Assembly: GCA_937922795.1 (NCBI GenBank)
Contig: CALAJK010000056.1
Span: 1-39,485, forward strand
Direction of reading: 5' to 3'
Length of the DNA stretch: 39,485 nucleotides
DNA from: an uncultured Anaerolineae bacterium
Lineage (GTDB): Bacteria; Chloroflexota; Anaerolineae; Aggregatilineales; Phototrophicaceae
Position numbers and translations under genes: made by a program
The notes under the pieces: model-generated
Told to the model about the DNA's origin: nothing
What the model saw: the letters and a program-made list of their open reading frames with translations, nothing else
Database searches by the model: none
In this document: positions 1-39,485 of the stretch, piece after piece
How positions within the stretch are numbered: the first letter of the stretch is position 1
Layout: every line of letters starts with the position of its first letter

Positions 1-645
1 GGTGCGGTTGAACTGCATGAAAACCAAGTTCCACAGTTCGAGGAAGCGGTCATCTTCAACCTGCATCATCGGGATGATGCTGTCGAGCCCCATCTCCGGC
101 GTTCGGTCCCAGTGGATCTCGCTGGTCGGCCCGCATGGCCCGGTCTCTGCCATCTGCCAGAAGTTTGTTTTGGGTCCCATACGGGCGACGCGCCGCGGGT
201 CAACACCGATGTCATCCACCCAGATTTGATAAGCCTCGTCATCATTGTGGTACACTGTGAAGGCCAAACGGTCGGCAGGCAAACCGTAGACGCGGGTTAA
301 CAGATCGTAGCCGAAACGGATCGCGTCGCGCTTGAAGTAATCGCCGAAACTAAAATTGCCGAGCATCTCGAAAAAGGTGTGGTGGCGCGGCGATGGGCCG
401 ACGTTTTCGAGATCATTGTGTTTGCCGGACACGCGCATACATTTTTGTGAGGTGGTCGCGCGTTTGTAGTTGCGCTTATCCAGCCCCAAGAACACATCTT
501 TGAACTGCACCATGCCGGCGTTGGTGAACAGCAAGGTCGGATCGTTAGCTGGAACCAACGACGAAGAAGCGACTTCCTGATGCTGGCGCTCAACGAAGTA
601 ATTGAGGAAAGCCTGGCGCGTTTCAGCACTGGTCATCGGTTTCAT
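1..645 (-). CDS. alaS: Alanine--tRNA ligase, N-terminal part (runs off the window)
   Basis: Alanyl-tRNA synthetase charges tRNA-Ala with alanine in the cytoplasm. The 215 visible codons run open to the window edge and contain the class II motif-2 region typical of Ala[14 protein letters not shown] followed closely by [18 protein letters not shown] (about residues 78-107), and later [14 protein letters not shown] chose the ATG at 645. A second in-frame ATG at 636 is possible. An AAGGA lies about 12 nt upstream of the first ATG, a slightly long spacing. The editing and C-Ala domains would lie outside the window. It is divergent from glgB across an 84-bp gap. No T-box leader is visible in that gap. 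Confidence 0.96.
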
Positions 646-729
646 AGACGGTGGTTTTCCTTGCTGTTCGTGTGTTAAGCTGCGCAAATTATAGTAAGTG
701 GAGTCAGGGTTCACAAGGGACGGTGGCGT

Positions 730-2952
730 ATGCCGGTAGAAATCTACCCGGAGGCAATTCAATCAATGGTTCACGGCGACCATGGCGCTCCCTTCGATCT
801 GCTGGGGCCGCATTTGCTGCCCGATGGCCAGGTCTCGATCCGCGCATTCCGCCCCAGCGCCCGGACGCTGTATGTCGTCAAAAACGCTGGCGGCGATGTC
901 ATGGCCATGAACCGGCTGCACGACGCTGGCTTTTTCGAGTTGACCTTGAGCGGAGAATGGACGGGGCAGGATTATCATTTTCTGGCGGATACGTATGATG
1001 GGCGCGAGGAGCGTTTCCGGGATGCTTACGCTTTTCGCGACCCGCCGCTGACGGACTTTGACCTGTATCTCTTGAACGAAGGTCGCTTCTGGTACAGCTA
1101 TGAGAAACTGGGGGCGCACTGCACCGAGCTGGATGGCGTTCGGGGCGTCAGCTTTGCCGTGTGGGCGCCTAACGCCTACCGCGCCAGCGTCATCGGCGAT
1201 TTCAACGGCTGGGATGCTCGGCTGCACCCGATGAAGCTGTTGGGGAGCAGTGGGGTGTGGTGGCTGTTCATCCCCGATGTAGAGCCGGATGCGATCTATA
1301 AATATGACCTGCGTTCGCGCTTCGGCGGCTACCATGCTGAGAAGGCTGACCCGTATGGGTTTTTCAGCGAATTGAGGCCGCGAACCGGCTCAATCGTGGT
1401 CGATCTGGAAGGTTTTCCCTGGCGCGACGCTGAGTGGATGTCGCGCCGCGCCGCCCGTGCGCCGCTCAACGAGCCGATGAGCATCTATGAGGTGCATCTG
1501 GGTTCGTGGCGTCGCCGCGCAAACGGCGAGTGGCTGACCTATCGCGAGCTGGCTGAGACGCTGGTTCCATATGTGCGCGCTATGGGCTATACGCATATCG
1601 AAATAATGCCCGTGGCCGAACATCCACTGGACGCTTCCTGGGGGTATCAGGTGACGGGATACTACGCGCCGACCAGCCGCTACGGCTCTCCTCACGACTT
1701 CATGGCGTTCGTGGACGCCTGTCACCAGCAGGGCACCGGCGTGATCCTCGACTGGGTGCCGGCGCACTTCCCAAAGGACGGCCACGGCCTGAGCTTTTTT
1801 GATGGCACGCACCTGTATGAGCACGCTGACCTGCGTCAGGGTGAACATCCCGATTGGGGTACTTGTATTTTCAACTACGGGCGGAATGAGGTTCGCAATT
1901 TCTTGATCTCTAACGCGCTGTTCTGGTTGAAGCAGTATCACGTGGATGGGCTGCGGGTTGACGCAGTGTCTTCGATGCTGTACCTAGATTTTGGCCGCAA
2001 GGCTGGGGAATGGATCCCGAACCGCTACGGCGGCAACGAAAACTTAGAGGCGATCGCCTTTATGCAAGAGGCCAATACTGTTGTTCATGCCGAGTGTCCT
2101 GGGGTTCTGATGATCGCCGAAGAGTCGACGGCGTGGCCAATGGTCTCGCGCCCCACTTATTTGGGCGGCTTGGGTTTCACGCTCAAGTGGAACATGGGTT
2201 GGATGCATGACGTGCTGGATTATATGAAGATTGATCCGATCTATCGGCGCTATCACCACAACAAGATCACGTTTTCGTTGATGTATGCCTTCAGCGAGAA
2301 CTTTGTCCTCTCGCTGTCGCATGACGAAGTGGTGCATCTGAAAGGATCGCTGATCCAAAAGATGGCCGGCGACTGGTGGCAGAAGTTCGCCTCGCTACGG
2401 CTGCTGGCCGGTTACCAATATACGCATCCGGGCAAGAAGCTCAATTTCATGGGACAGGAAATTGCCCAGTGGGCCGAATGGAGCGAGGCGCGCAGTTTGG
2501 ATTGGGATCTGCTGGAATATCCCACCCATGCCGGGATGCAGGCCTGGATGCGCGATCTCAATCAGTTTTATCGCCAGCAGCCGGCGCTTTATGAACGCGA
2601 TTTTGACGCCGGGGGATTTTCGTGGATCGAACCTAATGATGCGGAACAGAGCGTCTTTAGTTATATGCGTTTTGCCCTGGATCCGGATGATTTTCTGGTG
2701 GTGGTCGCCAACTTCACGCCAGAACCGCGTTACGGCTATCGCATCGGCGTGCCGAAGAGCGGTCGGTATCTCGAACTTCTCAACAGCGACTCGGCGCACT
2801 ACGGCGGCGGCAACATCGGCAACGACGGCGCGGTCGAGACCGATTCTATTCCGTGGCATGCGCACATGCAGAGTTTGAGCTTGACGATACCACCGCTGGC
2901 GATCGTGATCTTGAAGCTTGACTCTGGGGTATCAACATCCCCCACAGATTGA
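730..2952 (+). CDS. glgB: 1,4-alpha-glucan branching enzyme
   Basis: GlgB (GH13 family) cuts alpha-1,4 glucan chains and rejoins them as alpha-1,6 branches during glycogen synthesis. At 740 aa it has the full bacterial length. Two CBM48-like beta domains fill the first about 230 residues (the second holds [21 protein letters not shown]), followed by the TIM barrel and a C-terminal all-beta domain. Visible catalytic motifs are [16 protein letters not shown] with nucleophile D411, MIAEEST with acid/base E464, and LSHDEVVH with D532. The ATG at 730 follows AAGGGACGG. No other glycogen gene lies next to it. It converges on the Sua5 gene with a 12-bp gap. Confidence 0.96.
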
Positions 2953-2964
2953 TAAGGTTGTTTG

Positions 2965-4020
2965 TCAACAGATCGTCACGCGGCCTTCGGCGGCGCGCAG
3001 CAGGCGATCCCAGATGGCTGCGCCCAATCCGCTGCGCTCCAGGCTGTGGGCGAGGATCACGTCCACCCCGGCAGCGTCCAGCGCCCGCATCGCCAGGAAC
3101 AGCCGGCGCGCGACCTCCTCCAAATTATCTCGCGGCCCAATCGAGCCGATATGCGCGCCCAGTTCGCGGAAGATAGGTGTTTCGTCGTCAGGGCACAACA
3201 CCCCGACGCACATGCCCGCCTGCTGCAGCCTTTCCACCTCCTGGCGCATTCGCTGGCGGACGGCAGGGGGCGATCCGTCGAATAAGCGCAGTTCAGCGCG
3301 AGGCGAATAATGTTTGAGCAGCATCCCTGGCGCTTCGATGCCGGCGTCCTGCGGTTGAAGGTAGCGCTCGATCACCTGTACATCGGGCACCAGCTCTCGC
3401 AGCCGTTCCAGCGACAAACCGCCGGGACGAAGAACGGCCGGCGGGGACTGCGTTAAGTCTACGACGGTCGACTCAAGACCAATCGGCGTAGGGCCGGCGT
3501 CTAGGATGATGTCAACACGTCCCCCCAGATCTTCCAGCACGTGAGCTGCCAGGGTGGCGCTGGGGCGGGCAAAGCGGTTGGCGCTGGGGGCGGCCACCGG
3601 CACGCTGGCCTCTGCAAGCAGCGCCTGAGCGACGGGATGAGCCGGGATTCGCACAGCGACCGTATCGCGTCCACCGGAGACATTTGCGGGAACTGCGGCG
3701 GCGCGGCGCATCACCAGCGTCAGTGGACCAGGCCAAAAAGCGGCGGCCAGGCTGTAAGCTAGAGGTGGAATGTCTACCGCGACTACCTGGAGTTGGTCGG
3801 CGTCAGCCAAATGAACGATGATGGGATCGGACGCCGGGCGTTCCTTGGCGGCGAAAATGCGCGCCACGGCCTCGGCCATCAAAGCGTTAGCGCCCAAACC
3901 GTAGACCGTCTCGGTAGGGAAGGCGACCAAGCCGCCGGCTCGGAGCACCGCCGCCGCCATTCCAACTACGTCTCGATCAGGCTCGGCGGGCGAAACCTGG
4001 TAAATGCGTGTCTGGGTCAC
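2965..4020 (-). CDS. tsaC: L-threonylcarbamoyladenylate synthase, Sua5/YwlC type
   Basis: This enzyme makes threonylcarbamoyl-AMP from threonine, bicarbonate and ATP, the first step of t6A37 modification in ANN-decoding tRNAs. The N-terminal YrdC domain shows AFPTETVYGLGANA and KERPASDPIIVHL. About 100 C-terminal residues form the extra Sua5 domain, so this is the long form (about 351 aa) rather than short TsaC. I place the start at GTG 4020, with GGAG 9 nt upstream and a 4-bp GTGA overlap with the end of the preceding gene. A TTG at 4035 is the alternative. Overlap indicates translational coupling with the ADP-ribosylglycohydrolase-like gene. The tsaB/D/E partners are not in the window. Confidence 0.93.
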   Translation of the reverse strand: MTQTRIYQVSPAEPDRDVVGMAAAVLRAGGLVAFPTETVYGLGANALMAEAVARIFAAKERPASDPIIVHLADADQLQVVAVDIPPLAYSLAAAFWPGPLTLVMRRAAAVPANVSGGRDTVAVRIPAHPVAQALLAEASVPVAAPSANRFARPSATLAAHVLEDLGGRVDIILDAGPTPIGLESTVVDLTQSPPAVLRPGGLSLERLRELVPDVQVIERYLQPQDAGIEAPGMLLKHYSPRAELRLFDGSPPAVRQRMRQEVERLQQAGMCVGVLCPDDETPIFRELGAHIGSIGPRDNLEEVARRLFLAMRALDAAGVDVILAHSLERSGLGAAIWDRLLRAAEGRVTIC

Positions 4021-4802
4021 CGAGTGTCGCTCCAAACCCGCCTGAGCTGTCGGCTTAAATCGGCCAGATCGTCAGCATTTTCACACCGCTGACGCCATTT
4101 CATCGGGATGGCGTCTAGTCCCAACTGCGCTCCCAACACGCCGCCGGCGAGGCCAGCGATCAGGCCGTCGCCGGCTGAGATGCTGGCGGCCAACCGTACC
4201 CCGGCGGCGTAGTCATCGGCACGGCGCATCACACAATACAGCGCTAGCGCTGCTGCCTGACCGGTGGCTGAACCGAGTCCGATGTGTTTCAAGGCCGCGG
4301 TTTCATTAGTCCACCCCAGGACGTGACCAACTCGGCGCAGCGCGGCGTCAAAATCCTCATTGAGACCGCTGACAAACTCGAAGACGCGGCGCAGGTGATC
4401 GTTTGGCGGCGATTCATTCAAGGCCAGTTGCGTCAGACAGGCGACAGCCAGGCCGGCGGCAAACGTCTGCGAAGCAGACCGGGGGAAAATACCCGCAATG
4501 GCCTGGTGCAGTCGTTCCGGGCGGTGTGTGTATAGGCATCCGGTCAGCATAGACCGGAGAAGCGCGTGATCTGTATCGATGTCAGGATCAGCGAGTGTGA
4601 GCAGAGCGGAAACCATCGGATTGCCAATTGAAGCTTGGTCGCTAACTTTTATGAGCGTCTTGAACCAGGCCAGCGTGGTCTGAAGGCGCTGACTAAAGGA
4701 GAACTGATCAGCGGCGTCGGTTTCGGGAAATGTTGATTGATGAGCTAAAGCGTCGCCTAAAACCAGCCCAAAGAGCAGCGCTTGCGGCCGATCAACTCTC
4801 AT
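4017..4802 (-). CDS. ADP-ribosylglycohydrolase-fold protein, probably metal-site degenerate
   Basis: The 261-aa protein resembles the ADP-ribosylglycohydrolase (DraG/ARH, PF03747) all-alpha fold: FGLVLGDALA near the N-terminus and GDGLIAGLAGGVLGAQLGLD near the C-terminus match the first and last family motifs. Active members bind two Mg2+ through a TDDT-like motif and a DTDT-like motif. Here the first place reads SFSQRLQTT and the second AGDGLIAG, so most metal ligands appear to be missing. I infer a non-catalytic or altered-function member. The start at ATG 4802 gives the family-typical N-terminus. An upstream TTG at 4859 is less likely. Its stop overlaps the start of the Sua5 gene. Confidence 0.72.
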   Translation of the reverse strand: MRVDRPQALLFGLVLGDALAHQSTFPETDAADQFSFSQRLQTTLAWFKTLIKVSDQASIGNPMVSALLTLADPDIDTDHALLRSMLTGCLYTHRPERLHQAIAGIFPRSASQTFAAGLAVACLTQLALNESPPNDHLRRVFEFVSGLNEDFDAALRRVGHVLGWTNETAALKHIGLGSATGQAAALALYCVMRRADDYAAGVRLAASISAGDGLIAGLAGGVLGAQLGLDAIPMKWRQRCENADDLADLSRQLRRVWSDTR

Positions 4803-4835
4803 CGCAAATTCACGCCCTAAAATTTCAGAACAGCT

Positions 4836-4841
4836 TATAAT
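4836..4841 (+). promoter_or_regulatory. Candidate -10 element of ctpA
   Basis: A perfect TATAAT lies 36 bp upstream of the ctpA start codon. No good -35 hexamer sits 16-18 bp further upstream, so the assignment rests on the -10 alone. Confidence 0.35.
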
Positions 4842-4877
4842 GATAGCACAAGAGTTCAAACGTGGAGTGAATTAAGC

Positions 4878-6092
4878 ATGGAAATTCTGCGCGCCGCTTG
4901 GCAGCGTCTGCGACCGTTACAGATGAGCATCATCCTGGTCGGGGTCTTCATCACAGGGTTTGTGCTGGGCAATCAGTACAGCATCAGCCAGGCGCAGAGC
5001 GATACTCAACCCAGCCGCGAAGCCAGCGAGCTCTTCCGCCCTTTCTGGCAGGTCTACAACCTCATCCTCAACGAGTATGTTGACCCGGTCGAGCCTGAGG
5101 TTCTGCTGGAAGGCGCAATCGAGGGCTTGATTGATTCCCTGAATGATGAATTCAGCAGCTACATGAACCCTGAGATTTACCCGCTCATGAATGCCGATTT
5201 GTCAGGGACGGTAGAGGGGATCGGCGCTGTAGTAGAGACGATCGAGGAAACTCAGGAAATTCGCATCGCGACTGTGCTAGAGGGGTCGCCAGCGGCGGCA
5301 GCTGGCATTCAGGATGGCGATATTTTCGTAGCGGTCAACGGCGAGTCGGTGGCTGGTTGGTCGCAGATGGAGCTGGTGGCCAAAGTGCGCGGGCGGGCGG
5401 GCACCGTCGTCAATCTCACGATGCGGCGCGGTAACGAACTACTCGACTTCAGCGTCACGCGCGCTCGCATCGAAGTTCCCAATATCGAAGAACGGATGCT
5501 CGAAGATAACATCGGTTACATCAAGCTGCGCGATTTCACAGCCGATGCTCGCAGCAAACTCGATGCCGCTCTAGAAGCGCTGGATGTCAATAATCTGGAT
5601 GGCCTGATCTTGGATTTGCGCGGCAACCCTGGTGGCCTTCTGAGCACGGCGATTGATATCGCCAGCGCGTTCATCAAAGACGGAGTCATCCTGAAAGAAG
5701 ACTTCGGCGATGGCCAGGAGCAGGTCTACAACGCGAACGGAAGCTACATTGGCGTGTCTGTCCCGCTGGTGGTGTTGATTGATGAAGACAGCGCCAGCGC
5801 CTCTGAGCTGGTAGCAGGAGCCCTTCAGGATCGCAAACGCGCCACGCTGATCGGTGAAAAGACCTTTGGCAAAGGCACGGTGCAGACCTGGCGCGAGCTG
5901 GTCAACGGCGGCGGCGTGCGCTTGACGATTGCGCGGTGGCTCACCCCGGATGGGCACTGGATTCATGGCCAGGGCATCACGCCAGATATCATCATTGAGT
6001 GGACGCCGGAAAGCTTTAACGATCCGAATGATCCGCAGCTTCGCGCCGCTCTCGATCATCTGCGATCGCTGCAGCCGACGGTAGGCGGGTAA
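4878..6092 (+). CDS. ctpA: C-terminal processing peptidase, S41 family
   Basis: CtpA-type serine protease, membrane-anchored and acting outside the cytoplasmic membrane on protein C-termini. Residues about 15-35 form one hydrophobic signal anchor (MSIILVGVFITGFVLGNQ). A PDZ domain spans about 95-180 (GSPAAAAGIQDGDIFVAVNG), followed by the S41 core. The Ser-Lys dyad fits S307 in SASASE and K332 in EKTFGKGTVQ, 25 residues apart as in E. coli Prc and algal CtpA. At 404 aa it has normal length. GGAG lies 11 nt before the ATG. It is followed after 88 bp by secG, which has its own promoter. Confidence 0.95.
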   Translation: MEILRAAWQRLRPLQMSIILVGVFITGFVLGNQYSISQAQSDTQPSREASELFRPFWQVYNLILNEYVDPVEPEVLLEGAIEGLIDSLNDEFSSYMNPEIYPLMNADLSGTVEGIGAVVETIEETQEIRIATVLEGSPAAAAGIQDGDIFVAVNGESVAGWSQMELVAKVRGRAGTVVNLTMRRGNELLDFSVTRARIEVPNIEERMLEDNIGYIKLRDFTADARSKLDAALEALDVNNLDGLILDLRGNPGGLLSTAIDIASAFIKDGVILKEDFGDGQEQVYNANGSYIGVSVPLVVLIDEDSASASELVAGALQDRKRATLIGEKTFGKGTVQTWRELVNGGGVRLTIARWLTPDGHWIHGQGITPDIIIEWTPESFNDPNDPQLRAALDHLRSLQPTVGG

Positions 6093-6117
6093 CTAGGCGA
6101 ACGGCGAAGCGCCATCT

Positions 6118-6145
6118 TTGCAAGCGTCAGCGCCCGTGCTATACT
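6118..6145 (+). promoter_or_regulatory. Candidate sigma70-type promoter of secG
   Basis: TTGCAA (6118-6123), 16-bp spacer, TATACT (6140-6145). Predicted transcription start near 6152, about 29 nt before the secG ATG. Confidence 0.5.
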
Positions 6146-6180
6146 GCAGGCGCTTCGGCGTCTAAGCGAATGGATGAACT

Positions 6181-6408
6181 ATGCAGGCGGCTCTGCAAAT
6201 TGCTTCGATCATCATCTCCATCGTGTTGATCATCCTGATCCTGCTTCAGGTGAAGGGGGGTGCGCTCGGCAGTCTTCTGGGCGGTGAAACAGGCGGCATT
6301 GCCCGCACCCGCCGCGGCCTGGAAAAGACTCTTTTCAACATCACCATCGGCCTGTCGATCGGCTTTCTGGCGATCTCGATCCTGTCAGTCGTCGCGTTCC
6401 GGGGTTAA
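6181..6408 (+). CDS. secG: Preprotein translocase subunit SecG
   Basis: SecG is the small accessory subunit of the SecYEG channel in the cytoplasmic membrane. The 75-aa protein has the family pattern: a first membrane helix (IASIIISIVLIILILLQ), a conserved cytoplasmic loop GALGSLLGGETGG followed by RTRRGLEK, and a second helix (GLSIGFLAISILSVVAF). It has its own candidate promoter and is followed after 68 bp by a solute-binding protein on the same strand. Confidence 0.95.
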   Translation: MQAALQIASIIISIVLIILILLQVKGGALGSLLGGETGGIARTRRGLEKTLFNITIGLSIGFLAISILSVVAFRG

Positions 6409-6476
6409 TACCAGCTTGAAGATCGGACAGAGACACCAGTCCGACGGCGCGCTGGACCGCGGCGCTTGAGCTCGAT

Positions 6477-8231
6477 ATGCTGCGCGGCTTTCGCTGGCAG
6501 TTCCTGGTGCTGCTGAGCGCCATCAGCCTATTCCTGGTCAGCCTGGCAGTTCAATCGCCGAGCGCTGTCCCAGCCACACCGACGCCGGCGCTGATGTTTG
6601 AGCTGACCGACGAAGCTGTTTCCTCCACTCCCACGCCAACCATAGAGGCTGCTCTTGTCTCATCACTGCCTGAAGTGCCAGCGGTCAAGACGTATCGTGA
6701 GGCAGTAGTGGGGCATTTAGGCCGGCTGAATCCCTTGTTTGCTAATTTGAACCCGGTTGACCGCGATATCACCGCGCTCATCTTCGAGGGCTTGGTACGG
6801 AGCAACGCCTACGGCGAACCAGAGCCGCTGCTGGCCACAGACTGGATCATCTCCTCTAATCGCCTAGAATATGTCGTGCGTCTGCGTTCTGATGTGCTGT
6901 GGCAAGACGGAGTCCCATTCACAGCGGCTGATGTAGTCTATACCTTTTCGCTGCTGCGCTCGCCGGATTTTCCGGGGTCGCCGGCGCTCAGTCGATTCTG
7001 GCAGACTGTGGAGGTTCAGCAATTAGACAGCCATGTCGTGCGCTTCCGGCTGACGCAGCCGCTGGCCAGATTCTTAGATGCGCTGCGCATCGGTATTCTG
7101 CCAGAACACGCTCTGCGCGGCACAATGGCCGATCAGATTGCCAACCATCCGTTCAATTTGACGCCGATCGGCACTGGTCCCTATCAACTGGAAACGCTGC
7201 GCCCAGATGCAGACGGTCGGATAAGCGCTGTAGATTTACGAGTAGCGCCTAATTATCGTCTGCGACCGGAAGGGCAGTCGGGCTACTGGCTGGATCGCTT
7301 CAGCTTTCAGCTCTACGATCGATTCGACGACGCGCTGGCTGCGCTGCGAACGGGGGCAGTTGACGGCCTGCAAGCGCGAAAGCCAGGGGAACGCGCGGCC
7401 CTATCTGGGCTGTCACAGTTCAATCTTCACACGGCGCTAGAACCTACGCTGGGTGTGTTAATTTTCAACTGGCAGCGCGAAGAAACGCGTTTCTTCCGCG
7501 AGCAGCGCGTTCGGTTGGCGCTGATAACTGGCCTTGATCGTTCTGCGATCGTTGATCGTCACCTGCCCAATTTGGCGGTGCGGGCAGACAGCCCGCTGTT
7601 TCCGGGGACGTGGGCGTATACAGATGCGCTTCCCTGGCCAGCGCCGGATATCAACGCGGCGCGGCAGTTGCTAGACGCAACTAACCCGCGCGGGAAAGAC
7701 AGTGAGGCGGAGCCTGATCCAATGGAGCCGCGTCTGGGCTTCTCAATACTGGTGTTGGATGAACCCGCGCTGCAAGGTTTGGTCGGCGACATTGCCGCCC
7801 AGTGGTCGCAGTTGGGCATCGCTGTCTCAGTGGAAGCGGCTCCGACAGATCGTTACCAGCAGCGTCTGGACAGCGGCGATTTCGACTCAGCTATCGTAGA
7901 ACTGGCGATGGGCGACAGCGCCGATCCTGACGTTTATGCGTTTTGGGACGAGGGGCAGTATCCGGATGGCCCGAACTACGGCGGAGTCGCTGACCGACGC
8001 ATCAGCGAGGCTTTGGAGCGCGCGCGCAGCGATCCGAGCGGTATCAACCGGATCGTTCACTATCACAGTTTCCAACGGGACTTCATTGACCGGGCTATTG
8101 CCATCCCGCTCTATTATCCACTTTACACTTATGCCACGGCTCCCGGCGTGACAGGCGTTCAGTTGGGCTTCATGGGGACGCCAGCCAGCCGCTTTTACAC
8201 GCTGCGCGACTGGGATATTCTCTCCGGTTGA
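6477..8231 (+). CDS. ABC transporter substrate-binding protein, family 5 (peptide/nickel type)
   Basis: An extracytoplasmic solute receptor of the SBP_bac_5 family (DppA/OppA/NikA-like). It is 584 aa. The first about 30 residues form a hydrophobic signal or anchor segment (FLVLLSAISLFLVSLAVQ), followed by a Pro/Thr-rich linker (about 33-60). There is no lipobox Cys, so I expect a membrane-anchored rather than lipidated receptor. The family fold follows: LNPLFANLNPVDRDITALIF, LRSDVLWQDGVPFTAADVVY and IGTGPYQLE. No permease or ATPase genes are adjacent, so it is an orphan here and the ligand cannot be named. The start ATG 6477 lies 68 bp after secG. Cotranscription with secG is possible. Confidence 0.85.
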   Translation: MLRGFRWQFLVLLSAISLFLVSLAVQSPSAVPATPTPALMFELTDEAVSSTPTPTIEAALVSSLPEVPAVKTYREAVVGHLGRLNPLFANLNPVDRDITALIFEGLVRSNAYGEPEPLLATDWIISSNRLEYVVRLRSDVLWQDGVPFTAADVVYTFSLLRSPDFPGSPALSRFWQTVEVQQLDSHVVRFRLTQPLARFLDALRIGILPEHALRGTMADQIANHPFNLTPIGTGPYQLETLRPDADGRISAVDLRVAPNYRLRPEGQSGYWLDRFSFQLYDRFDDALAALRTGAVDGLQARKPGERAALSGLSQFNLHTALEPTLGVLIFNWQREETRFFREQRVRLALITGLDRSAIVDRHLPNLAVRADSPLFPGTWAYTDALPWPAPDINAARQLLDATNPRGKDSEAEPDPMEPRLGFSILVLDEPALQGLVGDIAAQWSQLGIAVSVEAAPTDRYQQRLDSGDFDSAIVELAMGDSADPDVYAFWDEGQYPDGPNYGGVADRRISEALERARSDPSGINRIVHYHSFQRDFIDRAIAIPLYYPLYTYATAPGVTGVQLGFMGTPASRFYTLRDWDILSG

Positions 8232-8245
8232 AGCTCCACAGCCAA

Positions 8246-9058
8246 TCACCAGGCGCCTTCACGCTCCAGGATGCGGCGTAGGTGTTCCCGGCGGGCGCTG
8301 CCCGCGAGCACTTCGAGCTGGCGGACGCCCAGCGGGTCGATCACCTCACGCAGCAGGCGAATTTCTTCTTCGTTGGGCGGTGGCGTCTGGCGCAGGTCAG
8401 GGGCAACCGCCAGCTCAAACCCAGTTTTTTTCTGGATGTGTTCTACAGTTACGCCTGGATGGCAGCTCACCAGGCGCATACGGCCGTCAACCCAGTCGAA
8501 TTCTCCCAGATCGCTGATCAGATAACGCGCGCCAGCGCCGCGCCGCCGCGCTGGGGTATGCCCCAGGCCGCTGCAAAAGTCGAGTTCTGGGACGAAGGTG
8601 ATCCGTGAATGGCGAGGGACGTAGAGGTAGATTTTGCTGGAAAAAGCAGTGACGTCAGGGATGCCGCCAGCGCCGGGCAAACGCATGCGCGGGTGGGCAT
8701 AGTCACGCCCGAAGGCGATGTTGTTGAAGTTGCCAGCCGCGTCAACCTGCGCCGGGCGGAAGAATTCCTTCGGCTCGTAATTCGGCAGCAGATCAGCCGC
8801 GCCAGCGACGAACCCGAAATGCGCCAGCGCTTTGCCGAGCCAGAGGTCTTCGATTCGCCCTACGCCCAGCGGCGCCCAGTCGCGGCACAATCCCTGGCCT
8901 ATGGCGGATGAGAAGCGCACATTGGGCGCGTGAGTGCACTGCGCCAGGATGAAACCCGCCATGACCAGCGGGGTGTTGATGCCTTGAGCCAGGAGCTCCC
9001 CGTCGGTCACCTGGCGCGAGATGCAGACACAGATCAATTCATCAATGGTGTAGTCCAC
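8246..9058 (-). CDS. CoA-transferase family protein, beta-type subunit (GctB/IpdB-like)
   Basis: The 270-aa protein matches the beta subunit of two-subunit class I CoA-transferase-fold enzymes. Family landmarks are PKEFFRPAQVDAAGNFNN, LPGAGGIPDVTAF, YVPRHSRITFVPELDFCSG and CHPGVTVEHIQKKTGF. True glutaconate CoA-transferases carry the catalytic Glu in the beta chain near the first third. The matching stretch here (VRFSSAIGQGL) shows no obvious Glu, which recalls IpdAB, where this fold does steroid ring hydrolysis. The start is GTG 9058, with GGAGG 11 nt upstream inside the end of rtcB and a 6-bp intergenic gap, so it is probably cotranscribed with rtcB. The apparent alpha partner lies at 13.2 kb on the other strand. 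Confidence 0.8.
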   Translation of the reverse strand: MDYTIDELICVCISRQVTDGELLAQGINTPLVMAGFILAQCTHAPNVRFSSAIGQGLCRDWAPLGVGRIEDLWLGKALAHFGFVAGAADLLPNYEPKEFFRPAQVDAAGNFNNIAFGRDYAHPRMRLPGAGGIPDVTAFSSKIYLYVPRHSRITFVPELDFCSGLGHTPARRRGAGARYLISDLGEFDWVDGRMRLVSCHPGVTVEHIQKKTGFELAVAPDLRQTPPPNEEEIRLLREVIDPLGVRQLEVLAGSARREHLRRILEREGAW

Positions 9059-9064
9059 TACCCG

Positions 9065-10297
9065 TCAGTCCTCCGCCTGGCTGCCGCTTCCGTCCATCCT
9101 GACTATCAGCGGCTTGAACTGGCCGATCACGTCAATCAGATCGGATTGCGCGGCGATGATCGCCTGGATGGATTTGTACGCCTGAGGGGCTTCATCGAGC
9201 CCGGCGCTTAGCAGTGTGATGCCGCGCTCTTTCAAGTACCGATCGCGCTCCGTTCGGGTGATGCTTTGCTTAGCCGCTTTGCGGCTCATCGCTCGTCCTG
9301 CGCCGTGTGAGGCTGAATTCAACGCTTCGACCACCCCTTTGCCGCGCACGAGGAAGCCGGGATCGGCCATCGAGCCGGGGATCACCCCAAGCACGCCTTT
9401 GCCGGCAGGGGTGGCGCCCTTGCGATGGACGATGACTTCGCGTTCGCCGGCGGCAAACCCGGCCGGCGCTGGCAGGCGCTCGCGCCAGGCGAAATTGTGG
9501 TGGTTTTCGACGGTGGCGATAGGTTTCAGGCCGACAGCTTTAGCCACCCTGGCGTGAATGATGAGATGGTTAGCGCTGGCAAACTGGCCGGCCAGCTCCA
9601 TCGCCAACCAGTATTCCTGACCTTCGTGGCTGTCCAATGACAGCCAGGCCAGGTGACGCAGACGTTTGTCGAGGTTGGGATGGAGCGCCATGGCCACCTG
9701 TGAATAGTGATTGGCGATCTTGAAGCCCACGCCGCGCGATCCGCTGTGAGAAAGCAGCGCCAGATACTCGCCGGCAGCCAAACCAATTTGGGGATCGTCT
9801 TGGAGCAGTGTGAAAGCGCCCCACTCAACGAAGTGGTTGCCGCTGCCGCTGGTTCCGAGCTGTTCATGGGCGGTATCTTTGAGCGAGCGCAAGAATTTCA
9901 CTTCCGACCAGGCTGGGTGATCCAGCACTTCGTGCTGCGCGCGTCGGCTCGGCTCCCAGCCGACGCCTGCGCCGAAGCGGGTTTGTTCAAGCAGCGCTTT
10001 TTTGAATTGTCCCGGTTTCTGTTTGAGGAGCGTGGGTGAGTGTGGAAAGATAGACAGACGCATTCGGCAGGCAATGTCCACGCCAACAGCATAAGGGATG
10101 ACAGCATTATTGACGGCGAGCACGCCGCCTATGGGCAGGCCGTAGCCGACGTGAGCATCTGGCATGAGCGCGCCGGCGACTACGACGGGCAGCCGCATGG
10201 CAGCGTCCATCTGCGCCCGCGACTCGGCGTCAATATACTCGTCTCCCCAGACTCGATAGGGGAGCGGTTGTGCGCGAATCTGTTCCTCATTGGTCAT
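9065..10297 (-). CDS. rtcB: RNA-splicing ligase RtcB
   Basis: RtcB joins RNA 2',3'-cyclic phosphate or 3'-phosphate ends to 5'-OH ends using GTP and Mn2+, in RNA repair or tRNA splicing. The 410 aa cover the whole family: MPDAHVGYGLPIGGVLA, VGVDIACRM (metal ligands D74 and C77), GTSGSGNHFVE (H155), SHSGSRG, ENHHN, VHRKGATPA, PGSMADPG and SASHGAGR with the guanylylated His at H331. Start is ATG 10297, preceded by AAGGATG. No archease gene accompanies it. The downstream gene is a CoA-transferase subunit with no obvious functional link. Confidence 0.95.
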   Translation of the reverse strand: MTNEEQIRAQPLPYRVWGDEYIDAESRAQMDAAMRLPVVVAGALMPDAHVGYGLPIGGVLAVNNAVIPYAVGVDIACRMRLSIFPHSPTLLKQKPGQFKKALLEQTRFGAGVGWEPSRRAQHEVLDHPAWSEVKFLRSLKDTAHEQLGTSGSGNHFVEWGAFTLLQDDPQIGLAAGEYLALLSHSGSRGVGFKIANHYSQVAMALHPNLDKRLRHLAWLSLDSHEGQEYWLAMELAGQFASANHLIIHARVAKAVGLKPIATVENHHNFAWRERLPAPAGFAAGEREVIVHRKGATPAGKGVLGVIPGSMADPGFLVRGKGVVEALNSASHGAGRAMSRKAAKQSITRTERDRYLKERGITLLSAGLDEAPQAYKSIQAIIAAQSDLIDVIGQFKPLIVRMDGSGSQAED

Positions 10298-10325
10298 GAC
10301 TCATCCTTCTGCTCATTAAGAAATT

Positions 10326-10354
10326 ATTATAAATACGGCTGCATGCAAGCGGAA
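10326..10354 (-). promoter_or_regulatory. Candidate rtcB promoter
   Basis: On the - strand a perfect TATAAT (10326-10331) lies 17 bp from TTCCGC (10349-10354). The -35 is weak, 3 of 6 consensus positions. Confidence 0.35.
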
Positions 10355-10397
10355 GGCCGGGCCAAGTTGCATTTGGAAGTGGTCACTGTGGGGGTGA

Positions 10398-10427
10398 TTG
10401 TGTCAGGCCAAGCAGGTGTGCTAAAAT
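10398..10427 (+). promoter_or_regulatory. Candidate promoter of the cNMP-binding gene
   Basis: TTGTGT (10398-10403), 18-bp spacer, TAAAAT (10422-10427). The predicted start near 10434 leaves a leader of about 50 nt. Confidence 0.4.
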
Positions 10428-10484
10428 GCCCCAACGCGGGACAATCATCGCCCGAAACTATCGGGTTTGGAACAGGAGTTTCGG

Positions 10485-10973
10485 ATGTCCTTCATTAACA
10501 TCTTGAAGCAGGCCGATATTTTCTACGAGTTGACCAACACGCAGCTTGAATTGGTCGCTTCGATCTGTACGGAGAAGCGATTTCAGGCGGGGGAGATCGT
10601 TTTTGAGGAGAATACACCCGGCACTGAGCTTTACATCATTGCGGATGGCGAGGTCGAGATCGTCGTCAACCCGGCGCTCATCGGCAAAGAGAGCGCCAGC
10701 GGTATGTACACTATCGCGACGCTGCGGCGTGGTCAGTCTTTCGGCGAAGTATCGCTGGTCGATGAAGGCGTGCGTTCAGCCGGGGCGCGCTGCGCCAAAC
10801 CCGATACCCATCTGCTGGTGATCCCTCGGGATAAGCTGATGCTGCTGTGTGACACGTATCCACAGCTTGGGTATCGTTTGATGCGCAATCTGGCCGCTGA
10901 CCTGGCGATGAAGATTCGCCATACTGACTTGCAGGTGCGCGAGCAGCTCACCTGGGCTCCTAATCGAGAGTAA
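10485..10973 (+). CDS. Cyclic nucleotide-binding domain protein
   Basis: A 162-aa protein that is essentially one cNMP-binding (CRP-like) beta-barrel domain: AGEIVFEENTPGTELYIIAD, GEVEIV, and a phosphate-binding-cassette-like stretch QSFGEVSLVDEGVRSAGARC with Glu and Arg. About 40 helical residues follow (MRNLAADLAMKIRH). There is no DNA-binding winged helix, kinase or channel module, so it is a stand-alone sensor, and what it signals to is unknown. The start at ATG 10485 is set by AGGAG 6 nt upstream; a TTG at 10467 is less likely. It is unclear whether it binds cAMP, cGMP or another ligand. Confidence 0.85.
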   Translation: MSFINILKQADIFYELTNTQLELVASICTEKRFQAGEIVFEENTPGTELYIIADGEVEIVVNPALIGKESASGMYTIATLRRGQSFGEVSLVDEGVRSAGARCAKPDTHLLVIPRDKLMLLCDTYPQLGYRLMRNLAADLAMKIRHTDLQVREQLTWAPNRE

Positions 10974-11061
10974 AGTTTGAGGTCTGGGCGCTGGCTGTCT
11001 GTTCTTTTCTTAAAATTCATGCGGCGGCTCTTGCTTTGGCCGCTGCGAGACAGGCTGTAAT

Positions 11062-11805
11062 GTGGATCCAACATTGGTTCTCGTCGCCGCCGGGCTGCTC
11101 ATCGGGCTGTCCAAAGGCGGCCTGGGGGGTCCTGTGCCGGTCGCGCTAGTTACGCCGCTGCTCAGCCAAATCATGCCGGCGTCGCAGGCGGTGGGGGTGG
11201 CGCTGCCATTGTTGATCTTCGCGGATGGTTTTGCCCTTTGGGCCTACTGGCGTCAGTGGGAAGAAGCGTATGTTCGCCGAATGCTGCCGCTAGGAGTCAT
11301 AGGCGTAGGTATGGGGGTTCTGCTGTTGGCAGCGCTGGCCCCTCATGATACGCTGCTGAGGCGGGTGCTGGGCCTATTCACCTTGACCATCATCCTCTAC
11401 AAAACGCTGGGCGGAAGACTGACGACCATCAAATACCAACCGCGCACCTGGCACGCCTATTTAGCGGGATGGGCATCTGGTTTCGGATCGGCGCTGGCCA
11501 ACGTTGGAGCGCCGCCGTTCACAGCGTATATGCTGCTTCAGAACATCAGCCCGCGCAGCTTTGTCGGCACGACTACGTTGTTCTTTGCCATCATCAACCT
11601 GCTCAAGCTGCCGGGTTTTCTAGGCGCGGGCGTCCTCGACCTGCAGCAGCTGGTAAGTTTATCGTGGGTGTTTGCGCTGATCCCGTTCGGCGTGTGGTTG
11701 GGACGGAAGGTAGTGGGCTGTATCAATCCACGTGTGTTCGAGTGGATGATGCTGGCCGCGCTGTTTGCGGCCAGTCTAGCGCTGCTGCTGTCTTCGCCTC
11801 GCTGA
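11062..11805 (+). CDS. TauE/SafE family membrane transporter
   Basis: An integral membrane protein of 247 aa with about seven to eight hydrophobic helices and a duplicated architecture. It shows the family hallmarks GLLIGLSKGGLGG in the first half and WASGFGSALANVGAPPF in the second. TauE/SafE members export sulfite or organosulfonates or import small anions; the substrate cannot be read from sequence. I use the GTG at 11062, because the overlapping ATG at 11060 is in another frame. It may be cotranscribed with the cNMP-domain gene 88 bp upstream. Confidence 0.88.
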   Translation: MDPTLVLVAAGLLIGLSKGGLGGPVPVALVTPLLSQIMPASQAVGVALPLLIFADGFALWAYWRQWEEAYVRRMLPLGVIGVGMGVLLLAALAPHDTLLRRVLGLFTLTIILYKTLGGRLTTIKYQPRTWHAYLAGWASGFGSALANVGAPPFTAYMLLQNISPRSFVGTTTLFFAIINLLKLPGFLGAGVLDLQQLVSLSWVFALIPFGVWLGRKVVGCINPRVFEWMMLAALFAASLALLLSSPR

Positions 11806-11905
11806 CTACAGCCACTCAGCGAGGTCTGGGTGTTGATGTCATGAAGATATGGGCGCAGGGTGGGACATGATTCCCGTTCGCGTCCGAAGACTCATGCTTG
11901 ATCCA

Positions 11906-13141
11906 CTAGCGAGTTTTCAACCGTACAAACTTGCGTTTACCGACCTGAAGCACTGCCGGCAGCATGTCCAGGCGGACGACTGCCGATGGGTCAGTGACGG
12001 GCTGTTCGTTGAGGCGGATGCCATTCTGTTCCATCAGCCGTTTAGCCTCGCCGCCGCTGGCGACCATGCTTAGCCGGCGCAGAATGTCCAGGACGCGCTC
12101 ATCGGTTTCCAAGTAGGCCTCGGGCATGTCTTCGGGCAGGCCGCCGTGGCTTCGAAACACTTCGTCCCAGCGCTTTTGGGCTGCTTGAGCCGCCTCTGCG
12201 CCGTGGAAGATGGTGACGATCTCGCGCGCCAGGCGCATTTTTTCCTGGTTCGGATGCAGACGATTGGTTTTCAGCCCTTCTTCCAACTGCTGGAGCTGGT
12301 TCGGCGACCACCCTAAAATCAGCTTGTGATAGATAAGCAGGGCTTTGTCGGGGATGCTCATGATCTTGCCGTACATATCCCACGGTTCAGCCATAATCGG
12401 GATATGATTGCCCAGACTCTTGCTCATCTTGATTTCGCCGTCCGTGCCTGGCAGGCTCTCGCCCATGATGATAGCTACCTGAGGACGCTGGCCCATCGCC
12501 TCTTGAAGTTTGCGCCCGGCAATCAAGATGTTGAAGAGCTGATCCTGCCCACCTACCTGCACATCCGCTTCCTGAGCGACCGCGTCATAGCCTTGCATCA
12601 GCCCATAGAACAGCTCGTGCAGATAGATAGGCTCGCCGGCGTCGAGGCGCTTCTTGAAGTTCTCGCGCACCAGGAATTGTTGAACGGTGAAGTTGCTGGC
12701 TAACCGGATGATATCCGCAAAGTCCAACGTGGACAGCCATTCATCATTGTGGCGGATGCGCGTACGCTCACGATCTAGGATTTTAAAGGCCTGCTCGGCA
12801 TAGGTGCGCGCATTTTCCTCGACCTGCTCGCGGGTGAGCTGGGTGCGCACTTTGTCTTTGTCCGAAGGATCACCAATGAGGCTGGTGAAAGTGCCGATCA
12901 GAAAAGTGACGTCATGCCCTAAATCTTGGAACTGGCGCAGTTTACGCATAGTGATGGTATGGCCGAGATGGAGATCGGCTGTGCGGGGATCGTAGCCGCA
13001 GTAGACGCGGAGCGGCCGTCCTGTTCGCTCGGACTCGATCAGCCGTTCGCGAAGCTCCTGGCGCATGGCTTCCTTGATCTGTGGATCGCCATATTCTGTT
13101 CCCGACATTAAAATGTCTAGCTGTTCATCAATGGTTGGCAT
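11906..13141 (-). CDS. tyrS: Tyrosine--tRNA ligase
   Basis: Class I synthetase charging tRNA-Tyr. The 411-aa protein has the HIGH motif as HLGH (residues 58-61), GQDQ in the tyrosine-binding region (about 198-201), the KMSKS loop at 238-242, and a C-terminal S4 RNA-binding domain (about 345-411, ending GKRKFVRLK). The sequence pattern (GSLIGDP-like SLIGDPSDKDKVR and VQVGGQDQLFN) fits the TyrZ-like bacterial branch. Start is ATG 13141. The leader is only about 31 nt, so there is no T-box. Confidence 0.96.
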   Translation of the reverse strand: MPTIDEQLDILMSGTEYGDPQIKEAMRQELRERLIESERTGRPLRVYCGYDPRTADLHLGHTITMRKLRQFQDLGHDVTFLIGTFTSLIGDPSDKDKVRTQLTREQVEENARTYAEQAFKILDRERTRIRHNDEWLSTLDFADIIRLASNFTVQQFLVRENFKKRLDAGEPIYLHELFYGLMQGYDAVAQEADVQVGGQDQLFNILIAGRKLQEAMGQRPQVAIIMGESLPGTDGEIKMSKSLGNHIPIMAEPWDMYGKIMSIPDKALLIYHKLILGWSPNQLQQLEEGLKTNRLHPNQEKMRLAREIVTIFHGAEAAQAAQKRWDEVFRSHGGLPEDMPEAYLETDERVLDILRRLSMVASGGEAKRLMEQNGIRLNEQPVTDPSAVVRLDMLPAVLQVGKRKFVRLKTR

Positions 13142-13179
13142 GGCAAACTATCCTGCGGTTTTCGGAGTGGAACAAGGTT

Positions 13180-13188
13180 AGTATACCA
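13180..13188 (-). promoter_or_regulatory. Extended -10 promoter of tyrS
   Basis: On the - strand TGGTATACT forms an extended -10 element (TGn plus TATACT). No strong -35 is seen. Predicted start near 13172. Confidence 0.45.
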
Positions 13189-13234
13189 CAGGCTGGCCGC
13201 CTTCTATGACATCTACGAAGTTTGCGAGGTGATT

Positions 13235-14035
13235 GTGGCACAGTGGGTTTCGCTGGCTGAAGCGGCTGATTTGGTGCGCGATGGCCATACGCTGGCGCTG
13301 GGAGGGATGACGATTTACCGCCGTCCGCTGGCATTTGTTCGGGCGCTTCTGCGTCGTCCACAGCCCCCTAGTGATCTGACGCTGTTGTGCTTCACAGCGG
13401 GCATCGAGTCCGATCTGCTGGTAGGGGCGGGGTGCGTTCGTACGGTTCGCTCATGCTATTTTGGATTAGAGACCTTCGGCTTTGCGCCGATGTTCACGGC
13501 GGCGGCACAGGCTGGCGCGATCCAAATTCTGGAAGAAACCGAAGCCAGCCTAGCGATGGGCATCCGCGCTGGGCTGAGCGGGGTGGGTTTTATGCCCTCT
13601 CACGCCTGGATTGGAACCGATTTGCCTCGGCTGCGACCTGATATCAAAACGATCCTAGACCCATATACAGGCGAAGAACTCATGGCATTTCCCGCCATTC
13701 AGTGCGATGTGGCCGTTTTGCACGCGTTGGAGGGCGACCTGGAAGGTAACTGCAAGATCAACTATAACGTGGGCGTGGACGTTGAGCTGGTCTATCTAGC
13801 TCGAACGGTGATTGTCACCGTTGAACGTGTCGTGGATCGCGTTGAACAGTCGTTGGATGGGATGCTCATCCCGGCTCCGGGCGCTGATTTCCTAGTTCAC
13901 GCCCCACGCGGCGCTTGGCCGACAAGCTGCTATCCTGACTATCCGATCGCGGGGGGCGAGTTTCTGCGCTATATTGACGCCTGTTCTGCCGGGCGCTTCA
14001 CTGAATATCTGGAAGAATGGTTGGCTGCGCCTTGA
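13235..14035 (+). CDS. CoA-transferase family protein, alpha-type subunit
   Basis: A 266-aa protein of the CoA-transferase family I alpha chain (GctA/IpdA-like): TLALGGMTIYRRPLAFVRAL, LTLLCFTAG, an RSCYFGLETFG segment, and the later region ALEGDLEGNCKINYN followed by VDVELVYLARTVIVTVE. It is the natural partner of the beta-type protein at 8246-9058, but the two are separated by rtcB, a cNMP gene, a permease and tyrS and lie on opposite strands. I prefer GTG 13235 because GAGGTG lies 3-5 nt upstream; GTG 13229 is the alternative. Its stop codon overlaps the -35 of the thiamine operon promoter. Confidence 0.82.
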   Translation: MAQWVSLAEAADLVRDGHTLALGGMTIYRRPLAFVRALLRRPQPPSDLTLLCFTAGIESDLLVGAGCVRTVRSCYFGLETFGFAPMFTAAAQAGAIQILEETEASLAMGIRAGLSGVGFMPSHAWIGTDLPRLRPDIKTILDPYTGEELMAFPAIQCDVAVLHALEGDLEGNCKINYNVGVDVELVYLARTVIVTVERVVDRVEQSLDGMLIPAPGADFLVHAPRGAWPTSCYPDYPIAGGEFLRYIDACSAGRFTEYLEEWLAAP

Positions 14036-14060
14036 TAAAGCCAACCAGGAAAAGTATACT
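14032..14060 (+). promoter_or_regulatory. Promoter of the TPP riboswitch-thiBPQ operon
   Basis: TTGATA (14032-14037), 17-bp spacer, TATACT (14055-14060), each 5 of 6 consensus. The -35 overlaps the stop codon of the upstream CoA-transferase gene. Predicted start near 14067, just ahead of the TPP aptamer. Confidence 0.75.
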
Positions 14061-14077
14061 ATAGACAAAGTCGATAG

Positions 14078-14172
14078 CAGACCAGGGGAGTCCGCGCAAG
14101 TGGGCTGAGAGGGTGCGTAGCGCCGCACCGACCCTTTACCTGATCCGGATCATGCCGGCGTAGGGAGTGTTC
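14078..14172 (+). promoter_or_regulatory. TPP riboswitch (THI element)
   Basis: The aptamer carries both conserved TPP-binding halves: GGGCTGAGAGGG at 14102-14113 and ACCTGATCCGGATCATGCC at 14138-14156, followed by GGCGTAGGGA. It also has a variable GC-rich P3 arm between them. It binds thiamine pyrophosphate and represses thiamine uptake or synthesis genes. It sits 90 bp before thiB, so vitamin import is under product control. Confidence 0.96.
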
Positions 14173-14189
14173 ATTTAGGCTCGCTGAAT

Positions 14190-14218
14190 ACCACCCCTAC
14201 GGCCACCGTAGGGGTGGT
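14190..14218 (+). terminator. Expression-platform hairpin after the TPP aptamer
   Basis: A perfect 13-bp stem (14190-14202 with 14206-14218) and a 3-nt loop. Only TTGCGTT follows, a poor U-tract. The 5' arm (CACCCCTAC at about 14192-14200) can also pair with the aptamer 3' end GTAGGG-A-GTG (14160-14169) with one bulged A, so the two structures exclude each other. This may be a weak or Rho-assisted terminator. Confidence 0.5.
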
Positions 14219-14264
14219 TGCGTTCCGACTCCTGATGGTCTGTCTGAAGAAGGAGGAACGATCT

Positions 14265-15305
14265 ATGATGGTTCGATGGTTGTGGCCGCTGTTGGTTTTG
14301 GGGTTCATTTTGCATCCTGCTCAGGCCCAAGAGCAGACGCTGACGCTGCTGACGCATGATAGCTTCAATGTCAGCGAGGAGGTGCTGGCAGCATTTGAAG
14401 CGGAAACTGGCATTACCGTGCAAATCCTGCGCAGCGGCGATGCCGGCACGATGGTCAATCAAGCCGTTTTGAGCAAGTCCAATCCGCTCGGCGATGTGCT
14501 GTTCGGCGTGGACAACACCTTCCTGGGGAGGGCGTTAGACGCAGACTTGTTTGTGCCGTATGAGTCGCCGCTGCTGGAACAGATCCCAGATGTGTTCCGC
14601 CTGGATCCGGAGAACCGCGTCACACCGGTAGACTATGGCGACGTGTGCCTAAACTACGACAAAGCCTACTTCGAGAAGGCTGAACTGCCGCTGCCTGAAA
14701 GCTTGAGCGACCTGACGAAACCCGAATATAAAGGGCTGTTGGTCGTCCAAAACCCGGCGACATCCTCGCCTGGATTGGCGTTCCTGCTGGCCACGGTCGC
14801 GGTGTTCGGCGAAACCGGTGATTACACCTATATGGATTTCTGGGCTGATCTGGTAGCGAACGACGTGCTGGTGACCGAGGGTTGGGAGGATGCCTATTTC
14901 GGCCAGTTCACTGCCGGCGGCGGCGATGGAACGCGTCCGCTGGTCGTCAGCTATGCCAGCAGTCCGCCGTTCACAGTGGATGAGAAGACTGGGGAGGCGG
15001 CAACCGCCAGCATTGTGGCCGATATGACGTGTTTCCGGCAGATCGAGTTCGTGGGAATTCTAGCTGGGACACCTCGGCTGGAGGCGGCGCAACAGTTTGT
15101 GGATTTTATGTTGAGCCCGGCATTCCAGGAGGACGTGCCGCTGCAGATGTACGTTTTCCCGGTTCACCCAGAGGCGGCGCTTCCTGAGATGTTCGTTCAG
15201 TTCGCTCAACTGCCAGAAGTCCCAGTTGTGATGGACTTTGACCGCATCAACGCTGATCGCGAGAAGTGGATCCAGGCTTGGACCGAGATCGTACTGCGTT
15301 CATGA
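14265..15305 (+). CDS. thiB: Thiamine ABC transporter, periplasmic-type binding protein
   Basis: Extracytoplasmic receptor for thiamine or its phosphates, delivering to ThiP/ThiQ. The 346 aa begin with a Sec signal peptide (PLLVLGFILHPAQAQ) and carry ThiB/TbpA family stretches: LTHDSFNVSEEVLAAFE, VDYGDVCLNYDKAYF, VVQNPATSSPGLAFLLAT and VVSYASSPPF. AAGGAGG lies 7 nt before the ATG at 14265, which sets the start. The stop overlaps thiP by ATGA. The TPP riboswitch just upstream supports thiamine as the ligand. Confidence 0.94.
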   Translation: MMVRWLWPLLVLGFILHPAQAQEQTLTLLTHDSFNVSEEVLAAFEAETGITVQILRSGDAGTMVNQAVLSKSNPLGDVLFGVDNTFLGRALDADLFVPYESPLLEQIPDVFRLDPENRVTPVDYGDVCLNYDKAYFEKAELPLPESLSDLTKPEYKGLLVVQNPATSSPGLAFLLATVAVFGETGDYTYMDFWADLVANDVLVTEGWEDAYFGQFTAGGGDGTRPLVVSYASSPPFTVDEKTGEAATASIVADMTCFRQIEFVGILAGTPRLEAAQQFVDFMLSPAFQEDVPLQMYVFPVHPEAALPEMFVQFAQLPEVPVVMDFDRINADREKWIQAWTEIVLRS

Positions 15306-16966
15306 GGTTGGAACGGCTGGTAGGGCGCAGGCTCGTGCTCGCGCCCATCGTCTTCTTGGCGATCTTCTTCGTTTACCCATTAGTGTCAATTCTGATCGTC
15401 AGCCTGGCGCCGCAGGGCCAAATTGATCTGACCGGCTTCGTCACGTTGGTCACATCCAATTACTATCGCCAGACGCTGTGGTTTACGTTCTGGCAAGCGG
15501 CCGTCTCGACCCTGCTGACGCTGGCGTTGGCGCTGCCGGGCGCGTATGTGTTCGCACGTTTTAGCTTCCCCGGCAAGTCTGTGCTGCTGGCGCTGGCTAC
15601 GCTGCCGTTTCTGCTGCCGACTGTGGTGGTGGCGGCGGCGTTCAGCGCGCTGGTCGGCCCGCGCGGGGTGTTGAATCAGTGGTTGATGGACAGCTTACAA
15701 CTGACATCGCCGCCAGTCGAGTTAGAACGCACTCTGGCGATCATCCTGATCGTGCACGTGTTTTATAATTACGCAGTTGCTCTGCGCATCATCAGCACCT
15801 ATTGGCTGAATGTCAACCTGCGTCTGGAAGAGTCGGCGCGGGTGTTGGGGGCGTATGGCTGGCGGTTGTGGTGGGATGTGCGGCTGCCGCTCTTGCGCCC
15901 GGCCATTCTGGCGGCTGCCGCCCTGGTATTCGTTTTCACCTTCACCAGTTTCGGCGTGGTCTTGATTCTAGGAGGGCCGCGCTTCGCCACGTTAGAAGTG
16001 GAGATTTACCGGCAGACAGCGCATCTGTTCAACCTGCCGATGGCGGCGGCGCTGTCGCTGGTACAGATGGCCGTCATGTTCGCTATGATGTCGCTCTACA
16101 CGCGGCTGCAAAGACGGCTGGCGCTGGAGCGCGTGCCAGCGGAACAGACGCTGCGGCGTCCGCGCACTCCCTTACAATACGGGATCATCACGCTCAACTT
16201 AGTGTTGATGGCTGTACTGTTGTTCGCTCCGCTGGCGGCGTTAGTCGGGCGGTCATTTAGCGCGGGCGGGCAGTTCACACTGACTTATTACCAAATGCTG
16301 GCGACCAATCCGCGCGGCTCAGTGCTGTTCGTGCCGCCGCTGCAGGCTGTGACCAATTCACTGGTGTTCGCCGTGTTAACTACCGGCCTGGCGATCAGCC
16401 TGGGCGCGATCGCAGCTCATTGGTTGGCGCGGCGCGCCTCTCGCTGGACTGCCTGGCTCGACTCGCTGTTCATGCTGCCGCTGGCGACTAGCGCCGTCAC
16501 GTTGGGGTTTGGATACATCATCGCGCTGGATAGACCGCCGTTAAATCTGCGGACGTCGCCGGCGTTGATCGTGGCAGCGCACACATTGGTGGCGCTGCCG
16601 TTCGTTATGCGCAGCGTTCTGCCCGCCCTGCGGAGCATTACGCCCAGCATACAAGAGTCGGCGCGGGTGCTGGGCGCTTCGTCCTGGCAGGTGTGGCGCT
16701 TGATTGATCTGCCGCTCATCAGCCGAAGTTTGGTCACCGGGGCGATCTTCGCCTTCACCGTCAGTTTGGGGGAATTCGGCGCGTCTCTATTCGTCGCTCG
16801 GCCGAATACGCCGACGATGCCGATCGTCATCTACCGTTTGCTGGGGCAGCCCGGACCAGCCAATTATGGCCAGGCGCTGGCGATGAGCACGCTGCTGCTG
16901 GCGGCGGCTTGTGCGGCTTTCCTGCTTATTGAGCGTGTGCGCCGCGCCAACGGGAGCGAATTTTAA
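15302..16966 (+). CDS. thiP: Thiamine ABC transporter permease
   Basis: A membrane channel of 554 aa made of two fused BPD-type permease halves, each with about six helices. Each half has its own EAA loop for docking the ATPase: EESARVLGAYGWRLWWDVRL in the first and QESARVLGASSWQVWRLIDL in the second. This fused two-domain layout is typical of ThiP and of iron permeases. Context (TPP riboswitch, ThiB before, ATPase after) decides for thiamine. The ATG at 15302 overlaps the thiB stop by 4 bp, and the stop overlaps the thiQ start by 1 bp, so the three are translationally coupled. Confidence 0.94.
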   Translation: MRLERLVGRRLVLAPIVFLAIFFVYPLVSILIVSLAPQGQIDLTGFVTLVTSNYYRQTLWFTFWQAAVSTLLTLALALPGAYVFARFSFPGKSVLLALATLPFLLPTVVVAAAFSALVGPRGVLNQWLMDSLQLTSPPVELERTLAIILIVHVFYNYAVALRIISTYWLNVNLRLEESARVLGAYGWRLWWDVRLPLLRPAILAAAALVFVFTFTSFGVVLILGGPRFATLEVEIYRQTAHLFNLPMAAALSLVQMAVMFAMMSLYTRLQRRLALERVPAEQTLRRPRTPLQYGIITLNLVLMAVLLFAPLAALVGRSFSAGGQFTLTYYQMLATNPRGSVLFVPPLQAVTNSLVFAVLTTGLAISLGAIAAHWLARRASRWTAWLDSLFMLPLATSAVTLGFGYIIALDRPPLNLRTSPALIVAAHTLVALPFVMRSVLPALRSITPSIQESARVLGASSWQVWRLIDLPLISRSLVTGAIFAFTVSLGEFGASLFVARPNTPTMPIVIYRLLGQPGPANYGQALAMSTLLLAAACAAFLLIERVRRANGSEF

Positions 16967-18027
16967 TGCTGGCAGTTCGAAGCGTCATCGTCAACTATGA
17001 AGGGCAGCCGGTGCTGCGCGGCATTGACCTAGAGATTGCGCACGGGCAGATTATGTGTCTTTTGGGGCCGAGCGGCGGCGGCAAAAGCACACTGCTGCGG
17101 GTGATCGCCGGCCTGGAAGCAGTGGAAGCGGGTGATGTCCTGTATGAGGGGCAGTCGCTGGCCGGGGTGCCGGTGCACCGCCGAGGCTTTGGCTTGATGT
17201 TCCAGGATTTCGCCTTGTTTCCTCACTTGAACGTGGCTGACAACGTGGGCTTCGGCCTCAAAATGCAGGGGCTGAATCGCGATGAGCGGCGGCGGCGCGT
17301 TCAGGAGGCGCTGGCTCTAGTAGGGCTGTCGGGCTTTGAACAGCGCGATGTCACTCGCCTGTCCGGAGGCGAGCGGCAGCGTGTGGCGCTGGCTCGCAGC
17401 CTGGCGCCCCGACCGCGCCTGCTGATGCTCGATGAGCCCTTAGGTTCGCTGGATGTGGTGCTGCGCGAGCGTCTGGTGGAAGAAGTCCGTTCGATCATCA
17501 AGCAGGCCGGCCTGACGGCTCTGTATGTGACGCATGATCAGCGCGAAGCATTCGCCATCGCTGACTCCATCGCGATACTCAACGCCGGCGTCATTGAGCA
17601 GGTGGGGGAGCCGGAGGCGATCTACCGCCGCCCCGCGACCATTTTTACCGCGCGCTTTCTGGGGCTGCATAACGTGCTGCCGATCATGAGCTGGCAGGGT
17701 CAGCAGGCTGAGACGATCGTGGGTTCGTTCGCGATCCAACCGCCAGCGGAAGCGGTGCTGCTGCATCCTGATGGCCTGAGGCCTTGCGCCGACTCGGACT
17801 CTGGAGCGATTGCCGGACAGGTGACGGCGCGGACATTTCTGGGCGATGTGTATCATGTGCAGCTAAGGCACAGCAGCGATTTTGAACTGCTGCTGCGCTG
17901 GAACAGTGCCGATGGCGCGCCGCCCGGCGTGGGCGATCTACTGGCAGTGAAGCCGAACGCGGGATCCTGTATTGGGCTGCGCGAGCAGCCGCATGGCAGT
18001 AGAAGCGCTGTCGGTTTCGTGTCATAA
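16966..18027 (+). CDS. thiQ: Thiamine ABC transporter ATP-binding protein with C-terminal TOBE-like extension
   Basis: ABC ATPase energising thiamine import. Walker A is GPSGGGKST at 34-42, Q-loop FQDFALFPHLNV, signature LSGGERQ at 132-138, Walker B LLMLDEP at 152-158 and H-loop His190. At 353 aa it is about 120 residues longer than E. coli ThiQ. The extra part (about 240-353) looks like the TOBE domain of PotA/FbpC-type importers (TARTFLGDVYHVQL). TAATG overlaps the thiP stop. The family alone would also allow iron or polyamine; the riboswitch and ThiB argue for thiamine. Confidence 0.9.
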   Translation: MLAVRSVIVNYEGQPVLRGIDLEIAHGQIMCLLGPSGGGKSTLLRVIAGLEAVEAGDVLYEGQSLAGVPVHRRGFGLMFQDFALFPHLNVADNVGFGLKMQGLNRDERRRRVQEALALVGLSGFEQRDVTRLSGGERQRVALARSLAPRPRLLMLDEPLGSLDVVLRERLVEEVRSIIKQAGLTALYVTHDQREAFAIADSIAILNAGVIEQVGEPEAIYRRPATIFTARFLGLHNVLPIMSWQGQQAETIVGSFAIQPPAEAVLLHPDGLRPCADSDSGAIAGQVTARTFLGDVYHVQLRHSSDFELLLRWNSADGAPPGVGDLLAVKPNAGSCIGLREQPHGSRSAVGFVS

Positions 18028-18054
18028 TCAGATTTGTTTCTTGGATAGCGTTGG

Positions 18055-18522
18055 ATGGAAGCGATGGCAGATTTTGTGAGTTCAATCATACAAGGGGCGG
18101 CTGGACTGATGCTTAATCGTCGTGCATCGTTTGAGTCGCTGATAGCACAGCTAGAAGCGACTAGTCGCGCCATCCTCGACCGTGCCGGCCGAGCTGCTGA
18201 TACTGAGCATAACCGGCGCGTCCTCAGCCACATCATCGGCATTGAGCGCTGGGGTCAGCGCCGGTTAAGCGTCTTCTTGGGCGAGCCGCTGGTGATGGAT
18301 GAGTACGACGGTTACCGACCCGAACAGGAAACGAGCTGGCCGGAATTGAAAGCGCAGTTCGAATCAACACGAGCGCAAACGCTGTCGCTGGCGCAGCGGC
18401 TGGCAGCAGCGCAGGCCCCGCAGACGGTGCCGCACAACCAGTTTGGGCCGCTGTCAGCAGCGGGGTGGCTGCGCTACTTGAACCTGCACGCGGCGATGGA
18501 GAGCCGTAAAATTAGGCGATGA
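18055..18522 (+). CDS. DinB-like domain protein
   Basis: A 155-aa helical protein resembling the DinB/YfiT four-helix bundle superfamily of metal-binding proteins. Two likely metal ligands are the His in SHIIGIERWGQRRL (about residue 59) and the His in the last helix, LRYLNLHAAMESRKI. The superfamily includes thiol transferases and proteins of unknown activity; none can be assigned here. It starts 27 bp after thiQ and ends 13 bp before iolC, so it is probably part of the same transcript. ATG 18055 is used; ATG 18061 is an alternative. Confidence 0.7.
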   Translation: MEAMADFVSSIIQGAAGLMLNRRASFESLIAQLEATSRAILDRAGRAADTEHNRRVLSHIIGIERWGQRRLSVFLGEPLVMDEYDGYRPEQETSWPELKAQFESTRAQTLSLAQRLAAAQAPQTVPHNQFGPLSAAGWLRYLNLHAAMESRKIRR

Positions 18523-18535
18523 GGCCGCAAGTCCT

Positions 18536-19543
18536 GTGACACCTCAGTACGACACGCTGCATATGGGGCGCAGCTCCATTGATCTGTATGCGAATGATGT
18601 TGGCGCGCCGTTCGAGCAGATTCGCAGTTTTGCCGCTTACGTGGGTGGCTCGCCGCTCAACATCAGCGTGGGCGCGCGCAGGTTGGGGTTGACGACGGCG
18701 CTGCTCACGGCCGTGGGTGAAGACCCCGTAGGCGATTTCATCCTGCATTTTTTACGCGGCGAAGGCGTTGACACCCGCTACATTCCCCGCAAACCTGGCC
18801 GCCGGAGCAGCGCCGTCGTGCTGGGCATTGAGCCGCCGGACAAATTTCCGTTGGTGTACTACCGCGATAACTGCGCCGATATTGAGCTGACAATTGATGA
18901 CGTGCTGGCGTCGCCGGTGACCGACTGCCGGGTATTCCAGTTTGCGGGCACGAATCTCAGCCGCGATCCCAGCCGCAGCGCCACCCTGTTCGCCGCTGAA
19001 CAAGCGCGGCAGGCCGGCGCCAAAGTGGTGATCGACCTGGACTTTCGTCCTGACCAGTGGCACGACCGGCGCGCTTTTGGTGTGAACGTCCGGGCAGCGG
19101 TGCGACTGGTTGACATCGTCATCGGCACTGAGGACGAGATCAACGCCGCCATGCTGGCCGATGTGAGTCAGGTGCAGCTCACCCACTCGCAGGTGTCGGA
19201 TGCGCGGGTACAGGGGGATACGACGGCGGCGGTGGCCAGACTGCGTCAGTTGGGGCCGCAGGTCGTTGTCGAGAAGCGCGGCGCGCAGGGCGCGCGCCTG
19301 CATTTGCCTGATGGCGTGCAGGATGTGCCGGGGTTTCCAGTCGAGGTCTATAACATTCTGGGGGCGGGTGATGCTTTTGGGGCGGGCTTCCTGTATGGAT
19401 ATGTGCAGGGATGGGATTGGTACGCCTGCGCGCGCCTGGGCAATGCCTGCGGCGCGATCGTCGTAACCCGACATGGGTGCGCTAACTTCATGCCGACACT
19501 GCCGGAAGTAGAAGCATTTGTCGCCCCTTATGGCGGCCTGTGA
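18536..19543 (+). CDS. iolC: 5-dehydro-2-deoxygluconokinase (PfkB family)
   Basis: IolC phosphorylates 5-dehydro-2-deoxy-D-gluconate in myo-inositol catabolism. The 335-aa PfkB fold shows SFAAYVGGSPLNISVGARRL in the substrate-binding region and the anion-hole/catalytic motif NILGAGDAFGAGFLYGY near residue 280, with the catalytic Asp in GAGD. PfkB kinases are hard to tell apart, but the overlapping iolB gene makes IolC the best call. Start is GTG 18536. Its TGA overlaps possible upstream starts of iolB. Confidence 0.85.
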   Translation: MTPQYDTLHMGRSSIDLYANDVGAPFEQIRSFAAYVGGSPLNISVGARRLGLTTALLTAVGEDPVGDFILHFLRGEGVDTRYIPRKPGRRSSAVVLGIEPPDKFPLVYYRDNCADIELTIDDVLASPVTDCRVFQFAGTNLSRDPSRSATLFAAEQARQAGAKVVIDLDFRPDQWHDRRAFGVNVRAAVRLVDIVIGTEDEINAAMLADVSQVQLTHSQVSDARVQGDTTAAVARLRQLGPQVVVEKRGAQGARLHLPDGVQDVPGFPVEVYNILGAGDAFGAGFLYGYVQGWDWYACARLGNACGAIVVTRHGCANFMPTLPEVEAFVAPYGGL

Positions 19544-19557
19544 TGTGGGGAGTAGGA

Positions 19558-20445
19558 ATGATGCGTTATACGGCGGAGACACTGCGTATCCCATCAATTG
19601 ATCGAGGCGCGACGGGCATCTTCGCCGAAGTCCGCGCCGAACAAGCTGGTTGGGAGTTCTTAAACATGCAGGCGCGGCGGCTGAACCGCGGCCAGGTGTG
19701 GTCTGGCAGCACTGGCGAATATGAGTGGGCGCATGTAATCCTGGGCGGCAAATGTCACTGTCGCAGCAGCGCCGGCGATTTCTTGAACGTCGGACGCCGT
19801 CCACATGTGTTTGGGGGGATGCCCTGGGCGGTATATCTGCCGCGCCGCGTAGATTTCGAGATTGAGGCGCTGACGGACGGCTTTGAGGTGGCTTCTTGCT
19901 GGGTAGCAACCGATCGTGATTTTTCAGCCCGGTTGGTGACGCCGGCGGACAGTCAGATTGAGCTGCGAGGCGGCGGCAACGCTTCCCGTCAGATCAACAG
20001 CATCATCCCGCCGGGGTTTCCCTGTCATCGGATCGTGGCGGTAGAGGCTTACACGCCGAGCGGCAACTGGTCGAGCTATCCGCCGCACAAACACGATGTG
20101 CACCGCCAGGATGCCCAGGGCAATCTGCTTGAGGCCGATCTAGAGGAGATCTATTTCTACAAGCTTGATCGACCGGACGGTTACGCTTGCCAGCGCATCT
20201 ATACCGACGATCGACGCATTGACGCAGTCGTGGTCGCCCAGCATCACGATGTGGTGCTGGTTCCGGAGGGGTATCATCCGGTGGTCAGCGCGCACGGCTA
20301 TACGACTTATTACCTGAATTTCCTGGCCGGTTCGGCGCAGTCCTTGGCCAACGCTGACGACCCAGCCCATGCCTGGGTGAAAAGGACATGGAATGAGATT
20401 GATCCACGGCTGCCGATCGTGACGCACGCGATGGATGCTGATTGA
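19558..20445 (+). CDS. iolB: 5-deoxy-glucuronate isomerase
   Basis: IolB converts 5-deoxy-D-glucuronate to 5-dehydro-2-deoxy-D-gluconate, the substrate of IolC. The 295-aa bicupin contains the family signatures NWSSYPPHKHDVHR (likely metal-binding His cluster), EEIYFYKLDRPDGYACQRIY and LVPEGYHPVVSAHGYTTYYL. ATG 19558 follows GGGGAG by 5 nt; ATG 19561 and earlier GTG/ATG codons at 19540-19543 are alternatives. The rest of the inositol pathway (iolA, D, E, G) is not in the window. The gene ends at a hairpin shared with the convergent gyrB. Confidence 0.93.
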   Translation: MMRYTAETLRIPSIDRGATGIFAEVRAEQAGWEFLNMQARRLNRGQVWSGSTGEYEWAHVILGGKCHCRSSAGDFLNVGRRPHVFGGMPWAVYLPRRVDFEIEALTDGFEVASCWVATDRDFSARLVTPADSQIELRGGGNASRQINSIIPPGFPCHRIVAVEAYTPSGNWSSYPPHKHDVHRQDAQGNLLEADLEEIYFYKLDRPDGYACQRIYTDDRRIDAVVVAQHHDVVLVPEGYHPVVSAHGYTTYYLNFLAGSAQSLANADDPAHAWVKRTWNEIDPRLPIVTHAMDAD

Positions 20446-20480
20446 AAACTTGAGCGCCCCAAGATGCCAGGGCGCTCAAG
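20445..20480 (-). terminator. Intrinsic terminator for gyrB, possibly bidirectional
   Basis: An 11-bp perfect stem (20449-20459 with 20470-20480, CTTGAGCGCCC and its complement) with a 10-nt loop. In the gyrB direction it is followed by TTTT; in the iolB direction by CTTGT, which is weaker. Confidence 0.7.
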
Positions 20481-20515
20481 CTTGTCGGTAGGGTGGGTGG
20501 GGGGACGCTGACGGC

Positions 20516-22495
20516 TCAGATGTCCAGGTTGCGGACGCTGCGCGCGTGCGTCTGGATGAACCGGCGGCGCGGCGGCACAGCGCTGCCCATCAGCATATCG
20601 AAGACGCGATCGGCCTCGGCGGCGTCCTCGATGGTGACCTGGAGCAGTGTGCGCTGGGCAGGATCCATGGTCGTCTCCCAAAGCTGTTCGGGGTTCATCT
20701 CGCCCAGACCCTTGTAGCGCTGAATGTTCAGTTTGTTCGGGTCATCGTATTTCTTCAGCGCGCGCGCCAGCAGATCGGTCTCTGTGAGTCCTGCTTCAGG
20801 GTAAACGTACTCGATCTGCTTGCCGTTCTTGATTCGGTAGATCGGCGGCTGAGCGATATACAGATGCCCTTCCTGTATGAGCGGCTGCATGTGGCGGAAG
20901 AAGAAGGTGAGCAGCAGCGTGCGGATGTGGCTGCCGTCCACGTCGGCGTCGGTCATGATGATGACCCGGCCGTAGCGCAGATTCTCGATCCGGAAATCTT
21001 CGCCAATGCCAGTGCCCAGGGCGGAGATCAGCGCCTTGATCTCATTGTTGTCTAGGATTTTATCCAGGCGCGCGCGCTCAGTGTTCAGGATTTTCCCGCG
21101 CAGTGGCAGGATCGCCTGAAAGTGACGGTCGCGTCCCTGTTTGGCGCTGCCGCCAGCGGAGTCGCCCTCGACGATGTAGATTTCCGCGTCTTCGCCTTTC
21201 TGTGAGCAGTCTGCCAGCTTGCCGGGCAGGGTGGTGCTTTCGAGCAAACTGGGGCCGCTGCGCACCAGATCGCGGGCTTTACGCGCCGCTTCCCGCGCCC
21301 GCATGCTGGTGGCGCATTTCTCAACAATGCGCCGCGCCTCGCGCGGGTTGAGCTCTAGAAATTCGTTGAAGACATCCGAGACGACTTGCGATACGGCTCC
21401 CTGGACTTCCGGGTTGATGAGTTTCACTTTAGTCTGGCTCTCGAACGACGGATGGGGATGTTTGACGCTGACGATCGCGGTCAGTCCTTCCAGCGTGTCG
21501 CTGCCGGAGAAGTTGGCGTCTTTTTCTTTCAACAGGCCTGATTTGCGCGCGTAGCGATTGATGACGCTGGTGATGGCAGACCGCAGACCGGTGAGGTGGG
21601 TGCCGCCATCGGGCGTATTGATGGTATTGGCGAAAGCTAACTCAGTCACAGTGGCCGAGTCAGTGTACTGGAAGGCGATTTCGATGCTGATGGTATAGGG
21701 CGCTTTGCCTTCTGGGGTGATCTCGACCTCACGCTCAGCGTGAATGGGATCATGGAGCGCCTTGCGATTGCGATTGACATAGCGCACAAATGATCGCAGC
21801 CCGCCTTCAAAATAGAAGGTGGTCTCCCGCGGGATAGGGCGTACACGCTCATCGCGCAGCGTGATATGCACCCGGCGGGTGACGAACGCCATTTCACGGA
21901 AGCGCTGCGCTAGGGTGGCAAAGTTGAAGTCGTTGCGCTCCAGGATGGAGAAATCCGGTTTGAAGGTTTGGATCGTCCCGGTCGGCTCGCCGGGTTTCAA
22001 AGGGCGGACGCGGCGCACTTCAGTGGCGCGAACACCCTGGTGATAGATCTGTTCCCAGAGGTAGCCATCGCGGAAAACCTCGGTGCGCATCGTTTCTGAC
22101 AGCGCATTCACCGCCGATACGCCGACGCCGTGCAAGCCGCCGCTGACCTTGTAGGCGCCGCTATCGAATTTGCCCCCGGCGCCGATCTTGGTCATGACCA
22201 GTTCTAGAGTGGGAATGCCCGTTTCTTCGTTGATACCGACAGGGATGCCGCCGCCGTTGTCAGCCACAGATACGACGTTGTCGTCGTAGAGGGTGACCAG
22301 GATACGGTCGCACCGTCCGGCTAGAGCTTCGTCGATGGCGTTGTCAACGACCTCATAAATCAGATGGTGCAGCGCTCGGCTGTCGGTGCCGCCCACATAC
22401 ATGCCCGGTCGCATTCGGACATGGGTCATCGGGTCAAGGTACTTGATGTCCCGATCAGTCTGTTGGCGGATAGCAGCAGTATCTCGATCCGACAT
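20516..22495 (-). CDS. gyrB: DNA gyrase subunit B
   Basis: ATPase and TOPRIM subunit of the type IIA topoisomerase that introduces negative supercoils. The 659-aa protein has the GHKL ATPase ([52 protein letters not shown]), the transducer domain, TOPRIM motifs ([17 protein letters not shown] and [19 protein letters not shown]) and the C-terminal tail with [20 protein letters not shown]. Start is ATG 22495 with AAGGAG 5 nt upstream; the frame stays open further upstream but lacks support. ParE is the alternative, but the tail motif favours GyrB. Confidence 0.95.
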
Positions 22496-22522
22496 AGCGA
22501 CTCCTTGAGCTATACATGAGCG

Positions 22523-22549
22523 GGGTGCTTCGCTTTCGCAGAAGCACCC
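22523..22549 (-). other. Hairpin in the gyrB leader
   Basis: A 9-bp perfect stem GGGTGCTTC/GAAGCACCC (22523-22531 with 22541-22549) with a 9-nt loop. It lies between the gyrB -10 and its Shine-Dalgarno. No U-run follows, so it is not a plain terminator; it may stabilise or regulate the mRNA. Confidence 0.45.
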
Positions 22550-22562
22550 GTTCGCTTCATTG

Positions 22563-22591
22563 ATTATAGCGCATTCTAGAAGTCCGAACAA
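22563..22591 (-). promoter_or_regulatory. gyrB promoter
   Basis: On the - strand TTGTTC (22586-22591), 17-bp spacer, perfect TATAAT (22563-22568). Predicted leader of about 60 nt carrying the hairpin at 22523-22549. Confidence 0.55.
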
Positions 22592-22630
22592 TCCTGTAGC
22601 GCCGGCGCGTCGACTCCGGCGTCCATGCGC

Positions 22631-22659
22631 TTGACAGCCTCGGCGCGTCACCGTACAAT
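22631..22659 (+). promoter_or_regulatory. Promoter of the tRNA-Arg gene
   Basis: Perfect TTGACA (22631-22636), 17-bp spacer, TACAAT (22654-22659). Predicted start about 3-4 nt before the mature tRNA 5' end. Confidence 0.85.
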
Positions 22660-22669
22660 GCCAGCAGTC

Positions 22670-22997
22670 GCCCCCGTAGCTCAGGGGATAGAGCAGCGGT
22701 CTTCAAGAGGAGCCTTCTGCGTGGAAGACGGCGGTGCACTGTCATCGGGCGGCGCTGCCGTCGTCGTAAAGGCTGGAACCGCAGAAGAGGAGCAGGCTGT
22801 ATCGGCGGAAGTCGTCCGGCTGAAGCAGCCGCGATCACGCCGAGCAAACCAGAGACAGCGGGATGCGTAGAGACTGTACGCCTGCCGCCTGAGACGGCGA
22901 AGACACAGTCCAGCCAGCAAGCTCAACGTGAGTGGTCGTGGAAACACGATGCTGGATGCTAAACCGTAGGTCGGGGGTTCGAATCCCTCCGGGGGCG
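22670..22997 (+). tRNA. tRNA-Arg(UCU), interrupted by a group I intron
   Basis: The exons are 22670-22703 and 22959-22997 and join into a 73-nt cloverleaf. The acceptor GCCCCCG pairs with CGGGGGC, with discriminator G. The D-arm is GCTC/GAGC. The anticodon stem is GCGGT/ACCGT with loop CTTCTAA, giving anticodon UCU (decodes AGA/AGG). The T-arm has loop TTCGAAT. CCA is not encoded. The interruption lies between U34 and C35, inside the anticodon. No functional cloverleaf forms without removing the insert. Just downstream a weak stem (CGCTC ... GAGCG) followed by TTTT at about 22996-23033 may terminate transcription. Confidence 0.93.
22704..22958 (+). ncRNA. Group I intron (IC3-like) in tRNA-Arg(UCU)
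   Basis: A 255-nt self-splicing-type intron without an endonuclease ORF. It follows a U (U34) and ends in G (22958), as group I introns require. The core R and S elements are clear: GCGTAGAGACTGTACG at 22865-22880 and GAAGACACAGTCC at 22899-22911, close to the Azoarcus tRNA-Ile intron. P7 is GACTGT (22872-22877) with ACAGTC (22905-22910). P8 is GCCG (22884-22887) with CGGC (22895-22898). A GAAA-tetraloop hairpin (22936-22949) lies in the P9 region. P1 can form between the 5' exon TCTT and GAGG at 22707-22710. Confidence 0.9.
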
Positions 22998-23043
22998 CTC
23001 TATTTGGGAACTCAATTGCAAGTGAGCGTTTTCGCTGCATCTT

Positions 23044-24324
23044 TCAGGCCATGATGTCTTTGTATACCGACTGAGTCTCAGGAGACGGGGCGCGCCCTTC
23101 TTTTTTCAGATCCTCTACGAGGCGCAAGTAATGAGCGGCGGCTTCGCTGCGACGCCCCAAGCGAGCGTACAGCTGCATGATCTCGCGGTGAATCGGCTCG
23201 CGTAGTGGGTCTTCCACCAGCGCGCGCTGGAACAGACCTAATGCCTGCTCTGGACGATCTTCGGCTAGGCGGATATACGCCATCTCGGTCAAGGCTTCCA
23301 TATAGCCGGCCTGAAAGTCGTGCCGCCGGGAAATGATCCAGGCGTCGGTATGCCCCTGAAGAAACGGTCCGCGATACAGCTCGATGGCGCGCTGCCAGGC
23401 AGCTGCGCGGTTGGCGCTAATTTCTGACCGGCCTTCCATCAAGGCCTCGACGAAATCTATCACATCATAATGGATGTCCAGTTCTGGGTTGATGCGATAG
23501 TAGCCGCCGTCATGCACCAGCACGTCCATATCGAGCGCTTTATGCAACCGTCGCTTGGTGACGTGAAACACGTTGACGGCCTGGTCATTGTCCAGTTCCG
23601 GCCAGAATGCCTGACAAATTTCTGAGCGTGTGATGATCGGTCGGTCAAGGGCAAAAAAGAACAGCAGGCGCGGTAGATGACCTTCCCAGGTATTGATCGC
23701 CTGGCCATTCATCAGTACATACCCAGGGCCGAGCGCGTAGACTTCTAATTTGTTTTGGCCGACCGTTTCTGCCTGGTAGAAGTTTTGCCGGATGACTTGG
23801 CTGTCTTCTAGCAGCACCGCGTGTTTCTGAGCGATGAGCGAGACCCAGGGGAGACGGGGGAGCGTTCGACTGTTGATCACCAGGCGACAGTTATCGGGCA
23901 GACGGCTGATCAGTTTCTCGATGAAACACTGGATATCATCGGCGCTGTCGCTGCGGTCGTATTCATCTAGGATCAGGTAGAACGGCTCAACGCTGATTTC
24001 CTGGAGGTCTCTGGCGAAGGCGTCCGCTACTGTTCCCAGGTTTTCGTAGGCTTCTGGCGGTAGAATATTGATATGGCGGCCAAAGGTAGGATGCTGGTTG
24101 GCCAGATCATGCGTGATACCCGACAAGAAAGATGATAGATTGATGTCATCCTGCCCCATAGCGTAATAGAGCACCCTGAAGTTGGGCATATTGATGAGGC
24201 GGGCAACGAGCACAGAGCGGTAGCGGCTGCGAGGGTGGAGCAGAATGACGCGCGCGCTGGGCGATTGTTCTTGAAAGACTTCGAACGCTTGGTCAACGAG
24301 TGTGGATAGGTACACGGATCTCAT
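23044..24324 (-). CDS. BTAD-containing transcriptional regulator with degenerate NTPase domain
   Basis: A 426-aa protein related to MalT/AfsR-type STAND regulators. Residues about 1-195 look like an NTPase domain with a Walker B-like FYLILDEYDRSDS and the sensor-like stretch CRLVINSRTLPRLPW. The expected P-loop reads LLHPRSRYRSVLVARL and lacks the Gly-Lys-Ser/Thr. Residues about 215-300 form an OmpR-type winged helix (LLFFFALDRPIITRSEICQ, VFHVTKRRLHKALD), and the rest a TPR-like BTAD (LYRGPFLQG, LAEDRPEQALGLFQRALVED). It probably regulates transcription; the target is unknown. A TATACT promoter lies 43 bp upstream of the ATG. Confidence 0.8.
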   Translation of the reverse strand: MRSVYLSTLVDQAFEVFQEQSPSARVILLHPRSRYRSVLVARLINMPNFRVLYYAMGQDDINLSSFLSGITHDLANQHPTFGRHINILPPEAYENLGTVADAFARDLQEISVEPFYLILDEYDRSDSADDIQCFIEKLISRLPDNCRLVINSRTLPRLPWVSLIAQKHAVLLEDSQVIRQNFYQAETVGQNKLEVYALGPGYVLMNGQAINTWEGHLPRLLFFFALDRPIITRSEICQAFWPELDNDQAVNVFHVTKRRLHKALDMDVLVHDGGYYRINPELDIHYDVIDFVEALMEGRSEISANRAAAWQRAIELYRGPFLQGHTDAWIISRRHDFQAGYMEALTEMAYIRLAEDRPEQALGLFQRALVEDPLREPIHREIMQLYARLGRRSEAAAHYLRLVEDLKKEGRAPSPETQSVYKDIMA

Positions 24325-24366
24325 TCCTGTATATCTAGAGCACTGCGACTGTCACTCTGTCACCAT

Positions 24367-24375
24367 AGTATAGCA
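24367..24375 (-). promoter_or_regulatory. Extended -10 promoter of the BTAD regulator
   Basis: On the - strand TGCTATACT is an extended -10. Between it and the gene lie two tandem copies of CTGTCAC with an 8-bp period (24349-24355 and 24357-24363), placed where an operator could act. Confidence 0.45.
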
Positions 24376-24442
24376 GATCAATAATAATATTCGCTAATCT
24401 ACACGTATTGGCCCATTACAAAAAAAGAGGCGGGTGTAGTCT

Positions 24443-25009
24443 ATGACCTCAACCTCAATTGATCAGAGTCTGCGCCGTCAGGGGCGTCCATGCGGCGTGA
24501 CAGTGGCGATCCTTGTCGGCATCTTCCTGTTCAGCCTGCTGCCGCTGCTGCAGGTAGGGATGGTGTTGATCGTGCGCCAGCACTTCGCCTCGCTCGACTT
24601 TCCAGAAGATGGCCCACAGCCGATGGCGACCGGCGGCAACTTTCTGGGCAGCATCACGGAAGCTGAATTGGCGCTTCAAAGCGCACTGAGCCTGGGCTTC
24701 CTGGTGGTAGCTGTGATGGCTTGGCGCGGACGCCCGGCTCTCAGCCGCCGGGTGTTCGTGCTGGCGGTCGCAGCGCTGACGCTGGTCAAACTGACGGCGC
24801 TGGCGCTGCAGCCTGGGCAAGCCGCGCAGGAAGGCATCACTTCGGGCGATGCGCTGTTTCAGTCGCTCGGCGTGGGGCAGGTGGCCATCGAAATTTTGGT
24901 GATGCTCTACATCATCTGGTACATGAATCGCGCGCCCGCCCGCGCGTTCTTTCGCGGCCAGAATCCGCCGCGGCCAGATCGAGCCGCTGATGAGGTCGTC
25001 GAGCTATGA
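24443..25009 (+). CDS. Hypothetical membrane protein
   Basis: I do not recognise a family. The 188-aa protein has four likely transmembrane helices: about 18-44 (VAILVGIFLFSLLPLLQVG), about 80-92 onward (LSLGFLVVAVMAW), about 104-122 (VFVLAVAALTLVKLTAL) and about 146-160 (VAIEILVMLYIIWYM). It has a short basic N-terminus and a Pro/Arg-rich cytoplasmic-type tail. It is divergent from the BTAD regulator across 118 bp, so the two may be functionally linked. Its stop overlaps the end of the convergent acyl-CoA ligase by 6 bp. AGAGGCGGG precedes the ATG. Confidence 0.7.
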   Translation: MTSTSIDQSLRRQGRPCGVTVAILVGIFLFSLLPLLQVGMVLIVRQHFASLDFPEDGPQPMATGGNFLGSITEAELALQSALSLGFLVVAVMAWRGRPALSRRVFVLAVAALTLVKLTALALQPGQAAQEGITSGDALFQSLGVGQVAIEILVMLYIIWYMNRAPARAFFRGQNPPRPDRAADEVVEL

Positions 25010-26782
25010 TGATCGCAGCGAGCGTTCGCGTTCGTCAAGCTCCATCTGAACGAGTTCGCGGCGCAGGGTTTTCCCCACCAGCGTCTTGGGCAGCTCTGGG
25101 ATGAACGCATAGCGCCGCGGCACTTCGTAACCCGCCAGAAATCGTGAGCAGTGTTCGATCAATTCCTGTTCTGTGACCGTCATGCCCGGCTGCAAGACGA
25201 TCCAGGCTTTGAGCGCTTCTTCGCCCACACGATCAGGATGCGGGATCGCCGCTACGCCGACCTCTAACACGGCGGGATGTTCCTTGAGCACCTTCTCGAC
25301 GTTGTTGGGATAGACATTGAAGCCGCCGATCAAGGCCATGTCTTTCTTGCGATCGACAATGTAGAAGTAGCCGTCCTCATCCATGCGCCCGATGTCGCCG
25401 GTGTACAGCCAGATTTTGCCGTTTTGCTCGCGCAGCGTATTGGCGGTCTCGGTCGGCATGCCGTGGTAACCAACCATCACATTCGGTCCGGACATGATGA
25501 TCTCGCCGATTTCGCCCACGGGCACATCGGTCACGCCGTCATCTAGGCTGACGATGCGCACATCCATGTCCGGCAAGGGCAGTCCAACTGAGCCCGTCCG
25601 ATTCTCGCCAACCAGGGGGTTGGAATGTGAGGCGGCCGAGCATTCGCTCATACCGTAACCTTCATTGAGCCGGCGCGCGCCGGCGGCTTCGAAAGCGCGT
25701 TTGGTGGCTGGTGGCAGGGGAGCGGCGCCGCTGGACGAAATGAGGAACGAGTCTAGGCGCACTTTGCCCGACTTCACATCGGGGTGATTGACGACGGCGT
25801 TATACATGGCCGGGACGCCCAGAAATACGTTGGGCCGGTAGTGCGCGATGATTTCGACCGTGCCATTGATGTCGCGGGCGTTTGCGACCAGCACGATCTT
25901 CGACCCAGAAGCGATGGCTTGACTGAGCAGCACGACTAGACCGTAGACATGAAACATGGGGATTGCGCCCAAGTAGAGCATGTCAGCGCGATTCAACCGG
26001 TAGGGTTCGCCCTCCAGCACTGATGACCAGGCCTGGATTTGCAGCATGTTAGCGACCAAGGCGCGATGAGTGAGCATGGCCCCCTTGGATACGCCGGTTG
26101 TGCCGCCAGTGTACTGGAAAAGTCCCAGGTCGGCGGGCTGCACGGTCACATTGGCTTTTGGGCCTGCGTATCGGCGCAAAACTGCCTGAAACTCGTAGTC
26201 ACCGGGGGCAAGCTTGTCAATCCGGTGGCCATCTTTCTTCTCGCGCGTCAGCGTAAAAAGCAGCCGTGCCAGCGGTGGTAGATACTCCTTGATGTTAGTG
26301 ACGATCACCGTTTTGACTTTAGTGCCAGCTTGGATCGATTTGACCGCGTTGTAGAAAAGGCTGAGCGTGATGACGATCCGGGCGTCACAGTCATTGATCT
26401 GGTACTGAAGGCGCGGCGGCGGATAAGTGGGGTTGGTGGCAGCGACGACGCCCCCGGCCTTCAGTACCCCAAAATAGCTGATAGCGAAGGCTGTCGAATT
26501 GGGCAGCACGATGGCGACGCGGTCGCCTTTTTTCAAGCCCAGATCAATCAAGCCTGCGGCCAGCGCATCTGATAGGCGGTCGAGTTCCCCATAGGTCATC
26601 GTGTGCGAGAGGAAGCCGACGCCGGGAAGCTTGGCCGGGGTGATGAGCGCCGGCGCCGATGGCTGACGCGCCGCCGACTCGCGCAGCAGATCGTGAAGCG
26701 GCTTATCCGGATAAGGTTCGAGCGTCAGGGGGACGCCGGGGTCGTACCGTTTAGTCCAGGGGCGTTCGGCGTAAGTCGTCAT
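25004..26782 (-). CDS. Long-chain fatty-acid--CoA ligase (paralog 1)
   Basis: An AMP-forming acyl-CoA synthetase that activates a fatty acid through an acyl-AMP. The 592-aa ANL enzyme shows the P-loop-like motif YTGGTTGVSKGAMLTH, GYGMSECSAASHSNP, the hinge region WLYTGDIGRMDEDGYFYIVD followed by RKKDM, and the C-terminal catalytic Lys in GKTLRRELV. The start is ATG 26782; the frame extends upstream without support. It is closely similar along its length to the ligase at 27832-29589, with the hydratase gene between them, which points to local duplication. It is last in the likely three-gene transcript. Chain-length preference cannot be read. Confidence 0.92.
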   Translation of the reverse strand: MTTYAERPWTKRYDPGVPLTLEPYPDKPLHDLLRESAARQPSAPALITPAKLPGVGFLSHTMTYGELDRLSDALAAGLIDLGLKKGDRVAIVLPNSTAFAISYFGVLKAGGVVAATNPTYPPPRLQYQINDCDARIVITLSLFYNAVKSIQAGTKVKTVIVTNIKEYLPPLARLLFTLTREKKDGHRIDKLAPGDYEFQAVLRRYAGPKANVTVQPADLGLFQYTGGTTGVSKGAMLTHRALVANMLQIQAWSSVLEGEPYRLNRADMLYLGAIPMFHVYGLVVLLSQAIASGSKIVLVANARDINGTVEIIAHYRPNVFLGVPAMYNAVVNHPDVKSGKVRLDSFLISSSGAAPLPPATKRAFEAAGARRLNEGYGMSECSAASHSNPLVGENRTGSVGLPLPDMDVRIVSLDDGVTDVPVGEIGEIIMSGPNVMVGYHGMPTETANTLREQNGKIWLYTGDIGRMDEDGYFYIVDRKKDMALIGGFNVYPNNVEKVLKEHPAVLEVGVAAIPHPDRVGEEALKAWIVLQPGMTVTEQELIEHCSRFLAGYEVPRRYAFIPELPKTLVGKTLRRELVQMELDERERSLRSS

Positions 26783-26828
26783 CTTCCAATAATCCTCTCT
26801 AATCTTGATGAGGGGAAACGTTAAATCA

Positions 26829-27713
26829 TCACGATCGTAGTTCAACCACTGCGTTTGACAGCGCGGTCTCGCCACGTTCGACCACCCGCGTTTGAAACAC
26901 GACTCGCGTATCAGAGACCTGCCACATCTCGGTGCGCAGCGTCTCGCCGGGGAATACATGGCGCGAGAAGCGGACCTTGATGCTCTTGAACCGCGCCGGG
27001 TCGTTGGCGCAGAAATGTTTGAGAACGGCGCGTCCGGCATAACCAAAGGTGCACAGACCGTGCAGAATAGGACGGTCAAAACCGCCCAGAGCGGCCATCA
27101 TCGGATCGGCGTGAAGCGGGTTGATGTCGCCGCACAGCCGGTATAACAGCGCCTGACGAGTCTGCGTTTGCTCCTCTTGTACAGCATCGGGCGGGCGGTC
27201 AGGGAGAACATCGGCTGCGGCTGATGGGCCGCGTTCGCCGCCGAAGCCGCCCAGGCCGCGGATGAACATGGCCGCCTGATTGAAGGCCACTTCTTCGCCT
27301 TGCGCGTCGTAGCAGGGGGTATCCGTCACGATCAAGATGCCGCTGCCTTTGTCGTAAATCGCCGAGATGCGCGGGCGACAGGTGATCTGCCCACGGGTTG
27401 GAATGGGCTTCTTGATTTCTAGATACTGCTCGCCATGGACGAGCATCATCGGATTGAACTCGATTGAACCGATGCGCCCACTCACCAGGACATCGATCAT
27501 CTTGCCGGGGTACAGCACGGGGAAAGTGGGCAGAGCTTTAAAACCCTGAGCGCTCAATTCGTAGACGAAAGCGAGTTCATCAGGATCGAGCCAGTGGGCG
27601 GGAGCGCCGACGGCCAGCGCGTACAGCGCCGTGTCGCGCTCGGTATAGTTAAACTCAATGGGATCGTAAGCATAACCGATCATCTGATTGACGACGTCAG
27701 CGCTCAGCGTCAT
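26829..27713 (-). CDS. MaoC-like double-hotdog enoyl-CoA hydratase
   Basis: A 294-aa double-hotdog protein of the (R)-specific enoyl-CoA hydratase 2 family. The hydratase-2 signature is in the C-terminal half, YRLCGDINPLHADP followed by GFDRPILHGL, with the catalytic pair D196 and H201. The N-terminal half is the degenerate substrate-binding hotdog. These enzymes hydrate trans-2-enoyl-CoA to (R)-3-hydroxyacyl-CoA. The gene sits between two acyl-CoA ligases on the same strand, so it likely works on their products. GGAGG lies 6 nt before the ATG at 27713. Confidence 0.9.
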   Translation of the reverse strand: MTLSADVVNQMIGYAYDPIEFNYTERDTALYALAVGAPAHWLDPDELAFVYELSAQGFKALPTFPVLYPGKMIDVLVSGRIGSIEFNPMMLVHGEQYLEIKKPIPTRGQITCRPRISAIYDKGSGILIVTDTPCYDAQGEEVAFNQAAMFIRGLGGFGGERGPSAAADVLPDRPPDAVQEEQTQTRQALLYRLCGDINPLHADPMMAALGGFDRPILHGLCTFGYAGRAVLKHFCANDPARFKSIKVRFSRHVFPGETLRTEMWQVSDTRVVFQTRVVERGETALSNAVVELRS

Positions 27714-27754
27714 CAGCAGCCTCCAGGAATTGGATCGATCTCAGCTTTATGTGC

Positions 27755-27806
27755 GACACCCGACCAGCATCCCATCGGCTGATGCGGGCATGTCTGGTCG
27801 GGCGTC
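27755..27806. repeat. 13-bp inverted repeat between two operon genes
   Basis: 27755-27767 (GACACCCGACCAG) pairs with 27794-27806 (CTGGTCGGGCGTC), 12 of 13 Watson-Crick plus one possible G-U. A smaller GCATC/GATGC hairpin sits inside. No U-run follows on either strand. It is the main content of the 118-bp gap between the second ligase and the hydratase. Confidence 0.65.
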
Positions 27807-27831
27807 AGATAAGGACGAACCGCCGCTCACG

Positions 27832-29589
27832 TCACTGGTTGGCGCGCTCGCGCTCGGCCAGCTCCATCTGAACCAGCTCGCGGCGCAGCGTTTTGCCGAC
27901 CGCCGTCTTCGGCAGCTCCTTGATGAATTCGAAGCGGGTTGGGACTTCATAGCGCGCCAGGAACTTCTCGCAGTGAGCGATCAGCTCTTGTTCAGTGACC
28001 GTCATGCCAGGCTGCAAGACGATCCAGGCTTTCAAGGCTTCTTGGCCAGCTTTTTCAGGGTGAGGGACTGCCGCTACACCGGCTTCCAGAACGGCTGGGT
28101 GATCCGTCAGCACCTTCTCAACTGCGTTGGGATAGACGTTGAAGCCGCCGATCAAGGCCATGTCCTTTTTGCGGTCAACGATGTAGAAATATCCATCCTC
28201 GTCCATCCGGGCGATGTCGCCGGTGTACAGCCAGGTTTTACCGTCGTGTTCGCGCAGGACATTAGCGGTCTCGGTCGGCATGCCATGATAGCCGACCATC
28301 AACTGTGGACCGGTCATGATCAGTTCGCCGACTTCGCCGACGGGGACGACTGTGACACCGTCATCTAGGCTGACGATACGGCAGTCCATGTCAGGCAGGG
28401 GCAGACCGATGGAACCGGTTCGATTTTCGCCTTTCATCGGGTTGCAATGGCTGGCGGTGGGCGCTTCGCTCATGCCGAACCCTTCCAGCAGTTTGCCGCC
28501 GCTGAGGCGTTCGAACTCTTGTTTGACGGCAGGCGGCAGAGGCGCCGAGCCGCTGACACAGGCTCGGATAGAGCGAAGGTTGATCTTGCCCTCTTTCACT
28601 AACGGATGGTTGTTGATGGCGTTGTAGAGGGCAGGGACGCCCATGAACAGCGTCGGTTTGAAGGTGTTGATGTTGTCCAGCACATCTGGAATATCGCGGG
28701 CGTTTGGGACCAGCACGATCCGCGCGCCGATGGAGATGGCAAAATTCAGGACGGCTACCATGCCGAAAGCGTGGAACATCGGGATAGCGCCCAGGAAGAT
28801 CTCCTGGCTGCCGGGGACGCCGCTGCCAGAGAGCCAAGCCCGCATCTGCAGCGTGTTGGCGACCAGCGCGCGGTGCGTGGACATCGCCGCTTTTGAGACG
28901 CCCGTCGTGCCGCCCGTATACTGGAACAGCGCTAGATCACTCGATTTCACCTGTCGATTGGCGCGTTTGCCGGCGTATCGTGCCAGCACATCCTGCAACC
29001 AATAGTCGCCCGGCTGCAGGATCTCGACGCGGTGGCCGTCTTTTTTCTCTTTCGCCAGCGTGAACAGTATCTTGGCGACCGGCGGGAGGTACTCTTTGAC
29101 GTTGGTCACAATGACCGTTTTGACTTTGGTTTTGGGCTGGATCTGCTTCACCATGTTATAGAACAGGCTCATGGTGATGACGATTTCAGCGCCGCAGTCA
29201 TTGATCTGGTACTGCATCTTCTCAGCGGGGTAGGTGGGATTGGTAGCGGCAACTACGCCTCCTGCCTTCAAGACGGCGTAGTAGCTGATGACGAAGGCGG
29301 CGATATTGGGCATGATTAGCGCCACGCGATCGCCGGTCTTCAAGCCCATATCGATCAACGCAGCAGCCAAACTGCCGGACAGCCGATCGAGTTCGCCATA
29401 GGTCAACGTGCTGGCGATGCGACCGGCCACCGGGATGTGAGCGCTGCTGATCAGAGCTGGATGGTTGGGATTCTGTTTGGCTGCGTCTTCCAAAAAGCTG
29501 TGTACGGTGATGTCAGGGTACGGCTCCAGGGAGTGAGGAACTTCTGGATCGTACCTTTTGAGCCATGGGCGTTCATCGTAACTGGTCAT
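27832..29589 (-). CDS. Long-chain fatty-acid--CoA ligase (paralog 2)
   Basis: An AMP-forming acyl-CoA synthetase, 585 aa, first gene of the fatty-acid transcript. Motifs: YTGGTTGVSKAAMSTH (with AAMST where the paralog has GAMLT), GFGMSEAPTASHCNP, WLYTGDIARMDEDGYFYIVD followed by RKKDM, and the C-terminal Lys in GKTLRRELV. Both paralogs begin with the same unusual pattern (M-T-x-Y-x-ERPW-x-KRYDP) and end with RRELVQMEL. ATG 29589 follows GAGGAGG closely. A consensus promoter and a palindrome lie in the 80-bp region upstream. Confidence 0.93.
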   Translation of the reverse strand: MTSYDERPWLKRYDPEVPHSLEPYPDITVHSFLEDAAKQNPNHPALISSAHIPVAGRIASTLTYGELDRLSGSLAAALIDMGLKTGDRVALIMPNIAAFVISYYAVLKAGGVVAATNPTYPAEKMQYQINDCGAEIVITMSLFYNMVKQIQPKTKVKTVIVTNVKEYLPPVAKILFTLAKEKKDGHRVEILQPGDYWLQDVLARYAGKRANRQVKSSDLALFQYTGGTTGVSKAAMSTHRALVANTLQMRAWLSGSGVPGSQEIFLGAIPMFHAFGMVAVLNFAISIGARIVLVPNARDIPDVLDNINTFKPTLFMGVPALYNAINNHPLVKEGKINLRSIRACVSGSAPLPPAVKQEFERLSGGKLLEGFGMSEAPTASHCNPMKGENRTGSIGLPLPDMDCRIVSLDDGVTVVPVGEVGELIMTGPQLMVGYHGMPTETANVLREHDGKTWLYTGDIARMDEDGYFYIVDRKKDMALIGGFNVYPNAVEKVLTDHPAVLEAGVAAVPHPEKAGQEALKAWIVLQPGMTVTEQELIAHCEKFLARYEVPTRFEFIKELPKTAVGKTLRRELVQMELAERERANQ

Positions 29590-29612
29590 TCATCAGCCTC
29601 CTCATAAACCTA

Positions 29613-29628
29613 ACAAGTATTTAATTGT
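29613..29628. promoter_or_regulatory. Candidate operator palindrome upstream of the fatty-acid operon
   Basis: ACAAGTATTTAATTGT is a 16-bp imperfect palindrome (12 of 16 positions symmetric). It overlaps the predicted transcription start, a typical repressor site position. The binding protein is not identifiable. Confidence 0.35.
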
Positions 29629-29635
29629 CATGCGA

Positions 29636-29663
29636 AGTATAACGAATTGTGTGGGCGTGTCAA
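29636..29663 (-). promoter_or_regulatory. Promoter of the ligase-hydratase-ligase operon
   Basis: On the - strand a perfect TTGACA (29658-29663), 16-bp spacer, TATACT (29636-29641). The -35 lies just beyond the stop codon of the thioesterase gene, so the operon can be transcribed independently of it. Confidence 0.75.
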
Positions 29664-29669
29664 AATAGA

Positions 29670-30083
29670 TTATGTGTTAGCCCACGCCCGCCAGTCATCG
29701 GGGATTTTGACGACCTGGCCGTCATGGGTGATGCAGATATGTTTGCTGAAACCAGTCACCCGAATCGCCCCTGAAGCTGTATCTACGATCTCGTAGTTGA
29801 AGGTCAGCGAACGGCTTTTCATCTCCTCAAGCCAGCAGCGCACGGTGATCTGGTCATCGTAGCGAGCAGGTTGGATATAGCGCGCGCCAACCTCGGTCAC
29901 CGTCAAATAGCGGCCGCCGCGCTCGAAGCTGGCGTAGTCGCTGCCGCGCTGGCGGGCGTAGCTGCTGCGGCCTTCCTCGAAGTAGATGATATAGCTGGCA
30001 TGATGAACAACGCCCATGGCGTCAGTTTCAGCGTAGCGCACGTGAAATGTTGTCTCGGCCACGAAGCGATCGGTTGGAGCCAT
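29670..30083 (-). CDS. Acyl-CoA thioesterase, 4-hydroxybenzoyl-CoA type
   Basis: A single-hotdog protein of 137 aa of the YbgC/FadM/4HBT family, which hydrolyses acyl-CoA thioesters. The family motif is clear: VRYAETDAMGVVHHASYIIY followed by FEEGR, with the likely catalytic Asp in ETD. Start ATG 30083 is set by GGAGGG 6 nt upstream; the frame is open further upstream but without a ribosome binding site. It lies just upstream of, and on the same strand as, the fatty-acid ligase operon, which suggests a shared role in acyl-CoA turnover. Confidence 0.88.
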   Translation of the reverse strand: MAPTDRFVAETTFHVRYAETDAMGVVHHASYIIYFEEGRSSYARQRGSDYASFERGGRYLTVTEVGARYIQPARYDDQITVRCWLEEMKSRSLTFNYEIVDTASGAIRVTGFSKHICITHDGQVVKIPDDWRAWANT

Positions 30084-30159
30084 ATTCGTCCCTCCGGGTG
30101 CGCTTATGAGGATAGCAGGCATTCGGGAGTGCGCCAAGTTCAGCGTGGATGGCGATGTA

Positions 30160-30168
30160 TGTTATAAT
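30160..30168 (+). promoter_or_regulatory. Extended -10 promoter of the coiled-coil gene
   Basis: TGTTATAAT (TGn plus perfect TATAAT at 30163-30168). A weak -35-like TTCAGC lies at 30139-30144. Predicted leader of about 50 nt. Confidence 0.55.
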
Positions 30169-30223
30169 CCACTCCACTCTGTCAGAAGAGCCAGGTCGGT
30201 ATGGCTGTGGAGGATCAAGGCAG

Positions 30224-31453
30224 ATGGACATCAATCAGATTGCGCGCATGATTGAATGGTTAGATGAAGAACGCCGGCGCGACAAAGCAACCATCGCCAT
30301 GCTGGAAGAGCGCCTAGCACAGCAGCAGCAGGTCATTGACGGTTTGACCCGTCGGGTGAGCAGTCTGGAATCGGATATCACTGTGGTTCGGAGCCAGATG
30401 ACGCCGGCCGGTCGTGAAGCTGAGATGTTGGAGCAAATTCGCAAAGAGGTGCAGCAGCTTCTGGAGAAGGTAGAAGCCAAGCGGCTGACAGCGGAACGCG
30501 AAGCGGAACGGCGCGCGGAGCTAGCTCGTGAGAATCTGCTGCGGTCGGTGCGTGAAGCGTCGGAACGGTTGGAACGGTTAGAACGCGCGGCCAGCGATAT
30601 CCCTGCCTTCCAAGTGGAGCGCGAGCGCGTTGCGGATGCTGTGGCCACGCTGCAGCAGCGTGTTGATGACATCCTCAAACGATTGGAAGAGCCTGACCGG
30701 CGGCTGGCGTTCCTGGAGGAACAGCGCCGGCAGGACGCGCGCCGGATTTCAGAAATTCAGTCTGAGCTGCCGGAGATACAGAAACAAATCGACAGCGTTC
30801 GCCCCAAGCTGCAACTGCTGGAGGAGTTAGCGCTGCGGACTGAACGTCGGGTTCAAGAAGTTCAGATGAGCGAGCGTGAACGGCGCGACCAGATTCAGCA
30901 GTTCATTGACCAACAGACGCTGCTGCTCCAGCAGCGCGACCAGCAGATCGCCGATCTGGTGAAACGTTTCGGCGAGCAAGACAGCGTTATGCAGCGCAAC
31001 ATCGAACGCTTCGAGGTATGGGCTGAAGCTTACCGAAACATGAAACGTATTATCGATGATTTTGAGCGGATTGGCGATCGCCTCGAGCGTCGGATCAACG
31101 AAGTGGCGGAGATGCAGCGCCTCAGCGAAGAGCGCTTCCGGCAGGAGTGGAACGATTGGACTGCAGATGACCAGAAACGCTGGAAGCAGTTCACGTTGTC
31201 CAACGACGAAGTGTGGCGCAGCCATGATAAAGAGTTCGATCGTTTTGTGCAGAAGCTGGCTGAGCTAGAGGGCATGTTCCCTCCAATTCAAGACAGTTTG
31301 CACCGTCTTTGGTCGCTGGAGCGTGAGCGCGCCCAGCTTTACCGTGAGCGTTACCAGGCGCTACTGCTCGAATATGACACGGGCGCTAAACCGCTACCGG
31401 CGAGGCCTGTTTCGCCGGCGAATGGCGCTCCAACATCAGATACAGGAGGTTGA
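30224..31453 (+). CDS. Long coiled-coil protein of unknown function
   Basis: A 409-aa soluble protein, almost entirely heptad-rich helix with very high Glu/Arg/Gln content. Examples are EERRRDKATIAMLEERLAQQ, KRLTAEREAERRAELAREN and FLEEQRRQDARRISEIQ. Breaks occur near APAGREAEML and around residues 320-350, where a Trp-rich segment appears (EEWNDW-like QEWNDWTADDQKRWKQF). The last about 20 residues are a Pro/Ala linker. There is no signal peptide or enzymatic motif. SMC-like or cytoskeletal scaffolding is imaginable, but no ATPase head is present. ATG 30224 follows GGAGG at 10 nt. It converges on murA. Confidence 0.8.
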   Translation: MDINQIARMIEWLDEERRRDKATIAMLEERLAQQQQVIDGLTRRVSSLESDITVVRSQMTPAGREAEMLEQIRKEVQQLLEKVEAKRLTAEREAERRAELARENLLRSVREASERLERLERAASDIPAFQVERERVADAVATLQQRVDDILKRLEEPDRRLAFLEEQRRQDARRISEIQSELPEIQKQIDSVRPKLQLLEELALRTERRVQEVQMSERERRDQIQQFIDQQTLLLQQRDQQIADLVKRFGEQDSVMQRNIERFEVWAEAYRNMKRIIDDFERIGDRLERRINEVAEMQRLSEERFRQEWNDWTADDQKRWKQFTLSNDEVWRSHDKEFDRFVQKLAELEGMFPPIQDSLHRLWSLERERAQLYRERYQALLLEYDTGAKPLPARPVSPANGAPTSDTGG

Positions 31454-31576
31454 TACGCCATCTCGATTGAGAGCAGGCAGTCATCAGGCGCGCTGTCGGA
31501 GCGGTGGGCCATGTCGATCATGGCGAGTCAATCCAAGTTCAGCGAGATCATGCAGATGCAGCCGGATGTGATGTGA
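31444..31576 (+). other. Strong Shine-Dalgarno with possible small ORF lacking a standard start
   Basis: AGGAGG at 31444-31449 overlaps the end of the coiled-coil gene. The frame from 31460 to the TGA at 31574-31576 is open (38 codons), but its first suitably spaced codon is ATC; the first ATG is at 31511. The end reads FSEIMQMQPDVM. It could be a small protein with a non-canonical start, or chance. The rest of the 171-bp gap to murA shows no terminator. Confidence 0.2.
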
Positions 31577-31624
31577 TTTTGGCGCGGCGGGAATCACGCG
31601 GCGAGTGCGCGGCCCGCGAGGCCA

Positions 31625-32959
31625 TTAGCGCCCGACCATTTCGCTCTCCGGCTTGTCGTCCACGGCTGCAGGGTCGATGGGCTGGCGTTTGATGTGCGCT
31701 CCAAGCGCACGTAGACGTTCATCCACGCGTTCATAACCGCGATCAATCTGCTGCACGTTGAAGATGCGCGTCTCCCCGCGCGCAGCCAAAGCCGCCAGCA
31801 GTAGGGCCATGCCGGCGCGAATGTCTGGACTGGTAATATACGGCAAACCGTGAAGCGCCGTCGGTCCCTGAACGAGTACTCGATGCGGATCACACAGCGT
31901 GATGCGCGCTCCCATCCTCACTAGCTTATCCGTGAAAAAGAACCGGCTCTCATACATCCAGTCATGGAACAAAACTGCGCCGGCGCTCTGGGTGGCGATC
32001 ACCAGGGCGATGCTCATCAAATCGGGCGGGAAAGCCGGCCAGGGCTGAGCCTTGATGATGGGGATGCGGTTGCCCAGGTCGGGGATGACGGTCAGCGATT
32101 GGCCGGCGGGCACGAAGATATCTGAGCCGCGCGTCTCCCAAACCACCCCAAGGCGCTCGAAGGTGAGGGCGATGTTGTCGAGATGCTGGGGATCTGCCTC
32201 GCGCAGCAGCAGTTGACCGCCAGTCATGACTGCCGCACCGATCAAGCTGCCGACTTCCATGTAGTCAGCGCCGACGCGCGCTTCGCCGCCGTGCAGGCGT
32301 TCGACGCCCTGGATGGTCAAGCGATTAGTGCCGATGCCGTCGATCTGCGCGCCAAGATCGTTCAGCATCTGGCACAGGTTCTGCACATGCGGTTCGCAGG
32401 CGGCGTTGCGCAAAATGGTCGTCCCGCGCGCTAAAACGGCCGCCATGACTGCATTTTCCGTGGCAGTGACGCTAGCCTCGTTCAGCAAGATATCGGCGCC
32501 GGATAGTCTCTCCGTCTGGAAGCGCAGCATGTCATGGCGCTGCTCGATGCGCGCGCCCAGCCGCGTCAAGGCCAGCGCGTGCGTATCTAATCGCCGCTCA
32601 CCGATGCTGTCCCCGCCTGGGGTGGGCAGGTCTACGCGCCCCATCCGCGCCAGCATGGGTCCAGCGAAGACAATGCTGGCGCGCACCTTCTGCGCTAGTT
32701 CTGGGGCGATGGCTGTTGTCATGAGGTTGTTTGCGTGCACGAGCAGGACGTTTGAATCCTGCCATTCTACGCGCGCGCCGAGCTGGCGCATGATCTCGAT
32801 GATGACTCGGACGTCACCGATGTCGGGTACGTTGTGCAGGAACACCGGCTCATCAGTCAGCAAACAAGCTGGAATCATTTTGAGGGCAGCATTTTTATTG
32901 CCACCGACTTTCAACTCGCCGTTCAAGGGATATCCGCCCTCAATGATGAACTGCTGCAT
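31625..32959 (-). CDS. murA: UDP-N-acetylglucosamine 1-carboxyvinyltransferase, Asp-type active site
   Basis: MurA transfers enolpyruvate from PEP to UDP-GlcNAc, the first committed step of peptidoglycan synthesis. The 444-aa protein has the family N-terminus GGNKNAALKMIPACLLT and the inside-out barrel repeats. The catalytic-loop position normally held by Cys (C115 in E. coli) is Asp117 here (PTPGGDSIGERRLDTH). In M. tuberculosis and Chlamydia the same change gives natural fosfomycin resistance. It lies 6 bp after the SAM hydrolase gene and is probably cotranscribed with it. Confidence 0.94.
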   Translation of the reverse strand: MQQFIIEGGYPLNGELKVGGNKNAALKMIPACLLTDEPVFLHNVPDIGDVRVIIEIMRQLGARVEWQDSNVLLVHANNLMTTAIAPELAQKVRASIVFAGPMLARMGRVDLPTPGGDSIGERRLDTHALALTRLGARIEQRHDMLRFQTERLSGADILLNEASVTATENAVMAAVLARGTTILRNAACEPHVQNLCQMLNDLGAQIDGIGTNRLTIQGVERLHGGEARVGADYMEVGSLIGAAVMTGGQLLLREADPQHLDNIALTFERLGVVWETRGSDIFVPAGQSLTVIPDLGNRIPIIKAQPWPAFPPDLMSIALVIATQSAGAVLFHDWMYESRFFFTDKLVRMGARITLCDPHRVLVQGPTALHGLPYITSPDIRAGMALLLAALAARGETRIFNVQQIDRGYERVDERLRALGAHIKRQPIDPAAVDDKPESEMVGR

Positions 32960-32965
32960 CGTTTG

Positions 32966-33805
32966 TCATCCGATCTTCAGGGTAATGGATTGGTTGATAC
33001 AACCTGTAAACCGCGCTGCGGCGCTGCCGCCGTTGACCGCGATCTCCAACCGGCCGCTGCTGCCAACCAGCGCCAGAGGGACATTGGGGTCAACTTCGCT
33101 GTAGGCGTGATGCATGGATAGCGAAGTGTGGTCGCCAATACTGACAGTCGCAGCGCGCGCGTCGAATCTAACTGGCGTGATGTTTGCGCCGACGTGAGGC
33201 TGCAGCTCCAGCTCATTCTCGGTCGTCCAACGTAGTGGTCTGATGCTGGTGATGAGATTGCCGAAATGATCAGCGTACAGCACTTCGCCGATGATCGTGT
33301 CGTGGGTGATTTCCAGGCGCGGCGGCGGCAGGCGGCGAATGCCCTGGATGCTCGTCCCCAGCGCTTTGAGCGGGACGCCGGCGGCCAGGTGGGCCGCTGC
33401 CGGCGCGAAGATATCGCGCCCGTGAAACGTATAGCCGACGCCAGGCAGATGATAGTGTGGGTTATCTAGAGTGACTGCGGCTTGAAGCCCTAGTTCATCT
33501 AGTGTGTACGACAGCAGTCCGTTGTCGGGCGCGACGAAGTAGTAGTCGCCGGCTGCTACCGCAACTGGCTTGCGGGCGCTGCCTACCCCAGGATCAACGA
33601 CGCTCAGAAAGACGGTGCCGCGCGGGAAATAAGCATAGCTGTCTTGTAAGATGACAGTCCCGTGCCGGATTTGTTGGGGCTGTACAGCGTGTGTCAGATC
33701 GATCAGCTTGGCTGATGAGAAGATGCTCAGTATGACCGCGCGCATGACGCCGACGTAATTGTCGCTTAGACCAAAATCAGTGAGGAGCGCGATGATGCCG
33801 TTCAC
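32966..33805 (-). CDS. SAM hydroxide adenosyltransferase (DUF62 family)
   Basis: A DUF62 enzyme of the fluorinase/chlorinase superfamily; characterised members split S-adenosylmethionine with water into adenosine and methionine. In 279 aa it shows LLTDFGLSDNYVGVMRAV, the Asp-Arg pair in VVDPGVGSARKP (D71 and R78, the same 7-residue spacing as in the archaeal enzyme), APDNGLLSY, and His128 in TFHGRDIFAP, completing the Asp-Arg-His set. I place the start at GTG 33805 with AGGA 7 nt upstream; a TTG at 33868 would lie inside the promoter. It is the first gene of the pair with murA. Confidence 0.88.
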   Translation of the reverse strand: MNGIIALLTDFGLSDNYVGVMRAVILSIFSSAKLIDLTHAVQPQQIRHGTVILQDSYAYFPRGTVFLSVVDPGVGSARKPVAVAAGDYYFVAPDNGLLSYTLDELGLQAAVTLDNPHYHLPGVGYTFHGRDIFAPAAAHLAAGVPLKALGTSIQGIRRLPPPRLEITHDTIIGEVLYADHFGNLITSIRPLRWTTENELELQPHVGANITPVRFDARAATVSIGDHTSLSMHHAYSEVDPNVPLALVGSSGRLEIAVNGGSAAARFTGCINQSITLKIG

Positions 33806-33840
33806 CGGGTTTTCCTGAATCTGCGGTAGGTTTCGGATGT

Positions 33841-33868
33841 ATTGTAGCGGGTTGAAACCGGTTGACAA
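33841..33868 (-). promoter_or_regulatory. Promoter of the SAM hydrolase-murA operon
   Basis: On the - strand TTGTCA (33863-33868), 16-bp spacer, TACAAT (33841-33846). Its -35 overlaps the -35 of the divergent his promoter inside the palindrome GGTTGACAACC (33860-33870). Confidence 0.75.
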
Positions 33869-33890
33869 CCGCCAGCCCCATGACTATACT
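33862..33890 (+). promoter_or_regulatory. Promoter of the his operon
   Basis: Perfect TTGACA (33862-33867), 17-bp spacer, TATACT (33885-33890). Predicted start near 33897, which coincides with the ATG of the leader ORF. Confidence 0.85.
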
Positions 33891-33896
33891 CAACGC

Positions 33897-33980
33897 ATGT
33901 GTCCGAATCAGCAGCGCGCCGCCTGCCCCGCGTATCATCGCACCTTCCAGGATCTATTTCCGGTGCTGGTTCGGCGTTAG
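33897..33980 (+). CDS. Putative his leader peptide (leaderless mRNA)
   Basis: A 27-codon ORF starts right at the predicted transcription start and has no room for a Shine-Dalgarno, so it would be translated as a leaderless message. The peptide is MCPNQQRAACPAYHRTFQ followed by DLFPVLVRR. It has one His codon (codon 14, 33936-33938), between Tyr and Arg. The stop lies beyond the antiterminator segment. Against it: classical his leaders carry a run of His codons, and only one is present here. Confidence 0.45.
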   Translation: MCPNQQRAACPAYHRTFQDLFPVLVRR

Positions 33981-34034
33981 ACGCGCATGCTGCCTGATCG
34001 TCCAACTTCCCCGCACCGGCGGGGTTTTTGTTTT
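33940..34034 (+). promoter_or_regulatory. Candidate transcription attenuator of the his operon
   Basis: Four segments fit the classical scheme. Segment 1 is GCACC (33940-33944). Segment 2 is CCGGTGC (33960-33966), able to pair with segment 1 or with segment 3. Segment 3 is GCACCGG (34013-34019), which overlaps the terminator 5' arm. Segment 4 is GCGGGG (34019-34024). A ribosome held at His codon 14 would cover segment 1, allow 2:3 pairing and block the terminator. A ribosome reaching the stop codon would cover segment 2 and let the terminator form. Confidence 0.6.
34009..34034 (+). terminator. Intrinsic terminator in the his leader
   Basis: Stem CCCCGC (34009-34014) with GCGGGG (34019-34024), 4-nt loop, followed by TTTTTGTTTT. 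It ends only about 16 nt before the hisH start codon and 1 nt before the hisH Shine-Dalgarno, so it acts ahead of the operon rather than behind a gene. Confidence 0.85.
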
Positions 34035-34050
34035 CAGGAGATGAATGTCC

Positions 34051-34659
34051 ATGCTGGCCGTCATTGACTATGGCGCGGGCAACCTGCGCAGTGTGCTGCA
34101 CGCGCTGAACTATCTGGGCGCCGACAATATTCGCATCGTTCAGAGTCCGCGCGAACTGAAAAATGCGGCCAAGATCATCCTGCCGGGTGTGGGCGCGTTC
34201 GGCGCGGGTATGGAAAAACTGCGTCAGCAGGAATTGATCCAGCCGATCCGCGATGCAGTGTGGGCGGGAACGCCCTACCTGGGCATCTGCCTGGGCATGC
34301 AGTTTCTATTTGAGCGCAGCGATGAAATGGGCGATCACGAGGGCTTAGGGCTGCTGCCGGGGCGCGTCACACGGTTTCCTGTGGATATGGGTCTGAAAGT
34401 GCCTCATATGGGTTGGAATATGCTCCTGCAAGAACGGCCATCGCCGCTGATGCGAGGGCTTGCGCCTGATAGCTATGCCTATTTCGTCCATAGTTACTAC
34501 TGTGCGCCGGCCGATCCCGCCGACGTGATCACGGTAGTGGACTATGGCATCCGGTTTGCCGCGGCCGTTCAGCATGAGCAAATCTACGGTGTGCAGTTCC
34601 ACCCGGAAAAGAGCCAGCGCACTGGCTTGCAAATCTTGTCGAATTTCCTGGAGTTGTGA
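34051..34659 (+). CDS. hisH: Imidazole glycerol phosphate synthase, glutaminase subunit
   Basis: HisH releases ammonia from glutamine and passes it to HisF in histidine synthesis. The class I amidotransferase fold has nucleophile C80 in GICLGMQF and the His184/Glu186 pair in QFHPEKSQ. The N-terminus DYGAGNLRSV is typical. It is 202 aa with the ATG at 34051, 10 nt after AGGAG; the in-frame ATG at 34045 is only 4 nt from it. Its stop overlaps the hisA start. It is the first gene of hisHAFIE; hisG, D, C, B are not here. Confidence 0.95.
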   Translation: MLAVIDYGAGNLRSVLHALNYLGADNIRIVQSPRELKNAAKIILPGVGAFGAGMEKLRQQELIQPIRDAVWAGTPYLGICLGMQFLFERSDEMGDHEGLGLLPGRVTRFPVDMGLKVPHMGWNMLLQERPSPLMRGLAPDSYAYFVHSYYCAPADPADVITVVDYGIRFAAAVQHEQIYGVQFHPEKSQRTGLQILSNFLEL

Positions 34660-35393
34660 TGATGATCATCTATCCGGCGATTGATCTGCGCAGTGGGCGC
34701 GTCGTCCGTTTGCGCGAGGGTGATCCCGGTCGCCAGACCGTCTTCAGCGACGACCCGGTGCAGACCGCGAAAATGTGGATTGATGAAGGCGCAGCCTGGA
34801 TACACATGGTCAATTTAGATGGAGCGCTGGCCGCGGCCAATGACAATCTGCGGATTCTAGAGCGAGCAGCAGCCCTGGGGACGCCTATCCAGTTTGGCGG
34901 CGGTTTGCGCAGCCTGGACGACATCGCGCAGGCTCTCGCGGCGGGGGCGGCGCGAGCCGTTTTGGGCACCGCAGCCGTGCAGCAGCCCGAGCTGGTCAGC
35001 CAGGCGCTTGAGCGATGGGGGGCGGGCCGGATATGCATTGCGCTGGATGCCCGCGATGGCAGGGTGGCGACGCACGGCTGGCAGCAGCTCAGCGCGCTCA
35101 GCCCGGCTGAGCTAGGCCGCCAAATGGCGGCGTTGGGCGCCCAACACGCGCTGTACACAGATGTACGGCGTGACGGTGGGCTGAGCGGGGTCAACGTAGA
35201 AGCGACGGCCGCTCTGGCGCGCGAAACGAGGCTGCTCGTGATCGCTTCGGGTGGGGTGGGGGCATTGGATGATTTGCGCCATTTGAAGCGGACAGGTGTG
35301 ATCGCCGGCGCGGTCATCGGCATGGCGTTATATGAGGGGCGATTTACGCTGCGCGAAGCGCTCGCCGCGGCGGGAGGTGAAAATGCTGGCTAA
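34659..35393 (+). CDS. hisA: ProFAR isomerase
   Basis: HisA isomerises ProFAR to PRFAR, an Amadori rearrangement in histidine synthesis. The (beta/alpha)8 barrel has the two catalytic acids: D9 in YPAIDLRSG and D130 in CIALDARDG. Phosphate-binding stretches are FGGGLRS and IASGGVGAL, and [11 protein letters not shown] is the usual seventh-strand motif. It is 244 aa. ATG 34659 overlaps the hisH stop by 1 bp; ATG 34662 is equally possible. A bifunctional PriA (HisA/TrpF) role cannot be excluded from sequence. Confidence 0.94.
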
Positions 35394-36156
35394 ACGGATC
35401 ATTCCCTGCCTGGATGTGATGAACGGCCGAGTGGTGAAGGGGGTGAATTTCGTCAATCTGCGCGACGCAGGCGATCCTGTCGAGCAAGCGGCAGTCTATG
35501 ATCGGGAAGGCGCGGACGAGCTGGTTTTCCTCGATATCACGGCGTCTCATGAAAATCGCAATACCACGTTGGATATGGTGCGCCGGGTGGCAGACGCGCT
35601 GTTCATCCCGTTCTGTGTTGGCGGCGGCATCCGCACAATCGAAGATGTACGCGCCACGCTTCTGGCAGGCGCAGATAAAGTGTCAATCAACAGCGCGGCG
35701 GTCAGGAACCCGGACTTGATTGACCAGGGCGCCTGGGCCTTTGGCAGCCAGTGTATTGTGGTGGCGATTGATCCCAAGTGGGTGGATGGTCGCTGGGTCG
35801 TCCAAATCAACGGTGGACGTCTGCCGACCGATCGTGAGGCAGTTGCCTGGGCGAAAGAAGTTGAAGCGCGCGGCGCGGGCGAAATCCTGCTCACCTGTAT
35901 GGATCGTGATGGAACCAAGATGGGCTATCATATTGAACTGACACAAATGGTCGCAGAGGCCGTTTCGATCCCGGTGATCGCGTCCGGCGGCGCGGGCGCG
36001 CCGGAGCATTTTTACGAGGCGCTGACTGACGGCAAGGCGGATGCGGCGTTAGCGGCTTCGCTGTTCCACTACAACGAGATTCGGATCGGCGACTTGAAAC
36101 GTTACCTGGCAGAGCGCGGCGTGCCGGTGCGAATGACCGGATGGGAAGCGCTATGA
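35383..36156 (+). CDS. hisF: Imidazole glycerol phosphate synthase, cyclase subunit
   Basis: HisF uses ammonia from HisH to turn PRFAR into IGP and AICAR. The 257-aa barrel carries the catalytic D11 ([16 protein letters not shown]) and D130 ([10 protein letters not shown]), plus phosphate motifs FCVGGGIRT and [13 protein letters not shown]. The start ATG 35383 has GGAGG 5 nt upstream and lies 11 bp inside hisA, so the two are coupled. The stop overlaps hisI by ATGA. Confidence 0.96.
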
Positions 36157-36479
36157 TTGAGGATGCGATCCGGTGGGATGAGCGCGGCTTGGCGCCAGTA
36201 GTCGTCCAGGATGCCACGACGCGCCAGGTGCTGATGGTTGCCTACATGAATGCTGAGGCGCTGCGCCGCACGCTGGAGACGGGCGAGACCGTATTTTGGA
36301 GCCGCAGCCGCGGCGCGCTGTGGCACAAAGGCGAGACTTCGGGCAATGTGCAGCGGGTGCGTGAGGTGCTAGTAGATTGTGACGCTGATACGCTCCTGGT
36401 GCTGGTGGAGCCGGCCGGTCCCGCCTGCCATACCGGAGCGGTATCCTGTTTTTACCGGCGTCTGCAAGATCTCGAGTAG
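36153..36479 (+). CDS. hisI: Phosphoribosyl-AMP cyclohydrolase
   Basis: HisI hydrolyses the adenine ring of phosphoribosyl-AMP, the third step of histidine synthesis. The 108-aa protein has the Zn/Mg-binding motifs [31 protein letters not shown] and [12 protein letters not shown]. It is separate from HisE, not a fusion as in enterobacteria. ATG 36153 overlaps the hisF stop by 4 bp. Confidence 0.95.
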
Positions 36480-36485
36480 GGCTTA

Positions 36486-36785
36486 ATGATGATGGATATG
36501 CTCAGTCAGCTCGAACAGATCATCCGTGAGCGGCAGGCCAACCCCCGGCCAGAAAGTTACACCAACCGGCTGCTGAATGAAGGTTTGTCGCGGGTTGCCC
36601 AGAAAGTCGGGGAAGAGGGCGTGGAAGTGGTCGTAGCGGCGCTGAGTCAAGGCAGGGGCGAACAGATTGGCGAATTGGCCGATCTGTTCTATCATGCGCT
36701 GGTGCTGATGGCAGCGCTGAGCATCACGCTGGAGGATGTGCAGGCGGAACTGGCGCGGCGCCACCGTCTAGACGCAAGCCACTAA
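36486..36785 (+). CDS. hisE: Phosphoribosyl-ATP pyrophosphatase
   Basis: HisE hydrolyses phosphoribosyl-ATP to phosphoribosyl-AMP, the second step of histidine synthesis. The 99-aa all-alpha NTP pyrophosphohydrolase has [25 protein letters not shown] (metal-binding Glu cluster) and [12 protein letters not shown]. It starts 6 bp after hisI; several ATGs lie in a row, and I use the first at 36486. Its end overlaps the convergent esterase gene by 4 bp. No terminator is visible. Confidence 0.94.
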
Positions 36786-37753
36786 CCCCATAGCTGCTGC
36801 AAGAAGCGAATCTTTTCGAGGTTGTGGAAACCCTCACCGCCTTCGTGATTGTTGAAGGGATATACGCGGATCTCTTTAGTGCCGGTGAAGTAGTTGTAGG
36901 CAGCAAACACGGTTGAGGGCGGACAGATATCATCCATCAGGCCGACTGAGAACAGCGCTCGCGCGCGCCCACGAACCGCAAAGTTGACGCCATCGAAATA
37001 GGCTAGGGTACGGAAAACGGCATCTACCTGATCCCGATGGATGCGACAGAAGTGAGCGATTTCGGAGTAAGGACGGGTATCCACGAGTTCGGTTGCCCGG
37101 CGAAAGTGACATAGGAACGGCACATCTGGCATGACGATGGCGATATCCGGCGCGAGAGCTGCCGCCGCCAGCGCAATACCGCCGCCCTGGCTGGCGCCGG
37201 TGAGGGCGATGCGCTGGCTGTCGATCCCCCGAAAACTGTGGGCAGCCTCGACGGCGCGCACAGCGTCGGTGAAGACCCGTCGGTAGTAGTAGGTTTGGGG
37301 GCGCAAAATACCCCGCGTCATGAAGCCGGGATACTGTGGATTGTCCCCGTCCGGCGCCAGATCGGGCGTGCTGCCAGGACGCCAGGCGCTTCCCTGACCA
37401 CGGGTATCCATCACTAGATGAGCGAAGCCAGCGCTGCTCCATAGCAGCCAGTCGGTGGGGAAACCGCGCCCTCCGCCGTAGCCGATGTATTCAACGACAC
37501 AGGGCAGGGCTGAGGGGCGGTTGACAGGCAGCAGCAGCCAGCCTTTGATCGGCTGTCCCCCGTATCCATTGAACGTGACGTCGAATGTTTCCACTGTTCG
37601 CAAGCCGAATGAGGCCGGCTCAAAGCGTGCGTTCAGCGGATGGCGCCGCGCTTCGGCCAGCGTGCCGGCCCAGAATGTATCGAAGTCTGGCGGTTCAGTG
37701 CGCGGCGGCAGGTAGGTTTGAAGCTGTTCGAGAGGCAGGTCGAACAAGGGCAT
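36782..37753 (-). CDS. Acetylxylan esterase / cephalosporin-C deacetylase family (CE7)
   Basis: An alpha/beta hydrolase of 323 aa, the CE7 family length. Known members remove acetyl groups from short xylo-oligosaccharides and cephalosporin C inside the cell. The triad is visible: S188 in [16 protein letters not shown]274 in [19 protein letters not shown]303 in [10 protein letters not shown]. The oxyanion region is [10 protein letters not shown]. There is no signal peptide. Start ATG 37753 follows AGGAG at 8 nt; an upstream ATG-like start at 37813 would add an unsupported leader. It is the last intact gene before the insertion-sequence region. Confidence 0.92.
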
Positions 37754-37869
37754 AACTGACGCTCCTGCGAGTTGACCGGTGACTGGTGCCAACACTAGCG
37801 CTGAGCGCTTCATCCCGCAACTTTTTCAAGCTAGGGTTCACTACCGTACACAATTTAGAAAGGGGTTGA

Positions 37870-37939
37870 GAGGTTGTCAGAATCTGCTGCGTTTTCTGTT
37901 CCTCAACAAGATACGGAGCAGAAGATGTCTGACAACCTC
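37870..37939. repeat. Hairpin around the start of the IS4-like transposase
   Basis: An outer perfect 12-bp stem (37870-37881 with 37928-37939) and an inner 6-bp stem (37883-37888 with 37917-37922). The inner stem takes in part of the GGAG Shine-Dalgarno, and the ATG (37925) lies in the internal loop. Such a fold on read-through RNA would hide the translation start. Confidence 0.65.
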
Positions 37940-38303
37940 AAACGCTATCGTGCCATATGTAACGGCCTCAAGCAATGCTTTTCCAAGCGGCTCACGCCGC
38001 GCCAGTGGCAGCATGTTCGTGTGATGGCGGCGATGATCAACGGGATCGTAGGCAGTCGCCATGTGCATCTGCCCAAATTGGCGGATAAGTTCCCAACGCA
38101 AGCCGATCGCGAGAGCCGGATCAAGCGGTTTGCCCGCTGGCTCCAGAATGCAGAAGTGACACAGGCCAGCTGTTTCGCGCCATTTGCCGAGGTATTATTG
38201 GTCGGATTAGCCGCACAACCGCTGGTGCTGCTGATCGACGGAAGCGCAATAGGACGCGGCGGCCAGTGTCTAATGGTCAGCGTGGTCTATCGGAAGCGCA
38301 CTT
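37925..38303 (+). pseudogene. IS4-like transposase, N-terminal fragment
   Basis: The first about 126 residues of a DDE transposase of the IS4 superfamily: KRYRAICNGLKQCFSKRL, VHLPKLADKFPTQADRESRI, and the first catalytic Asp in VLLIDGSAIGRGG. The reading frame is cut at 38304 by the end of an IS3-family element. What follows that element does not continue this protein, so the rest of the gene was lost or replaced. The left end of this element lies somewhere in 37815-37870; I could not fix its inverted repeat. Confidence 0.75.
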
Positions 38304-38364
38304 ACCTTACCCCAGTTTGGTGGACAGCAAAAATGTCCGATAGACTGAGAGTAAGGCGCGAGCG

Positions 38365-38649
38365 ATGGGCTACGAGAAATACGTGGCAGAATTCAAACGG
38401 GAAGTGCTGGCGATGGCAGCGGAGGGCAAGCGCAGCATCGCTCAGCTTGAGCGTGATCTAGACATCACGTCGGGGCTGATTTACAAGTGGCAGCAGCGCT
38501 ATCGGGTGCAGGATGAGCAGTTTCAGCCAAGCGAAGAACGGGCAGAGCAGGCGCAGGTGCGCTGATTGAAGCGCGAGTTGGAGATCGTGCGGCAGGAGCG
38601 GGACATCCTAAAAAAAGCCATTCAGGTATTCTCGCGGGGGGAGTCATGA
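38365..38649 (+). pseudogene. IS3-family OrfA, broken by a nonsense codon
   Basis: An HTH/leucine-zipper transposase subunit: EFKREVLAMAAEGKRSIAQL and ITSGLIYKWQQRY, then after a TGA at 38563-38565 the expected continuation LKRELEIVRQERDILKKAIQ. An A7 run at 38610-38616 followed by G is the usual place for -1 frameshifting into orfB, and the -1 frame is open into orfB. So the original frameshift arrangement is still readable, but the nonsense codon kills OrfA. Confidence 0.8.
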
Positions 38650-39268
38650 GCCGCTACCGGTTCGTCGCTGAGCAGCGAAACGTATATCCCGTCAGGCGGT
38701 TGTGTGCGGTGCTGCGCGTCTCGGCGAGCGGCTTCTATGACTGGCTGAAACGAACGCCGAGTCGTCGACCACAAGCGAATGCTGCGCTGTCAGCGCGCAT
38801 CCGACAGGTGCATGAGCGTAGCCGCCAGACCTATGGCTATCTGCGGATGCATGCCGAACTACGCACGCAGCACGCAAGGGGAGCGGGTCGGCAAGCATCG
38901 GGCAGCACGCCTGATGGCACGGATGGGGTTAGCGACCAAAGGACGCCGCCGTTTCAAGGTGACCATCCAGCGCGATGAGCAGCATCGCCGGGCACCTAAC
39001 GTGCTGGAGCGAAGATTATCTGTGCCTGCCGGAGAAAGACAAGGGGATACTGAGCATGAGTGATGTCGGGCGCTGCTGTGACAGCGCCATGCAGGAGAGT
39101 TTCTGGGGTACTCTGAAAACCGAGTGTGCTGACCGTCCCTTCTCGTCACGAGCGGCGGCACGCCAGGCGATCTTCGAGTACATCGAAATCTGGTACAACC
39201 GTCAGCGGCGGCACTCGGCGCTCGGCTATCTCAGCCCGGCCGAATTCGAGCAGCGCACCCGCCTCTGA
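38646..39268 (+). pseudogene. IS3-family OrfB, frameshifted and missing its catalytic core
   Basis: The start is the typical HTH_21-type OrfB N-terminus (RRLCAVLRVSASGFYDWLKR, RQTYGYLRMHAEL). Near 38877 the frame shifts (continuation GERVGKHRAARLMARMGL). After RRAPNVLERR the reading jumps to the C-terminal part GILSMSDVGRCCDSAMQESF followed by WGTLKTE and YNRQRRHSALGYLSPAEFE. The stretch of about 130 residues holding the two catalytic Asp residues is absent, so the element cannot move by itself. Confidence 0.8.
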
Positions 39269-39341
39269 CGTTCTCACCGTCCCTTAGATCGGGGTAAGGT
39301 CACATGGGCAAAAGTAGTGCAAATGAGATAAGCTATGAGAC

Positions 39342-39485
39342 ATGGACTTTCCAATCATAGACCTCCTGGACGAAGATGTGAGTGTCGCCTGGCTGCTGAA
39401 GCATTTTCATCCTAATGGATTGAAATGCCCGCATTGCCAGGCGGATCACGATCAGGCGCGCTGCTTTCGCACCAATGTGGGCAGC
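39342..39485 (+). CDS. IS1595-like transposase, N-terminus (runs off the window)
   Basis: The 48 visible residues contain a short acidic start (MDFPIIDLLDEDVSVAWLLK), then the first knuckle of a zinc ribbon (LKCPHCQADHD) and ARCFRTNVGS, as in IS1595-type and related transposases. The second knuckle and DDE core lie beyond the window. The AT-richer 5' flank starting near 39305 (GGGCAAAAGTAGTGC) could be its terminal repeat. It abuts the right end of the IS3-like element. Confidence 0.6.
   Translation, partial: MDFPIIDLLDEDVSVAWLLKHFHPNGLKCPHCQADHDQARCFRTNVGS

Follow-up and report, generated by a model that had tools for sequence, protein, structure and literature searches.

A tRNA-Arg(UCU) gene of an uncultured Anaerolineae bacterium with a predicted group I intron in its anticodon, and related introns in bacterial and viral contigs

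The DNA analysed here, a stretch of 39,485 nucleotides from an uncultured Anaerolineae bacterium (referred to as the window), contains two halves of a tRNA gene that are separated by an insert within the anticodon. This locus raises the question of what the insert is, whether the gene can still yield a tRNA, and where the insert came from. We consider it very probable that a group I intron, which encodes no endonuclease of its own, resides in an apparently single-copy tRNA-Arg(UCU) gene, and that it would splice itself out of the transcript to restore the UCU anticodon.

All features of the gene are located on the forward strand. The 5' exon (22670–22703) ends with U34, as deduced by means of ARAGORN from the joined exons and from intronless orthologues; the 3' exon (22959–22997) extends from C35 to the discriminator G73, CCA not being encoded. 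The joined halves of 34 nt and 39 nt constitute a canonical 73-nt tRNA-Arg(UCU) according to ARAGORN, and the UCU join scored best among the joins tried for this locus. The insert comprises 255 nt, is preceded by a U, and has a G as its last base. With a C at both ends, the position of the junction could be shifted by one base. It was set between U34 and C35, because only this placement has a U before the insert and a G at its end, and because the intronless alleles of the genus read UCU. In intron mode, ARAGORN called a tRNA-Ser(GCU); this call was rejected, since it misplaces the junction by one base and the intronless alleles read UCU. The split tRNA-Arg(UCU) gene is confirmed, and a preliminary description of this DNA had located the two halves and the 255-nt insert between U34 and C35 correctly to the base. 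A consensus scan detected a sigma-70-type promoter-like site, TTGACA-17-TACAAT, at 22631–22659, which ends 10 nt before the tRNA (11 of 12 consensus matches versus a mean of 0.1 in shuffles) and may serve as the promoter of the gene. A terminator-like site was looked for downstream of the split gene and was not found.

Two further RNA candidates were noted elsewhere in the window. A TPP riboswitch (14074–14183; 58.4 bits, above the Rfam cut-off) lies upstream of open reading frames, among them one for an ABC transporter ATPase (16966–18027), which perhaps constitute a thiamine uptake operon. At 31671–31751, ARAGORN reports a tRNA-Trp where the Rfam tRNA model finds none; this candidate overlaps an open reading frame on the opposite strand and is likely a false positive.

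Genomes of the same genus were used to deduce the state of the gene without the insert. Among 17 genomes, 11 contain one near-full-length copy with 92–97% identity to the joined tRNA, and at each of these loci ARAGORN identified a tRNA-Arg(UCU) without interruption. In nine of the 11, the intronless tRNA is flanked by the same gyrB-type and BTAD-domain genes; of the remaining two loci, one lacks both genes, and the other has the downstream gene only, its contig starting 342 bases ahead of the tRNA. The split gene occurs in genomes G000 and G001, and no tRNA-Arg(UCU) match of similar quality was found in G008, G009, G011, and G015. The intronless alleles in 11 of the 17 genomes, nine of them between the same flanking genes, indicate a precise insertion. 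Homologous introns are present in G001 and G036, at the same bond and next to the same neighbours.

To which class does the insert belong? The preliminary description had named the Rfam model RF00028 as a check and the lack of a match as a refutation. RF00028 did not match the intron of the window even at E 10, and it gave no match when the window and the whole genome of the organism were searched. The check fails because RF00028 misses this intron; note that a match to RF00028 is a detector and not a defining feature of group I introns. The model does match the related loci L034 (E 3.9e-10) and L048 (E 3e-07), and altogether 10 of the 20 relative loci given; four exceed the cut-off, none of them placed at the Arg(UCU) bond. 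None of the 14 Arg(UCU) loci joined at U34|C35 that were submitted to Rfam reaches this cut-off, the best one scoring 49.3 of 50 bits; some relatives at this site do match the model below it. Two covariance models were built, namely R1 from the window intron and two relatives, and R2 from 23 introns of the class outside the window's clade. R2 matches positions 22789–22958 with 115.6 bits (E 1.5e-27) and ends on the terminal G, although neither this test nor those for covariation are wholly independent, since the members of R2 were collected and aligned by means of R1, and the window intron is part of R1. The next-best R2 match in the window has 4.2 bits. The sole other R1 match in the genome of the organism (16.8 bits, E 0.065) is taken as chance. 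Judged by covariance model and covariation, the insert is a group I intron. That such an intron splits tRNA-Arg(UCU), as proposed in the preliminary description, is borne out by the joined exons, the intronless alleles, the R2 match, and the covariation of the core.

The intron (22704–22958; models R1 and R2, covariation) lacks a homing endonuclease gene: there is no open reading frame of at least 100 amino acids on the intron strand within the 255 nt. Its first nine positions (22704–22712) would form the P1 loop and the guide, with exon CUU pairing to GAG at 22710–22712 and a U-1·G wobble at the splice site. GGAG is present in all six sequences read, including that of the window, and a CUU/GAG P1 fits all six; a second register of P1, without the U·G in the window, fits as well. 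P2 (CUUCUGCG/CGCAGAAG) and the peripheral P2 domain were assigned to 22714–22787 from sequence and folds. In L032 and L033, the pairing of P2 is kept with other letters, as judged by eye. The 5' strand of P3 together with P4, P5, and P6 (22792–22866) was deduced from the R2 alignment and covariation helices 1–4. It is followed by the 5' strand of P7, GACUGU, which is the R element (22872–22877; covariation helix 5), by the 3' strand of P3 and P8 (22880–22899), where P8 is CGCC/GGCG, and by the 3' strand of P7, ACAGUC, which is the S element (22905–22910); the latter two segments are based on the R2 alignment and covariation. The P9 domain (22915–22954; covariation helices 7–10) contains the GAAA-capped stem UCGUG-GAAA-CACGA, and the terminal G (22958) is the final base of the R1 and R2 matches. 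All elements listed earlier for this intron, i.e. the U before the 5' splice site, the terminal G, the R/S-type elements, P8, and the GAAA-capped stem, are present.

In the alignment A3 of 42 introns, which was fitted to the R1 structure except for P7, 94.5% of the cells pair, compared to 73.2% after shuffling and 28–47% with slid partners. Both sides vary in 33 of 42 pairs. The covariation supports the core helices P3, P4, P6, P7, and P8 (helices 1, 2, 4, 5, and 6). P7 covaries albeit absent from the alignment model; for example, one of its pairs is AU in 22, GC in 13, and UA in 5 cases. Furthermore, every cell of the GAAA stem that holds letters is paired in the 42 sequences. The 6-bp P7 of the preliminary description stands in so far as GACUGU/ACAGUC exists, but its sixth pair is not conserved: of 41 aligned introns, among which that of the window was counted, 22 leave it unpaired. 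The z-score of the predicted fold is only -2.66; that the structure exceeds chance is indicated instead by the R2 match. The core is missing from the predicted whole-molecule fold of the gene; P3–P7 is a pseudoknot, which the folding program used cannot draw.

These elements suggest the following course of events. The split gene would be transcribed from its own promoter, and the intron would fold into a core of P3–P8 and P4–P6. Exon CUU, aligned with the internal GAG guide in the presumed register, would constitute P1. Two guanosine-started transesterifications would then remove the intron and join U34 to C35, such that the UCU anticodon is restored. It is plausible to assume from the sequence that the window intron is self-splicing. 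We presume that its core letters and the CUU/GAG P1 resemble those of the introns in Azoarcus tRNA-Ile and Anabaena tRNA-Leu(UAA), which belong to subgroup IC3; the host tRNAs of these introns differ from the tRNA-Arg(UCU) of the window.

The importance of splicing depends on whether the organism possesses another tRNA of this kind. In its assembly, which comprises 3.61 Mb in 127 contigs and is 85% complete, no second tRNA-Arg(UCU) was found among 39 other tRNA genes, the arginine anticodons being UCG, ACG, CCG, and CCU only, although this search could have missed another tRNA gene if its intron differs from R1. Within the draft, the previous assumption that this is the only AGA-reading tRNA holds, and each of the 11 intronless genus-mates shows one such gene. 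Decoding of AGA would thus depend on removal of the intron. Of the 446 arginine codons in 12 long open reading frames picked from the window, 5 are AGA, and any dependence on splicing therefore concerns a rare codon.

Alternatively, the locus might be the relic of a dead tRNA gene, whose intron is inactive and which yields no tRNA, while AGA is read by a tRNA encoded outside the assembled 85%. The draft state of the assembly, the rarity of AGA, and the missing terminator-like site would be compatible with a relic, and the case for a live gene is made from DNA. Such a relic is nonetheless improbable: the joined tRNA has remained highly similar to its 11 intronless orthologues (92–97% identity), the core helices of the window intron are intact, a strong promoter-like site precedes the gene, and one such gene is seen in each intronless genome. 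It is even harder to believe that the insert is removed by proteins, e.g. by an archaeal-type tRNA endonuclease, or that it is an insertion other than an intron; to our knowledge, no archaeal-type tRNA endonuclease system exists in bacteria, which counts against removal by proteins. Enzymatically spliced tRNA introns are also found in the anticodon loop, according to PMC4033280 at 37/38, whereas the present insert is located at 34/35 and contains, within its 255 nt, a complete group I core that the covariance model recognizes at the E-value given above. A self-splicing group I intron is consequently the explanation that we retain.

R1 was used to determine how common such introns are among related bacteria. 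In the family, 98 genomes were searched, of which 6 had a match at E ≤1e-6 and 17 at E 0.1. The model further matched 14 of 154 genomes of the order at E 1e-4 and, at E 1e-6, 34 of 396 genomes in the sample of the class and 3 of 400 in that of the phylum; these sets overlap and include the window. Hosts were examined at 42 of the 48 model matches in order and class, namely those with loci, including the window. The best-scoring join with a U before the intron and a G at its end was chosen, and the joins can therefore not test the criterion of a preceding U and a terminal G. A tRNA-Arg(UCU) interrupted at UU|CU is the host in 15 of the 42 loci. In 18 loci, the same model finds introns of the class in a tRNA(CAU), where the insertion is at U33|C34 instead. 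The anticodon is also split in tRNA-Tyr(GUA) (three loci, L097, L102, and L105; best join U35|A36), in tRNA-Val(UAC) (two loci, L099 and L114; best join U34|A35), and in tRNA-Lys(CUU) (one locus, L113; the join U35|U36 wins only narrowly). For L087, L096, and L110, the join was not assigned. The model match L110 falls inside a gene for 23S rRNA that RF00028 matches twice, so the reach of the model extends beyond tRNA genes. At L087 (1420–1706), RF00028 scores 63.3 bits in a tRNA-Arg gene, no U34|C35 join was obtained, and the locus is possibly another insertion site.

A DNA pattern for 3' junctions of this type identified at least 115 loci in genome contigs. Of the 115 listed, 103 join to tRNA-Arg(UCU) and stem from at least eight phyla; in viral contigs, the same is true for 59 of 64 pattern loci. 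Because the pattern was built for Arg(UCU), the numbers demonstrate the existence of such introns and not how often they prefer this host. The 103 Arg(UCU) loci listed from genome contigs belong to Pseudomonadota (57), Bacillota (15), Bacteroidota (15), Acidobacteriota (5), Omnitrophota (3), Chloroflexota (2), Thermodesulfobacteriota (1), and Myxococcota (1); four have no phylum given. Introns at the same bond thus recur in many bacteria and in viral contigs, and the window intron is a further case of a recurrent kind and no exception.

For giant sulfur bacteria, the original source on tRNA-Arg-TCT genes with putative introns of group I is reportedly MacGregor 2013a. PMC4853749 lists interrupted tRNA-Arg-TCT genes with putative group I introns for Beggiatoa BOGUAY and Candidatus Thiomargarita nelsonii. 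These cases share with the window the UCU host, the putative group I intron, and the absence of the tRNA from the annotated genes; they differ in belonging to giant sulfur bacteria, and the comparison covers the host tRNA, the presumed type of intron, and the annotation. This precedent and the recurrence within the order and class (15 of 42 loci), across further phyla, and among viral contigs do not support the supposition that the UCU host is unusual. tRNAscan-SE 2.0 was not designed for such insertions, and 36 genomes have introns in fMet or Ile2 genes (PMC8450103); some tRNAs of 36 circularized genomes, one of them from Chloroflexi, have group I introns (PMC8172020). Our literature search yielded no paper that deals specifically with introns in the tRNA genes of Chloroflexota. 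The split gene was missed by ARAGORN without the intron option and by the Rfam tRNA and intron models. As usual tool modes do not report the gene, a tRNA-Arg(UCU) that is seemingly absent from a genome may be interrupted.

The R1 scores were further used to compare the introns. Those of the window's clade (178–206 bits) are high by construction, since R1 was built from this clade. Outside of it, 11 loci reach at least 100 bits, and all are among the 64 viral contigs (154, 145, 121, 120, 114, 114, 110.5, 108, 107, 105, and 103 bits). The maximum is 99.3 bits across the 115 genome-contig loci listed and 87.9 bits in the remaining 39 loci from the family, the order, and the class. Among the loci examined, introns of viral contigs are thus the nearest relatives of the window's clade, which is a new observation; closer cellular kin may exist beyond the genome-contig matches listed. 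For example, the Arg(UCU) introns L085, L088, L116, L245, and L275 share the host and the bond UU|CU with the window, and their R1 scores are lower than those of its clade. In the neighbourhood of L245, there are tRNA genes and an open reading frame matching phage RNA polymerase families. A match of L245 to two Listeria phage records was rejected, as it covers 31 bases only and its coordinates are those of the tRNA 3' exon and not of the intron. Twelve of the 59 viral Arg(UCU) introns (L231–L294) exceed 550 nt, and L237 and L289 have a second intron match (14 viral loci checked).

A first tree was calculated from 91 introns of 89 loci, including 14 of the 64 viral loci, and a second one from 25 rows of the first; 5 of the 11 best viral loci are outside both trees. 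In the first and second tree, respectively, the window's clade has a support of 97 and 100/97, and L245 adjoins it with a support of 90 and 91/88. A topology that groups 12 cellular Arg(UCU) introns, including the window's clade, in a single clade separate from the viral introns is not rejected (AU p 0.08); this group was named after the first tree had been seen.

An HNH_3 open reading frame occurs in 9 of the 11 best viral loci, in L251 by the same translation as in L242, and was not found in the other two, L275 and L293. The long tRNA introns L091, L097, L113, and L115 of the same class, in tRNA-Arg, Tyr, and Lys genes, encode PD-(D/E)XK endonucleases (PF11645) in all four cases given. The P2 domain was searched for the relic of an HNH start, a motif that had been noticed before the test was designed. 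The window shows no such signal (p 0.64), G001 (p 0.03) and G036 (p 0.05) show a weak one, and the viral L275 a clear one (0 of 2000 shuffles); L293 and the ten introns used as controls show none. DNA searches of plasmids and phage records with the window intron gave no match. We tentatively propose, with somewhat less than even confidence, that the window intron derives from an intron with an HNH endonuclease in a phage-encoded tRNA-Arg(UCU), that phages carrying a tRNA for AGA seed bacterial genes, and that the endonuclease gene is then lost.

A phage route of spread is plausible, and the many introns at the same site in bacteria and in viral contigs make the route of spread testable. The interest of the window intron lies mainly in the breadth of its family and in the viral side of it.
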